DNA of 64,000 nucleotides from the NCBI RefSeq assembly GCF_019308285.1, contig NZ_WWEM01000031.1:434001-498000 (forward strand), written 5' to 3'. Below are positions 1 through 64,000 of this stretch, piece by piece (positions within the stretch are counted from its first letter, which is position 1; each line of letters opens with the position of its first letter). The position numbers were made by a program, and so were the translations under genes. Under the pieces are notes generated by a model. It worked only from the letters and a program-made list of their open reading frames with translations, did not search any database and was not told where the DNA came from. Source of the DNA: Flavobacterium quisquiliarum. Its GTDB lineage: Bacteria > Bacteroidota > Bacteroidia > Flavobacteriales > Flavobacteriaceae.

Positions 1-793
1 TCCTGAAGGAGACGGATCATTAAATGTCCCAAAAGGATTTAAATTTTTAAATGCCGAGCAAACCCAAAATGTCTTGACTAATTTATGGGGAAATCCAGAA
101 GACAAATCGATTCTTGGTTCTCTTGTTCCAGACGGAAAAGGGGTTACACATGCTGACAGCTGGATGTTTGTAATCAGTTATCAAGGCGATGGTTACGTTA
201 AAGACGATGATGCAGATGATATTGATTATGATGATCTTCTAAAAACCATGAAAGAAGATGTTGCTGCCGCGAATACCGAAAGAAAAACTGCAGGTTATCC
301 TGAGGTTCAATTAATTGGCTGGGCATCCAAACCATTCTATGATAACAACCTAAAAGTATTGCATTGGGCAAAAGAATTGCAGTTTGGAGAAGATAAAAAT
401 CATACTTTAAATTACGATTTAAGAGTTTTAGGACGAAAAGGAATGTACAATATTTCTGCTGTTGCTGGAGTAGATCAATTAGCAGAGGTAAAAGCAAGCA
501 TTCCTGGAATCATCAAAAGTGTTGAATTCAATGACGGACATAAATATCTTGATTTCGATGCTGACACTGATACTGTTGCCGCTTGGACAATCGGTGGTTT
601 AGTAGCTGGAAAAGTATTGGCAAAAGTTGGATTCTTCGCTGTTTTAGCAAAATTCGGAAAGTTCATAGTAATTGGAATTATCGCTGCTTTTGCCGCAATA
701 AAGAAATTCCTTTTTGGAGACAAAGACCAAGTAGTTACAAGACCTGAAGAAGAGACCGCTCTTTTAGAAGAAAACAATCCTACTGAAGAGTAA
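1..793 (+). CDS. DUF2167 family membrane protein (5' truncated)
   Basis: The reading frame is open from base 2, so the gene begins upstream of the window and only its C-terminal part is present. The visible part opens with a stretch typical of DUF2167 proteins (PKGFKFLNAEQTQNVLTNLW), followed by the conserved WASKPFYD and LRVLGRKG segments. One or two hydrophobic helices follow (about nt 590-710), then an acidic tail ending EENNPTEE. The family is found in many proteobacteria and bacteroidetes and its function is not known. The internal TTG at 74 is not a credible start, because homology continues upstream of it. Confidence 0.85.
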   Translation, partial: PEGDGSLNVPKGFKFLNAEQTQNVLTNLWGNPEDKSILGSLVPDGKGVTHADSWMFVISYQGDGYVKDDDADDIDYDDLLKTMKEDVAAANTERKTAGYPEVQLIGWASKPFYDNNLKVLHWAKELQFGEDKNHTLNYDLRVLGRKGMYNISAVAGVDQLAEVKASIPGIIKSVEFNDGHKYLDFDADTDTVAAWTIGGLVAGKVLAKVGFFAVLAKFGKFIVIGIIAAFAAIKKFLFGDKDQVVTRPEEETALLEENNPTEE

Positions 794-803
794 CAATTTT
801 TTA

Positions 804-914
804 TTAGCCACGAATTCACTAATTATTTTTTAACTCAACTGTGAGAAAAAATAATTCATGAATTTTTGGCTAACCTTTTTTAACAAACCTACAAGGTTTT
901 AAAAATCTTGCAGG
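804..914. repeat. Two intergenic inverted repeats
   Basis: An imperfect inverted repeat has arms at 804-830 and 846-872 (23 of 27 positions pair) and carries the core TTAGCCAnnAATTCA. The same core recurs near 59780 and at 63464-63525. A second small hairpin follows at about 889-914, CCTACAAG paired with CTTGCAGG. The first could serve as the terminator of the upstream gene. Both look like dispersed intergenic repeats rather than genes. Confidence 0.6.
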
Positions 915-937
915 AAGAAAAAAACTCTGTACCTTTG
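908..937 (+). promoter_or_regulatory. Promoter of the rRNA methylase gene
   Basis: TTG at 908-910, a 19-bp spacer, and TACCTTTG at 930-937. This is an exact match to the Flavobacterium promoter consensus (TTG, 17-23 bp, TAnnTTTG), 30 bp upstream of the ATG at 967. Confidence 0.7.
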
Positions 938-966
938 CCCCTCTGCAACTTTGAGCCTTAAAAAAA

Positions 967-1755
967 ATGAAACAAATCACGTCTGTTCAAAATCCGTTTA
1001 TTAAATCTTTGGTTTTACTTCAGGAAAAAGCCAAAGCCAGAAAACAAACCGGAACTTTTTTGATAGAAGGACAACGTGAAATTTCATTAGCCATAAAAGG
1101 CGGTTACGAAATTGAAACAGTTTTATTTTTACCTGAATTAGTTACTGAAAATGAAATCAATAAGCTAATTCAAAATCCATTTCAACTGATAGAAATCAAT
1201 AAAGAAGTTTATCAGAAATTGGCTTATCGTGATACTACTGAAGGTATTTTGGCTGTAGCCAAAACCAAATCTTTAAAATTATCAGACTTAAAATTATCTG
1301 AAAACCCTTTAATTCTGGTTGTCGAATCTTTAGAAAAACCGGGAAATATCGGCGCTGTTTTACGAACTGCTGATGCTGCAAACTTAGACGCCGTTTTAAT
1401 CGCCAATCCTAAAAGTGATTTATATAATCCGAATATTGTTCGTTCCAGCGTTGGATGTCTTTTTACCAACCAAATTGCAACGGGAACCTCTGAAGAAATT
1501 ATCGCTTTTTTAAAAGAAAAAAAGATTAATTTCTACAGTGCTACTTTACAAAATTCAACTTCCTATCACACCCAAAATTTTACTACTCCAACTGCTTTAG
1601 TTGTTGGAACCGAAGCCACAGGTTTAACACAACAATGGCGTGACGAAGCAACACAGAATATCATTATCCCAATGCAGGGAGAAATCGACAGCATGAACGT
1701 TTCTGTTGCCGCAGCTATTTTAATTTTTGAAGCCAAAAGACAGAGAGGATTTTAG
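967..1755 (+). CDS. TrmH/SpoU-family RNA 2'-O-ribose methyltransferase
   Basis: SPOUT-class methyltransferase that transfers a methyl group from S-adenosylmethionine to a ribose 2'-OH, most likely in 23S rRNA. The N-terminal ~100 residues form the L30e-like substrate-binding domain (GTFLIEGQREISLAI). The three SpoU motifs are present: ESLEKPGNIGAVLRTADA near residue 120, NPNIVRSSVG near 155, and VVGTEATGLT near 212 followed by IPMQGEIDSMNVSVAAAI. At 262 residues the length is normal. The start is an ATG 30 bp after a good promoter. The stop codon lies inside the first unit of a 7-bp tandem repeat. The exact target nucleotide cannot be told from the sequence. Confidence 0.9.
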   Translation: MKQITSVQNPFIKSLVLLQEKAKARKQTGTFLIEGQREISLAIKGGYEIETVLFLPELVTENEINKLIQNPFQLIEINKEVYQKLAYRDTTEGILAVAKTKSLKLSDLKLSENPLILVVESLEKPGNIGAVLRTADAANLDAVLIANPKSDLYNPNIVRSSVGCLFTNQIATGTSEEIIAFLKEKKINFYSATLQNSTSYHTQNFTTPTALVVGTEATGLTQQWRDEATQNIIIPMQGEIDSMNVSVAAAILIFEAKRQRGF

Positions 1756-1851
1756 ATTTTAGATTTTAGATTTTAGATTTTAGATTTTAGATTTTAGATT
1801 TTAGATTTTAGATTTTAGATTTTAGATTTTAGATTTTAGATTTTAGATTTT
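1748..1851. repeat. Heptanucleotide tandem repeat (GATTTTA)x14.9
   Basis: Fourteen perfect GATTTTA units run from 1748 to 1845, followed by a partial GATTTT. The first unit overlaps the last codons and supplies the TAG stop of the methylase gene, so a change in copy number cannot alter the protein. A shorter, degenerate version with the same core occurs at about 31133-31163. The region from here to 2156 contains no gene. Confidence 0.95.
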
Positions 1852-2156
1852 CTAAAAGTCGCTTCGCTCCTTTTAAAAAAAAAATTACTTCGCTTTGCGT
1901 ATTTAAAGTCTTTTAGATTATTTTAAATTGATATTGATTTTTGACATTGACATTGATATTGGAATTTGGGATTTAAAAAATTGGAATTTACTTTCTTTTT
2001 TACTGTCAGGCTGAGCGAAGTCGAAGCCCTTTTTACAGACAAGAATCTTAAAATTACACCCTCAAAAATCTAAAATCTGTACTCTAAAATCAGCAATCAT
2101 AAAGCCTTGTGTATATTGAAACTAATTCTTATTTTTAGTACTTGAACTATGCCGTT
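1852..2156. other. Gene-free stretch with dispersed-repeat fragment
   Basis: AT-rich intergenic DNA between the heptamer repeat and the (p)ppGpp synthetase gene. It holds GTCAGGCTGAGCGAAGTCGA at about 2005-2024, a GC-richer sequence that looks like a dispersed REP-like element in bacteroidetes. It also holds AGTCGCTTCGCTCC-type fragments near 1857-1900 and several degenerate ATTTTAGAnT copies. No ORF or clear promoter consensus was found. Confidence 0.5.
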
Positions 2157-4379
2157 ATGACAGAAATAGATATTGAAAAAGAAAACAAAGCTATTGCACA
2201 CGAATACAAGGAATTACTCCGAATAAGCTACCAAACTTTAAGCCCTTCAGACAAAAAATTAATTCGAAAAGCATTTGATGTCGCCGTTGATGCTCACAAA
2301 GAACAGAGACGAAAATCGGGAGAAGCTTATATCTTTCATCCTATTGCAGTTGCAAAAATTGTTGCCTCAGAAATTGGTCTGGGTGCAACCTCTATCGCCG
2401 CAGCCTTACTTCATGATGTTGTAGAAGATACTCCAATAACTGTTGAAGATATTGAACGCTTATTTAATCCGAAAGTAGCGCAATTGGTTGAAGGTCTTAC
2501 TAAAATCTCATTGGTTCAAAAAGACTTAAATGCTTCAATGCAAGCAGAGAATTTCAGAAAAATGATTCTGACGCTAAATGATGACGTTCGTGTAATTTTG
2601 ATCAAATTGGCTGATCGTCTTCACAACATGCAGACGATGGATTCGATGGCGGAATACAAACAAACCAAAATTGCATCTGAAACGTTATACATTTATGCGC
2701 CTCTTGCACACCGTTTGGGACTTTACAACATTAAAACTAAACTGGAAGATTTAGGATTAAAATATACAGAACCTGCCATTTATAATGATATTGTAAGCAA
2801 AATTCGTGAAACGAAAGAAGAACAAGATGCTTACATAAAAGACATTTCTGATGTCTTAAAGAAATCTTTAGACAATGAGGGCGTTGATTATATTATCAAA
2901 GGCCGACCAAAATCTATTTATTCGATTCGCAGAAAAATGCGTGCGCAAAATGTAACCTTCGATGAAGTTTACGACAAATTTGCGCTTCGAATTGTCTATA
3001 AAGCGGATCCACATGACGAAAAATTTATAGCATGGAAAATATACTCCATCGTAACAGATCATTATAGACCAAGCCCGAGCCGTTTACGCGACTGGATTTC
3101 TTCCCCGAAATCAACTGGTTACGAAGCACTTCATATTACGGTTATGGGGCCAAAAGGTCGCTGGGTTGAAGTTCAGGTTCGAAGTGAGCGTATGGACGAA
3201 ATTGCCGAAAAAGGTTACGCTGCACATTACAAATACAAAAACGGAGCAACGGAAGAAAGTGGTTTAGATACATGGCTGAATCTTCTTCGTGAAGCTTTAG
3301 AAAACCCTGAAACCAATGCGGTAGATTTTGTTGAAGATTTTAAAATGAATTTATATTCTAAAGAAATCTTCGTCTTTACGCCAAAAGGAGAAATCAAATC
3401 ATTGCCAAAAGGTGCTACTTCATTGGATTTTGCTTTCAGCATTCACTCGGAAATTGGAATTAAGACCCGCGGAACTCGCGTAAATGGAAGATTAGTACCG
3501 CTAAACCACGAATTAAAAAGTGGCGATCAGGTTGAAGTTATCACTTCTCCAAACCAAAAACCAACAGTAAACTGGCTGGAATATGTAACAACTTCGAGAG
3601 CAAAGAATAAGATTAAAAACGTTCTTAACGAGAACACTAAAAAAATTGCAGAAGAAGGAAAAGAATTACTTGTTAGAAAATTAAAACACCTAAAAGTTAC
3701 CTTTAACGAACAAGTAACCAATGAATTAGTAAACTTCTTTAAATTAAAAACAAGTTTAGATTTATTTTACAGAGTTGGAATTGGTGCGATTGAAAATCAG
3801 CAGTTAAAAGATTATGCAGCGCAGAAAAGCAATTCTTTTATCAATTTCTTTAAAAATAAAATTAAACGAAATAAAGATACAACTGCCGCCGAAGATATTC
3901 ATAAACCAGTTATCAGCAGTAACTACGACATGCTGGTTTTTGGAACAGAACATGACAAGCTGGATTATAAATTATCGCAATGCTGTAATCCAATTCCAGG
4001 TGATGATGTATTTGGTTTCGTGACTATCAACGAAGGAATTAAAGTGCATAAAAAAGACTGTCCTAACGCTATCGGAATGCAGTCTAATTATGCGTACCGA
4101 ATCATGAGTGCCAAATGGATCGATTCGTCTCAGGAAGAATTCAAAGCCATTATCAATATCACAGGAATGGATGTTCTTGGACTTACAAATCAATTGACCA
4201 GAGTAATTTCGAATAATATGAGCGTTAATATTCAGAGTATTTCTTTGAGTACTGATGCAGGAATTTTTCACGGTCAGATTGCAGTAATTGTAAAAAACAA
4301 CACCATTTTGAAGAAAATGATCAATGCCATTAAGAAAATTGATGGTGTTGATAAGGTCACAAGAGAATACAGAACCTAA
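2157..4379 (+). CDS. Bifunctional (p)ppGpp synthetase/hydrolase (RelA/SpoT homologue)
   Basis: Makes and degrades the stringent-response alarmones ppGpp and pppGpp. The domains appear in order. An HD hydrolase domain carries FHPIAVAKIVA and LLHDVVEDT near residue 86. The synthetase domain carries RPKSIYSIRRKMR near 250 and GYEALHITVMG. A TGS domain (FVFTPKGEIKSLPKGATSLDFAF) begins near 404, then a helical region, the conserved CCNPIPGDDVFGF, and a C-terminal ACT domain. An intact HD motif supports hydrolase activity. The ATG at 2157 (MTEIDIEKENK) is preferred over the upstream in-frame TTG at 2142. About 740 residues, the usual length. Confidence 0.93.
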   Translation: MTEIDIEKENKAIAHEYKELLRISYQTLSPSDKKLIRKAFDVAVDAHKEQRRKSGEAYIFHPIAVAKIVASEIGLGATSIAAALLHDVVEDTPITVEDIERLFNPKVAQLVEGLTKISLVQKDLNASMQAENFRKMILTLNDDVRVILIKLADRLHNMQTMDSMAEYKQTKIASETLYIYAPLAHRLGLYNIKTKLEDLGLKYTEPAIYNDIVSKIRETKEEQDAYIKDISDVLKKSLDNEGVDYIIKGRPKSIYSIRRKMRAQNVTFDEVYDKFALRIVYKADPHDEKFIAWKIYSIVTDHYRPSPSRLRDWISSPKSTGYEALHITVMGPKGRWVEVQVRSERMDEIAEKGYAAHYKYKNGATEESGLDTWLNLLREALENPETNAVDFVEDFKMNLYSKEIFVFTPKGEIKSLPKGATSLDFAFSIHSEIGIKTRGTRVNGRLVPLNHELKSGDQVEVITSPNQKPTVNWLEYVTTSRAKNKIKNVLNENTKKIAEEGKELLVRKLKHLKVTFNEQVTNELVNFFKLKTSLDLFYRVGIGAIENQQLKDYAAQKSNSFINFFKNKIKRNKDTTAAEDIHKPVISSNYDMLVFGTEHDKLDYKLSQCCNPIPGDDVFGFVTINEGIKVHKKDCPNAIGMQSNYAYRIMSAKWIDSSQEEFKAIINITGMDVLGLTNQLTRVISNNMSVNIQSISLSTDAGIFHGQIAVIVKNNTILKKMINAIKKIDGVDKVTREYRT

Positions 4380-4434
4380 CTTTTTAACCTATCTATAAGG
4401 GATTTATAACTAAACTTTAAACCCGAAACTTTTA

Positions 4435-4461
4435 TTGATTGAAAATAAAAATTTATCTTTG
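4435..4461 (+). promoter_or_regulatory. Promoter of the Fur-family gene, likely leaderless
   Basis: TATCTTTG at 4454-4461 fits the flavobacterial -7 box, with TTG at 4435-4437 upstream (16-bp spacer). The box ends only 6 nt before the chosen ATG at 4468, so transcription would begin almost at the start codon. Confidence 0.55.
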
Positions 4462-4467
4462 CCGGAT

Positions 4468-4932
4468 ATGACACTCATTTCAACTGACAACACTAGAAAT
4501 CAAGAAATTGTAAAAAACGTTTTTACAATGTATCTTGAGCAAAAAGGGCATCGCAAAACTCCTGAGCGTTATGCTATACTTCAGGAAATTTACGACAGCG
4601 AGGAACATTTTGACATCGAAAATCTGTATATCAAAATGAAAAACAAAAACTATCGTGTGAGTAGAGCTACTTTATACAACACGATTGAGTTATTGTTAGA
4701 CTGCGCTTTGGTTAGAAAGCATCAATTTGGGCAAAATCAGGCTTACTACGAAAAGTCTTATTTCGACAAACAGCACGATCACATTATCATGACTGATTCT
4801 GGAGAAGTAATTGAATTTTGCGACCCAAGAATTCAAACGATCAAAAAAACGATCGAAGAAATATTTGATATCGAAATTACAAATCATTCGCTTTATTTCT
4901 ACGGAAACAAAAAGCAGAATTCGAATTCATAG
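4468..4932 (+). CDS. Fur-family metalloregulator
   Basis: Fur/PerR-type winged-helix repressor. The DNA-binding domain spans about residues 15-85 ([14 protein letters not shown], then [14 protein letters not shown]). A metal-binding dimerisation domain follows, with [16 protein letters not shown] and a late His in [10 protein letters not shown]. The CxxC pair of structural-zinc Fur proteins is absent; the only cysteine near that position is in EFCDPRI. The start was taken at ATG 4468 because an upstream in-frame TTG (4435) lies inside the promoter. It lies 99 bp upstream of purA on the same strand, with no terminator visible between them, so they may be cotranscribed. Confidence 0.88.
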
Positions 4933-5031
4933 TCTGAAAAATCAGACTTTTTCAAAAAAGACAAAAAAAAAGAAAATTAACTACATAATCAGTAGGATGG
5001 CTTAGACTGTCCCAACGCAAATTAAAAAAGA

Positions 5032-6303
5032 ATGACCGTAGATTTATTACTAGGATTACAATGGGGAGATGAAGGTAAAGGAAAAATTGTAGATGTACTT
5101 ACCTCAAATTATGATATTATTGCACGTTTTCAAGGAGGACCAAATGCAGGACATACATTAGAATTTGACGGAATTAAACACGTACTTAGAACTATCCCTT
5201 CTGGAATTTTTCATAAAAACTCAGTAAATATCATCGGAAATGGCGTTGTAATTGACCCAGTAGTTTTTCAAAAAGAGATTGAAGGTTTAGAGAAATTCAA
5301 CCTTGATATCAAAAGTAAATTAATCATTTCTAGAAAAGCACATTTAATTTTACCAACTCACCGTTTACTTGACGCTGCTTCTGAAGCTTCAAAAGGAAAA
5401 GCTAAAATTGGTTCTACTCTTAAAGGAATTGGACCAACTTATATGGACAAAACAGGTAGAAATGGTTTACGTGTTGGAGATATTGAATTAGAAGATTTCA
5501 AAGATCGTTACAGAGCTTTAGCTGACAAACACGAAGCGATGATTGCTTTTTACGATGTTAATATTCAATACAACTTAGCGGAACTAGAAAAAGAATTCTT
5601 TGAAGCTATCGAAGAATTAAAAAAATTAGATTTCATTGACAGTGAAGAATATATGCACCAGGCTCAAAAAGCTGGAAAATCTATTCTTTGTGAAGGTGCT
5701 CAGGGATCTTTATTAGATGTTGATTTTGGAACTTATCCTTTTGTAACTTCATCAAATACTACTGCAGCAGGAGCTTGTACTGGTTTAGGAATTGCTCCTA
5801 ACAAAATCAAAGAAGTTTACGGAATTTTCAAAGCTTACGTTACTCGCGTTGGTAGCGGACCTTTCCCAACTGAACTTTTTGACGAAGTGGGTGCTACAAT
5901 GGCAAGAGTTGGAAACGAATTTGGTTCTGTAACAGGAAGACAAAGACGTTGCGGATGGTTAGACTTAGTAGCTTTGAAATATGCTGTTCAAGTTAATGGA
6001 GTTACACAATTAATGATGATGAAAGGTGACGTTCTTTCTGGATTTGAAACTCTAAAAGTTTGTACAGAGTACAACTACAAAGGACAAAACATTTCTCACT
6101 TCCCTTACAACATTGAACCAGAAAATGTTACTCCGGTTTACAAAGAATTTAAAGGATGGAAACAAGATTTAACGGGATTGACAACTTATGATCAACTGCC
6201 AGTTGAGCTAAAAGAATATATTGAGTTTATTGAAAAAGAAATCGAAGTACCAATCAAAATTGTATCGGTTGGACCAGACAGAAAGCAAACAATTACAAAA
6301 TAA
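5032..6303 (+). CDS. purA: Adenylosuccinate synthetase
   Basis: Catalyses the GTP-dependent condensation of IMP and aspartate to adenylosuccinate, the first committed step from IMP to AMP. The GTP-binding P-loop region reads GLQWGDEGKGKIVD at residues 8-21, followed by the IMP-binding QGGPNAGHT, the family motif GIGPTYMDKTGR, and VTGRQRRCGWLD. At 423 residues it is full length. It follows the Fur-family gene in the same direction and is closed by a strong terminator. guaB, the competing branch from IMP to XMP, lies 5.5 kb further on, on the opposite strand. Confidence 0.97.
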   Translation: MTVDLLLGLQWGDEGKGKIVDVLTSNYDIIARFQGGPNAGHTLEFDGIKHVLRTIPSGIFHKNSVNIIGNGVVIDPVVFQKEIEGLEKFNLDIKSKLIISRKAHLILPTHRLLDAASEASKGKAKIGSTLKGIGPTYMDKTGRNGLRVGDIELEDFKDRYRALADKHEAMIAFYDVNIQYNLAELEKEFFEAIEELKKLDFIDSEEYMHQAQKAGKSILCEGAQGSLLDVDFGTYPFVTSSNTTAAGACTGLGIAPNKIKEVYGIFKAYVTRVGSGPFPTELFDEVGATMARVGNEFGSVTGRQRRCGWLDLVALKYAVQVNGVTQLMMMKGDVLSGFETLKVCTEYNYKGQNISHFPYNIEPENVTPVYKEFKGWKQDLTGLTTYDQLPVELKEYIEFIEKEIEVPIKIVSVGPDRKQTITK

Positions 6304-6310
6304 TACATTT

Positions 6311-6338
6311 AAACGCTCTGATTATCAGAGCGTTTTTT
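6311..6338 (+). terminator. Rho-independent terminator after purA
   Basis: An 11-bp perfect stem, AAACGCTCTGA pairing with TCAGAGCGTTT around a 3-nt loop, followed by a T tract. Confidence 0.85.
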
Positions 6339-6357
6339 TATACAAATTATTTCATTT

Positions 6358-6939
6358 ATGAAAAATCCAAAAGTTGAAATTAAAGAAACTAAATTATTAT
6401 CAGACAATTGGTATATCCTTAACCGAGTTACTTTTGATTACCAAAAAGAAAATGGTGTATCTGAAATTCATATGCGTGAAGTTTATGATCGCGGTAATGG
6501 CGCTGGAATTTTATTATACAATTCAACTAAAAAAACAGTCATTTTAACGCGTCAGTTTCGTTTACCAACTTTTCTCAACGGAAATAAAGACGGAATGATG
6601 ATAGAAGTCTGCGCAGGACTTTTAGACAAAGACAATCCCGAAACCGCAATCATCCGTGAGACAGAAGAAGAAACAGGTTATCGTATTTCTAAAGTGGAGA
6701 AAGTTTTTGAGACCTATATGTCGCCAGGTGCCGTAACCGAAATTTTGTATCTTTTTGTTGGAGAATATGATGAAAGCATGAAAGTTAGCGAAGGTGGCGG
6801 ATTGGATGCTGAACAGGAAAATATTGAAGTTTTAGAATACACTTTTGATGAAGCTTATGCTATGATCGAATCTAGAGAAATTACAGATGCAAAAACTATT
6901 ATGCTGTTACAGCATGCAAAAATTAAAGGTTTGATTTAA
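6358..6939 (+). CDS. nudK: NUDIX hydrolase, NudK/GDP-mannose pyrophosphatase type
   Basis: Hydrolyses nucleoside diphosphate sugars; the closest remembered family is NudK, which splits GDP-mannose. The modified Nudix box of that family is visible at about residues 80-101 (CAGLLDKDNPETAIIRETEE, then ETGY). It is followed by YMSPGAVTEILYLF, a segment characteristic of NudK. At 193 residues the length agrees. It starts just after the purA terminator and stands alone. Specificity is inferred from motifs only; ADP-ribose is a possible alternative substrate. Confidence 0.85.
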   Translation: MKNPKVEIKETKLLSDNWYILNRVTFDYQKENGVSEIHMREVYDRGNGAGILLYNSTKKTVILTRQFRLPTFLNGNKDGMMIEVCAGLLDKDNPETAIIRETEEETGYRISKVEKVFETYMSPGAVTEILYLFVGEYDESMKVSEGGGLDAEQENIEVLEYTFDEAYAMIESREITDAKTIMLLQHAKIKGLI

Positions 6940-7004
6940 TTTTTTTTGAGTATTTTAGTGTTAAAAATCAACTTAAAAAAAACACTAATCTAATAATAAT
7001 TTAA

Positions 7005-7802
7005 ATGGGATTATTTGACTTTTTCAAGAAAAAAGAAACTTCGGAAAAAACAGAAAAAACAGAAAGCAATTTATTACTTGCCATGCCAATGTTCGAAAAT
7101 AACGAGCGTTACAGTATAGAGAATGTAATACAGGACCTAAAAGATTTTTGGGGATTATCAGTTACCGATTTTACAGGAGATGATAATTCTGCCATTTTTA
7201 AAATAAACGGTGAATTAATAGCTGTTGCATTTGTAGGAGCACAAATTCCCTGGGAAGATATCTCGGGAACTGCCAAATATACTTATAGCTGGCAAACAGC
7301 AGAAGAAGATTTAAAAAATTTTGACGGACATGCCATCGTTTCTGTTATGTCTGGGCCAAAAAGTCAATTGGAAAGATTCACCATTTTAAGCAAATTATTA
7401 TGTTCTATTCTTTCGACATCCAATTCATTAGGGATTTATCAAGGCAGTCAAACCTTATTAATATCTAAATCGCAGTATTTAGAATACATTCCCGATTTAC
7501 AACAACAAAAATCTCCAATTCATTTATGGATTTATATTGGAATTAGAACTTCTGAACAAGGAAACAGCATTTATACTTATGGATTAAAGGAATTTGGAAA
7601 ACAAGAAATGGAAGTTTTAAATTCTCAATTACCACTTGAAGAATTATATGGTTTCATTTCCAATATAATCGCTTATGTAATTGATAGTGATGTTACTTTT
7701 AAAAATGGGGAAACACTTGGTTACACTATGGATCAAAAAATTAAAATAACTTCTTCACAAGGAATACTTGTCGAAGGGCAAACTTTAAAATTAGAAATGT
7801 AA
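7005..7802 (+). CDS. DUF4261 domain-containing protein
   Basis: A 265-residue protein that begins MGLFDFFKKK, continues with a charged linker, and then matches the DUF4261 pattern as I recall it (LLAMPMF, then IENVIQDLKDFW, AIFKINGELIAVAFVGAQIPW, and a C-terminal LGYTMDQKIKI). No catalytic motif, signal peptide or membrane segment is visible. Its function is unknown. It stands 65 bp after nudK, and a same-strand alpha/beta hydrolase follows after 50 bp. Confidence 0.7.
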   Translation: MGLFDFFKKKETSEKTEKTESNLLLAMPMFENNERYSIENVIQDLKDFWGLSVTDFTGDDNSAIFKINGELIAVAFVGAQIPWEDISGTAKYTYSWQTAEEDLKNFDGHAIVSVMSGPKSQLERFTILSKLLCSILSTSNSLGIYQGSQTLLISKSQYLEYIPDLQQQKSPIHLWIYIGIRTSEQGNSIYTYGLKEFGKQEMEVLNSQLPLEELYGFISNIIAYVIDSDVTFKNGETLGYTMDQKIKITSSQGILVEGQTLKLEM

Positions 7803-7852
7803 TTTCTAATCAGAAATAACAAAATCAAAATATACAATTAGGACATTTTTAA

Positions 7853-8791
7853 ATGAAGCTATTCCGTAACAAATATTTTAAAATAATAGCATTTCTTTTC
7901 ATATGTCTAAATGTAATAGCATTTATCCATGCTTATAAATTTACTCATTTTGCAGAATCTAAGTCCCAAAAAACGGAGAGCCCTGAAAAGCTCTCCTCTT
8001 TTGAAAAAGTCAAAACTTTATTCTTTGGAGTAAACAATCCAAAACCTCTAAATAAAAAATTTCCAACTCAGAAATATCAAACCATAAAACTAAAAAGCAA
8101 TAAAGAAATAGAATGCTGGCTGATTAAAAATCAAAACTCTAGAGGAACAGTTATTCTATTTCATGGTTATGGTGGCGAGAAATCATCAATGCTAGATAAA
8201 TCAAATGAGTTTTTAAAATTAGGTTTTAGTACTATGCTTGTTGATTTTATGGGAAGCGGAAACTCTGAAGGAAATCAAACTACAATTGGTTTTAAAGAAG
8301 CTGAAGAAGTAAAAACTTGTTTTGATTACATATCATCAACAGGAGAAAAAAATATTTATTTATTTGGCACTTCTATGGGAGCTGTTTCTATAATGAAATG
8401 TATTAAGGACAACAAAGTAAATCCAAAAGCAATAATCATAGAATGCCCATTTGGTTCCATGTATCAAACTGTTTGTGCCAGATTTAAGAAAATGCATGCA
8501 CCCACTTTTCCAATGGCAGGAATTTTACTTTTTTGGGGCGGCATACAAAATGGCTTTTGGGGATTTAACCATAATCCTTCAGAATATGCCGAAAAAATAA
8601 ACTGTCCCACATTATTGCTTTATGGTGAAAAAGATAAGAGCGTCAGCAGATCAGAAATAGATGAAATTTATAAAAATCTAAATGGCTTTAAAGAACTTCG
8701 TGTTTACAAAAATACAGGACATGAAAACTACTTAATAAAAAACAAGCTCCAATGGAGTCAGGATATCAATTCTTTTTTATCATCAATCTAA
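7853..8791 (+). CDS. Membrane-anchored alpha/beta hydrolase
   Basis: An N-terminal hydrophobic segment (residues about 8-25) anchors or exports the protein. The rest is an alpha/beta-hydrolase fold: oxyanion-type FHGYGGEKSSM near residue 103, a nucleophile elbow GTSMGA with Ser174, an acidic residue in YGEKDKSVS, and the catalytic His in TGHENYL near the C-terminus. The complete triad suggests an active esterase, lipase or peptidase acting at the membrane or in the periplasm. The substrate cannot be predicted. Confidence 0.85.
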   Translation: MKLFRNKYFKIIAFLFICLNVIAFIHAYKFTHFAESKSQKTESPEKLSSFEKVKTLFFGVNNPKPLNKKFPTQKYQTIKLKSNKEIECWLIKNQNSRGTVILFHGYGGEKSSMLDKSNEFLKLGFSTMLVDFMGSGNSEGNQTTIGFKEAEEVKTCFDYISSTGEKNIYLFGTSMGAVSIMKCIKDNKVNPKAIIIECPFGSMYQTVCARFKKMHAPTFPMAGILLFWGGIQNGFWGFNHNPSEYAEKINCPTLLLYGEKDKSVSRSEIDEIYKNLNGFKELRVYKNTGHENYLIKNKLQWSQDINSFLSSI

Positions 8792-8880
8792 AAATGTAAA
8801 TCCCGAAACCAATTCAAAAAATTATGTAACCCTTTTTGGCTATCAGATGTATAACTTTATTTTTATAAAATTAACAACCT

Positions 8881-9765
8881 ATGAAAAAGTTATATTACAC
8901 CGCAAACGCCCTACTTATATTGATATTAGTTTTAATGGTTTCCTGTAAAAAAACAGATACCATTGAAATAACAGAAAATAAAACCGCTAAAAAAGTAGTT
9001 GAATATAAAGAGCCCGAAGTCGCAGTTTCTTACCAGTTCCAAAAAACGAAAGAATGGCTCAAAGCGAATGAAGCTGACAGCACTAAAATGAACATTGTTT
9101 ATGCAATAAACAGAACTGATAAAGCCAATTTAAAAAAATTAGATTCAGTAGTAATTCCAGCAGATTTTAGTGGCGATCTAGTTTATTACCTTCCATTCCC
9201 AATACATGTCGCTGCTTTGCAGGAAGTTTCGAAAATCATCTTATTTTCTTATCCAACACAGACTTTTGCCGCCTATGAAAATGGCGAATTAGTTCGTACA
9301 GGACCAACCAATATGGGAAGAAAAAAAGATCCTACTCCAACAGGCTTATTTTTCACAAACTGGAAAGCCGAAAAAACAACCAGCACGTTTAATGACGAAT
9401 GGGAGCTAAAATGGAATTTCAATATCGAAAATAAACTAGGAGTTGGTTTTCATCAATATGAACTACCAGGTTATCCAGCTTCTCATTCCTGTTTAAGGTT
9501 ATTAGAAAAGGATGCTAAATTCCTTTACAAATTTGCTGATGAATGGATTTTGAAAGACAAAGAAAATGTAAAAGTAAAAGGAACTCCTGTTATCGTTTTT
9601 GGAAGTTATGATTTTGACGGGCCAAAGCCTTGGCTGCAATTGGCATCAGATCCAAAAGCTTTAAATATATCAGAATCTGAGATTGAAACTGAGACAAAGC
9701 CATTTTTAAAAGAGATTTTAGAAAATCAAAATCTTAGAGAATCTAATCAGAGTTCTGAGATTTAG
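8881..9765 (+). CDS. L,D-transpeptidase family lipoprotein
   Basis: YkuD-fold enzyme that would cross-link or anchor peptidoglycan through L,D linkages in the periplasm. The N-terminus is a lipoprotein signal (LILVLMVSC, Cys about residue 22). The YkuD region includes TGPTNMGRKKDPTPTGLF, and the active-site motif reads SHSCLRL, with Cys204 as nucleophile and His202 nearby. The usual motif is SHGC, so Gly is replaced by Ser. Length is 294 residues. It appears monocistronic and is closed by a hairpin. Confidence 0.85.
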   Translation: MKKLYYTANALLILILVLMVSCKKTDTIEITENKTAKKVVEYKEPEVAVSYQFQKTKEWLKANEADSTKMNIVYAINRTDKANLKKLDSVVIPADFSGDLVYYLPFPIHVAALQEVSKIILFSYPTQTFAAYENGELVRTGPTNMGRKKDPTPTGLFFTNWKAEKTTSTFNDEWELKWNFNIENKLGVGFHQYELPGYPASHSCLRLLEKDAKFLYKFADEWILKDKENVKVKGTPVIVFGSYDFDGPKPWLQLASDPKALNISESEIETETKPFLKEILENQNLRESNQSSEI

Positions 9766-9791
9766 GATTTTCAAACGAAGTATTTTTTTTT

Positions 9792-9828
9792 AGCTCGTAA
9801 AACATTAGTTTTTGCGGGCTTTTTTATT
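9792..9828 (+). terminator. Terminator after the L,D-transpeptidase gene
   Basis: An imperfect stem, AGCTCGTAAAA pairing with TTTTTGCGGGCT, is followed by TTTTTT. It separates this gene from the tetR-like gene. Confidence 0.6.
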
Positions 9829-9845
9829 ATAAAACAAAAATATTA

Positions 9846-9871
9846 AATAAATAAGCGATCGTTCATTTATT
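9846..9871. promoter_or_regulatory. Palindromic operator of the TetR-family gene
   Basis: A 26-bp palindrome centred on CGATCG (centre between 9858 and 9859); 24 of 26 positions are self-complementary, with AATAAAT and ATTTATT as outer arms. It lies immediately upstream of the -7 box, so a bound repressor would block the promoter. Such sites are usual targets of TetR regulators, here most likely the product of the next gene. Confidence 0.75.
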
Positions 9872-9876
9872 ATTTA

Positions 9877-9884
9877 TATCTTTG
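9877..9884 (+). promoter_or_regulatory. -7 promoter box of the tetR/tet(X)-like unit
   Basis: TATCTTTG matches TAnnTTTG, 20 bp before the ATG at 9905. No TTG stands at the usual upstream distance; the palindromic operator occupies that place. Confidence 0.65.
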
Positions 9885-9904
9885 TACTCTAATTACTTAG
9901 AATT

Positions 9905-10495
9905 ATGAGAACACGAGATATTAATAAAGAAGAGATTGTAAAACAAAAAGCAATTGAAATGATCGTAAACCAAGGCGTAGAAGGTTTTGGAATGAACCGT
10001 TTGGCAAAAGAATGCGGGATTTCTGTTGCAACTCTTTACATTTATTACTCGGACAAAGAAGATTTGATTCGAAAAATAGGAATCGAAATTGGACAAAAAC
10101 TATTTAATAAAATGCTGGAAGGTTTTTCTCCAGAAATGTCTTTTAAAGACGGACTTAAAAATCAGTGGGAGAATCGTATTTATTTCACTCTTAATTTTAC
10201 CCTTGAAGCAACTTGTTTTGAAATCTTGAAACAATCTACTTACGGCGATGCTATTGTAGAAGAAATTACAGGTGGTTTTAAACAAACCATGTCACAATTC
10301 ATTCTTTATGCTATCGAAAAAAAAGAACTTATTCCAGTTACTTTTGAAGTTTTTTGGAGTATTGCTTATGGCTCGCTCTATTCTCTCTTAGAACTTCATA
10401 GAGAAGGAAAATCCATGTCCGGAAAACCTTTTGTGTTTACAGACGAACTTAAAAACGAAACTTTTAATCTGGTTCTAAAAGCTCTTACTCCTTAA
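9905..10495 (+). CDS. TetR/AcrR-family transcriptional regulator
   Basis: The N-terminal TetR helix-turn-helix spans about residues 8-55: IVKQKAIEMIVNQGVEGFGM, then LAKECGISVATLYIYYSDKE. A ligand-binding helical domain without close recognisable signature completes 196 residues. Upstream is a 26-bp palindrome overlapping its promoter; downstream, after 65 bp on the same strand, is the Tet(X)-like monooxygenase gene. The arrangement suggests an autoregulated repressor that controls the oxygenase and is released by a small-molecule ligand. The ligand is unknown. Confidence 0.88.
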   Translation: MRTRDINKEEIVKQKAIEMIVNQGVEGFGMNRLAKECGISVATLYIYYSDKEDLIRKIGIEIGQKLFNKMLEGFSPEMSFKDGLKNQWENRIYFTLNFTLEATCFEILKQSTYGDAIVEEITGGFKQTMSQFILYAIEKKELIPVTFEVFWSIAYGSLYSLLELHREGKSMSGKPFVFTDELKNETFNLVLKALTP

Positions 10496-10506
10496 TTTTT
10501 CAATTT

Positions 10507-10540
10507 CAATAACAATTGCAAAAATCAATGACAATTGCAA
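10507..10540 (+). repeat. 15-bp direct repeat in the leader of the Tet(X)-like gene
   Basis: CAATAACAATTGCAA (10507-10521) and CAATGACAATTGCAA (10526-10540) are repeated with a 19-bp period and one mismatch; each contains the palindrome CAATTG. They lie between the tetR-like stop and the oxygenase start. Confidence 0.7.
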
Positions 10541-10560
10541 TTACAAAAAAAATAAATACA

Positions 10561-11700
10561 ATGAAAACTACAATTATAGAAAATAAAAAAATTGCCATTA
10601 TTGGTGGTGGCCCAGTCGGGTTAACAACTGCTCGAATTTTACAAATAAATGGCGCTGACGTTACGGTTTATGAAAGAGATCTAAATGCTCAGGACCGAAC
10701 TTCGGGTGGAACACTTGATATTCACTCAGATTCTGGTCAATATGCGATTCAAAAAGCGGGTTTAATGGACGAGTTTTATAAATACGCGAGACCAACTGGC
10801 GAGAAAATGGCTGATATTGACGGAAATATTACTTCTGACGAAATGCCTAACGAAACGAATGCTTTTTCTCGTCCTGAAATTGACCGAAACGATCTTAGAA
10901 AAATTATGCTGGAGAATCTCCAAGAAGAAACTGTTGTTTGGGACTGTCAATTGATAAATCTTGAAAAAACAGACAATCAATATATTTTGGAATTCAAAAA
11001 CGGCAAAACAGCAACTGCTGATTTTGTTATTGTAGCAAACGGAGGAAGATCTAATGCCCGAAAATTTGTAAGCGATCAGGAACCACAACTTTCTGGAACT
11101 TATATTATTCAAGGAGAAATTGTAAATCCAGATCAAGATTATCCAGAATTCAAACCTAAATACGGAAACGGAAACGTCATGGCGATGGGCGAACATAAAA
11201 TGTTTTATACTCATACGATGCGTGATGGTTCAGTACATTTTGGAGTTTCTTTTAAAGCAGATGAAGATTGGATTACTAATCATGGAATCAATTTTGAGGA
11301 TGATCAAGCTGTGATTACTTTTTTAAATGAAACTTTTAAAAATTGGGGAGATGATTACAAAAAATTCTTTGTCGCATCGACCGAATTTTCGGGCCTGCCT
11401 TTGCGATTATTTTCTTTGGAAGAACCTTGGAAAAAACATTCAAACATAACTCTTGTGGGAGACGCAGCACATTTAATGCCTCCGTTCGCAGGAGAAGGCG
11501 TAAATATGGGCCTTTTTGATGCTTTTCATTTAACAGAAAACCTAACCAATGGAAAATTCGAAACAATTGACGAAGCTATCGCTGATTATGAACAAAAAAT
11601 GTTTGGTTATGCTTTAGAAGCACAACGCATGACGAAGAAAATGGAAGATTTACTGCATTCTGATATTGTTGCGGAAGATATTTTGAATAGCAGATTTTAA
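10561..11700 (+). CDS. Tet(X)-like FAD-dependent monooxygenase
   Basis: Class A flavoprotein monooxygenase. Recalled alignment with the tetracycline-degrading enzyme Tet(X) is strong along the whole length. Shared segments include AIIGGGPVGLT (residues 12-22), YERD, GGTLDIH, PEIDRNDLR, VANGGRSNARKFV, GTYIIQGEI, VHFGVSFK, and GDAAHLMPPFAGEGVNMGL near residue 301. Positions corresponding to the Tet(X) substrate-contact residues Gln192 and His234 appear kept (IQ, VHFG). At 379 residues it is close to Tet(X) at 388. ATG 10561 was chosen; in-frame ATG 10528 is possible. The actual substrate is unproven and could be another aromatic compound. Confidence 0.85.
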   Translation: MKTTIIENKKIAIIGGGPVGLTTARILQINGADVTVYERDLNAQDRTSGGTLDIHSDSGQYAIQKAGLMDEFYKYARPTGEKMADIDGNITSDEMPNETNAFSRPEIDRNDLRKIMLENLQEETVVWDCQLINLEKTDNQYILEFKNGKTATADFVIVANGGRSNARKFVSDQEPQLSGTYIIQGEIVNPDQDYPEFKPKYGNGNVMAMGEHKMFYTHTMRDGSVHFGVSFKADEDWITNHGINFEDDQAVITFLNETFKNWGDDYKKFFVASTEFSGLPLRLFSLEEPWKKHSNITLVGDAAHLMPPFAGEGVNMGLFDAFHLTENLTNGKFETIDEAIADYEQKMFGYALEAQRMTKKMEDLLHSDIVAEDILNSRF

Positions 11701-11706
11701 GATACA

Positions 11707-11739
11707 AAAAAGGCGTAAGAATTAAATCTTACGCCTTTT
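11707..11739. terminator. Bidirectional terminator between the Tet(X)-like gene and guaB
   Basis: AAAAGGCGTAAGA pairs with TCTTACGCCTTTT around a short loop, with A and T tracts on either side, so it can serve both convergent genes. Confidence 0.85.
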
Positions 11740-11762
11740 GTTTCATAGTGAGAAACTAAAAA

Positions 11763-13235
11763 TTATCTAGAATAATTTGGAGCTTCTTTTGTAATTGTTA
11801 CGTTATGTGGGTGACTTTCAGTGATTCCGCTTGAAGTGATTCTCACGAAACGTCCTGTTTCCTGTAAAGTAGGAATATCTTTTGAACCACAGTATCCCAT
11901 TCCGGCGCGAAGACCTCCAATAAACTGAAGCATACTTTCGTTCAATTCACCTTTGTAAGGAACACGTCCAACAATTCCTTCTGGAACTAATTTTTTAACG
12001 TCGTCTTCAACATCTTGGAAATAACGATCTTTTGAACCCGTTTGCATCGCTTCAACAGAACCCATTCCGCGGTAAGATTTGAATTTTCTTCCTTCAAAAA
12101 TAATAGTTTCACCAGGAGATTCTTTTGTTCCTGCTAATAATGAACCTAACATTACACAGTCAGCACCTGCAGCGATTGCTTTAGGAATATCTCCTGTATA
12201 ACGAATTCCACCATCTGCAATTACTGGAACTCCAGTTCCTTTAATCGCTGCAGCAACTTCTAAAACTGCTGAAAACTGAGGGAAACCAACACCTGCAACG
12301 ATACGTGTAGTACAGATAGAACCTGGTCCGATTCCTACTTTTACACCGTCTGCACCATTTTCTACTAAATATTTAGCAGCTTCCGGCGTTGCGATGTTTC
12401 CAACGATAACATCTATTTGAGGGAATTTTGATTTAACTTCTTTTAATGTATTTACAACACCTTCTGTATGTCCGTGTGCTGTATCGATAATGATTGCGTC
12501 TACACCAGCATTTACTAAAGCTTCAGCTCTTTGAACTGCATCTCCGGTAACTCCAATTGCAGCGGCAACTCTTAAACGACCAAAAGAATCTTTGTTTGCG
12601 ATTGGCTTTTGAGTCAGTTTTGTAATATCTCTAAACGTAATTAAACCAACTAATTCGTTTTTATCGTTTACAACTGGTAATTTTTCGATTTTATGACCTT
12701 GTAAAACCACTTCAGCCTGCTCTAAAGAAGTTCCTTCAGAAACCGTTACTAAGTTTTGGCTTGTCATAACTTCAGCGATTGGTCTTGCTCCATTTTTCTC
12801 GAAACGTAAGTCACGATTGGTTACAATTCCTTTTAAGATTCTGTTTTCGTCAACGATTGGAATACCACCGATTCCGAATTCTTTCATGGCATTTTTTGCA
12901 TCAGCAATTGTAGAATTCATTGGTAAAGTTACCGGATCGATAATCATACCAGCTTCTGCACGTTTTACTTTTCGAACTTTTCCTGCTTGTTGTTCGATCG
13001 TCATATTTTTATGTAAAACACCGATTCCGCCTTCTTGCGCCATAGCAATTGCCATTGCACTTTCAGTAACTGTATCCATAGCAGCAGATACAATTGGAAC
13101 GTTTAATGTAATGTTTCTTGAGAATTTTGATTTGATACTCACTTCGCGGGGAAGCACATTCGAGTAGTTAGGTACTAATAATACATCGTCGTAAGTTAAA
13201 CCTTCGCCGATAATCTTGGAGTTGTGTGCTATCAT
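11763..13235 (-). CDS. guaB: Inosine-5'-monophosphate dehydrogenase
   Basis: Oxidises IMP to XMP with NAD+, the rate-limiting step of GMP synthesis. The TIM-barrel catalytic domain is interrupted by a CBS pair at about residues 95-205. The active-site loop [11 protein letters not shown] has catalytic Cys308, and the flap region reads [17 protein letters not shown]. Length 490 is standard. A box reading TATATTTG on the minus strand (13262-13269) lies 27 bp before the start. It converges on the Tet(X)-like gene, with a shared terminator. Confidence 0.97.
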
Positions 13236-13261
13236 GGTGCAATTTCTAGTTGAATTGCGTG

Positions 13262-13269
13262 CAAATATA
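13262..13269 (-). promoter_or_regulatory. -7 promoter box of guaB
   Basis: Minus-strand TATATTTG, 27 bp from the ATG. No matching TTG at the usual spacing was found. Confidence 0.5.
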
Positions 13270-13345
13270 GTGAATAAATTGCTAACTTGAATACTAACTT
13301 ATTCATAAATTTATCCTTACACGAATCGTCTTACAAAATTCTACT

Positions 13346-13493
13346 GCCTAGCCCAGATGGAAATGAAAAGCCACGAAAAGCTAAAATACATTTTTTTCTG
13401 GCTTAAAAAAGCGACCAACGGAAGCTCTTTTTATGCCTTGAAAAAAAGTATTTTGGCTCGAGTGCTTGAAATGGACAGCTGGAAATAGCTTCT
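13346..13493. ncRNA. Probable structured RNA element of a type common in Flavobacteriia
   Basis: The ends read CCTAGCCCAGATGGAAATGA and ATGGACAGCTGGAAATAGCT. CCAG (13352-13355) can pair with CTGG, and TAGC with GCTA-type sequence outside it. From memory this layout (AGCCC-GATnGAA ... GGACAGC-GGGAAATAGCTC) recurs in intergenic regions of flavobacteria, with paired positions that covary. It may be the Rfam Flavo-1 motif, but that name is a guess. It lies between guaB and the DUF5723 gene. A 43-codon plus-strand ORF (13357-13488) inside it is probably accidental. Confidence 0.5.
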
Positions 13494-13495
13494 AA

Positions 13496-14896
13496 TTAAT
13501 CTTCTTTATCTTGAAAAACAAAATTAATTCCGAGTTGAAATGCCGCGCTGTTCGCTTTAGACAAATCTTTATATTCGAGAATATTATTTACAAGAGCGTA
13601 AATATTAACTGCGCCAATTGTTCCTGCAATTCCTAATCCTATATTCTTGTTTGAGAATGAATCAAAGGTATAAGTTGCTTTTACATCTAATTTTCTAAAA
13701 ATATTTCTTCGATAAAAAGCGGTCAAAGCCGCAATAGGTTCACGCGGTGTGGTCATAGCAAAAAGCTGTGCTCCTACGGCATTTTTATAATATTTATTAA
13801 CCTGACCTCTACAGTTACATTCATCATCTGGACGTGCTTCTCCAAATGAATATTGAATGGACGAATAGAATTTAGTTGGACGCCAAGTAGTGTATTTATT
13901 GTATAATGTATCTCTTGGAATGGCTTTTTCGAATTCATCAAAAACGTCTTCAGGATCATCATTGCCCATAAAATCAGGATTTACTCCATTGTATTGATAG
14001 GTTCCTTTGTAAGTAAGCGTTTCGATATCTTTAGATTGTCTTATAAATCCTAAATCAATTATACTGGCTGTAAGCTGTAGATTATCTTTGATGTAATAGG
14101 TAATTCCGGCATCTACTCCAAGTCCTAAACTTCCACCAAAAAAAGTATTACTTACTAAATCTCTAGCTACGTTTCCTTCGTATTCATCTTTGGTAAACTT
14201 AGAAATTCCAGAAGTTTTTAATTCTAAATTAGAAGAAATAACTTGATCGTAAACATTTGGATTTCCAGCATTCTGTCCTGTATAAATATATCCTGAGTTT
14301 TTAGTTGAAGTTGCATTTGCACCGCTTGAGTAGATTTTTGCACGTCCGCCGTAAACAAATTTATCGTTTACTTTTTTATGATATCCGATATGAAATACAG
14401 AAAGCACCTCAGCTTTGGCAGTTAAATCTCCCAGATTAAAAGATTTTCCAATATAATCTCGATTTCCATTCAGAGCCAGCAGAGCAGGATCTTTAGGAAC
14501 ATACATGAAAAAATCAAATTCCTGATACAGTCCAAAAGAAACATACGACTTACTTTCTCTTCCCCCTACTCTAAAACCGCCAGAAAATATTTCCAATTGC
14601 TGATTGGTCATTACTTTATCGTTTCGGGAAGATTTATTGATTACATCTCGAAGTTTTTGATTAAAATCGACTCCATTAGCTGCAAATAAGTCATAGGCCG
14701 TAAAACCTTTCGATCCTACATTGGCAGAAATTCCAGATAAAACTGGAAAGCCGAAATAATATTTATAAGAAACATCAGCTCCTGGATTTACAAGTAATGA
14801 CTGTGGAATTTGAGTAAAATTATACAGCACTTCTTTATTTTGAGCGAAACAAGAAAGCTGAAAAACGATGCCGAAAATCAGATATATTTTTCTCAT
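13496..14896 (-). CDS. DUF5723 family outer-membrane protein
   Basis: A 466-residue protein with a Sec signal peptide (IFGIVFQLSCFAQ). Many alternating aromatic and glycine-rich strands are typical of an outer-membrane beta-barrel: FSGGFRVGGRESKSYVSFGL, GGSLGLGVDAGITYYI, and a closing AAFQLGINFVF. The opening FTQIPQSLLVNPGADVSYKY is what I recall for DUF5723 proteins of bacteroidetes, related in style to PorP/SprF. It overlaps the upstream lipoprotein gene by 4 nt and is clearly in the same operon. The cargo or partner is unknown. Confidence 0.75.
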   Translation of the reverse strand: MRKIYLIFGIVFQLSCFAQNKEVLYNFTQIPQSLLVNPGADVSYKYYFGFPVLSGISANVGSKGFTAYDLFAANGVDFNQKLRDVINKSSRNDKVMTNQQLEIFSGGFRVGGRESKSYVSFGLYQEFDFFMYVPKDPALLALNGNRDYIGKSFNLGDLTAKAEVLSVFHIGYHKKVNDKFVYGGRAKIYSSGANATSTKNSGYIYTGQNAGNPNVYDQVISSNLELKTSGISKFTKDEYEGNVARDLVSNTFFGGSLGLGVDAGITYYIKDNLQLTASIIDLGFIRQSKDIETLTYKGTYQYNGVNPDFMGNDDPEDVFDEFEKAIPRDTLYNKYTTWRPTKFYSSIQYSFGEARPDDECNCRGQVNKYYKNAVGAQLFAMTTPREPIAALTAFYRRNIFRKLDVKATYTFDSFSNKNIGLGIAGTIGAVNIYALVNNILEYKDLSKANSAAFQLGINFVFQDKED

Positions 14897-15444
14897 TCTA
14901 TCACTAAATAAGCTGTTGCACTTGATTTCAATTTTAGGCTTCCTAAACTTTGGCTATTCAAGGGGTCGCCTGAAGCAACTAAAACTACGAATCCTATTTT
15001 AGTGGTTTGTTTTAGAAGAGCTAAGCGTTCATTTTCAAAAACTTCTGTTGGATATTTTATAACATTGGAACCTCCTTGATAAGAAGGGACAGGAAAAGAT
15101 ATCGTCTGCAGTACTTCATTTTGATCGTTCATCAAAAGCATATTTAGAGAAAAGGTGCGATCAATAGTATTTTCGATTTCAAAATCGAACTCTGCTTTCT
15201 TTAATCGTTCATTAAAAAATTTATCTTTAAAAACAGTAAAATTTCTAACATCATAAGCTATATTGATTGTACCGTCATCTATAAGCTGATTGGCAGGAAT
15301 ATCAAAATAGGCAAGATTTGCCACAACGACCGGCTCTAATTTTAAATCTTTTATCTGGTCGAAATCTAATTCGCTGGAACAGGAAAAAAATAGGAAAGTC
15401 AAAAAAAACAGACTTGAAATTTTATGAGAAGGAATTAATTTCAT
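14893..15444 (-). CDS. Lipoprotein of unknown function
   Basis: A 183-residue protein with a lipobox (FFLTFLFFSC, Cys about residue 22) and no recognisable domain. The body has an immunoglobulin-like beta pattern (AEFDFEIENTIDRTFSLNML). Its stop overlaps the start of the DUF5723 gene by 4 nt (ATGA), so the two are translationally coupled and the proteins probably act together in the outer membrane. Confidence 0.75.
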   Translation of the reverse strand: MKLIPSHKISSLFFLTFLFFSCSSELDFDQIKDLKLEPVVVANLAYFDIPANQLIDDGTINIAYDVRNFTVFKDKFFNERLKKAEFDFEIENTIDRTFSLNMLLMNDQNEVLQTISFPVPSYQGGSNVIKYPTEVFENERLALLKQTTKIGFVVLVASGDPLNSQSLGSLKLKSSATAYLVIE

Positions 15445-15522
15445 GGCAAATACTATTTCAACATTAAAGGTAACGCTTAATGTTTACAATCATTATCTAA
15501 GGTAGGTAAATATAACTATTAA

Positions 15523-15546
15523 TTAATGAAACTTTCCAAACAATTT
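15523..15546. repeat. 24-bp direct repeat, copy 1 (relic of HMG-CoA lyase 3' end)
   Basis: Identical over 24 bp to 15902-15925, which encodes the last seven residues (KLFGKFH) and stop codon of the HMG-CoA lyase gene. Here the copy is outside any gene, 15 bp downstream of the small gene's stop. Distance between the copies is 379 bp. Confidence 0.9.
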
Positions 15547-15561
15547 CCGAGTAATTGAGAA

Positions 15562-15888
15562 TTATTCACTATCTTTTGAAACTATACTAGAATTTAATAC
15601 TTCTTCTAAATTTCCAATTTTCAATAGATCGTTAATTGTTTTTTCGATACAATCCCTAGACAATTCTTTAACAAATAAATCAGGAGGAACTTGATATAAG
15701 CCATTTAAATTATCTCCTTGCTTTTTATCGTATTCTACTATTGTTTTTAAAAAATCGTATGTCCAAACATTTATTCCATATCGTCTACCATCTTTCATTA
15801 TTACATGTATATTGCAAAAGTCATTCTCTTTCTTCCAATTTTCTGGATCAACTTCTTCAAATTCTAACCAAAGTTCAAAATCATTCAT
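15562..15888 (-). CDS. Small protein of unknown function in an apparent insertion
   Basis: A 108-residue acidic, tryptophan-containing protein (MNDFELWLEFEEVDPENWKK, then IHVIMKDGRRYGINVWTYDF). I recognise no family for certain. The short, acidic, single-domain style is like proteins found beside toxins or immunity genes, but no partner is present. It sits between two 24-bp direct repeats, the second being the real 3' end of the HMG-CoA lyase gene, so it appears to have been inserted there. It has the same orientation as the lyase gene, with a 13-bp gap. Confidence 0.7.
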   Translation of the reverse strand: MNDFELWLEFEEVDPENWKKENDFCNIHVIMKDGRRYGINVWTYDFLKTIVEYDKKQGDNLNGLYQVPPDLFVKELSRDCIEKTINDLLKIGNLEEVLNSSIVSKDSE

Positions 15889-15901
15889 ATCTCAATGCTT
15901 T

Positions 15902-15925
15902 TTAATGAAACTTTCCAAACAATTT
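15902..15925. repeat. 24-bp direct repeat, copy 2 (within HMG-CoA lyase 3' end)
   Basis: The intact copy. It covers the stop codon and last seven codons of the lyase gene and matches 15523-15546 exactly. Confidence 0.9.
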
Positions 15926-16768
15926 TGAGGCTTCATTATAAGCGCTTTCAAAGCTTAAAGAGTTTAAACCAGTATGTTTTTTGTTTGCAGTAAAATAGGA
16001 AATCAGTTTTTCTGTGGGCATATTACCCGTTAACTTATCGGTTGCCATTGGACAGCCTCCAAATCCTTGGATTGCACCATCAAAACGTGTACAGCCGGCT
16101 TTTGCTGCTGCATCAATTTTTTCGAACCAAGTATCTGGTGTGGTATGCAAATGGGCTCCAAATTCAATGTTCGGGTATTTTGGAATTAAATGAGAAAACA
16201 AATAGGTAATGACTTCTGGCGTAGAAGTTCCAACAGTATCAGAAAGTGAAAGAATTTTAACGCCCATTCCTGCAAGCTTTTCTGTCCATTCCGCTACTAT
16301 TTCTACATTCCACGGATCTCCGTAAGGGTTTCCAAACCCCATGGAAAGATAAGTTACAACTTCTTTACTTTTTTTATCGGCCACTTCTAGTATTTCTTCT
16401 AATGTAACCAATGATTCTGCAATAGTTTTATGCGTGTTACGCATCTGGAAATTCTCTGAAATAGAAAATGGAAATCCTAAATATCGAATCTGTTCATATT
16501 CTGAAGCCGTTACTGCTCCCTGCGTATTGGCAATAATGGAAAGTAATTTACTAGTAGTTTGAGACAAATCCAACTGTTCTAAAACTGTTGCAGTATCCTG
16601 CATTTGCGGAATTGCTTTTGGAGAAACAAAACTCCCGAAATCAATAGTATCAAAACCCACTCTAAGCAAAGCCTGTATATAGGAAACTTTATTTTGTGTT
16701 GGAATAAAATCTCTAATGCCTTGCATGGCATCTCTGGGACATTCAATGATTTTGATTTCTTTATTCAA
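15902..16768 (-). CDS. Hydroxymethylglutaryl-CoA lyase
   Basis: HMGL-like TIM-barrel lyase that cleaves HMG-CoA to acetyl-CoA and acetoacetate in leucine breakdown. The N-terminal IIECPRDAMQG has the catalytic Arg-Asp pair. The metal-binding HLHTTPD and the loop QGFGGCPMATDKLTGN (the usual form is GLGGCPYA), with its catalytic Cys, are present. At 288 residues the length is normal. Leucine dehydrogenase in the same window fits leucine use. Its last 24 bp are duplicated beyond the adjacent small gene. Confidence 0.88.
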   Translation of the reverse strand: MNKEIKIIECPRDAMQGIRDFIPTQNKVSYIQALLRVGFDTIDFGSFVSPKAIPQMQDTATVLEQLDLSQTTSKLLSIIANTQGAVTASEYEQIRYLGFPFSISENFQMRNTHKTIAESLVTLEEILEVADKKSKEVVTYLSMGFGNPYGDPWNVEIVAEWTEKLAGMGVKILSLSDTVGTSTPEVITYLFSHLIPKYPNIEFGAHLHTTPDTWFEKIDAAAKAGCTRFDGAIQGFGGCPMATDKLTGNMPTEKLISYFTANKKHTGLNSLSFESAYNEASKLFGKFH

Positions 16769-16827
16769 AGCTTATTCTTTTGTAAAAGCTAAGTTAGTTT
16801 CTTTTTTAATGAAATAAAAAAGAATTT

Positions 16828-16959
16828 TAGAGAATGCCAATTATTACTCAATATCGTAATATCTGAAATTATTACACTAAAGCGTAATATTTTAAAATAT
16901 TACCAAAAAACGTAATAATTAATTTTATTACTTATATTTGTAATAGAAAGTTTATTATT
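16828..16959. repeat. Array of 20-bp palindromes with an exact 28-bp period
   Basis: GTAATA-N8-TATTAC occurs at 16856-16875, 16884-16903 and 16912-16931; the middle copy is a perfect 20-bp palindrome. A fourth GTAATA starts at 16940 with a degenerate right half. A TATTAC at 16842-16847 is the right half of a decayed unit one period upstream. Left halves start at 16856, 16884, 16912 and 16940, exactly 28 bp apart. The array fills the gap between the HMG-CoA lyase and SatD-like genes and overlaps a TATATTTG promoter box (16933-16940). It looks like a multi-operator control region. Confidence 0.85.
16933..16940 (+). promoter_or_regulatory. -7 promoter box within the palindrome array
   Basis: TATATTTG, 38 bp before the SatD-like ATG and flanked by palindrome units. 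A second TATATTTG (16967-16974) lies only 3 nt before the ATG, so it is a less likely promoter. Confidence 0.5.
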
Positions 16960-16977
16960 TTTTAATTATATTTGATT

Positions 16978-17592
16978 ATGACTAGTGTAATTACAGGTGA
17001 CATAATTGGTTCAAGACAGCAGGAATCAGAACATTGGGTGGAAGATTTAAAAAAGATTCTAACTCCGTTTGGTGCTACGCCAAGTCAATGGGAAGTATAT
17101 CGTGGTGATGAATTCCAGATAGAAGTTTCTAATCCTGAAGAAGCCTTGTTGGCTGCTATTTTAATTAAGGCTCGTTTACGTGCCATAAAATCAGACGCGA
17201 GGATGAGTATTGGTTTTGGAGATAAAACACATAATGCAACAAAAATATCCGAAAGCAATGGTTCGGCTTTTATTCATTCTGGAGAACTTTTTGAAACATT
17301 AAAAAAACAGAAAGTTACTTTGGCACTGCGAACAGGAGATACTAATTTTGACGAGAAACTCAATTTAATGCTGCAATTGGCGTTAACTTTTATGGACAGC
17401 TGGCTAGTACAATCCGCAGAATTTATTGCCTTAGCAATAGAAAACCCAAAACTTTCGCAAGAAGAACTGGGGCAGAAATTAGGCATCAATCAAGCTGCCG
17501 TGAGCCGAAGACAAAAACGTGCTCAATTTGAATTGGCTATGAATTTAGATCGATATTTTAGAACTCAAATAAAACAACTCACAACCTTATGA
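16978..17592 (+). CDS. SatD-like protein with C-terminal helix-turn-helix
   Basis: A 204-residue protein of the SatD type. The N-terminal part carries, in order, ITGDIIGS (residues 5-12, Asp8), YRGDEFQ (41-47, Asp44), MSIGFGD (76-82) and GSAFIHSGELFE (95-105). This order resembles class III nucleotide cyclases (DI near the first strand, a GD hairpin, iGIhxG, GxAVNxAaRL). The C-terminal part has LSQEELGQKLGINQAAVSRR (about 159-178), a helix-turn-helix. ATG 16978 is preferred to TTG 16972. It overlaps the DUF3307 gene by 4 nt. The SatD name comes from a streptococcal acid-tolerance locus; the biochemical function is unknown. Confidence 0.75.
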   Translation: MTSVITGDIIGSRQQESEHWVEDLKKILTPFGATPSQWEVYRGDEFQIEVSNPEEALLAAILIKARLRAIKSDARMSIGFGDKTHNATKISESNGSAFIHSGELFETLKKQKVTLALRTGDTNFDEKLNLMLQLALTFMDSWLVQSAEFIALAIENPKLSQEELGQKLGINQAAVSRRQKRAQFELAMNLDRYFRTQIKQLTTL

Positions 17593-18302
17593 TTTTATTC
17601 GTAAAACTACTTTTAGCACATTTATTAGGTGATTTTATCTGGCAGCCGGGAACTTGGGTTGCGGATAAAGAAACCAAAAAACATAAAAGTATTTACTTAT
17701 ACATCCATATTCTGCTTCATGGAATTTTAGCAGCAATTCTAGCCAGCGAAATCCGTTTTATTCCCTACGCCACTTTAATTGCCCTAACGCATGGCATCAT
17801 TGATTTGATCAAACTAAATTTTCAAAAAAAGAAAAACAAACGCACTTGGTTTGTAGTGGATCAAATTGCCCATATTTTAGTTTTAATTGGCGTTGTGCTT
17901 TTATATGAAAACAAAAGTCTCCCTTATTTTTGGCAGGATAATGTGTTTTGGATTTTTGCAACTGGTATTTTACTCCTTACCAAACCAACGTCCATTTTTA
18001 TTAAAACCATAATTTCAATCTGGGCACCTGAGAGCAAAATCAATAATCAGGACAACTCATTAGTCGCTGCAGGAAATTATATCGGAATCCTGGAACGTTT
18101 ATTCGTTTTCGGATTTATCCTGACGAATCATTTCGAAGCAATCGGATTTTTATTGGCTGCCAAATCCATTTTTAGATTTGGCGATTTAAAAGAAGCCAAA
18201 GACCGAAAGTTGACCGAATATGTTTTAATCGGCACATTAATCAGTTTTGGAATTGCAATTCTCGCAGGATTATTGGTTCAAATGCTTTTACAGCTGTCCT
18301 AA
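17589..18302 (+). CDS. DUF3307 membrane protein
   Basis: A 237-residue integral membrane protein with about six hydrophobic segments. Polar residues recur four apart within the hydrophobic stretches: His11 and Asp15 (AHLLGDF), His40 and His44, His68 and Asp72 (THGIIDL), and Asp91 and His95 (DQIAH). That pattern would suit an intramembrane metal site. Its start overlaps the SatD-like stop (ATGA), so the two are coupled. I recall SatD and DUF3307 as frequent neighbours. The end overlaps the 3' end of pyrD by 15 bp on the opposite strand. Confidence 0.8.
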
Positions 18303-19322
18303 AACTTTCTTATTAATTGCTTTTATTAATGCTGGCCCTTCGTAAATAAAACCAGTGTACAATTGTACCAAGCTTGCTCCTGCATTTAGTTTTTCGATGG
18401 CATCATCTGCAGAGTGAATTCCTCCTACTCCAATAATTGGGAATGCTTTATTGCTTTTTTCCGAAAGAAAGCGAATTACTTCTGTAGAACGTTTTGTTAA
18501 TGGCTTTCCAGATAAACCTCCCGTTTCAGACTGATTAGAAGATTGCAGACCTTCTCTGGAAATGGTTGTATTGGTTGCAATTACACCTGCAATCTGCGTA
18601 GTTTTTACAATATCAATAATATCTAACAATTGCTCATCTGTAAGATCCGGAGCGATTTTTAGAAGAATTGGTTTTGCTTTCTGCGTGCTTGTTTTTTGTT
18701 TTTCAACATTTCTATCCTGCAAAGTCTGCAATAAAGCTGTCAAAGGTTCTTTATCTTGCAACGCTCTTAGATTCGGAGTGTTTGGAGAACTTACGTTTAC
18801 CACAAAATAATCAACATGATCATACAAAGCATCAAAACAAATGATGTAATCTTTAACCGCATCTTCGTTATCCGTTACTTTGTTTTTTCCAATATTTCCT
18901 CCAATTAAAACTCCCGAATTTTTCTTCAAACGCTCCACAGCTTCTAGAACGCCGCCATTATTAAATCCCATTCGGTTAATAATTGCCTGATCTTGTTTTA
19001 AACGGAACAAACGTTTTTTCGGATTTCCTTCTTGTCCAACCGGAGTTACCGTTCCGATTTCGATAAAACCAAAACCAAAATCGCCTAATTCTTTGTAAAG
19101 CTTTGCATCTTTATCAAAACCAGCTGCAAGTCCAACTGGATTTTTGAATTTGATTCCGAAAACTTCTCTTTCCAATCGAGAATCTTTTACCTCATAAATT
19201 GATCTTATAATTGCCGAAACTCCTGGGATTTTTGAAATGAATTTAACGAATGAAAAAGTAAAGTAATGCACTTCTTCTGGATCAAACCAAAAAAGTATCG
19301 GACGAATTATCAATTTATACAT
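18288..19322 (-). CDS. pyrD: Dihydroorotate dehydrogenase (quinone), class 2
   Basis: Flavoprotein that oxidises dihydroorotate to orotate with quinone as acceptor, the fourth step of pyrimidine synthesis. The N-terminal membrane-associating helix ([16 protein letters not shown]) marks class 2. The barrel carries [27 protein letters not shown] and the catalytic-serine loop [15 protein letters not shown], then [20 protein letters not shown]. Length 344 is typical. No other pyr gene is adjacent. Confidence 0.95.
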
Positions 19323-19613
19323 GAGTGTGTTGGTGTTATTTTGGGTGCAAATTTAAATATTATAGTTTAAAAAGGTACTTAATTGCTCCAACAAATAATT
19401 TCGATTTTGTTCAATTCTTTAAAATGTCTTCAAAAGAGATTACTATTTCTTAAAGCTCAAACCATTACAGAAAAGACTTTTTTGATGTTGCAAATTATAA
19501 AATGAAACCACTTCAAGGCTTTCGATAAGCTTCTTTGGATTTTTTATTATTTAATTTTGAGACATTTAAGGAAAAGATCTTGTGACTATTTTTCATTTCA
19601 AAAATTGAAAGTT

Positions 19614-20210
19614 ATGCTAAATGAAACAACAGGAAGAATTTATAATTGGTTTAGAAAAATATTTCTTCTGGTCACTTTTTTCTTTTTATCCGGTTATTCA
19701 AACATTACAGCTCAAGAAAACAAAGAAAAGAGTTTCAGTCCACATCATCAAATTGGACTTTCGATCAATCATGTGCATGTTTTTGAAGGTCGTGATGACG
19801 AAGGAAACCGTGAAGTTTTAAGCCTTCCTGCTTGGGGATTGGATTATACGTTTCAGTTTCACGAAAAATGGGCAATCGGTCTTCATACCGACTTTATAAT
19901 TGAAAAATTCAAAGTCGAAAAAAATCTTGCCAGTGGGGAGGACAAAGAAACTGTTGAAAGAAGTTATCCAATCGCCCCTGCTCTAATGGGAATCTATAAA
20001 ACAAATGAACACTGGAGTTTTCTTTTAGGTTTTGGAGGAGAATTTGCAAAAGAAGAAAATTTCTTCTTAACCCGTGCTGGAGCAGAATATGGTTATGAAC
20101 TGCCAAAAGGCTGGGAAATTTTCGGCACAGTAAGTTATGACTTTAAATGGAATGCTTACGACAGCTGGGGAATTGGATTAGGAATTACCAAAAACTTTGG
20201 AAAAGAATAG
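19614..20210 (+). CDS. Small outer-membrane beta-barrel protein
   Basis: About 198 residues from ATG 19614 (MLNETTGRIYNW). A signal peptide (IFLLVTFFFLSGYSNITAQ) precedes alternating beta strands (LDYTFQFHEKWAIGLHTDFI, GLGITKNFGKE at the end) typical of an eight-strand barrel. No specific family is recognised. The in-frame TTG at 19557 would place the signal peptide internally, so the later ATG was chosen. A porin gene follows 38 bp downstream on the same strand. Confidence 0.7.
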   Translation: MLNETTGRIYNWFRKIFLLVTFFFLSGYSNITAQENKEKSFSPHHQIGLSINHVHVFEGRDDEGNREVLSLPAWGLDYTFQFHEKWAIGLHTDFIIEKFKVEKNLASGEDKETVERSYPIAPALMGIYKTNEHWSFLLGFGGEFAKEENFFLTRAGAEYGYELPKGWEIFGTVSYDFKWNAYDSWGIGLGITKNFGKE

Positions 20211-20248
20211 ATTTATAAAACAAGTTAGAAATACAATCCGATAAACTT

Positions 20249-21466
20249 ATGTCCAACTCGCAAAAAACAATTCATATTAAAGCGTTTCTTTTACTTGCAC
20301 TGCTTCTTATCAGTTGGAGAGGAATATCTCAACAAGAAAAAGACACTACAAAACTGATGAATGTTCGATATGGAAGTAAAGGAATTGAATTACAAACTAG
20401 AGATAATAAATTTTTATTTCAGCTCCAAAGCCGTTTACAATTTCGCTTTTCTACTCCTTACGACACAGATCCTCTCACTTATGATGATTACAGTCAAGAT
20501 GCGAAAACTACTTTTAAAATAAATCGCGCCCGATTAAAAATCGGCGGTCATGCTTTTGAACCTTGGCTTAAGTATTATTGGGAATATGAATTGAGTCAGT
20601 CTAATTTACTTGATTTTAGAATTATGATTGAAAAATGGGATTTTTTGAGTTTTAAAGTCGGACAATGGAAAACAGAATTTACCCGCGAACGTTTCATTAG
20701 CAGTGGTGAACAGCAAATGGTGGAACGATCTCTTATCAACAGACCTTTTACTGTTGACAGACAATTAGGAGCCGAAGTTTATGGTCATCTAAAAGGAAGC
20801 GGTATTGCCGATTTTAATTATTGGTTCGCGGCTTTAACAGGAACAGGACGCGGAAGCACTTCAAATGACGATAATAATCTAATGTATTTTGGAAGAGCAC
20901 AATGGAATTTTCTAGGAAGATTTCTGGATTTTGAAGGTTGTGATTTAGAATTTCACGAAAAACCAACTCCAATTATCGCCTTTTCGGCTATAACTAACCG
21001 AAGTCCTTACACAAGATTTTCACAAGCAGGCGGAGGTTCTTTAGATGGATATGAAGATGGTTTACCAGGCCAATACAGAGTAAATCAATGGAATTTAGAA
21101 ACGGCTTTTATGTACAAAGGTTTTTCTTGGCAAAGCGAATGGCATACCAAAGAAATTATAGATAAATACAACAATAATGATATGACCGTAATGAAAGGTT
21201 ATTATGTTCAGGCTGGATATTTCTTTCATAACGTGTTTCATTGGTGGCCCAAACATTTGGAAATGGCAGGAAGGCATGCCTCTTACCGTCCAGATTATTC
21301 AATTAGACAAAATCGACAAGACGAATCAACATTAGCCTTTAACTGGTTTTTTAAAGGACATAAAAACAAACTTACTTCTGAGGTTAGTTATTTCAGTTTT
21401 CAAGATAAAACGTTGCCATTGGAACAGGGCTGGCGTTTTAGAATACAATGGGATATTTCACTTTAA
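20249..21466 (+). CDS. Phosphate-selective porin O/P-like protein
   Basis: A 405-residue outer-membrane protein with a signal peptide (LLLALLLISWRGISQQ) and the Porin O/P pattern: FQLQSRLQFRF, then INRARLKIGGHAFEPWLKYY, a long alternating strand region, and a terminal GWRFRIQWDISL ending in Leu. Porins of this type form trimeric anion-selective channels. The gene upstream encodes a small barrel protein, so the two may be transcribed together. Nothing in the flanking sequence points to phosphate regulation. Confidence 0.82.
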   Translation: MSNSQKTIHIKAFLLLALLLISWRGISQQEKDTTKLMNVRYGSKGIELQTRDNKFLFQLQSRLQFRFSTPYDTDPLTYDDYSQDAKTTFKINRARLKIGGHAFEPWLKYYWEYELSQSNLLDFRIMIEKWDFLSFKVGQWKTEFTRERFISSGEQQMVERSLINRPFTVDRQLGAEVYGHLKGSGIADFNYWFAALTGTGRGSTSNDDNNLMYFGRAQWNFLGRFLDFEGCDLEFHEKPTPIIAFSAITNRSPYTRFSQAGGGSLDGYEDGLPGQYRVNQWNLETAFMYKGFSWQSEWHTKEIIDKYNNNDMTVMKGYYVQAGYFFHNVFHWWPKHLEMAGRHASYRPDYSIRQNRQDESTLAFNWFFKGHKNKLTSEVSYFSFQDKTLPLEQGWRFRIQWDISL

Positions 21467-21554
21467 AATATAAAAAAATGAGATTAAACTTTTGACCTAT
21501 TTCAAAAAACGAGACATTTTTTTTCATAACTTTAATTCACTTAAATCACTGAAA

Positions 21555-22556
21555 ATGAAAAACATATCCAAAACAATAAAAAATACAGCACTTATGTGCT
21601 TGATTGGGACATTTTTCCTTATTTCAATAGATAGTTTTGCACAGCGCCGTGGCGGTGGCGGAGGTGCCGCTCATCGTGGTGGCGGAGGCGGTATCAATAG
21701 AGGTGGAAATATTGGAGGTGCCACGCACACAAGACCCGCACAAACAACCCGTCCTACGCAAACCACAAGACCTGCGCAAACCACAAGACCAGGCTCTAAC
21801 AGCGGCAGCATAAAACGACCTGCCAATTCTAACAATAAAGTTACCAGACCTGTTAATTCAAATAATAAAACAGCACGACCTGCAACAGCAAATAGAAATA
21901 ACAACAATAGAACTGGTAACAGAAATACAAACATAAGTGGCAACACTGTTAATAGAAACAGAAACAATGTCAATATTAATGTAAACAACAGCGTTCATGT
22001 TCGAAACAACCGAAACACTATCGTTAGACCTGGGCCAAGACCTTATGTGCGTCCTCCTTATGTATATGGTGGTTACAGATACAATTGCTACCACCCTTAT
22101 TATCCTCGTCCGTATGTACCTTTTTATTGGGGACCAGTTTGGCATCCTTGGGGCTTTTTTGTAGCCACTTTAGCTGTTACAGCAATCGTAGTCAGCGTGG
22201 AAAGTACACAATATCATTACGATCAGGGTGTTTGGTATACTTCGACCAGCGGTGGTTATACAGCCGTTCCTGCACCTGTCGGAGGTACTGTAAATAATAT
22301 CCCAAGCGGAGCAGAAACTGTAAATACTGGAACCGTAAATAATTATTACTATGGAGGAACCTATTATGAAAAAGATGGGGGTAAATACACCGTTGTTGCT
22401 CCTACCGCAGGAACAATTGTAGAGAAATTACCCGAAGGTGGCGAAGAAGTGACAATTGGCGATGCCAAATATGTAAAATTTGGCGAAACGTATTACCAGC
22501 CTGTACAAATCGATGGAAAAGACAAATATGAAGTAGTTCAAGTTGAGAAAGAATAA
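21555..22556 (+). CDS. DUF6515 family secreted protein with repeat region
   Basis: About 333 residues from ATG 21555, with a signal peptide ending SIDSFAQ. A Gly/Arg-rich region (RRGGGGGAAHRGGGGG) is followed by tandem hexapeptides of the form TTRPxQ, then an Asn/Arg-rich low-complexity stretch. A Tyr/Pro-rich hydrophobic part follows (GFFVATLAVTAIVVSV). The C-terminal beta domain YYEKDGGKYTVVAP and KYVKFGETYYQPV is the part I associate with DUF6515. Probably exported to the cell envelope; function unknown. The ORF could extend to TTG 21492, but the signal peptide favours 21555. Confidence 0.75.
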   Translation: MKNISKTIKNTALMCLIGTFFLISIDSFAQRRGGGGGAAHRGGGGGINRGGNIGGATHTRPAQTTRPTQTTRPAQTTRPGSNSGSIKRPANSNNKVTRPVNSNNKTARPATANRNNNNRTGNRNTNISGNTVNRNRNNVNINVNNSVHVRNNRNTIVRPGPRPYVRPPYVYGGYRYNCYHPYYPRPYVPFYWGPVWHPWGFFVATLAVTAIVVSVESTQYHYDQGVWYTSTSGGYTAVPAPVGGTVNNIPSGAETVNTGTVNNYYYGGTYYEKDGGKYTVVAPTAGTIVEKLPEGGEEVTIGDAKYVKFGETYYQPVQIDGKDKYEVVQVEKE

Positions 22557-22659
22557 TAAATTTTATTAATTCTATAAAACTACTATACTATTAAAAGTTA
22601 TTTTCATAATTTTACCTCATCTATTTGACAACCATTATATCAGATCAAAATTATTAACC

Positions 22660-23799
22660 ATGAAAAATAAAACTTTTTGGATCTTTGCTATACTTACGAT
22701 TTCTATTATTTCGTTAGCGTACGGTTACACTAAACTAATTGTACCTAAAAAAGAAATAGCAGCAACAGCAGATTGTCACGAAATTCCAAATACTTCAGAA
22801 CCATCTGTATTTAAGCCAACTATTGAAAACAAAAACAAGCCAACTGGAAAAACACCAGAAGGAATGGTTTGGATTCCAGGTGGAGAATTCTCTATGGGAA
22901 GTAATGTTGAAGACGAAAGTTTGTGCAGTATAAAAGGCGTTACCAAAGATGCTGCTCCAATTCATCGCGTATATGTTGATGGTTATTACATGGATAAAAC
23001 AGAAGTTACCAACGAAGAATTCGAAAAATTTGTAAAAGCCACTGGTTATGTAACTGTTGCAGAACAAAAACCGACTAAAGAGGAATTCCCGACGGCAAGT
23101 GAAGAAGATTTAATAACAGGTTCTGTTGTATTTACTCCCACTCCATCTGCTGTTAATTTGAATAATTTCCTGCAATGGTGGCGTTATGAACCAGGCGCTG
23201 ATTGGAGACATCCTGAAGGCCCTCAAAGCACCATAAAAGGAAAAGAAAAATACCCTGTCGTTCATGTTGTCTACGAAGACGCAGCTGCTTATGCAAAATG
23301 GGCAGGAAAAAGACTTCCAACAGAAGCCGAATGGGAATTTGCAGCGCGTGGTGGCAAAACAGGCAATCTATATGCTTGGGGAAATACTTTAAAACCAAAC
23401 GGAAAATTTCAAGCCAATATTTATCAAGGTCATTTTCCTATTAAAGATGGAGACACAGGCGAAGATGGATTTAAAGGAATTGCACCAACAGCCCAATTTG
23501 CTCCTAATGCCTATGGTTTATATGATATGGCTGGAAATGTATGGGAATGGGTTAACGACTGGTATAGCGTAGATTATTATAAATCATTAGCTGAAACTGG
23601 CAAAACAGTTAAAAATCCAAAAGGCCCTGACGCTTATTATGATCCAAGTGATCCAACAGAAATAAAACGTGTGCACAGAGGTGGTTCTTTTTTATGTACT
23701 GACCAATATTGCACTCGCTACATGGTTGGAACCAGAGGAAAAGGCGAAATTAGATCTGCTGCAAATCATGTTGGTTTTAGATGCGTAAAAAGCATATAA
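22660..23799 (+). CDS. Formylglycine-generating enzyme (SUMF1/FGE family)
   Basis: Converts a cysteine of sulfatases to formylglycine using oxygen and copper. An N-terminal membrane anchor (about residues 7-27) suggests action in the periplasm. The FGE domain runs from MVWIPGGEFSMGSN to GFRCVKSI, including DGYYMDKTEVTNEEFEKF, RLPTEAEWEFAARGG and YDMAGNVWEWV. The two copper-binding cysteines of true FGEs appear kept, Cys346 and Cys351, in SFLCTDQYCTRY, so this is more than an SUMF1-like adaptor. No sulfatase gene lies in the window. Length 379. Confidence 0.85.
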   Translation: MKNKTFWIFAILTISIISLAYGYTKLIVPKKEIAATADCHEIPNTSEPSVFKPTIENKNKPTGKTPEGMVWIPGGEFSMGSNVEDESLCSIKGVTKDAAPIHRVYVDGYYMDKTEVTNEEFEKFVKATGYVTVAEQKPTKEEFPTASEEDLITGSVVFTPTPSAVNLNNFLQWWRYEPGADWRHPEGPQSTIKGKEKYPVVHVVYEDAAAYAKWAGKRLPTEAEWEFAARGGKTGNLYAWGNTLKPNGKFQANIYQGHFPIKDGDTGEDGFKGIAPTAQFAPNAYGLYDMAGNVWEWVNDWYSVDYYKSLAETGKTVKNPKGPDAYYDPSDPTEIKRVHRGGSFLCTDQYCTRYMVGTRGKGEIRSAANHVGFRCVKSI

Positions 23800-23816
23800 C
23801 AACTTCAAAATAATCG

Positions 23817-23846
23817 AAAGGGATTCTGTACAGAATCCCTTTTTTT
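23817..23846 (+). terminator. Terminator after the FGE gene
   Basis: AAAGGGATTCTG pairs with CAGAATCCCTTT around TA, followed by a T tract. Confidence 0.88.
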
Positions 23847-23893
23847 ATTCAATCACACCTTTAAAGCTAAATTTCACAGCAGAATATTTTTTC

Positions 23894-23901
23894 TATATTT
23901 G
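23894..23901 (+). promoter_or_regulatory. -7 promoter box of pepT
   Basis: TATATTTG, 16 bp before the ATG at 23918; no clear TTG at the consensus distance. Confidence 0.5.
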
Positions 23902-23917
23902 CTAAAAATCTAAAAAA

Positions 23918-25195
23918 ATGCAACATATCATAGATCGTTTTATCAGTTATGTAACAATTGATACTGAATCAGATCCAAATTCACAAACAACACCAAGCAC
24001 TCAAAAACAGTGGAATCTTGCCAATAAATTAGTCGAAGAGCTAAAGGCAATCGGACTTGAAGAGGTTACTATAGATGATAAAGCCTATATTATGGCGACG
24101 CTTCCAAGCAACGTAGATCATGAGGTTCCAACCATTGGTTTTGTTTCTCATTTTGATACTTCACCAGATTTTAGCGGTGCTAATGTAAAACCTCAAATCG
24201 TTGAAAATTACGACGGAAAAGATATTGTTTTGAATGCTGAGAAAAACATTGTCTTGTCTCCAAACTATTTCAAAGATTTATTGCAATATAAAGGACAAAC
24301 CATCATTACAACTGACGGAACCACGCTGTTAGGCGCCGATGATAAAGCTGGAATTACAGAAATTGTTTCGGCAATGGAATATCTAATTCAGCATCCAGAA
24401 ATTAAACATGGAAAAATCAGAATTGGTTTTACTCCAGATGAAGAAATCGGACGCGGGGCACATCATTTTGATGTTGAAAAATTCGGAGCACAATGGGCTT
24501 ATACCATGGATGGAAGTCAGATTGGTGAATTAGAGTATGAAAATTTTAATGCAGCTGGAGCGAAAATTACTTTCAAAGGAAAAAGTGTCCACCCTGGTTA
24601 TGCAAAAGGAAAAATGATCAATTCAATGCTTTTGGCTAATGACTTTATCAATGAATTGCCAAAAGGAGAAACTCCCGAAGAAACGAAAGGTTACGAAGGA
24701 TTCTTTCATGTACATCACATCAAAGGAAACATTGAAGAAACAGTTTTGGAATTGATTATTCGTGATCACAACAAAAAGAAATTTGAAAAACGAAAAGAAC
24801 TAATTCATAAAATCACAAAACAATTCAATAAAAAATTCGCAAAGAAATTTGGCGAAGATATTGTAATTGCTGTTGTAAAAGATCAGTACTATAATATGAA
24901 AGAAAAGGTTCTTCCTGTAAAACATATTGTGGATATTGCCGAAAAAGCAATGAGAGAATTAAACATCAAACCAATCATTAAACCTATTCGCGGCGGAACT
25001 GACGGTTCTCAATTATCATTTATGGGATTACCTTGCCCGAATATTTTTGCTGGAGGACATAATTTCCACGGAAAATACGAATACGTACCTGCTGAAAGCA
25101 TTCAGAAAGCAACAGATGTAATTGTAAAAATTGCTGAATTGACTGCTATTCCTGGGATTTTTGACGCACCTGAAAAAACTAAAAGAAAAAGATAA
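23918..25195 (+). CDS. pepT: Peptidase T (tripeptide aminopeptidase)
   Basis: Zinc-dependent M20 exopeptidase that removes the N-terminal residue from tripeptides in the cytoplasm. Metal and catalytic residues lie in [12 protein letters not shown] (about residue 78), [11 protein letters not shown] (about 142), [14 protein letters not shown] (about 174) and the late [10 protein letters not shown]. At 425 residues the length is slightly over the E. coli enzyme because of a basic tail (KTKRKR). The YdeI-like gene follows at once and may be cotranscribed. Confidence 0.93.
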
Positions 25196-25196
25196 A

Positions 25197-25784
25197 GTGG
25201 AAACAGATTCTGATAAAAAACATGTTTGGGACAAAGTCAATCAATGGGAAGAAGAACTTCTTTTCCTTAAATCGATTATTGATAAAACTGAACTCGTCGA
25301 AACCATAAAATGGGGAGGCCCAATTTATGTTTACAACAAGAAAAATGTTATCGGAATTGGAGGTTTTAAAAATTATTTTGCGATTTGGTTTTTAAATGGT
25401 GTCTTTCTGAAAGATAAAAAAAAGAGACTCATCAATGCTCAGGAAGATAAAACAAAATCAATGCGTCAATGGCGTTTTACTTCAAAAAAAGAAGTAAACG
25501 AAAAAGAAGTTCTTGAATATATTTTAGAAGCGATTGAAATCGATAAGCAGGGAAAAGCAATAAAACCTTCTAAAAAAGAAGTCATCATTTCAGAATTGCT
25601 AAACAAAGAAATGAAACAAAATCCGACTCTAAAAGAAGCTTTTGAGAATTTCAAACCTTATAAACAATACGAATTTTTAGAATATATTGAATCTGCTAAA
25701 CAAGAAAAAACAAAACTCGCAAGAATTGAGAAAGTGGTTCCGATGATTTTGGCAAATGTTGGATTGAATGATAAATACAGGTAA
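25197..25784 (+). CDS. YdeI/OmdA-like protein (DUF1801 plus YdeI C-terminal region)
   Basis: A 195-residue cytoplasmic protein. The N-terminal half resembles DUF1801 (VNQWEEELLFLKSIIDKTEL, then IKWGGPIYVYNKKNVIGIGG). The C-terminal half matches the bacteriocin-protection/OmdA-type helical region (LLNKEMKQNPTLKEAFENF, YEFLEYIESAKQEKTKLARI). I placed the start at GTG 25197, one base after the pepT stop; a TTG at 25161 would overlap pepT by 35 nt and fits the family N-terminus less well. Function unclear. Confidence 0.75.
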   Translation: METDSDKKHVWDKVNQWEEELLFLKSIIDKTELVETIKWGGPIYVYNKKNVIGIGGFKNYFAIWFLNGVFLKDKKKRLINAQEDKTKSMRQWRFTSKKEVNEKEVLEYILEAIEIDKQGKAIKPSKKEVIISELLNKEMKQNPTLKEAFENFKPYKQYEFLEYIESAKQEKTKLARIEKVVPMILANVGLNDKYR

Positions 25785-25844
25785 TAGAAATTCCAATCCC
25801 GAAGTTTCGGAATAAATTCCAAATTCCAATCCATACAAAACGAA

Positions 25845-25881
25845 ACCTTAGTAAAAGTTTAAAACTTTTACTAAGGTTTTT
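25845..25881 (+). terminator. Terminator after the YdeI-like gene
   Basis: A long perfect stem, ACCTTAGTAAAAGTTT pairing with AAACTTTTACTAAGGT, followed by TTT. Confidence 0.8.
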
Positions 25882-25897
25882 CTTTATAAGCAAAGTA

Positions 25898-25921
25898 TTG
25901 TCATTTCGACCGAAATGACAA
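25898..25921. repeat. 24-bp palindrome TTGTCATTTCG-AC-CGAAATGACAA
   Basis: A perfect palindrome between two terminators and between convergent genes. GTCATTTCGACCGAA-type sequences look like a dispersed REP-like element of flavobacteria. Confidence 0.7.
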
Positions 25922-25937
25922 CACAAGACGCAAAAAA

Positions 25938-25969
25938 AATCCCAAACTCCTATTTGGAATTTGGGATTT
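25938..25969 (-). terminator. Terminator after yajC
   Basis: AAATCCCAAA pairs with TTTGGGATTT; on the minus strand it is followed by a run of eight T. Confidence 0.75.
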
Positions 25970-25992
25970 AAATATTGTATTTTTTTTTAAAA

Positions 25993-26268
25993 TTATGCTT
26001 TCTTATTCAAAGCTGCGCTTAATTCTAAAGAGATAGCAGAACGCTCTAATTTTAATTTTCCAGACATCGTTTCGATTACAACAGTAGTTTCTGCTAATTC
26101 AGCAATTTTACCGTGAAAACCACTTTTTGTAACTATTTTATCCCCTACTTTAAGGTTGCTTTCAAATTCTTTTTCGTTTTTAGCTCTTTTCTGCTGTGGT
26201 CTGATCATGAAAAAATAAAGTACCACGAACATTAAAAGAAATGGCGCAAATTGAGATAATTGTCCCAT
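25993..26268 (-). CDS. yajC: Preprotein translocase subunit YajC
   Basis: Small inner-membrane protein of the SecDF-YajC complex, which assists protein export. One transmembrane helix (FAPFLLMFVVLYFFMI) is followed by the signature RPQQKRAKNEKEFESNLKVG and KIVTKSGFHGKIAEL. Length 91. It follows nusB after 77 bp on the same strand; the pair is usual in this phylum, often with a DUF1573 gene between them, which is missing here. Confidence 0.93.
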   Translation of the reverse strand: MGQLSQFAPFLLMFVVLYFFMIRPQQKRAKNEKEFESNLKVGDKIVTKSGFHGKIAELAETTVVIETMSGKLKLERSAISLELSAALNKKA

Positions 26269-26345
26269 AATTTAAATTTGTTTTTGATTTATAATTAATA
26301 TTTTCTTTTTGGAATTTGTCTTTTCTTTTTTGGAATTTCTAGATT

Positions 26346-27290
26346 TTACATCAATCCTCTTCCGGTTTTCAGCATCTTTTTATTAGCGGTAAGCTCTTTT
26401 ACCAGATTATCTAAAATTCCGTTGATAAAAATACTGCTTTTTGGAGTAGAATACTCTTTTGCAATTTCTAAATATTCGTTAAGAGTTACTTTTACTGGAA
26501 TCGATGGGAATTTCATAAACTCGCAAATCGCCATTTTCAGGATAATTGTATCGATTTCTGCAATACGATCGCTGTCCCAGTTTGGTGTTTTATCTTCGTA
26601 TTCTTTTGCAAAAGCCGTTTCATTTAAAACAGTTCTTCTAAACAAATCTTTAGCAAAATCTTTATCCTCAACATCCTTATACAATTTTGGCACTCTAAAA
26701 TCGTCTGGTTCTTCGGTTTTAATCGCTTTCAATTGTTTAATGATATGAGTGTTTACAACAGGAATATCATCAACCCAAGTTAATTTATCATCCTCTAAAT
26801 ACTCATATAATTTTTCATTTGGAACAATTACGTTTTCAAACAAATCAATAATAAATTGTCTGTCTTCTTCAAACGTATTGACATTATTCGACATGTATTT
26901 TTTGTAGATATCACTTGCTTTAACATCATTTAAAAGCAAAATAATATAATCGTCGTTTAATGACCAATTGTTGATTTTACGATTTTCTAAAGCGATACTA
27001 AGAGAGTTGCTTTCGGCAAGAAGTTGAAAAATCTTGTTTTTAACAAATTTTTCATTTGGATTACGTTCTGCTGCAGTAGCAAGATGTTTTTTACTTGACA
27101 GATGTAAATAAACGGCTTCTTTTTTACAAATTTCTATCAATGAAGAAAGCATTATAAGATATAAGTCCTGAATATTATCAATACTGTAAAAAAGAAATTT
27201 CTCTTCTTTTTCCATATTATCAGAACCGCTTTGATGCATTGCATAAATGGATTGCATTACTTTAACGCGTATGTGTCTTCTATTTACCAC
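26346..27290 (-). CDS. nusB: Transcription antitermination protein NusB (long form)
   Basis: RNA-binding factor of the antitermination complex on rRNA operons. The family signature is at both ends: RRHIRVKVMQSIYAMHQSG at the start, and at the C-terminus DRIAEIDTIILKMAICEFMK with IPVKVTLNEYLEIAKEYSTP. At 314 residues it is about twice the proteobacterial NusB. The middle is an inserted helical region, a known trait of Bacteroidota homologues. Confidence 0.9.
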   Translation of the reverse strand: MVNRRHIRVKVMQSIYAMHQSGSDNMEKEEKFLFYSIDNIQDLYLIMLSSLIEICKKEAVYLHLSSKKHLATAAERNPNEKFVKNKIFQLLAESNSLSIALENRKINNWSLNDDYIILLLNDVKASDIYKKYMSNNVNTFEEDRQFIIDLFENVIVPNEKLYEYLEDDKLTWVDDIPVVNTHIIKQLKAIKTEEPDDFRVPKLYKDVEDKDFAKDLFRRTVLNETAFAKEYEDKTPNWDSDRIAEIDTIILKMAICEFMKFPSIPVKVTLNEYLEIAKEYSTPKSSIFINGILDNLVKELTANKKMLKTGRGLM

Positions 27291-27374
27291 CTCGTAAGAA
27301 CATTTAAAAATTAGTCTGCAAAAGTATAACTTTAGATGCGTATTTTAAAATTAATTCGTAAAAAAGTCGCCTTT

Positions 27375-27520
27375 TTAGCGGTCAGTTTTCAGGATTTAGT
27401 GGTCAGTGATCAGTTTTTAGTGAGCAGTACCAAACATTCGCAAAAAAAAAATCTCAGTTACAGATTAAACTGTAAACTGAGACTTTAAGACTGAACACTT
27501 AAAAAAAGTGAACACTGAAC
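27375..27520. repeat. CAGT/ACTG-rich intergenic repeat block
   Basis: Short overlapping copies of GGTCAGT, GATCAGT, GAGCAGT and CTGAACACTT fill the gap between nusB and leucine dehydrogenase. TGAACACTT near 27493 can pair with AAGTG-type sequence to form a hairpin after the leucine dehydrogenase gene. Related blocks occur at about 32600-32680 and 42360-42430. Confidence 0.6.
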
Positions 27521-27526
27521 ACTTAA

Positions 27527-28633
27527 TTACTTAGCCGCGTTCTCGATTCTTCTTTGATCGATACGATTTTGAGCAATTGTAAGTGCCGCTTTATGCGTTG
27601 TCATATTATTTTTAGCAGCAAAATCTATAATTTCTAAAGTTGTATTATAGATATTCTCTGTTTTTGTCATGATTTCAGCTTTACCGTAGTTTGCCAATTC
27701 AGCATAAACATTGATGATTCCACCAGCGTTGATTAAGAAATCCGGAGCATATAAAATTCCTCTTTCTTGTAAAATCGCACCGTGAACATTTTCATCTGCT
27801 AATTGATTATTCGCTGCACCCGCAATTACCTTAGCTTTAATTTTATTTACTGTATTATCATTGATTGTTGCTCCCATTGCACAAGGTGCGTAGATATCTA
27901 CATCAGCAGTATACAAATCTTCTCCAGTGTAGATTGTTGCATTGTATTTTGAAGCAACCTGATACAATTTTTCTTCATTAATATCCGTAATTGTTACCTG
28001 CGCTCCTTCTTTAGTTAAATAATCAACCAAAGTTTCCCCTACGTGTCCAATTCCTTGTACCAAAACTTTTTTACCATCTAAAACATCAGTTCCAAACTGA
28101 CTTTTAGCAGCTGCTTTCATACCTAAATAAACTCCATAAGCAGTAACTGGAGAAGGGTTTCCAGAACCACCTCTTTCTTCAGAAATACCTGTCACATAAG
28201 GAGTAACATCTCTTACAGTATCCATGTCTTTAGTTTCCATTCCGACATCTTCTGCTGTAATATATCTTCCGCTTAGTGAATGAACGAATTCACCAAACTT
28301 ACGCATTAATTCAGGTGTTTTTTGTGTTTTAGCATCACCGATAATTACGGCTTTTCCTCCACCAATATTAAGTCCAGTAATAGCAGATTTAAACGTCATA
28401 CCCCTAGAAAGACGTAAAACATCGTTTAAAGCTTCCCATTCTGTGTTATAATTCCACATTCTGGTTCCTCCCAAAGCTGGCCCCATAACCGAATTATGAA
28501 TACCAATAATTGCTTTTAAACCTGTATCTTTGTCATTGCAAAATACAATTTGTTCGTGATCGTCAAAAGATAATTGACCAAAAACAGGATCCATTTTTTG
28601 AAGTTCCTTTCCAGTTGCGAAAGTTGCATCCAT
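27527..28633 (-). CDS. Leucine (branched-chain amino acid) dehydrogenase
   Basis: NAD-dependent oxidative deamination of leucine, isoleucine and valine to 2-oxo acids. The Glu/Leu/Phe/Val dehydrogenase signature is clear: GPALGGTRMW, LRLSRGMTFKSAITGLNIGG with GGKAVIIGD, ITAEDVG, and the Rossmann VLVQGIGHVGETLVDYL with PCAMGATIND. Length 368 (365-370 is usual). A start at Met14 (MDPVFGQ) is possible. It diverges from the ABC exporter gene. Together with the HMG-CoA lyase gene it supports leucine catabolism. Confidence 0.92.
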   Translation of the reverse strand: MDATFATGKELQKMDPVFGQLSFDDHEQIVFCNDKDTGLKAIIGIHNSVMGPALGGTRMWNYNTEWEALNDVLRLSRGMTFKSAITGLNIGGGKAVIIGDAKTQKTPELMRKFGEFVHSLSGRYITAEDVGMETKDMDTVRDVTPYVTGISEERGGSGNPSPVTAYGVYLGMKAAAKSQFGTDVLDGKKVLVQGIGHVGETLVDYLTKEGAQVTITDINEEKLYQVASKYNATIYTGEDLYTADVDIYAPCAMGATINDNTVNKIKAKVIAGAANNQLADENVHGAILQERGILYAPDFLINAGGIINVYAELANYGKAEIMTKTENIYNTTLEIIDFAAKNNMTTHKAALTIAQNRIDQRRIENAAK

Positions 28634-28837
28634 AGCGCTAGTATTAATTAGGTTAAAATTATGAATTCGTCAAAAAGACAACTCAAACTTAATTAAAAAA
28701 TACACATGTGCTAATTTTTTATCTTTAAAATAACAATATTACAATATAATTGTTTTGATTAAATCGTAAGTTATTATAATTTTATTTAATAATAATTCTT
28801 AAATCCAAATCAATTCAATATCAGATTTCTTAAAAAA

Positions 28838-30616
28838 ATGAAAGAACTAAGCTATTTAAATAAATATTTCATCAAATATAAATATAGTTTTTCACTTGGT
28901 ATTTTAACCACTATAATCGCACAAATATTTTCTTTGTATACTCCAAAGCTTATCAGTAAGTCTTTAAACGCTATTGAGAATTTTGATAAACTACCAATTG
29001 CCGATCAAAAATCAGAGATTATAATTGCTGCTTATCGCCAAGATTTAATCCATAACGTATTATTAATCATTGGCACAACGATTGTAGCCGGCTTTTTAAC
29101 GTTTTTAATGCGTCAGACCTTAATTGTAATGTCCCGCCATATTGAATTTGACTTGAAAAATGAAGTTTTTAGACAATATGAAAATCTATCACAGACTTTT
29201 TACAAACAAAATCGAACTGGGGATTTAATGAACCGAATCAGCGAAGACGTTTCAAAAGTCCGCATGTATGTTGGCCCAGCTGTTATGTATACTATTAATA
29301 CAGCTATCCGTTTTGCAATTGTTATATTATATATGTATAATGTATCGCCACGTCTTACCTTATATACCATATTACCACTACCGATTCTTTCGTATTGTAT
29401 TTTTAAATTAAGCTCAGAAATCAACAAACGAAGTACTACTTTTCAGCAGTACCTTTCCAAGGTTTCAAGTTTTACTCAGGAAATATTCTCAGGAATTCGT
29501 GTAATCAAAGCGTATTCTTTAGAAAATCAGCATCAGAATATTATGGTTGATCTTGCAGAAGAAAGCAAACGTAAAAGTTTAAGTCTGGCAAGAGTTCAAT
29601 CTTTATTTGGCCCATTGATGATTGCGCTTATTGGAATCAGTAATTTGGTGGTAATTTATTTTGGTGGAGTAATGTATATCAACGGAAGCATTCCAAACAT
29701 TGGAACTATTGCCGAATTTATTTTATATGTAAATATGCTGACCTGGCCTGTTGCTTCTTTAGGATGGGTTTCATCTATGGTTCAGGAAGCAGAAGCTTCT
29801 CAAAAACGTTTAAATGAATTTTTGAAGATTGAACCTGAAATTAAAAACAACAATGAAAGTTCATCAGTGATACAGGGAACGATTACTTTCGACAATGTTT
29901 CTTTTACCTATAACGACACTAATATTGAAGCACTAAAAAATCTTTCTTTCACAGTAAAAAAAGGAGAAACACTGGCAATTCTAGGAAAAACTGGTTCTGG
30001 AAAATCTACTATACTTTCTCTAATATCCAGATTGTATGATGTAACCGATGGAGAAATTAAAATTGACGAAAACGAAATTAGTACTTTAAATCTAAATGAT
30101 CTCCGAAATAATATCGGAATTGTACCTCAAGATGCTTTCTTATTTTCTGATACTATTAAAAATAATATCAAATTCGGAAACCAGAATGCAACTGACGAAG
30201 AAGTGTATGAAGCAGCCAAAAATGCAGTGGTTCATGACAACATTATTGCATTTAACAAACAGTATGACACTATTTTAGGAGAAAGAGGAATTACGCTTTC
30301 TGGAGGTCAGAAACAACGTGTTTCGATTGCTAGAGCAATTATTAAGAACCCTGCAATCTTACTTTTTGATGATTGTTTATCTGCCGTTGATACTGAAACC
30401 GAAGAAATGATTTTAAACAATTTGTTTGAGATTTCGAAAGACAAAACAACCATAATTGTAAGTCACCGAGTATCATCTGCTAAAAATGCAGACAAAATTA
30501 TTATACTCGAAGATGGTAAGATTATTCAACAAGGTTCTCATAATCAATTAATAAATCAGGAGGGATATTATGCATCGTTATATTTAAAACAACTTTCGGA
30601 AAAAGAATTACTTTAA
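28838..30616 (+). CDS. ABC transporter, fused permease and ATPase (exporter type)
   Basis: Half-transporter of the MsbA/lipid A and multidrug exporter type, expected to dimerise in the inner membrane. Residues 1-320 hold six transmembrane helices. The ATPase domain has Walker A GKTGSGKST near residue 384, Q-loop GIVPQDAFLF, signature LSGGQKQRVSIARA, Walker B ILLFDDCLSAVD and H-loop VSHRV. At 592 residues it is complete. A DUF3276 gene follows after 53 bp. Substrate unknown. Confidence 0.92.
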   Translation: MKELSYLNKYFIKYKYSFSLGILTTIIAQIFSLYTPKLISKSLNAIENFDKLPIADQKSEIIIAAYRQDLIHNVLLIIGTTIVAGFLTFLMRQTLIVMSRHIEFDLKNEVFRQYENLSQTFYKQNRTGDLMNRISEDVSKVRMYVGPAVMYTINTAIRFAIVILYMYNVSPRLTLYTILPLPILSYCIFKLSSEINKRSTTFQQYLSKVSSFTQEIFSGIRVIKAYSLENQHQNIMVDLAEESKRKSLSLARVQSLFGPLMIALIGISNLVVIYFGGVMYINGSIPNIGTIAEFILYVNMLTWPVASLGWVSSMVQEAEASQKRLNEFLKIEPEIKNNNESSSVIQGTITFDNVSFTYNDTNIEALKNLSFTVKKGETLAILGKTGSGKSTILSLISRLYDVTDGEIKIDENEISTLNLNDLRNNIGIVPQDAFLFSDTIKNNIKFGNQNATDEEVYEAAKNAVVHDNIIAFNKQYDTILGERGITLSGGQKQRVSIARAIIKNPAILLFDDCLSAVDTETEEMILNNLFEISKDKTTIIVSHRVSSAKNADKIIILEDGKIIQQGSHNQLINQEGYYASLYLKQLSEKELL

Positions 30617-30669
30617 TTGTTGCGTAATAGATAATTTTTTATGATTTTTGAGTACTATTAATTCCAAAA

Positions 30670-31053
30670 ATGATAGAACGTATTATGAGAGAAAATGACA
30701 TGTTAGAAAAAGAAGAGATTTTTTCTAAAGTATTACGAGCAGGAAGAAGAACTTATTTCTTTGATGTGAGAGCTACCAAAGCCGATGATTACTATATTAC
30801 TATTACCGAAAGCAAAAAGTTTACTGAGGAAGATGGTTCTTTTCACTTCAAAAAACACAAAATTTACTTGTACAAAGAAGATTTTAGTGCTTTCGCAGAA
30901 ATTTTAGAGGAAATGACTTCTTATGTTTTGAACCACAAAGGCGAAGAAGTAATTTCTGAAAGACATCAAAAAGATTTTAAAAAAGAATATAGTTCAGATA
31001 AATCCGAAAGCCCAAGATCTAGTTTTACAGATATTGATTTTGATGATATTTAA
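30670..31053 (+). CDS. DUF3276 / PUR-alpha-like nucleic-acid-binding protein
   Basis: A 127-residue protein containing the PUR-type repeat: EEIFSKVLRAGRRTYFFDVR, YYITITESKKF and HKIYLYKEDFSAFAEILEEM. A disordered acidic tail follows (SSFTDIDFDDI). Proteins of this family in bacteroidetes and spirochaetes bind single-stranded DNA or RNA in vitro; the role in the cell is not settled. Starts at Met7 or Met12 are also possible. It lies directly downstream of the ABC exporter gene and ends in a terminator. Confidence 0.85.
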   Translation: MIERIMRENDMLEKEEIFSKVLRAGRRTYFFDVRATKADDYYITITESKKFTEEDGSFHFKKHKIYLYKEDFSAFAEILEEMTSYVLNHKGEEVISERHQKDFKKEYSSDKSESPRSSFTDIDFDDI

Positions 31054-31082
31054 TTCAAAATAAAACTTTATTATAAAGTACG

Positions 31083-31116
31083 AGTCCAAATTGTTCTGCA
31101 TTTTGGGCTTTTTTTA
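31083..31116 (+). terminator. Terminator after the DUF3276 gene
   Basis: AGTCCAAA pairs with TTTTGGGCT, followed by TTTTTTT. Confidence 0.75.
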
Positions 31117-31199
31117 TATATTAATTTATTATTTTAGACTTTAGACTTCAGATTTTAGATTCTATCTAATCGAATAAATTCAACAATACAATATAAAAA

Positions 31200-32024
31200 A
31201 TGAGAAAATTAATTATTCTTCTAAGTTTCTTTCTTTACGGAGTTTCATTATCTGCACAGAATCTAGAATATGAAACGAAAAATAACATTCAATATTATAG
31301 TGCGTCTGTAAATAAATCAGATAAGTATATCAATGAAAGATGTGTGCTCGATATTTACTATCCTAAGAATAAAAAGGATTTCGCAACTATTGTGTGGTTT
31401 CACGGCGGCGGATTGACTGGTGGCAACAAAGAAATTCCCGAAGCTTTAAAAAACAAAGGTTTTGCAATTATTGGAGTAAATTACAGATTATCTCCTAAAG
31501 CAAAAGCCGAAAAAGCGATTGAAGACGCGGCGGCTGCCGTTGCATGGACTTTTAACAATATTGCCAATTATGGAGGAGACAAATCAAAGATTTTTGTTTC
31601 CGGACATTCTGCTGGAGGTTATTTAGGAATGATGATCGGTTTAGATAAAAAATGGCTTCAAAAAGAAAACATCGATGCCAATCAAATTGCGGGGCTTATT
31701 CCGTTTAGCGGACAATGTATTACACATTTTGAAATTAGAAGAGAAAACGGAATACCAGAAAAACAGCCTACAATTGATGCTTTTGCTCCTTTATTCCATG
31801 TCCGCGGCGATGCTCCGCCTTTGTTATTAATTACCGGAGATCGTGAATTAGAAATGCTGGGACGTTACGAAGAAAACGCTTATATGACAAGAATGATGAA
31901 ACTGAACGGACATAAAGATACCAAACTTTACGAATTGGATGGTTATGGTCACGGAATGACAGAACCTGCTTTTCCGCTCTTAGTAAATGAAGTAAACCGA
32001 ATTCTGAAAGAACTTAAAAAATAA
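31200..32024 (+). CDS. Secreted alpha/beta hydrolase (esterase)
   Basis: A 274-residue enzyme with a signal peptide (LIILLSFFLYGVSLSAQ). The fold is that of hormone-sensitive-lipase/carboxylesterase types: oxyanion motif WFHGGGLTGG, nucleophile elbow GHSAGGY (Ser137), an acidic residue in ITGDRELEM, and His in GYGHGMTEP. It is probably active in the periplasm on small esters. The RBBP9-like hydrolase gene follows after 25 bp on the same strand. Confidence 0.85.
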   Translation: MRKLIILLSFFLYGVSLSAQNLEYETKNNIQYYSASVNKSDKYINERCVLDIYYPKNKKDFATIVWFHGGGLTGGNKEIPEALKNKGFAIIGVNYRLSPKAKAEKAIEDAAAAVAWTFNNIANYGGDKSKIFVSGHSAGGYLGMMIGLDKKWLQKENIDANQIAGLIPFSGQCITHFEIRRENGIPEKQPTIDAFAPLFHVRGDAPPLLLITGDRELEMLGRYEENAYMTRMMKLNGHKDTKLYELDGYGHGMTEPAFPLLVNEVNRILKELKK

Positions 32025-32049
32025 TCACTAAATAAAAAATTCCACGGCA

Positions 32050-32598
32050 ATGGAGACACAACTTTTAATCATACCAGGACTTGGAGATTCTGGCGAAAAA
32101 CACTGGCAGACCTTTTGGCATCAAAAATTCAAAAACTCGATTCGCGTTGTACAAGACAATTGGGATGAACCTGTTCGGGAAGAATGGCTTGAGCGCTTAA
32201 ATGAGAACATTTTAAAACTAGACCAACCAACCATTCTTGTAGCGCATAGTCTGGCTGTTTCATTGGTTTTACATTGGGCAGAAAAATATAATAATCCGAA
32301 TATAATTGGTGCTTTTTTAGTCGCTCCTGCTGATGTCGATTCACCTCAACACACACCAGAATGCACAAGAAACTTCTCTCCGATTCCGCTTTACAAATTA
32401 CCTTTTCCATCTGTAGTCGTTGCAAGCGAAAATGATCCTTATGCTTCTTTCGAAAGAAAAAAATACTTTGCTGAACAATGGGGAAGTCATTTCGTAAATA
32501 TCGGTCAGCAAGGGCATATCAATTCCGATTCTGACTTAAAATATTGGGAAGAAGGTCAGTTGCTATTACAGAAGTTAATTGAGAATATTAAAAAGTAA
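32050..32598 (+). CDS. RBBP9/YdeN-family serine hydrolase
   Basis: A 182-residue cytoplasmic alpha/beta hydrolase. The start (LLIIPGLGDSGEKHWQTFW) and the sequence VQDNWDEPVREEWLERL are typical of the family. The nucleophile is in VAHSLAV, the Asp in SENDPYAS, and the His in GQQGHINS. Family members are small esterases of uncertain substrate. It is close behind the previous hydrolase gene and probably in the same operon. Confidence 0.85.
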   Translation: METQLLIIPGLGDSGEKHWQTFWHQKFKNSIRVVQDNWDEPVREEWLERLNENILKLDQPTILVAHSLAVSLVLHWAEKYNNPNIIGAFLVAPADVDSPQHTPECTRNFSPIPLYKLPFPSVVVASENDPYASFERKKYFAEQWGSHFVNIGQQGHINSDSDLKYWEEGQLLLQKLIENIKK

Positions 32599-32599
32599 T

Positions 32600-32682
32600 C
32601 AGTGTTCAGATTTTTAGTGTTCAGTAACGATAATTAAACTCTTGCAAACTGAACACTAAAAACCTAAACACCGAACACTAAC
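32600..32682. repeat. Inverted AGTGTTCAGT/ACTGAACACT block between convergent genes
   Basis: Two copies of AGTGTTCAG on the left face ACTGAACACT and CGAACACT on the right, so the whole 80-bp gap can fold back. It probably acts as a two-way terminator. The same short sequence is present in the 27.4 kb block. Confidence 0.65.
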
Positions 32683-33013
32683 CTATACGTAACCCATTTT
32701 CTATTTTAAAATCCGGAGCTAATAAAACAACATCTCCTTCCTCTCCTACTGCACCTAAAACAAGGCATTCGCTCATAAATTTTCCAATTTGCTTTTTAGG
32801 AAAATTGACTACTGCCACAATTTGTCGATTGATTAAATCTTCTTTTTGATATCGTTTAGTAATTTGTGCGGATGATTTTCTAATTCCGATTTCTGAACCA
32901 AAATCTATTGTTAATTGATAAGCCGGTTTTCTGGCTTCTGGAAAATCATTTACTTCTAATATGGTTCCTACGCGCATATCGGTGCGCTCAAATTCACTCC
33001 AAGTTAAATCCAT
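32678..33013 (-). CDS. csaA: CsaA-like tRNA-binding domain protein
   Basis: A 111-residue single OB-fold tRNA-binding domain: FERTDMRVGTILEVNDFPEA, KPAYQLTIDFG, VVNFPKKQIGKFMSECLVLG, and a C-terminal LLAPDFKIENGLRIG. Matches CsaA, a homodimer reported to have chaperone activity and to bind tRNA. Single gene on the minus strand between plus-strand genes. Confidence 0.88.
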   Translation of the reverse strand: MDLTWSEFERTDMRVGTILEVNDFPEARKPAYQLTIDFGSEIGIRKSSAQITKRYQKEDLINRQIVAVVNFPKKQIGKFMSECLVLGAVGEEGDVVLLAPDFKIENGLRIG

Positions 33014-33143
33014 TTTTATTGTATTAGTAGTACAAACCTATAAATTCTGTAATTAATCTCCCTAATTCTATAACCTATTTCTTTTATTAAGAAGCTAATT
33101 TTACGAGAAGATAATAATGGTACTCACGTAAAAAAGATATAAA

Positions 33144-34037
33144 ATGGAACATACACTTAGCAATACAAACTTATCATTAAAGGATTTTGAATCTAATCTA
33201 AAACAAGTCCATACTGATAAATACATAGAAGTAGCTCAAAATGTTAGATTATATGTAAAAGATTATGGAAAAGGAAAACCTGTAATCCTTATTCATGGAT
33301 GGCCTCTTTCAAATGAAATGTGGGAATACCAAATTGATCATCTTGTACAAAATAATTACCGAGTAATTGCATACGATCGACGCGGATTTGGTAAATCATC
33401 GCAGCCATGGGATGGCTACGATTATGATACTTTAACGGATGATTTGAAAGAAATTATCGAGCAATTGGAATTGGAAAATGTAACACTTGTAGGTTTTTCT
33501 ATGGGTGGCGGAGAAGTGGTTCGCTATTTCAGCCGTCATGGAGGAAAAGGTGTTACTAAAGCGGCTTTAATTTCATCTATTATACCTTTTCTTCTAAAAA
33601 CAGACGATAATCCAGACGGACATCCAAAAGAAAAAAGTGAAAATACAGCCGCTGCAATTAAAGAAGATCGAATAGCATTTGTTGACAATTTCGGAAAAAC
33701 TTTCTTTGGCATCAATATCATCAACAAGCCAATCAGTACACCATTATTAGAATATTACAGAACTTTATGTTCTCTTGCTTCACCAAGAGCAACTTTAAAA
33801 TGTGCAGAATCTTTTTCTTATACTGATTTTAGGGATGAACTGGATTTTATAAAAGTTCCAACTCTAATCATTCATGGAGATGACGACAAAATCGTACCAA
33901 TTGACCTTACTTCAAGAAAAGCAGCTAAAGCAATTGCAAATAATACGTTTATTGAATATGAAGGAGCGCCTCACGGCTTATTTTATACCGACAGAGAAAA
34001 ACTAAACGAGGATTTACTTCAATTTTTAAATTCTTAA
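33144..34037 (+). CDS. Alpha/beta hydrolase of the haloperoxidase-like (perhydrolase) group
   Basis: A 297-residue hydrolase without a signal peptide. Key segments: ILIHGWPLSNEMW, YDRRGFGKSSQPWDGYDYDT, nucleophile elbow GFSMGGGEVVRY (Ser119), acidic HGDDDKIVP, and His in GAPHGLFYTDREKL. This is the pattern of non-haem chloroperoxidases and arylesterases, which act as esterases and can form peracids. About 30 extra N-terminal residues precede the fold. Closed by a terminator. Confidence 0.85.
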   Translation: MEHTLSNTNLSLKDFESNLKQVHTDKYIEVAQNVRLYVKDYGKGKPVILIHGWPLSNEMWEYQIDHLVQNNYRVIAYDRRGFGKSSQPWDGYDYDTLTDDLKEIIEQLELENVTLVGFSMGGGEVVRYFSRHGGKGVTKAALISSIIPFLLKTDDNPDGHPKEKSENTAAAIKEDRIAFVDNFGKTFFGINIINKPISTPLLEYYRTLCSLASPRATLKCAESFSYTDFRDELDFIKVPTLIIHGDDDKIVPIDLTSRKAAKAIANNTFIEYEGAPHGLFYTDREKLNEDLLQFLNS

Positions 34038-34049
34038 AAAAAACAAAAA

Positions 34050-34101
34050 AGTATCCAAAGAGCAAGCCGACAATGATAACTGCTTCTTTGGGTATTTTTT
34101 T
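34050..34101 (+). terminator. Terminator after the haloperoxidase-like hydrolase gene
   Basis: GTATCCAAAGAGCA pairs with TGCTTCTTTGGGTAT across a 16-nt loop, followed by a T tract. Confidence 0.75.
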
Positions 34102-34164
34102 ATTCTTGTGCTCTTTTATTTACAGATTTTTAAACCTATTTTTGAAAATCTAATTTCTAATAAA

Positions 34165-34719
34165 ATGGCACGTACAGAATCGACAATGCTTCCTTTAGGA
34201 ACAATTGCACCTGATTTTTATTTAAAAGATACCAATTCTAATGACACTTTCACTTTTCAAGATTTGAAAGGATCAAAAGGAACATTAGTAATGTTTATCT
34301 GCAATCATTGTCCGTTTGTACATCATGTTATTCAAGAAGTTGTAATGATTGCTAATGATTATCGAGTTCAGGGAATTGGAGTTATTGCTATTTCAAGCAA
34401 TGATGTTGTAAAATATCCGCAGGATTCTCCAGAATTAATGGCAGATTTTGCGTTGGAAAACAAAATCGACTTTCCCTATTTATACGACGAAAGCCAAGAA
34501 ACCGCAAAAGCTTATCAAGCAGCCTGTACTCCTGATTTTTATTTATTTGATAATCAAGACAAATTATTTTATCGCGGACAATTGGACGATTCTAGACCAG
34601 GAAACGGAATTAGCCTGAGTGGAAGCGACTTAAGAGGTGCTATTGATGCCTTAATTTATAACAGAAGTTTGAAAGAACCACAAAAACCAAGTTTAGGCTG
34701 TGGCATAAAATGGAAGTAA
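34165..34719 (+). CDS. Thioredoxin-fold peroxiredoxin-like protein
   Basis: About 184 residues from ATG 34165 (MARTESTMLPLG). AhpC/TSA-type thioredoxin fold with APDFYLKDTNS, LVMFICNHCPFVHHV (a CxxC pair at the active site) and the distal ACTPDFYLFD with the cis-Pro region. The family occurs widely in bacteroidetes as an uncharacterised thioredoxin-like protein, probably a cytoplasmic redox enzyme. The longer in-frame TTG start at 34108 would place the terminator region inside the gene and was rejected. Confidence 0.82.
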   Translation: MARTESTMLPLGTIAPDFYLKDTNSNDTFTFQDLKGSKGTLVMFICNHCPFVHHVIQEVVMIANDYRVQGIGVIAISSNDVVKYPQDSPELMADFALENKIDFPYLYDESQETAKAYQAACTPDFYLFDNQDKLFYRGQLDDSRPGNGISLSGSDLRGAIDALIYNRSLKEPQKPSLGCGIKWK

Positions 34720-34746
34720 ATACGCACTAAATCCAAAAAGATTCCC

Positions 34747-34754
34747 TATATTTG
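34747..34754 (+). promoter_or_regulatory. -7 promoter box upstream of the small ORF
   Basis: TATATTTG, 20 bp before the ATG of the 33-codon ORF at 34775. Confidence 0.5.
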
Positions 34755-34774
34755 CAGATCAATTTATCATCCTT

Positions 34775-34876
34775 ATGGGAAATACAATACCATTTACAGC
34801 TCCTGAAAAGTCGTTTTGCTTTGCAAAACCACTCGTTGCTGTAATTATTTCGCATAATAAGGCCTTTATTAATTAG
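34775..34876 (+). CDS. Possible leader peptide, 33 codons
   Basis: Begins MGNTIPFTAPEKSF and ends SHNKAFIN. It resembles no family I know. It starts 20 bp after a consensus -7 box, and its stop codon lies between two copies of AGGCCT that can pair; the second copy overlaps the arm of a further hairpin. That placement is typical of leader peptides whose translation selects between RNA structures, but no T tract follows, so attenuation is unproven. It could also be chance within an RNA gene. Confidence 0.35.
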   Translation: MGNTIPFTAPEKSFCFAKPLVAVIISHNKAFIN

Positions 34877-34913
34877 GCCTCCGTCTATTTCAGCTTCTTC
34901 TTTCTGACGGAGG
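34860..34913 (+). promoter_or_regulatory. Two mutually exclusive hairpins before the Rnk-like gene
   Basis: AGGCCT at 34860-34865 can pair with AGGCCT at 34875-34880. CCTCCGTC at 34878-34885 can pair perfectly with GACGGAGG at 34906-34913. The two helices share bases 34878-34880 and cannot form together. The remaining sequence to 35094 is AT-rich and shows no gene. Confidence 0.45.
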
Positions 34914-35094
34914 ATTTACATCAACTTAAACATTTATTTATTTGACAAAAATCAGTTTTTGGTCAGATCTTTTTTTGTTTTTCAAATTAAACATTTCCGA
35001 TACTTCTTTATTGTGAAATAAGAAATTGTTCGTTTATGTAGATTCAAAAGAAGAATAATCATTTAAATTTTATAACAATAAATTCAATATAGAT

Positions 35095-35490
35095 ATGAAA
35101 CCAACACCCACTTTCTGTAAATCAGATTATCAATTTTTAAGAGAATTGATTTTAAAAAGTAAAAATTCAACAAATACCAAAGAAGCCAATCAGCTTTCAC
35201 AAGAATTGGATCGTGCCGTAATAAGCAAAGAAAGCGAACTCGATAGTACTGTAATCCGAATCAATTCTATTGTAACGATTGAAGATGTGCAAGCCAAGAA
35301 ACAAATGAAAATTCAGATCGTTCTGCCTTCTGCAGCAGATGTAAAACAATCTAAAATCTCAATTCTAGCACCATTAAGCGTTGCTATTATTGGTTTTAAA
35401 GAAAATGATGAAGTTGATTGGGAACTGCCAGCTGGAATAAAGACTTTAAAAGTAATAGCTGTAGATAATTCGGCTGTACATCATTCTTAA
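35095..35490 (+). CDS. Rnk/GreA C-terminal-like protein
   Basis: A 131-residue protein with the GreA/GreB C-terminal FKBP-like domain at about residues 50-125: VIRINSIVTIEDVQAKKQMK, then ISILAPLSVAIIGFKENDEV and DWELPAGIKTLKVIAV. A short helical N-terminus takes the place of the long GreA coiled coil, as in Rnk (regulator of nucleoside diphosphate kinase). It probably binds RNA polymerase through its secondary channel but lacks the transcript-cleavage tip. About 375 bp of gene-poor DNA with a possible leader lies upstream. Confidence 0.8.
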   Translation: MKPTPTFCKSDYQFLRELILKSKNSTNTKEANQLSQELDRAVISKESELDSTVIRINSIVTIEDVQAKKQMKIQIVLPSAADVKQSKISILAPLSVAIIGFKENDEVDWELPAGIKTLKVIAVDNSAVHHS

Positions 35491-35496
35491 ATTTTT

Positions 35497-35526
35497 AAAC
35501 ACCTCATTCTGTGACGGTGTTTTTTT
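35497..35526 (+). terminator. Terminator after the Rnk-like gene
   Basis: AAACACC pairs with GGTGTTT, followed by a T tract. Confidence 0.8.
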
Positions 35527-35542
35527 ATATCTATTTGAAAAT

Positions 35543-35573
35543 AAAAAAACTGTTCGATTGAACAGTTTTTTTA
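35543..35573. terminator. Bidirectional terminator between convergent genes
   Basis: AAAAAACTGTTC pairs with GAACAGTTTTTT around GATT; A and T tracts on both sides serve the Rnk-like and cytochrome genes. Confidence 0.85.
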
Positions 35574-35593
35574 TGCCTTTTCTAAAACTTAAA

Positions 35594-35893
35594 TTACAAT
35601 TGCGAATGAATGTAATCTGTAACAGACGCTAATTGGGTTTCGTCTAATTTCGCCTTTTTACCCATTCTTACCAAAATTGGAGCCCATTCTTCTTTTGTAA
35701 ATTTCTTCGGATCGTACAATTTGTGGCATTTTGCACAATTGTTCTCATACATGTTTTTACCTGCTTCTAATTCAGGAGTCAATGCAACTGTCTTTGATGG
35801 TTCAGTAGTTGTCGAAGCAACGGCTGCCGTTTTTTGAGATCCGCAAGCAACCATAAATAATGCAAGCCCTGCAAGGATTAAAATATTTTTCAT
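35594..35893 (-). CDS. Small c-type cytochrome lipoprotein
   Basis: A 99-residue envelope protein. The lipobox MVACGSQ has Cys17. A Thr/Ser-rich linker leads to a haem-attachment motif CAKCH (residues 53-57). A Met in VRMGKKAKL may be the sixth haem ligand, and the C-terminal helix reads LASVTDYIHSQL. It would carry one electron at the periplasmic side of the membrane. No oxidase or other respiratory gene is nearby. Confidence 0.85.
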   Translation of the reverse strand: MKNILILAGLALFMVACGSQKTAAVASTTTEPSKTVALTPELEAGKNMYENNCAKCHKLYDPKKFTKEEWAPILVRMGKKAKLDETQLASVTDYIHSQL

Positions 35894-35923
35894 CAGCTTT
35901 GTTTTTTATAGTAAATATAAAAA

Positions 35924-35951
35924 AATCCCATACACCGCGGTATATGGGATT
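35924..35951 (-). terminator. Terminator after the cyclophilin-FKBP gene
   Basis: AATCCCATA pairs with TATATGGGATT; on the minus strand it is followed by a T tract. Confidence 0.78.
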
Positions 35952-35986
35952 GCTATTTAAAACAATACTAAATTGCTTCTAAATTA

Positions 35987-36919
35987 TTATTTTACGTCCA
36001 TTAATTCAACGTCAAAAACTAAAGTTGCATTTGGCGGAATAACTCCTCCTGCACCAGATGGTCCGTAAGCTAAATCCGATGGAATTACGAAACGGGCTTT
36101 GTCTCCAACCTGTAATAAAGCAATACCTTCGTCCCATCCTTCAATAACCTGTCCAATTCCTAATTTGAATTCGATTGGTTTTTTACGTGGGTAAGAGGAA
36201 TCGAAAACTTTTCCATTTTCTAAAGATCCTTCGTAGTGAACAGAAACTGTTTTTCCAGCTTCCGCTTTTTTACCTTCTCCTTTTTGGATCATTTTATAAC
36301 GTAAACCACTTTCAGTTTTATCAAAACCAGCAGCTAATTGTTCCATTTTTGCTTCAGATTCTGCTTTTAAAGCTGCTTCTCTTTTTAGACGCGCCCCTTT
36401 TAAACCAATGAAAGCTTCAATTGCATTCCATTTTTGAGCTTCTTCACCTACTCTAATAATCTCTAAAGTCTCTAATGTATCACCTTGAGTAACAGCATCT
36501 ACAACATCTTGTCCTTCGATAACATGACCAAAAACAGTATGTTTTCCATCCAACCAAGGAGTTGGAACATGAGTGATGAAAAATTGAGAACCATTACTTC
36601 CTGGCCCTGAATTTGCCATAGACAAAACTCCTGGACGATCGTGTTTTAAACTTGGTACAAATTCATCATCAAATTTGTATCCAGGGTCTCCAGTTCCAGT
36701 TCCTTTAGGACATCCACCTTGAATCATGAAATCAGCAATAACTCTGTGAAAGTTTAAACCATCATAGAATTTTTGTCCTTGAGGTTTTACTTTATTTTCC
36801 ATATTTCCTTCTGCAAGAGCTACAAAGTTACCTACAGTTCCAGGTGTTAAATCGTGTGTTAGTTTTACTAAAATCGAACCTTTGCTAGTGTTGAATTTAG
36901 CGTATATTCCGTTTTCCAT
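35987..36919 (-). CDS. Dual peptidyl-prolyl isomerase: cyclophilin-FKBP fusion
   Basis: Two different prolyl isomerase folds in one 310-residue chain. Residues 1-160 are a cyclophilin ([46 protein letters not shown]). A helical linker rich in Lys, Glu and Ala (about 160-200) leads to an FKBP domain (about 205-310: [59 protein letters not shown]). Catalytic residues of both look intact. No signal peptide, so cytoplasmic. Such cyclophilin-FKBP chimeras have been described in flavobacteria and some spirochaetes. Confidence 0.92.
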
Positions 36920-36961
36920 GTTGTTATTTTTTAATTGAACGCAAATTTACAAATTAATTTT

Positions 36962-38146
36962 TTAATCCATTTGCGCTTTCTGCCTTTTAGATTTTGATTT
37001 ATAAGTCAATCCGTAAACTGTTAATGATAGTAAAGACAATACCATACAGCCAATAGTTACTGCATGCCATCCGCCCAATTTCCATAATAATAGTCCGTAA
37101 GCAGATCCCGCTGCAGTTCCTAAAAAGGTAAGTGACATAAATACAGTGTTCAGTCTGTTTCTAGCTTCTGGCAGCAAAGAGTACACACGGGTTTGGTTTG
37201 AAATGTGTACACCTTGAATCCCTATATCAATAAACACAATTCCAATTGCAATTGCGATTACACTTTCAATTGAAAAATAGAAAATCAAAAAGCTAGTTAA
37301 AACCAATAAAATTCCATAACCAACTGCAATTCTTGAATTTCCTTTATCTCCTAATTTCCCAACTAAAGGCGCTGCTAAAGCTCCTGAAGCACCAACAATT
37401 CCGAATAAACCAATTGTCGCACTATTAAAATTGAACGGTTCGCCTGAAAGCAATAAAACCATAGTTGTCCAAAAAGCTCCAAACTGAGCAAAACTAAAAA
37501 CATTGATTGCTGTCGCTTCGCGCAAAATCGGTTGTGTTTTTATTAATGTAAATAATGACTTGATTAACTGCCCGTAAGTTCCTTGAAACTGCGGCTTATT
37601 AACTGGAAATTTACTTTGAATGACAAAAAAGATCAAAAGACAAATTCCTGCGGCAATATAAAACATCGATCTCCAGCCTAAAACCTGACCGATGAATCCG
37701 CTTAATGTTCGCGAAAGCAGAATTCCAACTAAAAGACCACTCATAATTGTTCCAACCACTTTTCCACGTTGTTCAGGCGCGCTCAAAGAAGCTGCTAATG
37801 GTAAAATAAGCTGTGGTACAATGGAAGTAATTCCAATTAATAAAGAAGCAATCTGCAAGACTAGAAAACTTTTGGCTGTGGCCGCAATCAGCAAAGCAAG
37901 TACTGTTGCAAAAGTGGTCATTAAAATCTGTCTTTTTCTTTCTATTTTATCGCCAAGAGGCACCATAAAAAATAAACCAATTGCATAACCTGCCTGAGTA
38001 AGATAGGTTATTGTTCCGGCATTGGCTTCTGGAATTTTAAATTCGTTGGCAATTAAAACAATCAAAGGCTGGCAGTAATAAAGATTTGCAACTATAAGAC
38101 CAGTGCAAACTGCCATAAAAAGTACATTTGTTTTGAATAAATTCAT
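36962..38146 (-). CDS. MFS transporter (drug/efflux type)
   Basis: A 394-residue permease with twelve hydrophobic helices. The MFS loop-2 signature GDKIERKRQILM lies near residue 65, and LLSRTLSGFIGQVLGWRSMF resembles motif C of antiporters. It is probably a proton-driven exporter of the inner membrane. A 13-bp inverted repeat lies just upstream and overlaps the promoter region, so a regulator is likely. The substrate cannot be told. Confidence 0.87.
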   Translation of the reverse strand: MNLFKTNVLFMAVCTGLIVANLYYCQPLIVLIANEFKIPEANAGTITYLTQAGYAIGLFFMVPLGDKIERKRQILMTTFATVLALLIAATAKSFLVLQIASLLIGITSIVPQLILPLAASLSAPEQRGKVVGTIMSGLLVGILLSRTLSGFIGQVLGWRSMFYIAAGICLLIFFVIQSKFPVNKPQFQGTYGQLIKSLFTLIKTQPILREATAINVFSFAQFGAFWTTMVLLLSGEPFNFNSATIGLFGIVGASGALAAPLVGKLGDKGNSRIAVGYGILLVLTSFLIFYFSIESVIAIAIGIVFIDIGIQGVHISNQTRVYSLLPEARNRLNTVFMSLTFLGTAAGSAYGLLLWKLGGWHAVTIGCMVLSLLSLTVYGLTYKSKSKRQKAQMD

Positions 38147-38150
38147 ACTG

Positions 38151-38158
38151 CAAAAATA
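38151..38158 (-). promoter_or_regulatory. -7 promoter box of the MFS gene
   Basis: Minus-strand TATTTTTG, only 4 bp from the ATG and next to the inverted repeat; transcription from it would give a leaderless or very short leader mRNA. Confidence 0.4.
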
Positions 38159-38160
38159 CC

Positions 38161-38220
38161 GATCTAATCTTAATTGAAACTTTAAAAAAGTTATAAAATT
38201 TTTAATTTTAAGATTAGATC
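38161..38220. promoter_or_regulatory. 13-bp inverted repeat upstream of the MFS gene
   Basis: GATCTAATCTTAA (38161-38173) and TTAAGATTAGATC (38208-38220) are perfect inverse copies separated by 34 bp of AT-rich DNA. They lie 15 to 75 bp upstream of the MFS start. Two operator half-sites for a DNA-looping or dimeric regulator are likely. A terminator for the cupin gene is less likely, since that gene ends on the far side, faces away, and no T tract follows. Confidence 0.55.
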
Positions 38221-38258
38221 AGAATTTTGAGATCAAATTTCAATTGATTTTGAACCGT

Positions 38259-38600
38259 TTAGTAATTCAAAAAATCTTCTCTAGCTGGACTAAAAACATC
38301 TGTCAGCATTCCTGTTTCCTGACATACAACTCCATGAATTGCATGAGGAGGAATGTAAAAACTGTCTCCTTCTTTTAAAGCCTGCGTAACTCCATTTATG
38401 GTAACATCAAATTTCCCGCTCGCTATATAAGTAACTTGTGTGTGATAATGTTCGTGCAAAACACCTATTGCTCCTTTTTCAAAATGAACATTGACAAGCA
38501 TTATTCTTTCATCAAAAGCCAAAATCTTGCGTTTGATTCCTTCTCCAACTACTTCCCACTCTATTTCATCTCCTTTTAAAAACTCTTTACTTGTTTTCAT
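38259..38600 (-). CDS. Cupin-domain protein
   Basis: A 113-residue single-domain cupin. Motif 1, VHFEKGAIGVLHEHYHTQVTY, has the metal-binding His residues, and motif 2 reads GDSFYIPPHAIHGV. The chain ends DVFSPAREDFLNY, a common ending in small cupins of unknown specificity. It shares a strand with the archaemetzincin gene, 2 bp apart, and is probably in the same operon. Confidence 0.85.
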   Translation of the reverse strand: MKTSKEFLKGDEIEWEVVGEGIKRKILAFDERIMLVNVHFEKGAIGVLHEHYHTQVTYIASGKFDVTINGVTQALKEGDSFYIPPHAIHGVVCQETGMLTDVFSPAREDFLNY

Positions 38601-38602
38601 TT

Positions 38603-39514
38603 CTATTTATTTTTAATTTTTTCGAGATCTTTTTCCATTAGAGCTAATCCATCGGTCAAATTACTCTCTTTAAAGTATTTTTCTAATTCTTTTAGCCTTT
38701 TGAGATTATCGTATTTAAATCCTGAATTTAATTTTCTTTGACAAAGCGAACATAATCTAAGTGTATGTTTATCTGTTTCAACCATGCTGTTAGTTCCATT
38801 CATAACGCAATTCGCTTCAATACAATGATAAAGACCAAACATGTGACCAATTTCATGAGAACAAATCTTTAGCAATCTCTCTAAACCCAAATTAAAATCG
38901 GCTTCTTTTTGCATTCTATACATCGAACTTACTGCTACTTTATCACTATAAGATGCCAGTCCAAAAACATAATTCCATTCAGGTTTTGGATATAAATCCT
39001 TTTCTGTTATAGCCATTAATGCAATTCTTTTTGCTGGTTTTTCTTCCTTTAGAATATCGGTCAAAATATATCCTGCCAAAAGCTGTTCTTGTCCAACATC
39101 GCCAATTCTTCTCGCTTTATTTGGAATAATATCATTGGAAACTGTTTCTAAAACTTTAGTCTCAAGCTGAAAAAATATCCGCAAATACTGACGAACCAAT
39201 TCAATCTGTTTGAGTTGTGAAGAATCAAATTTTCCAATTGGCTTCAAATAGATAATATTCTCTTCTTTGGTCGGAACAACATGTTTTGTGCGAACAAATT
39301 GTTCAAAACTCTGCCCCTTTTCTTTACGAGAAAATAACCAATCACCATAAGCTGGCTTTCCAAGCTTAACATCATTAACTTTAATATCTACGAAATAAGG
39401 TTCAGGCGGTAATAGTGACTGTGAAATTGATTGCGTCTTTGATTTTAGTTTTTCTTTTTTCTCAGATTGACAAGACAAAACAATCAACGTTACAAGCAAA
39501 AGGACTTTCTTCAT
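38603..39514 (-). CDS. Archaemetzincin-type zinc metalloprotease, lipoprotein
   Basis: A 303-residue metalloprotease of the M54 family. The active-site motif HEIGHMFGLYHC starts at His220, followed by CVM at 236-238 and the second metal site CSLC at 255-258, close to the archaemetzincin consensus HExxHxxGx3Cx4CxM...CxxC. Unusually it has a lipoprotein signal (VLLLVTLIVLSC), so it is exported. The 2-bp gap to the cupin gene and 14 bp to the TIM-barrel gene upstream suggest one operon of envelope enzymes. Confidence 0.88.
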   Translation of the reverse strand: MKKVLLLVTLIVLSCQSEKKEKLKSKTQSISQSLLPPEPYFVDIKVNDVKLGKPAYGDWLFSRKEKGQSFEQFVRTKHVVPTKEENIIYLKPIGKFDSSQLKQIELVRQYLRIFFQLETKVLETVSNDIIPNKARRIGDVGQEQLLAGYILTDILKEEKPAKRIALMAITEKDLYPKPEWNYVFGLASYSDKVAVSSMYRMQKEADFNLGLERLLKICSHEIGHMFGLYHCIEANCVMNGTNSMVETDKHTLRLCSLCQRKLNSGFKYDNLKRLKELEKYFKESNLTDGLALMEKDLEKIKNK

Positions 39515-39528
39515 AAATAAAAATTTAA

Positions 39529-40401
39529 TTAGAGTATATTTTTAGAGATAAAATCGCAACTCTGTTTAATCGATTCAAAAGAATTCTTTGCAAAATTATT
39601 TTCCTGTTCTACAAAAAAATGAACCATCCCAGATTGTTTTACTTCTTGGAACAAAGATTTAAAGTCGATGGTTCCAGAACCTATTTCTGTATTTAAATCA
39701 TTGCTGTTTTTGTCTTTATCCTTCACGTGCCACATTTTAAAACGTCCAGGATTTTCCTTGAATAATTTTAAAGAATCATTTCCTGAATGAATTACCCAAT
39801 ATAAATCCAATTCGAAATAAACCAAATCTTTATCTGTTTCTTTTAATAAGATCTCGTAACCCGTAATTCCATCGTATTTTTGAAACTCAAAATCATGATT
39901 ATGATAAGCCAGTTTCAAACCTGCTTTTTTGCACATGACTGCGGCTTCATTTAGTCGAGTGGCAATCTTTTTATAATCGTCAATATTTCTTCTAAAAGGT
40001 TCATCAATCCAGGGAATGGTTAAAAATTCGCTTTCTAGAATTTTTGCTGCTTCTATCGACGCAATTAATTCGTCTTTATTTCCATCATATAAAAAACTCC
40101 CTAAATTATAATGACCACTTACTGCTTTAAGGTCATTATCATCCAAAATCTTTTTAAGTTCTTTAGGAGTCAATCCCCAAAATTGGTCTTTAGTTGAAAA
40201 TCCATATGTTTCAACTGTCGTGTATCCTGCCTTTGCTACTTTTTCTAAAGTTGTTTTTACATCTTTTGGAAGTTCTTTACGAAGCGTATACAATTGAATT
40301 CCTATTTCTTTTTTTTTCATAAAAAATGCTAATGATGGCCGAGCCCAAACCGCTGTTGTGACAAGTCCTGTGGTTACTATAAATTTTCTTCTTGTAATCA
40401 T
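39529..40401 (-). CDS. Sugar phosphate isomerase/epimerase-like TIM-barrel protein, Tat-exported
   Basis: A 290-residue AP endonuclease 2-like (xylose isomerase-like) TIM barrel. The N-terminus is a twin-arginine signal (TRRKFIVTTGLVTTAVWA). Core: IGIQLYTLRKELPKD, LAYHNHDFEF (metal-binding His), FELDLYWVIHSG, MWHVKDKD and FFVEQENN. Members turn over sugars or cyclitols in the periplasm; the substrate is unknown. It is followed by the archaemetzincin and cupin genes and preceded, 31 bp away, by the FMN reductase. Confidence 0.85.
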   Translation of the reverse strand: MITRRKFIVTTGLVTTAVWARPSLAFFMKKKEIGIQLYTLRKELPKDVKTTLEKVAKAGYTTVETYGFSTKDQFWGLTPKELKKILDDNDLKAVSGHYNLGSFLYDGNKDELIASIEAAKILESEFLTIPWIDEPFRRNIDDYKKIATRLNEAAVMCKKAGLKLAYHNHDFEFQKYDGITGYEILLKETDKDLVYFELDLYWVIHSGNDSLKLFKENPGRFKMWHVKDKDKNSNDLNTEIGSGTIDFKSLFQEVKQSGMVHFFVEQENNFAKNSFESIKQSCDFISKNIL

Positions 40402-40432
40402 GTGGTTAGATAGATTTCAGAAAGTAAATTTA

Positions 40433-40969
40433 TCATAAAAAATGATTCTCAAAATTTTTTGTAAAATTTTGAAGCGCTTCTTTTGTTTTTTCATCTATAA
40501 TCTCTCCTTCAACACCAACTTTACCTCTAACACCCTGAATTAAGAGCTGGGTTTTATTATCAAATTTAGCTCCCAAAGTTTTCATAATCAATAAAAGCTG
40601 TTTATGTCCCATTTCGCCAGAAGCTGAAGCCGTTATTAAACCAGTCTTTTTATCTGAAAAAATTGTTGTGGAGACACACCATTCTAAAGCGTTTTTAAGA
40701 CTGCCAGGAAGACTGAATACATATTCTGGAGTGCAAATCAAAACACCATCTGATTGTTCTATTTTACTTCTGAATAAAATTATTTCTTGCGGAGGATTCT
40801 CGGTATCCGAATCGGGATTAAAATGAGGAAGCGAAGCAATATTTTCGAACATTTCAACTTCAAATTTTACTTTTAAATGATTGGAAATGTATTGCAGAAT
40901 TTTAAAATTACTGGAGTTATTTCTAGTACTGCCCGTTATGGCAAGTATCTTTATTTTTGTTGAAGGCAT
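40433..40969 (-). CDS. NADPH-dependent FMN reductase family protein
   Basis: A 178-residue flavodoxin-like protein: ILAITGSTRNNSSNFKILQY forms the phosphate-binding loop, SDGVLICTPEYVFSLPGSLK the flavin-binding region, and LITASASGEMGHKQLL follows. The family includes azoreductases and quinone reductases. It has no signal peptide. It lies on the same strand as the Tat-exported protein gene, so it may be the first gene of that operon. Confidence 0.85.
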   Translation of the reverse strand: MPSTKIKILAITGSTRNNSSNFKILQYISNHLKVKFEVEMFENIASLPHFNPDSDTENPPQEIILFRSKIEQSDGVLICTPEYVFSLPGSLKNALEWCVSTTIFSDKKTGLITASASGEMGHKQLLLIMKTLGAKFDNKTQLLIQGVRGKVGVEGEIIDEKTKEALQNFTKNFENHFL

Positions 40970-41060
40970 TGTTATAAAATATAAATAGTATTTCTAAAGC
41001 GATACTTTAAAAATACTATTTATTTGTTAATGTAAATCTGAAACGAAAAATAAAATGATT

Positions 41061-41423
41061 TTATCTGTTCGTCTTAGAATTCACGCCTGCTAAATTTTTT
41101 GAGTCTACTGACTGCGGAGGAAATTTTTGTTTTTCATTATGCCATAAATAAATTTTTCCTTCTTTGTTGACATACATATAATTATATTTCCAATAAGATG
41201 GGCCTGCAATTCCTGAATCATCATTATGGTCTTTTGTAAAAACCTGATCTGCATAAAGAAGTATTTCATTCTCCTGATCATCATGAAGTATTCTTACAGG
41301 AGGCCCCCAACTCTTCATTAATTTCTGCTTGGTTTCTCCAAGCCATTTCTCATTGGTTTTATTAGTATTGGAGCAGGAAATCTGTAAAACCGCAATGATA
41401 AGTAATAGTAAAGTTTTTTTCAT
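41061..41423 (-). CDS. Small lipoprotein of unknown function
   Basis: 120 residues with a lipobox (IAVLQISCSN, Cys about residue 17). No known domain. The mature part has WLGETKQKLMKSWGPPVRIL, resembling the small SmpA/OmlA-style outer-membrane lipoproteins in which a short segment packs on a beta sheet, but the similarity is weak. Hydrophilic, probably periplasm-facing. No operon partner. Confidence 0.65.
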   Translation of the reverse strand: MKKTLLLLIIAVLQISCSNTNKTNEKWLGETKQKLMKSWGPPVRILHDDQENEILLYADQVFTKDHNDDSGIAGPSYWKYNYMYVNKEGKIYLWHNEKQKFPPQSVDSKNLAGVNSKTNR

Positions 41424-41633
41424 AAGTAAATCTGGTAGTTTTTAGTTTTAGTAGTAAATTCTTATAAATTTAACACTATTTTATCAAATAAACATGCTTA
41501 AACTTTATTATAACATTAAATTCGATAAAGTGCTCGATTTACACGACGAAATGCATTGATTAATGTAAAATCTTATAACATACTGACAAAAAGCAACTTG
41601 TAAATCTTTAAAAATTAGCAAAAATTAACTTTG

Positions 41634-41641
41634 TATCTTTG
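41634..41641 (+). promoter_or_regulatory. -7 promoter box of trmD
   Basis: TATCTTTG, 26 bp before the ATG at 41668; no TTG at the consensus spacing. Confidence 0.5.
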
Positions 41642-41667
41642 CTGACAAGAAAACTATTGAATCGAAA

Positions 41668-42348
41668 ATGCGAATTGACATTATTACTCTTTTACCTGAA
41701 TTACTAAGAAGCCCATTTGAAGCTTCGATTATGAAACGTGCCATTGATAAAGGCTTGGTTGAAGTTCATTTTCACAACCTTCGTGACTATAGCACTAATC
41801 GTCAAAAAAGCGTTGATGATTATCCTTTTGGAGGTGGAGCTGGAATGGTCATGACAATTCAGCCCATAGATGATTGCATTACACATTTAAAAAGTCAGCG
41901 AGAATACGACGAAGTTATTTACATGTCACCTGATGGCGAAACTCTTAATCAGAAAATGGCCAATAAAATGTCGATGTATCAGAACATTATTATTTTATGC
42001 GGACACTATAAAGGTGTTGACCAAAGAGTTAGAGATCATTTTATTACGAAAGAAATTTCGATTGGTGATTATGTTTTGTCTGGCGGAGAATTGGGAGCGA
42101 TCGTATTATCAGATGCTTTAATCCGATTAATTCCTGGAGTTTTAAGTGATGAAACTTCAGCTTTGACAGATAGTTTTCAAGATAATTTATTATCAGGGCC
42201 TATCTATACTAGACCTGCAGATTATAAAGGTTGGAAAGTTCCAGAAGTTTTAACCAGTGGACATGCTGCAAAAATTGACAAATGGCGCGAAGATATGGCA
42301 TTTGAACATACTAAAAATAGACGACCAGATTTACTGGAAGGTCATTAA
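41668..42348 (+). CDS. trmD: tRNA (guanine-N1-)-methyltransferase
   Basis: Methylates G37 next to the anticodon of tRNAs that read CNN codons, which prevents frameshifts. The knotted SPOUT fold is seen in [40 protein letters not shown] with [38 protein letters not shown] and the C-terminal [22 protein letters not shown]. Length 226 (about 225 to 250 is usual). The neighbour downstream is rplS, the common arrangement, but here separated by 239 bp carrying a separate promoter. Confidence 0.96.
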
Positions 42349-42359
42349 TAAAGTATTTA

Positions 42360-42432
42360 GTCTCAGTTATCAGTTTGCAGACTATGACTGAAACTGAAAA
42401 CTGAGACTGGGACTGAAGACTAAAGACTAAAC
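42360..42432. repeat. CAGT/GACTGAA-type intergenic repeat block
   Basis: Short copies of CTCAGT, ATCAGT, GACTGAAACTGA and GACTGAAGAC form a low-complexity block between trmD and the rplS promoter. It has the same character as the blocks near 27.4 and 32.6 kb. Confidence 0.55.
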
Positions 42433-42484
42433 TAACTCCCATTTTATCAGCATTTTAAAAAATTAAAATTTGAATTTAATTTTA

Positions 42485-42514
42485 TTGGAATTTAATTTTT
42501 TTTATCTACATTTG
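42485..42514 (+). promoter_or_regulatory. rplS: Promoter of rplS
   Basis: TTG at 42485-42487, a 19-bp spacer, TACATTTG at 42507-42514. An exact fit to the flavobacterial consensus and one of the best in the window. It lets rplS be transcribed apart from trmD. Confidence 0.8.
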
Positions 42515-42519
42515 CACCC

Positions 42520-42570
42520 GAATTTGACCAACCTCTGGCGAGATCCGTGAATGTTGATCTAATATAAAAA
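42520..42570 (+). ncRNA. Probable L19 mRNA leader (autoregulatory)
   Basis: The leader transcribed from the consensus promoter can fold: GACCAAC (about 42527-42533) pairs with GTTGATC (about 42554-42560), one mismatch, enclosing a GC-richer segment CTCTGGCGAGATCCG. An L19 leader type has been proposed for flavobacteria in published searches for ribosomal leaders, as I recall. The position directly before rplS and the unusual GC content for this genome support it; the exact fold is not verified. Confidence 0.45.
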
Positions 42571-42587
42571 CCATAATTTAAATTATC

Positions 42588-42938
42588 ATGGCAGATTTAT
42601 TAAAATTCGTTCAAGACGAATTCGTTGCTAAAAAAGATTTCCCTGAATTTGGAGCTGGAGACACAATCACTGTTTTCTACGAAATTAAAGAGGGTGAAAA
42701 AACTAGAACTCAGTTTTTCAAAGGAGTTGTAATTCAAAGAAGAGGTTCTGGTGTTACAGAAACTTTTACTATCCGTAAAATGTCTGGATCTGTTGGTGTT
42801 GAGCGTATCTTCCCAGTAAACTTACCAGCTTTACAAAAAATCGAAGTAAACAAGAAAGGTGCTGTACGTAGAGCTAGAATTTTCTACTTCAGACAACTTA
42901 CTGGTAAAAAAGCTAAGATTAAAGATAAAAGAAGATAA
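42588..42938 (+). CDS. rplS: 50S ribosomal protein L19
   Basis: Large-subunit protein located at the 30S-50S interface. The family core is clear: FGAGDTITVFYEIKEGEKTR, TQFFKGVVIQRRGSGVTETF, TIRKMSGSVGVERIFPVNLP, and the basic end VRRARIFYFRQLTGKKAKIK. At 116 residues it is of standard length. A strong promoter, a probable leader and a strong terminator make it a separate transcription unit. Confidence 0.97.
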   Translation: MADLLKFVQDEFVAKKDFPEFGAGDTITVFYEIKEGEKTRTQFFKGVVIQRRGSGVTETFTIRKMSGSVGVERIFPVNLPALQKIEVNKKGAVRRARIFYFRQLTGKKAKIKDKRR

Positions 42939-42959
42939 TCATTTATCAAAATGTTATAA

Positions 42960-42993
42960 AAAACTCGTTTCAGTTCATTCGAAACGAGTTTTT
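42960..42993 (+). terminator. Terminator after rplS
   Basis: AAACTCGTTTC pairs with GAAACGAGTTT, followed by TTTTTT. Confidence 0.88.
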
Positions 42994-43142
42994 TTTATGC
43001 CTTATTTTTAACCAATATCAAAACCGTAATTTTTTAATACCAAAATCATCGATTTAGCAATATATCGAGTATGAAATAACAATCTGTTAATTTCGCCTTT
43101 TCTCGCGAAAACTCAACCGATTTCGTTGTGATTTTATTATAT

Positions 43143-43176
43143 TTGCTCCGCTCATTTTGAGCCGAATATATCTTTG
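43143..43176 (+). promoter_or_regulatory. Promoter of the isocitrate dehydrogenase gene
   Basis: TATCTTTG at 43169-43176 with TTG at 43143-43145 (23-bp spacer, the upper end of the accepted range), 44 bp before the ATG. The leader contains the small inverted pair ATCGT/ACGAT. Confidence 0.55.
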
Positions 43177-43193
43177 CCATCGTTAACTCCTGA

Positions 43194-45440
<2,247 letters not shown>

Positions 45441-45476
45441 TTCAGACGCGCAATTGCATTTCTAGAATAAACACGA

Positions 45477-45507
45477 AAAGGACAACTCAAAAAGTTGTCC
45501 TTTTTTT
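45477..45507 (+). terminator. Terminator after icd
   Basis: AAAAGGACAACT pairs with AGTTGTCCTTTT, followed by a T tract. Confidence 0.85.
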
Positions 45508-45586
45508 ATCTTAACTTATGTTTAACAGTAGTTTCGAAAAAATATTTAGCGAGAATTGATTATCTATGTAAATCAAAATCAATGCA

Positions 45587-47965
45587 ATGATTACTAAAAG
45601 TACCTGCACCTTTTTCATTTTTATTTTAACGGTTTTCAGTTCTTTCTCTCAGGAAAAATTCACGTTAAGCGGTACAATCATTGACAGCAAAAATAACGAA
45701 ACACTAATTGGAGTTAACCTCTACATTCCAAGCCTAAAAATAGGAACTACCACAAACGAATATGGTTTTTATTCTCTTTCTGCACCAAAAGGAGAATATG
45801 AAATTGAAATCAGCTACGTCGGCTATCAGACCGTTAAAAAGACTATTATTTTAAATCAAAATACTAAAAACAACTTTTCTATTAGCTCAGGCGAAGAGCT
45901 TCAAGAAGTTGTCATTACTGATAATAAAGGAAAAACAAATATCAAGTCGCCCGAAATGAGCGTTAATAAACTTTCTATTTCGACCATCAAAAAAATGCCG
46001 GTTGTTTTAGGCGAAGTGGATGTTCTTAAATCTATTTTATTGCTTCCTGGCGTAACTAATGCAGGCGAAGGGGCTTCTGGATTTAATGTTCGTGGAGGCG
46101 GTGCAGACCAGAACCTGATACTTTTAGATGAAGCTACGATATTCAATTCATCTCACGTATTTGGATTCTTTTCCGTTTTTAACCCAGATGCTATCAAAGA
46201 TTTAAAATTATATAAAGGCGGAATTCCAGCACGATATGGCGGAAGAGCCTCTTCTGTTTTGGATATTTACCAAAAAGACGGCAACAGTAAAGAGTTTCAT
46301 ATGAATGGTGGTATCGGATTAATTTCCAGTCGTCTGCTTGCTGAAGGTCCAATTATAAAAGACAAAGGTTCATTTTTAATAGCAGGAAGAGCTTCTTACG
46401 CTCATTTATTTCTAAAATTTTCGGAGGAAGACAAAGACAACTCAGCATACTTTTATGATTTAAACACTAAATTGAGTTATAAACTTAATGAAAATAATAG
46501 TTTATACTTATCTGGTTATTTTGGCCGTGATGTTTTTAGTTTAAATAAAAGTTTTACCAATACTTATGGAAATTCAATCCTAAATTTGAGATGGAATCAT
46601 TTGTATTCTGATAAACTATTTGCCAACTTGTCTTTAATTTACAGTGATTACTATTACGGCTTAGATCTTGATTTTGTTGGTTTCAATTGGGATTCGGGCA
46701 TTAAAAACTACAATATCAAATATGATTTAAAACATTATCTGTCTGATAAATTCAAATTAAGTTATGGCGTAAACGGAACTTACTACGAATTTAATCCCGG
46801 TACTATAAAACCAACAGGAGAAGATTCAGGAATCAATCCAGATCAATTAGATAAAAAATATGCTTTTGAACCTTCTGTTTACTTAGATGCTGAAAGTCAG
46901 ATATCGCGTAAAATCAATGTTTCTTATGGACTTCGCTACAGCCTTTTTTATAGATTAGGAGCTTCGACAATTAATTATTACGAAAATAATCAGGCCGTAA
47001 CTTTCAATACAGATATGCAGATTTATGAAAAAGGAATTCCAGTTTCTTCAAAATATTTCAGCAAAAACAAAGCCATCAAAAGTTATAATAATTTTGAACC
47101 ACGTTTTTCCATTTCGTATCAGTTAAATGATGATCAGGCCATCAAAGGAAGTTATAACAGAATGGTACAATATCTTCAACTAATTTCAAATACTTCTTCT
47201 CCTACTCCGCTGGATGTCTGGATGCCAAGTGATCAATATATAAAGCCCCAACTTGCTGATCAGGTAGCACTTGGTTATTTTAGGAATATTTATAGCAGTG
47301 ATTATTCACTAGAAGTGGAAACTTATTATAAAGAAATCCAAAACAGACTCGATTACATTGACGGAGCCGATTTAATTGCTAATAATGCAATTGAGCAGGT
47401 TATTTTAAATGGGCAGATGAGATCTTATGGTCTGGAAATCATGGTCAAGAAAAACAAAGGGAAATTTAATGGCTGGATCGCTTATACCATATCAAAATCA
47501 GAACAGCAGACTCCCGGCAGAACATCAGAAGAAACAGGAATTAACAATGGAAAATGGTATGCTTCCGCTTATGATAAAACGCATAATTTAGCGATTACAT
47601 CGGTCTATAACTTAAATGAAAAATGGTCCTTTGGAGCTAACTTTGCTTTACAATCGGGACAGCCTGTATCCTATCCAAATGGACAGTATGAATATCTCGG
47701 AATTACTGTTCCAAGTTATGGATTACGAAACGAAAACAGACTTCCTGCATATCATCATTTAGATGTTTCTGCAACTTTTACTCCGAGAAAAAATAAAGAC
47801 CGAAATTGGAAAGGCGAATGGGTTTTCAGTATTTATAATCTTTACAACCGAATGAATGCGGCATCGATTAACTTTAGACAAAATGTAGACACAGGTGCCA
47901 ACGAAGCAGTACAATTGTCTATTTTTGGAATTGTTCCAGCGGTAAGTTATAATTTCAAATTTTAA
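45587..47965 (+). CDS. TonB-dependent receptor with carboxypeptidase-like N-terminal domain
   Basis: A 792-residue outer-membrane receptor that imports a ligand with energy from TonB. A signal peptide ends near VFSSFSQ. A CarboxypepD_reg-like domain (about residues 25-105: LSGTIIDSKNNETLIGVNLY, GEYEIEISYVGYQTVKK) is followed by the plug (VVLGEVDVLKSILLLPGVTN, GFNVRGGGADQNLILLDEAT) and a 22-strand barrel closing VPAVSYNFKF. A DUF4249 lipoprotein gene follows after 30 bp; this pairing is typical of bacteroidetes. The substrate is not known, and no SusD is present. Confidence 0.92.
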   Translation: MITKSTCTFFIFILTVFSSFSQEKFTLSGTIIDSKNNETLIGVNLYIPSLKIGTTTNEYGFYSLSAPKGEYEIEISYVGYQTVKKTIILNQNTKNNFSISSGEELQEVVITDNKGKTNIKSPEMSVNKLSISTIKKMPVVLGEVDVLKSILLLPGVTNAGEGASGFNVRGGGADQNLILLDEATIFNSSHVFGFFSVFNPDAIKDLKLYKGGIPARYGGRASSVLDIYQKDGNSKEFHMNGGIGLISSRLLAEGPIIKDKGSFLIAGRASYAHLFLKFSEEDKDNSAYFYDLNTKLSYKLNENNSLYLSGYFGRDVFSLNKSFTNTYGNSILNLRWNHLYSDKLFANLSLIYSDYYYGLDLDFVGFNWDSGIKNYNIKYDLKHYLSDKFKLSYGVNGTYYEFNPGTIKPTGEDSGINPDQLDKKYAFEPSVYLDAESQISRKINVSYGLRYSLFYRLGASTINYYENNQAVTFNTDMQIYEKGIPVSSKYFSKNKAIKSYNNFEPRFSISYQLNDDQAIKGSYNRMVQYLQLISNTSSPTPLDVWMPSDQYIKPQLADQVALGYFRNIYSSDYSLEVETYYKEIQNRLDYIDGADLIANNAIEQVILNGQMRSYGLEIMVKKNKGKFNGWIAYTISKSEQQTPGRTSEETGINNGKWYASAYDKTHNLAITSVYNLNEKWSFGANFALQSGQPVSYPNGQYEYLGITVPSYGLRNENRLPAYHHLDVSATFTPRKNKDRNWKGEWVFSIYNLYNRMNAASINFRQNVDTGANEAVQLSIFGIVPAVSYNFKF

Positions 47966-47995
47966 AGATTCAATTCCGAAATTAAAAATACAAGT

Positions 47996-48817
47996 ATGAA
48001 AAAGTTAGTTTTTTTAATAGCATTTTTTACTTCTCTCTTCTTAGCAAGCTGTGAAGATGTTGTGGATGTTAACTTAGATACCGCTCCTCCAAAATTAGTT
48101 GTTGAAGCCGTAATAAATTGGGAAAAAGGTACTAGTGGAAGACAGCAGGTTATTAAATTAACAACCACAACAGGTTATTTTGACAATCAAATTCCCATTG
48201 TTACAGGAGCTGTAGTTTATGTAAAAAACAGTAAAAACCAAAAATTTAATTTTGTCGAATTAAATAAATCTGGTCGCTATGTCTGTAATGATTTCAAACC
48301 TGTAATTAACGAAGAATATACTCTTACAGTTGTAAGTCAAGGAAATACTTATACCGCGACAGAAATCCTCAAATCCGTTGCTCCAATTACCAGAATAGAA
48401 CAAAAGAACAATGGAGGTTTTACAGGACAGGATATTGAAATAAGAACTTACTTTACTGATCCAGGAGACGAAGAAAATTATTATTTATTTAAGTATGTTT
48501 ATCCAAATAAAGTCACTTCTAATTTCTATGTCTCTGAGGATAAATTTTATCAAGGAAATGAGATTTTCAGTACTACAGATGACGAGGATTTAAAAGCCGG
48601 CAATGAGATTGAAGTAACACATTACGGAATTTCTAAACAATATTACAATTACATGAACATTCTGGTTGGCATTGCCGGAACCAATGTTGGAGGTCCATTT
48701 CAATCGCCTCCAGCAACTGTAAGGGGAAATATCATTAATGCAACAGATAAAAATAATTATCCTTTGGGTTATTTTTCCCTTAGCGAGAGTGATTCACAAA
48801 AATATACTATAAAATAA
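47996..48817 (+). CDS. DUF4249 domain-containing lipoprotein
   Basis: A 273-residue lipoprotein (LIAFFTSLFLASCED, Cys about residue 19). The DUF4249 pattern is clear: VVDVNLDTAPPKLVVEAVIN, an immunoglobulin-like strand region KLTTTTGYFDNQIPIVTGA, GRYVCNDFKPVINEEYTLTV, and a C-terminal NPLGYF-like YPLGYFSLSESDS. Such proteins are partners of the TonB-dependent receptor encoded just upstream and are thought to act at the cell surface as binding or lid subunits. Confidence 0.88.
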   Translation: MKKLVFLIAFFTSLFLASCEDVVDVNLDTAPPKLVVEAVINWEKGTSGRQQVIKLTTTTGYFDNQIPIVTGAVVYVKNSKNQKFNFVELNKSGRYVCNDFKPVINEEYTLTVVSQGNTYTATEILKSVAPITRIEQKNNGGFTGQDIEIRTYFTDPGDEENYYLFKYVYPNKVTSNFYVSEDKFYQGNEIFSTTDDEDLKAGNEIEVTHYGISKQYYNYMNILVGIAGTNVGGPFQSPPATVRGNIINATDKNNYPLGYFSLSESDSQKYTIK

Positions 48818-49302
48818 TGATGCAGCCAGTTATCAAAACCTTAACCGAAAAAAAGCTTATCGGCCACTCTATTGAAATGTCTTTTATAGAAAATAAAACT
48901 TTTCAATTATGGAGCGGTTTTATGCCGAAAAGAAAAGAAATAAAAAATGCAGCAAATGCTAATTTATATTCTTTAGAAGTTTATAACGAAAATCATTTTG
49001 ACAATTTTGATCCTAAAGAAAGTTTCGAAAAATGGGCCGCTGTAGAGGTTTCTGATTTTGAAAATATCCCAGAAGAAATGAAAACTTTAATTATTCCAAC
49101 TGGTTTATACGCTGTTTTTCTTCATTTAGGCCCTGCAACAGAAGCTCATAAAACGTATCATCATATTTTTGCAGAATGGCTTCCAAACTCAGAATATGTG
49201 GTAGATGAAAGACCTCATTTTGCTGTAATGGATGAAAAATACAAAAAAGATGATCCTAATTCGGAAGAAGAAGTATGGATTCCAATAAAAAACAGAAATT
49301 GA
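48817..49302 (+). CDS. GyrI-like small-molecule-binding protein
   Basis: A 161-residue protein of the GyrI-like/effector-binding (SOUL-like) fold with no DNA-binding domain: TLTEKKLIGHSIEMSF, FWSGFMPKRKEI-type LWSGFMPKRKEI, FEKWAAVEVSDFENIPEEMK, LIIPTGLYAVFLHLGPATEA and HIFAEWLPNSEYVVDERPHF. It may bind a ligand or a protein. The start overlaps the stop of the DUF4249 gene by one base; an ATG at 48820 is equally possible. Confidence 0.82.
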   Translation: MMQPVIKTLTEKKLIGHSIEMSFIENKTFQLWSGFMPKRKEIKNAANANLYSLEVYNENHFDNFDPKESFEKWAAVEVSDFENIPEEMKTLIIPTGLYAVFLHLGPATEAHKTYHHIFAEWLPNSEYVVDERPHFAVMDEKYKKDDPNSEEEVWIPIKNRN

Positions 49303-49345
49303 TTTTCTGCTCCAAATATTCTTCATAATTTACAGCTAAAAAAAT

Positions 49346-49789
49346 ATGCTAATTCATACCTTAAAAATACTTTTCAATCGAGATTTGGATAAACTAAAAT
49401 TCGAAATTGAATCTTATGAAAATGAGAACTCTATTTGGATTATCGATAAAAACATATCCAATTCAGCAGGAAATCTCTGTCTTCATTTAATGGGAAACCT
49501 AAATACTTATATTGGAGCAGAAATTGGAAAAACAGGATATATTAGAAATCGTCCTTTAGAATTTTCTTTAAAAGATATTCCAAGATCAGAATTAATCCAG
49601 AAAATCGAAGACACAATCATTGTAGTAAATAATGCCCTGGATACTTTAACAGAAGCTGATTTAGAATCAATTTATCCTCAGATTGTTTTTGAAAAAGAAA
49701 TGACTACTGGATTTTTTCTCGTTCATCTTTCTACCCATTTAGCGTATCATTTAGGACAAATTAATTACCATAGAAGATTACTCGATTAA
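49346..49789 (+). CDS. DinB-like (DUF1572-type) protein
   Basis: A 147-residue four-helix-bundle protein. The metal-binding His pattern of DinB/YfiT superfamily members appears in NLCLHLMGNLNTYIG and HLSTHLAYHLGQINYHRRLL. Family members act as thiol- or metal-dependent transferases, or are induced by DNA damage; the substrate is unknown. It lies 43 bp after the GyrI-like gene, same strand, and could share its transcript. Confidence 0.82.
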   Translation: MLIHTLKILFNRDLDKLKFEIESYENENSIWIIDKNISNSAGNLCLHLMGNLNTYIGAEIGKTGYIRNRPLEFSLKDIPRSELIQKIEDTIIVVNNALDTLTEADLESIYPQIVFEKEMTTGFFLVHLSTHLAYHLGQINYHRRLLD

Positions 49790-49886
49790 CCAAAAAACGG
49801 TTAAAACAATAAAACCTCAACATATGTAAATGTTTTAAGAATTAGAATTACGAAACCTTTGTACTCTTAATTTTAATTCTTAAAAC

Positions 49887-50342
49887 ATGAAACATTTAAT
49901 TGTACTTGCATTATGCCTTTGTGCATTTCAAACCAAAGCACAGACTTTCAAAAATCCTGATTCTTTATTCGATCCTAGTCCGTATGGTTTCAGTCACGCC
50001 TCCTCTGTAAAAACACCCGGAGAACTGATTTATATTTCGGGTCAGAGCGGCGGTTTGGGTAAAGAACATATCTTAAGTTCAGACTTTAGAGAACAAGTCC
50101 AGACAGCTTTAAAAAACCTGACAACGGTTTTAAACAGTTATGAGCTAAAACCAGAAAATGTGATGAAAATTACAGTTCTAATTGTAGATCATTCATCAGA
50201 AAAACTAAAAATATGGGAAGAAGAAATTAGTAAAACATGGAAAAAGAAACCTTTTCCTGCCAGTACTTTAATTCCAGTTCCAAGATTAGCACTTGACAAA
50301 ATGCAGATAGAAGTTGACGCTGTTGCTTTTAAAGCTAATTAA
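49887..50342 (+). CDS. RidA/YjgF-family protein with signal peptide
   Basis: A 151-residue Rid domain: GELIYISGQSGGLGKEH, EQVQTALKNLTTVLNSYELK, VMKITVLIVDH, FPASTLIPVPRLALDKMQIE with the closing VDAVAF. The RidA catalytic arginine region is kept as VPRLA. A Sec signal peptide (LIVLALCLCAFQTKAQ) directs it to the periplasm, unlike the cytoplasmic enamine/imine deaminases. Its job outside the cytoplasm is not known. Confidence 0.82.
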   Translation: MKHLIVLALCLCAFQTKAQTFKNPDSLFDPSPYGFSHASSVKTPGELIYISGQSGGLGKEHILSSDFREQVQTALKNLTTVLNSYELKPENVMKITVLIVDHSSEKLKIWEEEISKTWKKKPFPASTLIPVPRLALDKMQIEVDAVAFKAN

Positions 50343-50409
50343 ACAAACGCATCTCCAGTCAAAGTCCATAACTTTCGTACATTTACGGCATATTTAAAAT
50401 CAACTCTAA

Positions 50410-51072
50410 ATGTCTTCACACCATATTGTCCGCGATGATCAAGAACCTGCCTTAATAATTGCCAACGGAGCGGCCTGCGATCCCGAATTATTAGGTCAAT
50501 TGCTAGAATGGTCTCCGCTTGTTATTGTGTTAGATTCTGCCATTGAAAGAGTAATTGAATTGGGCATTAAAGTCGATGTACTCTTAGGAGATTTTGATCG
50601 TGGTTTCGATCCAGAAGCTTATAAAACCTCTCAATATCCTATTGAGATTGTTCATACGCCAGATCAAGACAAAACCGATTTAGAAAAAGCTTTCGATTAT
50701 TTAATTGAAAGAAAAATTCCCGCCGTAAACGTAGTTTGGGCAACTGGAAAACGTGCTGATCATACTATAACAAACCTAACAAATATTGTTCGTTACAGAA
50801 ATTTATTGAAAATCGTAATTCTTGACGATCATTCAAAAATATTTCTGTTACCATCAAAATTTGAGAAATGGTACACAGCCAAAACTCCAATTTCATTAAT
50901 TCCCATTGGTGTGGTAAACGGAATTTATTCTACAAATTTAAAATACGAATTAAACAATGACACGCTTACAATGGGTTATAGAACCGGAAGCAGCAACTCT
51001 GTCGAAAAAGATGGGATCGTAACTATTTCACATACAAATGGAGATTTACTATTAATGGAGTGTTTTGATTAG
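50410..51072 (+). CDS. Thiamine pyrophosphokinase-like protein
   Basis: A 220-residue protein with the thiamine pyrophosphokinase pattern: ALIIANGAACDPELLGQLLE, VLLGDFDRGFD (GDxDS-like, here GDFDR), TPDQDKTDLEKAFDYL, VVWATGKRADHTITNL, and a C-terminal beta domain (ISLIPIGVVNGIYSTNLKYE). It would convert thiamine to thiamine pyrophosphate with ATP. The motif variant GDFDR is common in bacteroidetes homologues. No other thi gene is adjacent. Confidence 0.82.
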   Translation: MSSHHIVRDDQEPALIIANGAACDPELLGQLLEWSPLVIVLDSAIERVIELGIKVDVLLGDFDRGFDPEAYKTSQYPIEIVHTPDQDKTDLEKAFDYLIERKIPAVNVVWATGKRADHTITNLTNIVRYRNLLKIVILDDHSKIFLLPSKFEKWYTAKTPISLIPIGVVNGIYSTNLKYELNNDTLTMGYRTGSSNSVEKDGIVTISHTNGDLLLMECFD

Positions 51073-51452
51073 GAATGCTTAAAGAGCCACTAAGTTTAAA
51101 ATATATTTGTAAAGAAATGAACCGTTCCTACGGAACTCTTTTGAAGATCTTCAATTTATTTCAACGGATTAAAATCAATTGCTACAATATTTGCCATTCC
51201 TACGGAATTTGATTGAAAGCATAAAAGAGCCATTAGGCTCGAACAATTTTGTAGAGCCGGATTTCAATCTGGTTTAAATAACAGCCCACCAGAATTAAAG
51301 AGCCGTAGGTTCGATACATATTCCGCAATAAGATGAGCCGTTCCTAAGGAACTTTTTTCTATCTACAATCCTAATTCAACGGATTAAAATCCGTTGCTAC
51401 AAAATTGATTGCTCCTACGGATCTTTCTTTTAATTCTCAAAAAAGGAATACC
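51073..51452. repeat. Cluster of dispersed intergenic repeats
   Basis: About 380 bp without a gene. It holds two copies of AACGGATTAAAATC (51173 and about 51382), several of CCGTTCCTACGGAACT type (about 51122, 51196, 51333), and AGAGCC-type short repeats (51081, 51227, 51252, 51299). They occur in both orientations, with fragments such as TTGCTACAA beside them. It looks like a pile-up of REP-like elements. A TATATTTG box at about 51101 leads to no ORF of note. Confidence 0.65.
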
Positions 51453-51460
51453 TATCTTTG
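51453..51460 (+). promoter_or_regulatory. rlmF: -7 promoter box of rlmF
   Basis: TATCTTTG, 17 bp before the ATG at 51478, just after the repeat cluster. Confidence 0.6.
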
Positions 51461-51477
51461 CACCGAAATCAATAGAA

Positions 51478-52428
51478 ATGAAAGCAGAAAACAATTCACA
51501 AAAAGATAATTTACACCCAAGAAATTTTCATCGTTCACGTTATGATTTTGAATTACTTATTTCTAATTGTCCTGCATTAAAAGCTTTTGTTTCTGTCAAT
51601 AAACACGGAATTGAAACGGTTGATTTCAGTAATCCGCTTGCCGTAAAAACTTTGAATAAAGCTTTACTTCAAACGTATTACGGAATTGAAAACTGGGATA
51701 TTCCTAAAAATTATCTTTGCCCGCCAATTCCTGGACGAGCAGATTATATTCATTATATAGCCGATTTATTAGCAGAAACCAACAACAATCAAATTCCTGA
51801 AACGCCTCATGTCTTAGGTTTAGACATCGGAACAGGTGCAAATTTAATCTATCCGATATTAGGGAATTCGATTTACAACTGGAGTTTTGTTGGAACCGAT
51901 ATTGATCAAAAAGCGATTGAAAATTGCAGTAAAATTATCGAAGCCAATCCAAAACTCATAGATTCAATAAGTTTACAACAGCAGACAGAATCGAGATTTA
52001 TTTTTAAAAATATTATCACACCCGAAGATCGTTTTGCTTTCACGATGTGCAATCCGCCTTTTCATGCTTCAGCCGAAGAAGCGAACAAAAGCACTTCTCG
52101 AAAAGTTTCTAATCTTAATCCGAAAGAAAAAAGAAACACCAATCCTGTTTTAAACTTTGGCGGTCAAAATGCCGAATTATGGTGCAATGGTGGCGAAATC
52201 GGATTTGTAACCCAAATGATTTACGAAAGCGCCAAATATCCATCGCAAGTTTTATGGTTTACGACTTTGGTTTCTAAAAAAGAGAACCTTGCTTCGATTT
52301 ATAAAATCCTGAAAAAAGTAAACGCCGCTTCGGTAAAAACAATCGAAATGTCGCAAGGACAGAAAAACAGCAGAATTGTGGCTTGGAGTTTTTTTAATAG
52401 TTCTGAGCAAAGCTGTTGGAAATTTTAA
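51478..52428 (+). CDS. rlmF: 23S rRNA (adenine1618-N6)-methyltransferase
   Basis: RlmF methylates A1618 of 23S rRNA. Family segments: NLHPRNFHRSRYDFELLISN, DFSNPLAVKTLNKALL, GIENWDIPKNYLCPPIPGRA with DYIHY, SAM-binding LGLDIGTGANLIYPILG and catalytic MCNPPFHAS (NPPF motif). The downstream part GGEIGFVTQMIYESAKY is typical. About 316 residues from ATG 51478; the longer frame to 51409 lies in repeats and covers the promoter, so it was rejected. Confidence 0.92.
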   Translation: MKAENNSQKDNLHPRNFHRSRYDFELLISNCPALKAFVSVNKHGIETVDFSNPLAVKTLNKALLQTYYGIENWDIPKNYLCPPIPGRADYIHYIADLLAETNNNQIPETPHVLGLDIGTGANLIYPILGNSIYNWSFVGTDIDQKAIENCSKIIEANPKLIDSISLQQQTESRFIFKNIITPEDRFAFTMCNPPFHASAEEANKSTSRKVSNLNPKEKRNTNPVLNFGGQNAELWCNGGEIGFVTQMIYESAKYPSQVLWFTTLVSKKENLASIYKILKKVNAASVKTIEMSQGQKNSRIVAWSFFNSSEQSCWKF

Positions 52429-52486
52429 GACTTTCAAAACCAATAGTATTGGTTATCTTTTGTAACTTCGATTAAATTATGCAATC

Positions 52487-52714
52487 ATGAACACTCTTGA
52501 ACTTAAAACTATTTTAATTTCTGAAATTGAAAAAATTGATGATGATCAATTTTTATCAGCGTTAAAAACAATTTTAGATAGTCGCAAAACTCCTATCAAT
52601 TATTCTGAAAGATATAATGAAGATTTAAAAGTTGCCGAAGAAGATATTCAAAATGGTAATTATTATTCTCATAATGAAATTAAGGATCAAATTGAGCAAT
52701 GGAAAAAGAAATAA
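52487..52714 (+). CDS. Antitoxin-like protein of a type II toxin-antitoxin pair
   Basis: A 75-residue acidic protein (LELKTILISEIEKIDDDQFL, EDLKVAEEDIQNGNYYSHNE) whose C-terminal half is of the kind seen in small antitoxins paired with RelE/ParE toxins in bacteroidetes. No helix-turn-helix or ribbon-helix-helix is obvious. Its end overlaps the toxin gene by 16 bp, so the two are translationally coupled. Confidence 0.75.
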   Translation: MNTLELKTILISEIEKIDDDQFLSALKTILDSRKTPINYSERYNEDLKVAEEDIQNGNYYSHNEIKDQIEQWKKK

Positions 52715-53001
52715 TTTGGTCTAAAACAGCTCAAAATCAACTTGAAAAAATCTACTTTCATATATTTAAAGAATCGAAGAGCAAAAATATTTCTAACAAG
52801 GTAATAGAAACAATTTACAACTCTGTTACAATCTTAAGAACAAACTGGGAAATTTATGAATTGGATGAAATGAAAATTTCAAACAATGGAGATTACCGTG
52901 CGTATGAAATTTACAGCTATAGAATATCTTATAAGATAACCTCAAAAGAAATTCATATTTTAAGAATTCGACATACAAGTCGTAATCCTAAAAAACTGTA
53001 A
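52699..53001 (+). CDS. RelE/ParE-family toxin
   Basis: A 100-residue basic protein with the RelE/ParE fold pattern: IIWSKTAQNQLEKIYFHIFK, helical region, YRAYEIYSYRISYKITSKEI and a C-terminal HILRIRHTSRNPKK. Conserved late Arg and His residues (LRIRHTSRNP) suit ParE-like toxins, which act on gyrase or mRNA. It overlaps the antitoxin gene by 16 bp. Confidence 0.85.
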   Translation: MEKEIIWSKTAQNQLEKIYFHIFKESKSKNISNKVIETIYNSVTILRTNWEIYELDEMKISNNGDYRAYEIYSYRISYKITSKEIHILRIRHTSRNPKKL

Positions 53002-53102
53002 TCATTTACCAAAACATCATAATGATCTGATTTCCAAACCAAAACCTTGATTTTATAAATAGCTTTTGCTACATTTATTGTAAACTATTTAAAATCAATA
53101 TT

Positions 53103-53339
53103 ATGGCAGAATACATTGGTTATCTCGCATCTGTTTTTATTGTCGGCGGTTTTTTATTGAAAAACCTTAGAACAATCCGATTTATTAATATGTTTGGCTG
53201 TATCTGCTTTGTAATTTATGGCATCTTTCTAAACGATTATCGAGATCTCAATCAATGGCTTTGGCCGGTTATTATTCCAAATGCCATTTTAGCTTTTGTA
53301 CAGATTTATTATCTGACTTCCAAAAAGGATAAATCTTAA
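53103..53339 (+). CDS. Small membrane protein (YgjV-like)
   Basis: 78 residues with three hydrophobic segments (IGYLASVFIVGGFLL, FINMFGCICFVIYGIFL, WPVIIPNAILAFVQIYYL). Resembles the YgjV/CBU_0592 family of small inner-membrane proteins, in part a half-unit like SWEET-type sugar transporters. The function is not known. It stands alone. Confidence 0.7.
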   Translation: MAEYIGYLASVFIVGGFLLKNLRTIRFINMFGCICFVIYGIFLNDYRDLNQWLWPVIIPNAILAFVQIYYLTSKKDKS

Positions 53340-53424
53340 AATTATGATATTTTAAAATAAAATTCTGATACGTTTTCTGCTTACGATAATCGTAACTTTA
53401 AGCTTAAAATAGAATTTTATCACT

Positions 53425-54363
53425 ATGTTAAAACAATGTTCCAGACTAATTATCGTATTATTTTTAATCACAAGTTGTGCTTCTAAAAAAGTAAAATTTG
53501 AAGATTATGTTTTTAAAACCAAAAGCGAAGAACAGAAATACCAAACTGCCTACGACAAAGCCCTAAAACTTTGGAATATTCCTTATACAGAAGAAGATGT
53601 AAAGACAACTTTTGGAACAGCACATGTTATTATTGCTGGCCCTAAAAATGGAAAAGATCTGGTTTTACTCCACGGAATGGACGCCAGCTCTACGATGTGG
53701 TATCCAAATATTAAAGCTTTTACCAAAAATCATCGAGTTTATGCCATTGATTTTATAATGGAACCCAACAAATCCAATTTAACAGCAAAACCACTTTCAT
53801 CAAAAGATATTCTTGCTTTTTACAATGAAGTTTTTGATCACTATAAATTAAAGAAATTTGATATTATTGGTGCTTCAAGAGGCGGCTGGATTGCTACATT
53901 ATTAGCAACTCAAAAACCAAATTCTATTGATAAAATCGTTTTATTAAGTCCGGCGCAGACTTTTAAATTTATTGATCAAGTCGGAAAAACGACTTCGGCT
54001 TTAATGCTGAAACTTTTTCCAAGTGAAAAGAAATTCGGAAAAACATTAAAGACTTTTTCTACACATCCGGAAAACATTAGTGTTATTTATAAAAGACAGT
54101 TTTATTTAGCCAATAAATATTCAAAATCGAATTCAAGCATGCTTAAAATGATGCCTTTTTCTCAAAAAGAATTAGAATCCATTACAAATCCCGTTTTGGT
54201 TTTAATTGGAGATAAAGATGTCATTAATTCGGAAGAAAGTTTAGAAAGGGCACAAAAATATCTGGTCAATTGTAAAACCAAAACAGTAAAAGATGCTGGA
54301 CATTTTTTAACAATCGACCAGCCTAAAATCATTAATGATGTCGTTATTAATTTTTTAGATTAG
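53425..54363 (+). CDS. Alpha/beta hydrolase lipoprotein
   Basis: A 312-residue hydrolase with a lipobox (LFLITSCASK). Fold elements: LVLLHGMDASSTMWYPNIKA, YAIDFIMEPNKS, nucleophile elbow GASRGGWIA (Ser151), acidic LIGDKDVINSEES and His in DAGHFLTIDQPK. It is exported, probably anchored to the outer or inner membrane, and the full catalytic triad is present. It lies 46 bp before uvrB on the same strand. Confidence 0.85.
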   Translation: MLKQCSRLIIVLFLITSCASKKVKFEDYVFKTKSEEQKYQTAYDKALKLWNIPYTEEDVKTTFGTAHVIIAGPKNGKDLVLLHGMDASSTMWYPNIKAFTKNHRVYAIDFIMEPNKSNLTAKPLSSKDILAFYNEVFDHYKLKKFDIIGASRGGWIATLLATQKPNSIDKIVLLSPAQTFKFIDQVGKTTSALMLKLFPSEKKFGKTLKTFSTHPENISVIYKRQFYLANKYSKSNSSMLKMMPFSQKELESITNPVLVLIGDKDVINSEESLERAQKYLVNCKTKTVKDAGHFLTIDQPKIINDVVINFLD

Positions 54364-54409
54364 CGTACAAACTTCGTATCTTTACAAACCTAATTTTCAT
54401 CAGCAACAA

Positions 54410-56401
54410 ATGAATTTCCACGTAACTTCAGAATACAGTCCAAAAGGAGATCAGCCTCAAGCCATACAAAAATTGGCGCAAGGCGTAGTCGACGGAGAAA
54501 AATATCAAACTTTATTAGGAGTTACAGGTTCCGGAAAAACATTTACGGTTGCCAATGTTATACAAGAAGTACAAAGACCGACTTTAGTTTTGGCTCATAA
54601 CAAAACTTTGGCGGCACAGTTGTACTCTGAATTCAAACAGTTTTTCCCTAATAATGCGGTTGAATACTTCGTTTCTTATTACGACTATTACCAGCCAGAA
54701 GCTTTTATGCCTGTGACAGGAGTTTTCATTGAAAAAGATTTGTCTATCAATGAAGAATTAGAAAAAATGCGTTTAAGCACCACATCTTCCCTACTTTCGG
54801 GACGTCGTGATGTTTTGGTTGTAGCCTCTGTTTCTTGTTTATATGGTATTGGAAACCCCGTTGAATTCCAGAAAAACGTAATCGAAATTAAAAGAGATCA
54901 GGTTATTTCCAGAACTAAATTGTTACACAGTTTAGTGCAGAGTTTATATGCCAGAACTGAAGCCGATTTTAATCCGGGAACTTTTAGAATAAAAGGAGAT
55001 ACTGTAGAAGTTTATCCAAGCTATGCTGACGATGCATACAGAATTCACTTTTTTGGAGATGAAATTGAAGAGATCGAAGCGTTTGATGCAAAAACATCAC
55101 AGGTAATAGAGAAATTTCAAAGATTGACTATTTACCCTGCCAATATGTTTGTAACTTCTCCTGAAGTTTTACAAGGTGCTATTTGGCAGATTCAACAGGA
55201 TTTGGTCAAACAAGTAGATTATTTTAAAGAAATAGGAAAACATCTCGAAGCGAAACGTCTGGAAGAAAGAACCAATTTTGACTTAGAAATGATTCGCGAA
55301 CTAGGCTATTGTTCTGGAATTGAAAATTACTCACGCTACCTTGACGGACGTGAAGCTGGAACAAGACCTTTCTGCTTATTAGATTATTTTCCAAGTGATT
55401 ATTTAATGATTATTGACGAAAGTCACGTAACGGTTTCTCAAGTTCATGCTATGTACGGAGGCGATCGCAGCCGTAAAGAAAATCTTGTGGAATATGGTTT
55501 CCGTTTACCTGCCGCAATGGACAACAGACCTTTAAAATTTGAAGAGTTTGAAGCTTTGCAAAATCAGGTAATCTACGTTTCTGCAACTCCAGCTGATTAT
55601 GAATTGCAAAAGACAGACGGTGTTTATGTCGAACAGATTATTCGTCCAACTGGTTTGTTAGACCCCGTTATTGAAGTGAGACCAAGTTTAAATCAGATTG
55701 ATGATCTGATTGAAGAAATTCAGGTTCGTTGCGAATTGGACGAAAGAGTTTTGGTAACCACTTTAACCAAAAGAATGGCTGAAGAATTAGCCAAATATTT
55801 AACAAAAGTAAATATTCGATGCCGTTATATACATTCTGAAGTGGATACTTTGGAAAGAATTGAAATCATGCAGGATTTAAGAAAAGGTCTTTTTGATGTT
55901 TTAATTGGAGTGAACCTACTTCGTGAAGGTTTGGATTTACCTGAAGTTTCTCTTGTTGCGATTTTAGATGCTGATAAAGAAGGCTTCTTAAGAAATCACA
56001 GATCTTTAACACAGACTATCGGACGTGCGGCAAGGAATTTAAATGGTAAGGCAATTATGTATGCTGATAAAATTACGGCAAGTATGCAGCGTACTATTGA
56101 CGAAACCGAATACCGAAGAACCAAACAGATTAATTTCAATGTTCAAAACAATATAACTCCTCAGGCTTTAAACAAAAAAATCGACAGTGCCTTTACAAAA
56201 AATCCTTTGGTGGAATATGAATTAGGCCATCCAATTCCTGTGGCGGCAGAACCTGAAACAGCTTATTTATCTAAAGCCGAATTAGAAAAAATGATTCGTG
56301 AAAAACGTAAAACAATGGAAAAAGCAGCTAAAGAATTAGATTTCTTACAAGCAGCCAAACTTCGTGACGAAATCAAAAAACTACAGGAACAGCTTGCTTA
56401 A
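54410..56401 (+). CDS. uvrB: UvrABC excinuclease subunit B
   Basis: DNA damage recognition helicase subunit of nucleotide excision repair. Walker A TLLGVTGSGKTFT near residue 40, beta-hairpin YYDYYQPEAFMP, helicase motifs IIDESHVT, VSATPADYE and GVNLLREGLDLPEVSLVAIL, IGRAARN, and the C-terminal UVR motif (KELDFLQAAKLRDEIKKLQE) that binds UvrC. At 663 residues it is full length. uvrA and uvrC are not in the window. Its stop overlaps the convergent TerB-like gene by 4 bp. Confidence 0.97.
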   Translation: MNFHVTSEYSPKGDQPQAIQKLAQGVVDGEKYQTLLGVTGSGKTFTVANVIQEVQRPTLVLAHNKTLAAQLYSEFKQFFPNNAVEYFVSYYDYYQPEAFMPVTGVFIEKDLSINEELEKMRLSTTSSLLSGRRDVLVVASVSCLYGIGNPVEFQKNVIEIKRDQVISRTKLLHSLVQSLYARTEADFNPGTFRIKGDTVEVYPSYADDAYRIHFFGDEIEEIEAFDAKTSQVIEKFQRLTIYPANMFVTSPEVLQGAIWQIQQDLVKQVDYFKEIGKHLEAKRLEERTNFDLEMIRELGYCSGIENYSRYLDGREAGTRPFCLLDYFPSDYLMIIDESHVTVSQVHAMYGGDRSRKENLVEYGFRLPAAMDNRPLKFEEFEALQNQVIYVSATPADYELQKTDGVYVEQIIRPTGLLDPVIEVRPSLNQIDDLIEEIQVRCELDERVLVTTLTKRMAEELAKYLTKVNIRCRYIHSEVDTLERIEIMQDLRKGLFDVLIGVNLLREGLDLPEVSLVAILDADKEGFLRNHRSLTQTIGRAARNLNGKAIMYADKITASMQRTIDETEYRRTKQINFNVQNNITPQALNKKIDSAFTKNPLVEYELGHPIPVAAEPETAYLSKAELEKMIREKRKTMEKAAKELDFLQAAKLRDEIKKLQEQLA

Positions 56402-56802
56402 TTGTGCTGTTCCTGAAAAATTTCGATTAACACAATTGGATTAATTACTGTGTTCGGAGCTTTTCTCATCATTTCTAAAACACGTTTTACCGCAGACATA
56501 TTTAATCCCATTTGTAAAGCAATCTGCTGAATGGTTTGAAATTCTCTTTCGTGCAAAATGCCGTCGCAATGCATTAGTAAAGCCAGCCTATAAAATTGAT
56601 TGATGCGTTGTATCTCAGACGGTATCGGAAGTGACTTTGCCTCTTGATGAAATAAATCCTGAAATTCTTCTTCTGTGATATTCAACTCAACAGCGACAAT
56701 TCTTAAAAATTCAAGCTCTCGTTTATGCAAATGTCCATCTACAGTGGCGAGCGTAATCATTTCTAAAAGTAAACTTCTTTTTTCTGCTTCTGTATTCATC
56801 AA
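56398..56802 (-). CDS. TerB-family helical protein
   Basis: A 134-residue protein with two TerB-type helical hairpins: MITLATVDGHLHKRELEFLR, IVAVELNITEEEFQDLF and a second half LALLMHCDGILHEREFQTIQ, QIALQMGLNMSAV. The internal repeat DGxLHxRE is the TerB hallmark and probably binds metal. TerB proteins are part of tellurite-resistance and phage-defence-related systems, but alone the role is unknown. It converges on uvrB with a 4-bp overlap. Confidence 0.82.
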   Translation of the reverse strand: MMNTEAEKRSLLLEMITLATVDGHLHKRELEFLRIVAVELNITEEEFQDLFHQEAKSLPIPSEIQRINQFYRLALLMHCDGILHEREFQTIQQIALQMGLNMSAVKRVLEMMRKAPNTVINPIVLIEIFQEQHN

Positions 56803-56856
56803 TTTATTATTTTTAGCTAAAATATTGCTTTTAAATAAAAATACAAAACACGGATA

Positions 56857-57654
56857 ATGAAGAGGATTTTCTTGGCAGTTTTACTTCTATTTACTCTTAT
56901 TGGCAAAGCACAAAGCACTGCTTCAAAAAATGTATCTACTTTTACAATTGAAGCGCCTCAACTTAATACTTCAAAAAAAATATGGGTTTACCTTCCCGAA
57001 AATTATTCTAAAAACATTCAAAAAAAGTACAGCGTTATTTACATGCATGATGCCCAAAATTTGTTTGATGCCAAAACTTCTTTTTCTGGCGAATGGAATG
57101 TTGACGAAAAATTAGACAGTTTGAAAGCTCCTGTAATTATTGTAGGAATCGAACATGGAAATGAAAAACGAATTGACGAATTGACTCCTTTTAAAAATGA
57201 AAAATACGGCGGAGGAAATGCCGATAATTATTTAGAATTCATTGTAAAAATACTCAAACCTTATATTGACAAAAACTACAGAACCAAAACAAAAGCCAAA
57301 AACACCATTCTTTTTGGAAGTTCTCTGGGCGGATTAGTTTCCTATTATGGTGCTTTAAAATATCCTGAAGTTTTTGGAAAAGCGGGTGTTTTTTCGCCTT
57401 CTTTTTGGTTTTCTCCCGAGATTTATACTTTTACAGAAAAACAGCCTAAAATTAAGACTAAAATCTATTTCCTGTGTGGCGATAAAGAAAGTGACGATAT
57501 GGTAGACGATTTAAACAAGATGAAACGTTTATTAGACACCAAACGCTGTTATTGCCTTCATCTCGATAAAACTAAAATTGTAAAAGGCGGAGAACATAAC
57601 GAAAAACTTTGGCGCGATCATTTTGTTGAAGCGCTGCTTTGGCTGGGTTATTAA
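56857..57654 (+). CDS. Secreted esterase of the Fes/esterase D type
   Basis: A 265-residue protein with a signal peptide (FLAVLLLFTLIGKAQS). Alpha/beta hydrolase of the putative esterase group: VYLPENYSKNIQKKYSVIYM, HDAQNLFDAKTSFSGEWNVD, IIVGIEHGNEKRIDEL, nucleophile elbow LFGSSLGGLVSYY, GDKESDDMV and His in GGEHNEKLWRDHF. Members hydrolyse siderophore esters or short esters in the periplasm; no siderophore locus is visible. It is followed 28 bp later by the dipeptide epimerase gene. Confidence 0.85.
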   Translation: MKRIFLAVLLLFTLIGKAQSTASKNVSTFTIEAPQLNTSKKIWVYLPENYSKNIQKKYSVIYMHDAQNLFDAKTSFSGEWNVDEKLDSLKAPVIIVGIEHGNEKRIDELTPFKNEKYGGGNADNYLEFIVKILKPYIDKNYRTKTKAKNTILFGSSLGGLVSYYGALKYPEVFGKAGVFSPSFWFSPEIYTFTEKQPKIKTKIYFLCGDKESDDMVDDLNKMKRLLDTKRCYCLHLDKTKIVKGGEHNEKLWRDHFVEALLWLGY

Positions 57655-57682
57655 TTAACGAATAAAAAATACTTCTATAAAA

Positions 57683-58693
57683 ATGAAACTAATTTTAAGA
57701 GAATACAATCTCAAACTCAAACATACTTTTACCATTTCAAGAGAATCTATCGATTTTCAGCCTTCTTTAATTGTGGAATTACAAAGCGAAGGTTTTTCTG
57801 GTTTTGGAGAAGCGACTTCAAATCCGTATTACAATATTACAGTTCCAATGATGATGCAGGATTTGGAAAAAATCAGAAGTGTTATTGAAAGTATAGAAAA
57901 TGAAACTCCAGAAATATTTTGGGCCAAAATGCATCCGTATTTACAAGATGATATGTTTGCTTTGTGCGCTTTAGATTTAGCTTATAATGATTTGTATGCT
58001 CGCAAAAAAGGCAAAAAACTTTACGAATTGTGGAATTACACAACCGAAAAAAATCCGATGACGGATTATACAATCGGAATTGCTTCTATAGACAAAATGG
58101 TTTCTAAAATGCAGGAACTTCCTTGGCCGATTTATAAAATTAAACTGGGAACCAAAGAAGATATCGAAATTGTAAAAGAACTTCGTAAACACACCAATGC
58201 CGTTTTTAGAATCGATGCGAACTGTGGCTGGAGTGTTGAAGAAACAATAAACAACGCAGTTGAACTAAAAAAACTAGGTGTTGAATTCTTAGAACAGCCT
58301 ATGAAAGCCGATAATTGGGAAGGTCATAAAGAAGTTTTCAAACATTCTGTTCTTCCTGTCATTGCAGACGAAAGCTGTATTATTGAAGAAGATGTTCAAA
58401 AATGCCACAATCATTTTCATGGTGTGAATGTTAAACTGGTAAAATGCGGCGGTTTAACTCCCGGAAAACGCATGATTGAAGAAGCTAAAAAACTAGGATT
58501 AAGAACCATGGTGGGCTGTATGACAGAATCGACTGTTGGAATTTCTGCCATTGCACATTTACTGCCTCAACTCGATTATGTCGATATGGATGGAGCACTT
58601 CTTTTAGCAGAAGATATTGCAACCGGAGTAACCATAAAAGATGGCGTTGTCAGCTATTCTGATTTAAACGGAACAGGAGTTACACTTTTATAA
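57683..58693 (+). CDS. Dipeptide epimerase (L-Ala-D/L-Glu type)
   Basis: A 336-residue enolase-superfamily enzyme that inverts the second residue of dipeptides, chiefly L-Ala-D-Glu from murein. Catalytic and metal residues are visible: the KxK pair in YKIKLGT, Asp in RIDANCGW, Glu in EFLEQPM, Asp in IADESC, and a Lys in VNVKLVKCGG, with MVGCMTESTVG. It is followed by a PLP enzyme gene 2 bp later, so cotranscribed. Suggests recycling of cell-wall peptides. Confidence 0.88.
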   Translation: MKLILREYNLKLKHTFTISRESIDFQPSLIVELQSEGFSGFGEATSNPYYNITVPMMMQDLEKIRSVIESIENETPEIFWAKMHPYLQDDMFALCALDLAYNDLYARKKGKKLYELWNYTTEKNPMTDYTIGIASIDKMVSKMQELPWPIYKIKLGTKEDIEIVKELRKHTNAVFRIDANCGWSVEETINNAVELKKLGVEFLEQPMKADNWEGHKEVFKHSVLPVIADESCIIEEDVQKCHNHFHGVNVKLVKCGGLTPGKRMIEEAKKLGLRTMVGCMTESTVGISAIAHLLPQLDYVDMDGALLLAEDIATGVTIKDGVVSYSDLNGTGVTLL

Positions 58694-58695
58694 AA

Positions 58696-59718
58696 ATGAA
58701 AGTCGATAAATTTCCCGATCGCATTATTGAAATTGACCAAGAACAGTATTTGTATTTTGGCGGAACTGCCTATTTGGGACTTCCAACAAATGCATCATTT
58801 CAGAATTTAGTCGTTCAAAACATTTTAAAATGGGGAACTACTTACGGAAGCTCAAGAACTGCGAATATTCAATTAACCGCTTATGATGCAGGCGAAAGCT
58901 TTTTAGCTTCCCATGTTGGCTCAGAAAGCACTGTTACGGTTTCTTCAGGAATGCTTGCCGGAAAATTGGTTGTTGATTTAATGAAAAAACAAACCGATTG
59001 TTTTTTTCATTTGAATGATACACACAACGCTATTCAAACTGAAAATAGTCTTCCGGTATTCTTAAATGGAAATTTAAATAACCGTTTATTAGACTCAAAA
59101 ACTGAAAGAATAACAATTTTAACCGACGGTGTTCCTTCTTTTGAAACAAAACCTGCCGATTTATCTTTTTTAAAAAACATTTCAAAAAGCAAAGAAATTA
59201 CTTTAGTAATTGATGAATCACATTCGTTAGGAATTACTAATAAAAATGGCTGTGGAATCTACTCATCAATTTCATTTCCTCTAAAAAGAAAAATAATGGT
59301 TTCTTCATTAGGAAAAGCTTTTGGATTAACCGGCGGCGTTATTGCAGGAGATTTAGAATTCATTAATCAAATAAAAGAACTGGAAACTTTTACGAGCGCT
59401 GCTGGAATGAATCCTGCTTTTGTGCAAACACTTTCTGATGCTTCAGCAATTTATAATATGCAACATCAAAAACTGCTCGATAATTTAAATTACATTGATT
59501 CGATTTTAGTTAAAGACGGCAATGTAAAATTTGATAAAACTTATCCACTGATTTATTTATTATCCAATGAGTTAGTTGAAAAACTAAAACAGGAAAAAAT
59601 CATTATTGCCAGCTTTAGATACAAAAAAGAAGCTGAACCATTAAATCGAATTGTTGTTACTGCCAATCATTTAAAAGAAGATTTGGATAAATTAGTTAGC
59701 GTTTTAAATAAAAATTAG
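58696..59718 (+). CDS. PLP-dependent aminotransferase class I/II-like protein
   Basis: A 340-residue fold type I enzyme resembling 8-amino-7-oxononanoate synthase/KBL: YLYFGGTAYLGLPTNASF, WGTTYGSSRTANIQ, TVSSGMLAGKLVVDLM, LVIDESHSLGITNKNGCG and the PLP-lysine region VSSLGKAFGLTGGVIAGD. No adjacent biotin gene exists; instead it follows the dipeptide epimerase by 2 bp, and such pairs are usual in flavobacteria. The substrate is unknown; a role in amino acid or murein-peptide catabolism is inferred. Confidence 0.82.
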   Translation: MKVDKFPDRIIEIDQEQYLYFGGTAYLGLPTNASFQNLVVQNILKWGTTYGSSRTANIQLTAYDAGESFLASHVGSESTVTVSSGMLAGKLVVDLMKKQTDCFFHLNDTHNAIQTENSLPVFLNGNLNNRLLDSKTERITILTDGVPSFETKPADLSFLKNISKSKEITLVIDESHSLGITNKNGCGIYSSISFPLKRKIMVSSLGKAFGLTGGVIAGDLEFINQIKELETFTSAAGMNPAFVQTLSDASAIYNMQHQKLLDNLNYIDSILVKDGNVKFDKTYPLIYLLSNELVEKLKQEKIIIASFRYKKEAEPLNRIVVTANHLKEDLDKLVSVLNKN

Positions 59719-59739
59719 CTACAAGTTCACATTTTTTTT

Positions 59740-59792
59740 ATTCTCAAAAGATTATCAAAAATAATTCGTGAATTCGTGGCTAAAAAATAAAC
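59740..59792. repeat. Dispersed inverted repeat element (second copy)
   Basis: AAGATTATCAAAAATAATTC and GTGAATTCGTGGCTAAAAA at about 59748-59786 match the right part of the element at 63490-63527 and the core at 804-872; the left arm (about 59714-59740) is degenerate. Confidence 0.7.
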
Positions 59793-59794
59793 CG

Positions 59795-59802
59795 TACCTT
59801 TG
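59795..59802 (+). promoter_or_regulatory. -7 promoter box of the DUF1456 gene
   Basis: TACCTTTG, 13 bp before the ATG at 59816, directly behind the dispersed repeat; no TTG at the consensus spacing. Confidence 0.55.
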
Positions 59803-59815
59803 TAAAAAATAAACA

Positions 59816-60283
59816 ATGACAAATAACGATATACTTAAAAAACTTCGCGTGGCTTTGATGCTCCGTGATGACCAAATAGTTGAAATTTTAGAATTAGTAG
59901 ATTTCAGAATTTCAAAATCAGAATTGGGTGCTTTTTTTAGAGCCGAAGATCATCCAAATTATATGGAATGCGGCGATCAGGTTTTAAGAAACTTCTTAAA
60001 CGGACTAGTAATTCATTTAAGAGGAACTAAAGAAAATCCTAAAAACCCAAATGAAGTTTTAGCAAAGCATAAAGCTGAAATTCCGAAGAAAGAAACTTCT
60101 AAAGAAAGGCCAGAATTTAAAGCCACGCCAAAAGATTCAGAAAAATATAGAGGCGATCAAAGTGCATCAAAATCAGGTTCATCAACTGGAAAGCCTAAAA
60201 AGAAAGCATTTCCGAAAGGAAATGGAAAACCAGTTGTTGTAGAAAAAGTGGTTTTCAAAAACGGCAATAAGAAAAAATCGTAA
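59816..60283 (+). CDS. DUF1456 family protein (YehS-like, single domain)
   Basis: A 155-residue protein. Residues 1-70 match one DUF1456 domain (NNDILKKLRVALMLRDDQIV, FFRAEDHPNYMECGDQVLRN, FLNGLVIHLRG). E. coli YehS has two such domains; here the second is replaced by a long disordered Lys/Ser/Pro-rich tail (about 70-155, ending NGNKKKS). It may bind nucleic acid, from its basic tail; the function is unknown. Confidence 0.82.
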   Translation: MTNNDILKKLRVALMLRDDQIVEILELVDFRISKSELGAFFRAEDHPNYMECGDQVLRNFLNGLVIHLRGTKENPKNPNEVLAKHKAEIPKKETSKERPEFKATPKDSEKYRGDQSASKSGSSTGKPKKKAFPKGNGKPVVVEKVVFKNGNKKKS

Positions 60284-60297
60284 TTAGGGATTTAACA

Positions 60298-60625
60298 GCA
60301 ATCTCGATAGCTATCGGGAGCAAGTTTTTTTTCTTAAAAGACTAAATATAAACGCAAAGTTCGCAAAGCTATATGGATAAAGCTTTGCGAACTTTGCGTT
60401 TTAAAGAGACTCTAATTACAATCTGCATCTGAAATATAACCCGCGGTTTCAACCGCGGGAACGCCCAGAGATACATTGTGTTACATACATTGTCCACCCG
60501 TGGTTAAAACCACGAGCTATATTGAAATAAAAATCGAAAAAATTATTTATTTAGCTTTGCGAACTTTGCTTTTGCGGCTACAATTCTTTATAAAAATCTT
60601 TGCTCCCGATAGCTATCGGGATTGC
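60298..60625. repeat. Nested inverted-repeat region, gene-free
   Basis: Outer arms at 60298-60324 (GCAATCTCGATAGCTATCGG core) and 60598-60625 are inverse copies with one mismatch and one indel. Inside are a perfect 21-bp inverted repeat (60350-60370 and 60381-60401, cores AAACGCAAAGTTCGCAAAGCT), the palindrome CCCGCGGTT-TC-AACCGCGGG (60440-60459), and a GTGGTTAAAACCAC hairpin near 60500. A GCGAACTTTGC fragment recurs near 60560. No gene is present between 60284 and 60635. Confidence 0.85.
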
Positions 60626-60635
60626 GGTTAAAAAT

Positions 60636-61343
60636 CTATATCTTATTCTCCTCTATTTTATCAAAAAAAGCATCCTTAAAAGTCGCTCCAATTGGCAGTT
60701 CTTTTCCATTTATGAAAACCGAAAAATTATCCGTTGATTCGATGTGTTTTAAAGAAACCACATACGATTTATGAATCTGAATAAATTCATTTTCTGGAAG
60801 AGATTCTATTACATTTTTCAAAGAAGAATGCGTAATAATCTGCTGTTTTTCGGTATGAATGCACACATAATTTTGTAAACTTTCTGCGTACAAAATATCT
60901 TTCAAAAATACTTTCTGGAACTTATTCTTTCCATCCGTTTTAATAAAAAGAAAATCAGGAAGATTATTTTGATTTGAGATTTCTATTTTAGGCTCTGAAT
61001 TTAGTTTTGAAACGGCTTGATAAAAACGTTCAAACGAAATGGGCTTTAATAAATAATCAACTGCATTCAGCTCAAAACCTTCTAAAGCAAAATCAGGATA
61101 AGCTGTCGTAAAAATGACTTTTATATTTTTAGAAATAATCCTGGAAAGCTGTAAACCTGTTAACTGAGGCATTTGAATATCCAGAAAAATGACATCAACT
61201 ATTTGGGTATTCAAAAATTCTAATGCCTTTAAGGAATCATTAAAAACTCCTGCTTTTTCAAGAAAACTTACTTTTCCAATATAATTTTCTAATATTCTAG
61301 TTGCAGGAGGTTCATCATCTACAATAATGCATTTAAAAGCCAT
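60636..61343 (-). CDS. LytTR-family response regulator
   Basis: A 235-residue two-component regulator. The receiver domain (residues 1-120) has IIVDDEPPATRILENYI, phospho-acceptor Asp55 in VIFLDIQMPQL, and TTAYPDFALEGFEL with Lys in YLLKPISFERF. The C-terminal LytTR DNA-binding domain (about 145-235) includes ILYAESLQNYVCIHTEKQQI and FIQIHKSYVVSLKHIES. It follows the histidine kinase gene by 3 bp on the same strand. Confidence 0.93.
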   Translation of the reverse strand: MAFKCIIVDDEPPATRILENYIGKVSFLEKAGVFNDSLKALEFLNTQIVDVIFLDIQMPQLTGLQLSRIISKNIKVIFTTAYPDFALEGFELNAVDYLLKPISFERFYQAVSKLNSEPKIEISNQNNLPDFLFIKTDGKNKFQKVFLKDILYAESLQNYVCIHTEKQQIITHSSLKNVIESLPENEFIQIHKSYVVSLKHIESTDNFSVFINGKELPIGATFKDAFFDKIEENKI

Positions 61344-61346
61344 AGA

Positions 61347-62387
61347 TTAGTTTTTTAGTGGTATTTTTAAGTAGGTTTTAAAGGTATTATTTTCTTCTGT
61401 TTTTTCAAGAATAAATTGGTCTTTATACATGTATTCGAGTCTTTTCGTCAGGTTCTCAAAACCAATTCCGGTTGAAGAATAGTTTTCTCCATTTACATTA
61501 TAATTAAAAGTAGAAATCTCTAAAAATCCTTTTTTAATCTGAATTGAAATCAAGGCTTTCTCTTCTTTATCATTAAGTTTTCCATGTTTAAAAACATTCT
61601 CCACAAAATGAATTAAAGCCGAAGAAAGTATTCTTTCATTTGAATATTCTCCTTCAACAGAAAAATCCAGATACAACTGATCTTCAAAACGTTTTTTCTG
61701 TAAATGAATATAGTTCTGAATAAATTGAATTTCTTTTGAAAGTACCGCTTCATCTTTGTCAGTTTCGGTAATTACATATCGAAGCAAATCAGAAAGCACC
61801 AAAATATCATCCGCCATTTCATCTTCTTTTAAAACCAACTGACTGTAAAACGAATTCAGCGTATTAAATAAAAAATGCGGACTTACCTGTGCTTTCAACA
61901 TTTGAAATTCTGCTTTTTTATTCTCCAAAAGCAATTCCTGATTTTGTTTCTGAGAGTATTGAGACTGCCAGAATAAATAACTTAAGGCACTAAGAATAAT
62001 AGCTGGCAATCCATAAAAAAAATTATCTTTTATATAATAGGTTATTTCTCTGGTTTCTTCAAAATAATTATGCTCTCCAGTAATTTTGAACATAATTATT
62101 TCCTGCAAAAAATATCTCACACCTGCAAAAATCAGCAAAGAAACTGGAATACTTAAAAAGTAAAAATGGATTTTCTTTTTATTCAGAAACCAATCACAAA
62201 CGGTATAAAAGTTCAATATATAAACTACAAAAACAGATAGCATAAAGGTAGATATAACCCATAAATAAAGCTCAGTCTGCTGTACCATTGCCATTCGGTT
62301 ATTTATTCCGTAATCCCAAAGACAGTAGGTTAAAAACAATCCGAGGAAAAGAATAATATGATAGTAAAAAGGTATTTTAAGTTTCAT
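61347..62387 (-). CDS. LytS-like membrane histidine kinase
   Basis: About 346 residues from ATG 62387 (MKLKIPFYYHIILF). Four N-terminal hydrophobic segments (up to about residue 150) are followed by a coiled coil (QNQELLLENKKAEFQMLKAQ) and the His_kinase domain with VSPHFLFNTLNSFYSQL, the phospho-acceptor His. The ATPase region reads ALIHFVENVFKHGKL and STGIGFENLTKRLEYMY. The TTG at 62408 gives an unlikely longer start. It is cotranscribed with the LytTR regulator, a classic pair. Confidence 0.92.
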   Translation of the reverse strand: MKLKIPFYYHIILFLGLFLTYCLWDYGINNRMAMVQQTELYLWVISTFMLSVFVVYILNFYTVCDWFLNKKKIHFYFLSIPVSLLIFAGVRYFLQEIIMFKITGEHNYFEETREITYYIKDNFFYGLPAIILSALSYLFWQSQYSQKQNQELLLENKKAEFQMLKAQVSPHFLFNTLNSFYSQLVLKEDEMADDILVLSDLLRYVITETDKDEAVLSKEIQFIQNYIHLQKKRFEDQLYLDFSVEGEYSNERILSSALIHFVENVFKHGKLNDKEEKALISIQIKKGFLEISTFNYNVNGENYSSTGIGFENLTKRLEYMYKDQFILEKTEENNTFKTYLKIPLKN

Positions 62388-62609
62388 ATAAATCAATTGT
62401 AGGATCAAAAATACGATTATGACTTTAAAAGAAAATGATATTTATATGAAACCTCCTTTTTTTAATGATGAACATCTCAAAACGTTACACAAACATTTTA
62501 AAAGTGAAATTTGGATAGTTGGTCAAATGAAATTCAGTATTCATCAAAAATGAAAATACAGCTATAAATCTGCTGATACATTTGCAATGAATTTAAAAAC
62601 AAAATCATC

Positions 62610-63407
62610 ATGCAAAAAATCATTTTATTACTAGCAATTATTACGCTAAACTTAACTTCTGCTCAAACCAAGAAAAAACAAATTCTATTAATTGGGACGT
62701 TTCATTATGCTAATCCTGGTCTTGATGTTGCTCAGGTAAAAAGTTTCGATATTTTATCTGAAAAGAGCCAAAAAGAACTTGAAATAATGACTGACAAAAT
62801 CAAGAAATTTGGTCCTGATAAAATATTTGTAGAATGGGAATTTAGCAAACAAGCCGACTTAAACAAGTTTTACAATAAGAACACTGACAGTCTTTTTAAA
62901 ACTAATAAAAGCGAAATTACACAACTAGCACTTCGTACCGCTAAAAAACTGAATCACAAAAAATTATACGGAATGAATCTTTATACTTCTTTTCCATATG
63001 ACAGTTTAATGATGGCAATGGAAAAAGCAAACCAGAAGGATTTAATGAAAAGAAACAATGAGTCAACAAAAAAGTTTGAAAAAGATCATAATGAAAAAAT
63101 AGCAAAAAGTTCATTACAAGAAATGATGCTGTATTACAATACAAAACAAGCCGAAAATGAAAATCTGCAATGGTATCTGGAAATAGCAAACAGAGCAGGA
63201 AATCCAGATGATTTCTCAGGACCGTCTTTAGTTTCAAATTGGTACAAAAGAAATTTATATATGTATTCTTTAATTCAGAAATTGACGGAAAGCACAGATA
63301 ATAAAATAATGATTTTAGTTGGCGCTGGTCATGCTGCGATTATTAGAGGCTTTATAGAACATGATCCTACATTCCAAATTGTAGATTTGGCAACTGTTTT
63401 GAAATAA
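62610..63407 (+). CDS. DUF5694 (TraB/GxxH-like) exported protein
   Basis: A 265-residue protein with a signal peptide (IILLLAIITLNLTSAQ). The TraB/PrgY-like signature is present: ILLIGTFHYANPGLDVAQVK (GTFHxxNPG) near residue 25, DKIFVEWEFSKQADL, and late ILVGAGHAAIIRGFI. These glycine-His motifs are shared with Tiki/TraB metalloproteases; this branch (DUF5694) is uncharacterised. It has no operon partner; on the left it diverges from the LytS/LytTR genes. Confidence 0.82.
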   Translation: MQKIILLLAIITLNLTSAQTKKKQILLIGTFHYANPGLDVAQVKSFDILSEKSQKELEIMTDKIKKFGPDKIFVEWEFSKQADLNKFYNKNTDSLFKTNKSEITQLALRTAKKLNHKKLYGMNLYTSFPYDSLMMAMEKANQKDLMKRNNESTKKFEKDHNEKIAKSSLQEMMLYYNTKQAENENLQWYLEIANRAGNPDDFSGPSLVSNWYKRNLYMYSLIQKLTESTDNKIMILVGAGHAAIIRGFIEHDPTFQIVDLATVLK

Positions 63408-63414
63408 TTTTTTT

Positions 63415-63605
63415 TTAACCGCAAAGCACGCAAAGGATTACGCAAAGTTCACAAAGTTTTTTTGCCACGAATTCACAAATTTTATTTTCAAAGATTATCA
63501 AAAATAAAATTTGTGAATTCGTGGCTATTTTCAACATATAGCTTTGCGAACTTTGCATTTATACTCACAATACTTGGTAAAAATCCTCGCGTGCTTTGCG
63601 GTTAA
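63415..63605. repeat. Three-tier nested inverted repeat, 191 bp
   Basis: Outer arms 63415-63431 and 63589-63605 are perfect 17-bp inverse copies (TTAACCGCAAAGCACGC). Middle arms at about 63442-63456 and 63542-63556 (GCAAAGTTCxCAAAG core) pair with one mismatch. Inner arms 63464-63488 and 63501-63525 are perfect over 25 bp (core GCCACGAATTCACAAATTTT) around a 12-nt loop. The region lies between the DUF5694 and sucC genes. The inner core is the same as in the elements at 804-872 and 59740-59792; the middle core recurs at 60350-60401. Confidence 0.92.
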
Positions 63606-63610
63606 ACAAA

Positions 63611-63640
63611 AAAAATCCATTCCTCTCGGAATGGATTTTC
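63611..63640. terminator. Terminator between the DUF5694 gene and sucC
   Basis: AAAATCCATTCC pairs with GGAATGGATTTT around TCTC, with an A tract before it; it serves sucC on the minus strand. Confidence 0.85.
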
Positions 63641-63667
63641 TAATATAAATTGATTTCTTATTTCTAA

Positions 63668-64000
63668 TTAAGAAAGAGCAGCTTTAACTTGGTCAGCAGC
63701 TTCTTGAAATTGAACTGCAGATAAGATTGGCATACCAGAATTGTCAATTAATTCTTTTGCAATTTCAGCATTTGTTCCTTGCAAACGAACAATAATTGGC
63801 ACTTTAATAGCGTCACCCATGTTTTTGTAAGCGTCAACAACACCTTGAGCAACACGGTCACAACGAACGATACCTCCGAAGATGTTAATCAAAATAGCTT
63901 TTACGTTTGGATCTTTCAAGATAATTCTGAAAGCTGTTTCAACACGTTTTGCGTCAGCAGTTCCTCCTACGTCAAGGAAGTTAGCAGGCTCAAAACCAGC
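63668..64000 (-). CDS. sucC: Succinyl-CoA ligase beta subunit (C-terminal part, cut by window end)
   Basis: Only the last ~111 residues are present; the reading frame runs through the window end, and an internal Met at 63919 is not the start. The visible part is the C-terminal ligase domain: [59 protein letters not shown] and [19 protein letters not shown]. It forms succinyl-CoA or succinate with ADP/GTP in the TCA cycle. Confidence 0.93.

Follow-up and report, generated by a model that had tools for sequence, protein, structure and literature searches.

A 28-bp periodic dyad array that co-varies with the SatD recognition helix: a probable operator of the satD-DUF3307 operon in Flavobacterium quisquiliarum and its relatives

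Introduction

Which protein is served by the regular array of short inverted repeats that precedes a SatD-like gene of Flavobacterium quisquiliarum, and what does the array control? The array lies on contig NZ_WWEM01000031.1, in a stretch of 64,000 nucleotides that was analysed as a whole and is referred to here as the window. A sequence-only reading of the window had described GTAATA-N8-TATTAC palindromes at a spacing of exactly 28 bp, placed directly before a gene whose product carries a helix-turn-helix (HTH), and had proposed that the SatD-like protein regulates its own gene through them. SatD is on record as a secretion and acid tolerance protein in the available text of two sources (PMC11323703, PMC10326533), the former of which links streptococcal satD to acid tolerance and cites its reported essentiality in S. 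pyogenes. In the literature searched, which covered few subscription journals, SatD is given neither an operator nor a DNA-binding role, and DUF3307 is mentioned in one paper.

The array before satD

The intergenic region between satD and a divergent HMG-CoA-lyase-like gene carries eight perfect half-sites, TATTAC and GTAATA in alternation at a 14-bp step, that span 16842-16945; a pattern scan of the sequence places their starts at 16842, 16856, 16870, 16884, 16898, 16912, 16926 and 16940. They group into four dyads of the form TATTAC-N8-GTAATA with a period of 28 bp, located from the sequence and a whole-genome pattern scan.

15902-16768, minus strand: HMG-CoA-lyase-like gene, divergent
16842..16861, no strand: candidate operator dyad 4 (distal), TATTAC-N8-GTAATA
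16870..16889, no strand: candidate operator dyad 3
16898..16917, no strand: candidate operator dyad 2
16926..16945, no strand: candidate operator dyad 1 (proximal), which contains a candidate -7 element, TATATTTG

The GTAATA motifs that the sequence-only reading had placed at 16856, 16884, 16912 and 16940 are present in the sequence, the unit at 16884 is indeed a perfect 20-bp palindrome, and the array does stand directly before the HTH gene, the ATG of which is at 16978. The unit GTAATA-N8-TATTAC is exact at 16856, 16884 and 16912, but the one at 16940 has no intact right half, and the 'decayed fifth unit' at 16842 is in fact undamaged, a TATTAC with which the first dyad opens; it is in the opposite phase, TATTAC-N8-GTAATA, that the array resolves into four whole dyads. 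The 28-bp spacing likewise holds as the period of the dyads, whereas the basic step is 14 bp in alternating orientation, of which only alternate half-sites had been caught. A period of 28 bp corresponds to approximately 2.67 helical turns (28/10.5), which would turn each dimer by about 240 degrees relative to the one before it. Elsewhere in the window, at 1748-1851, lies a microsatellite of 14.9 copies of GATTTTA with zero mismatches that looks hypervariable.

With two mismatches at most, the 20-bp pattern has 12 matches in the window against 5.2 expected, and all three exact ones fall within the array. All four exact copies of the dyad TATTAC-N8-GTAATA in the 6.17-Mb genome belong to the array (backwards control, two), and a pattern of three half-sites, again with two mismatches at most, finds the array only, as three overlapping sites per strand (backwards control, two per strand); neither the exact dyad nor the three-half-site pattern thus points to a further target in the whole 6.17 Mb. 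Single dyads are near chance in number and it is the regular array that stands out, and the weight of the argument rests on the comparison between genomes.

Arrays at orthologous satD promoters

SatD loci were collected by protein search from genus to phylum, with E-value limits that differ and samples that overlap. Genomes with SatD numbered 59/121 in the genus, 169/299 in the family, 73/246 in the order, 28/247 in the class and 64/247 in the phylum sample. The loci are the best-scoring matches of most searches, with remote SatD genes under-sampled and the weaker half of the phylum matches outside the set. The 302 loci were reduced to 258 distinct sets, and 256 promoters were scored; L028 and L033, the regions of which were too short to score, and L368, a locus without a profile match, were excluded.

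Promoters were examined with a letter-free test, a column-likelihood score for alternating inverted half-sites of any sequence, with a cut-off of 7.5. The sequence-only reading had called for a search upstream of SatD/DUF3307 pairs in other flavobacteria for the same array, and its proposal withstands this test: 236 of 256 distinct promoters score at least 7.5, with half-site letters that differ among loci, as against 48 of 1828 other 220-bp windows from 67 of the same loci. The top control score is 13.0, a value exceeded by 210 of the 256 SatD promoters. From the control rate about six chance passes are expected among the 236, and doubtful passes include L415 (a T-run), L031 (scored on DNA apart from its real array), and L295 and L362 (consensus unclear). 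In an earlier set (223 distinct promoters of 225), 209 promoters score above the 99th percentile of dinucleotide shuffles at the 14-bp step, and only 1-19 do so at any one of the remaining steps from 10 to 23 bp; an earlier and cruder letter-free test, with 26 of 156 at step 14 and nine at the next best step, is superseded by the column-likelihood score. The array extends beyond the order, with 19 of 23 scored promoters passing outside it but within the class, and six of six outside the class.

The 20 promoters below the cut-off comprise five with a displaced array, found within 400 bp (L189, L244, L247, L248, L276), eight with dyads spaced 29 bp apart (L278, L357, L358, L360, L369, L397, L404, L405), two with a single dyad (L205, L359), and five in which neither an array nor a TAT-type dyad was found (L313, L363, L364, L396, L401). 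The 15 rescued in this way were recovered under looser, after-the-fact criteria and without a shuffle control. In L031, L189, L244, L247, L248 and L276 the array begins 256-363 bp before satD, compared with the usual distance of about 130 bp, and extra DNA intervenes; these displaced arrays are natural tests of a position effect. At L380 (G772:C44, 51907-52066) six near-identical exact dyads TATCGT-N8-ACGATA, 28 bp apart and upstream of SatD, are probably a recent local expansion. The viral contigs searched yielded a single remote SatD relative, L415 (IMGVR_UViG_3300012148_000149, 29% identity), which is on a contig from a viral collection and owes its upstream score to the T-run only.

The same comparison establishes the geometry and phase of the array. 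An even number of half-sites is found in 176 of the 225 arrays, of which 166 start with TATN3 and 10 with N3ATA; the other 49 have an odd number. Within TATN3-N8-N3ATA the spacer is 8 in 579 of 660 matches, and 59 of the remainder are at 11, which we tentatively take as a three-base shift onto GTAATAATA. Since even arrays mostly start with TATN3 and the inner N8 is fixed, the unit is TATTAC-N8-GTAATA. GTAATA-N8-TATTAC as the unit is ruled out by the same two observations. The distance from dyad to dyad is 28 bp (429 cases) or 29 bp (22 cases), and among 214 promoters examined 106 have three dyads and 56 have four. To judge from the sequences of the 29-bp loci, the register between dimers appears slightly flexible and the dyad itself rigid.

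Pattern searches in other genomes lead back to the same locus. A four-half-site pattern with up to two mismatches matched nine of 397 family genomes (backwards control, none), and each of the nine matches precedes a SatD gene that has DUF3307 behind it. Exact sites of the ACG-type dyad number 22 in ten genomes, 15 of them at SatD and seven, from three genomes, elsewhere (backwards control, six); one of these seven, a site common to G416 and G214, was inspected and lies inside an ORF in G416. A wider regulon in lineages of the ACG type is conceivable.

Half-site letters and the recognition helix

In 225 of the 236 passing promoters the half-site has the form N1N2N3-ATA; the other 11, without an N3-ATA consensus, are outside the triplet counts, in which the misplaced chain of L031 is included. 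In the window the residues in question are encoded as follows.

17491..17508, plus strand: recognition-helix codons of satD, residues 172-177 (Q A A V S R), of which 173, 174 and 177 co-vary with the half-site

The commonest pairs of helix and triplet are NQAAVSRR with GTA, QQSAVSQR with CTT or CTA, SQSNISEG with CAG, KQNTVSER with ACG, NQNAVS[ST]R with GTG, TQSNISKG with GTA, NQDAVSKR with GGC and NQEAVSKR with GGA, and helix TQGNISQG goes mostly with CTA, with exceptions that include CTG, CAA and ATA. When relatives are kept in, residue 177 sorts with N1 as R with G (87 of 89), K with G (16 of 16), Q with C (39 of 49) and G with A (10 of 11), and E is split between C (25) and A (10) in 39 cases. 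Five close relatives among the 258 proteins (L190, L191, L242-L244) have R172 for Q172, and all five have GTAACA, not GTAATA.

Association scores were computed on 37 representatives whose N-domains share less than 60% identity. In this set residue 174 is tied to N2 (z 9.7), residue 177 to N3, N1 and N2 (z 8.0, 5.7 and 5.4) and residue 173 to N1 and N3 (z 6.2 and 5.3); residue 175 has z of at most 1.8, residue 176 is too invariant to judge, and z values of 3.0-3.6 are seen at a few more positions in the helix region. When all 204 columns are ranked, residues 177, 173 and 174 hold ranks 1-3 with 84 representatives (70% cut-off) and with 131 (80%); with 37 (60%) they hold ranks 1, 2 and 4, and residue 165 is third. 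Non-helix columns also have a positive mean association, which is lineage background. Residues 45 (the E or S of RGD[ES]FQ) and 165 co-vary with the half-site above most columns, a signal that may be a lineage effect or a link between palm and HTH.

Shared ancestry was addressed with a branch test on a tree of the N-terminal domain, which does not contain the helix (207 leaves, 412 branches; parsimony, all branches weighted equally). With 57 changes of the triplet and 51 changes of the helix trio, 32 branches are shared against 7.1 expected (P 2.5e-19); the best of 12 N-domain columns tried against the triplet gives P 2.9e-3. SatD would accordingly belong with autoregulated HTH proteins, having in its own promoter a site that co-varies with its recognition helix. 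Because the letters of the half-site track the recognition helix of SatD, the binder would be SatD itself, and we conclude that SatD very probably binds the array.

The SatD protein and its partner

The genes downstream of the array are annotated from Pfam and, for satD, also from a structural model.

16978..17592, plus strand: satD, 204 aa, with a predicted palm domain (cyclase/GGDEF-like, about residues 1-120) and a C-terminal HTH
17589..18302, plus strand: gene for a DUF3307 protein (PF11750, 102.6 bits), the operon partner, overlapping the satD stop

The protein is akin to the SatD family (PF16264) and the sat operon of Streptococcus mutans in that it passes the SatD cut-off, by 1.3 bits (30.3 bits against 29, E 4.2e-7). 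A genome search at E 1e-5 did not bring it up, and the protein is therefore a remote member of PF16264. Its C-terminal HTH matches HTH_24 (23.3 bits, cut-off 21.9). As a sigma-70 family factor it falls short, with Sigma70_r4 at 21.3 bits against 24.1, no other sigma region in Pfam, and NCBIfam sigma70-ECF at 20.9 against the 42.9 needed. A PDB sequence search with SatD gave weak matches only, the best being HipB (E 0.027).

An AlphaFold2 model of SatD from an 18-row alignment has a pLDDT of 93.6 (a single-sequence model, with a pLDDT of 46.9, was left out), and its predicted N-terminal domain has the beta-alpha-beta-beta-alpha-beta order of a palm fold. Foldseek gave a GGDEF domain, 6eib, as the best match to the N-domain (probability 1.00, E 4.1e-3), with none at E 1e-3, and VIA gave Z 11.4 to 2qv6 (110 residues, rmsd 3.2) and Z 10.8 to 4zvg (115 residues, rmsd 2.8), the partners at Z 10-11 being GTP cyclohydrolase III, GGDEF domains, adenylyl cyclases and the palms of Y-family polymerases. 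The available text of PMC2904730 defines the palm metal site by two acidic positions, one where strand 1 ends and one in the hairpin between strands 2 and 3; with strand ends taken from the model, SatD has D8 and D44 at these places, each in 257 of 258 proteins. The GG[DE]EF signature is absent, its place being held in nearly all proteins by RGD[ES]FQ (R42 in 246 of 258; residue 45 E in 121 and S in 118). The modelled palm domain and the conserved metal site suggest nucleotide sensing by SatD.

Where enough sequence is available, SatD is followed by a DUF3307 relative in 181 of 182 loci. By eye, the DUF3307 protein is hydrophobic and has spaced His/Asp motifs (HLLGDF, HILLHG, THGIID, DQIAH), which could form a metal site.

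Promoter elements and the direction of control

Two candidates for a -7 element were found in the window with the published -7 consensus, TANNTTTG at -12..-5 in the available text of PMC6847099 and PMC9723704.

16933..16940, plus strand: candidate -7 element TATATTTG (P1), within dyad 1, from sequence and published consensus; predicted start about 16945
16966..16973, plus strand: second candidate -7 element TATATTTG (P2), from sequence

P2 may give a leaderless transcript from the ATG or may be translation-start context instead. Across the 225 arrays, 161 have TAnnTTTG in reach and 64 do not, and in 82 of the 161 the 3'-most TAnnTTTG falls in the bin from -15 to -11 relative to the ATG. The commonest offset is that of the window, inside the last dyad (46 of 161), and the next commonest, in 27, places the element on that dyad's edge; in both arrangements a bound protein should block RNA polymerase, and repression is favoured on this account, so that autorepression of satD-DUF3307 appears likely. 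The opposite direction, in which SatD binds the array and activates its own operon, or a ligand switches it between activator and repressor, is rather improbable, with its share of the evidence coming from 25 of the 161 promoters (among them the CTAATA group) in which the nearest TAnnTTTG is 22-40 bp beyond the end of the array; an array so far upstream would suit an activator, and these promoters are the reason that activation keeps some weight.

A model for control by SatD

It is highly probable, in our view, that the array serves satD-DUF3307 as its operator, that SatD dimers bind it and repress their own operon, and that the palm domain is probably nucleotide-binding. We infer that one SatD dimer would occupy each 20-bp dyad TATTAC-N8-GTAATA, with recognition-helix residues 173, 174 and 177 reading the variable triplet (GTA in the window) and the near-invariant Gln172 reading ATA. 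Neighbouring dimers would sit next to one another at 28-bp intervals, winding around the DNA, and occupancy of the array would cover the promoter, including the -7 element in the proximal dyad, such that SatD would repress its own operon. The N-terminal palm, in which the two-aspartate metal site is kept, probably binds a nucleotide, and this would alter DNA binding. From the spacing alone we infer, as the sequence-only reading had, that binding may be cooperative, with wrapping of the DNA. The suggestion in that reading of an operator bound by the SatD-like product of the neighbouring gene is strengthened by the arrays of orthologues and by the co-variation of half-site and recognition helix.

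The role of SatD at the operator has been deduced by comparing sequences, which leaves room for another, global regulator that binds the array, with the link to SatD being merely that of a conserved promoter. This is very improbable: the half-site letters track the recognition helix of SatD more than they track the rest of the protein, and a global regulator should have further sites, whereas in this genome the exact dyad is found only at the array and the pattern matches among the 397 family genomes were all at SatD. The array is in an intergenic region that satD has in common with the divergent HMG-CoA-lyase-like gene, a relative of which lies upstream in 92 of 176 testable SatD loci, but that the array serves this gene is extremely improbable, since the array test is passed in 87 of 92 loci with the lyase gene and in 77 of 84 without it, and across genera the array goes with satD. 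Still closer to nil is the probability of a neutral tandem repeat of AT-rich DNA; TRF also calls the array as a 28-bp tandem repeat, but its units are alike in little except the half-sites, and the geometry stays constant while the letters vary with the protein.

Relation to known systems and significance

Operators built from repeated sites have been described in other families. Tandem sites are found in the IclR family, where contacts were predicted via mutual information between helix residues and site bases (PMC8222616), and in the available text of that paper IclR-family regulators resemble the SatD array in having tandem palindromic sites and protein-DNA co-variation. The IclR sites are spaced by 18-22 bp and bound by dimers on a single face of the DNA, whereas the SatD array has a period of 28 (sometimes 29) bp, a non-integral number of turns, and mostly 3-4 dyads, and SatD is of a separate protein family. 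RptR, a repressor of restriction-modification islands, is similar to SatD as a small dimeric repressor with a series of short promoter repeats, but its sites are three direct repeats with a minimal 6-bp palindromic site, and the available text of PMC12255303 does not mention a palm domain. GGDEF domains, class III cyclases, Cas10 and GTP cyclohydrolase III share with the modelled SatD the fold, an Asp at the end of strand 1 and an Asp in the strand 2-3 hairpin; unlike these palm-domain enzymes, SatD has RGD[ES]FQ for GGDEF and a C-terminal HTH, and any enzymatic activity is putative. For streptococcal satD, the available text of PMC11323703 mentions neither an operator nor DNA binding nor a palm domain, all three of which are predicted for the SatD of the window. 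Co-variation of site and helix is known elsewhere (IclR, in the available text of PMC8222616), and the architecture of the protein, the 14/28-bp array and the code are undescribed as far as was searched.

We tentatively raise the possibility that SatD is the founder of a class of one-component regulators in which a nucleotide palm, active or ligand-binding, controls a helical array of dimers at the promoter of one sole partner, DUF3307. If so, dimers would be turned by about 240 degrees, with three of them covering all faces of the DNA, and DUF3307 would be the presumed membrane protein under their control; and because operator and helix are adjacent in hundreds of genomes, a natural recognition code could be read directly. 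The combination of fixed geometry and drifting letters offers natural data on a large scale about shifts of HTH specificity under an operator that keeps its register. For much of the Bacteroidota, a product annotated as of unknown function can now be treated as a regulator open to testing: its target is defined, and a map of its contacts and its sensor domain are predicted. The near-obligate pair of SatD and DUF3307 thereby gains a first handle.
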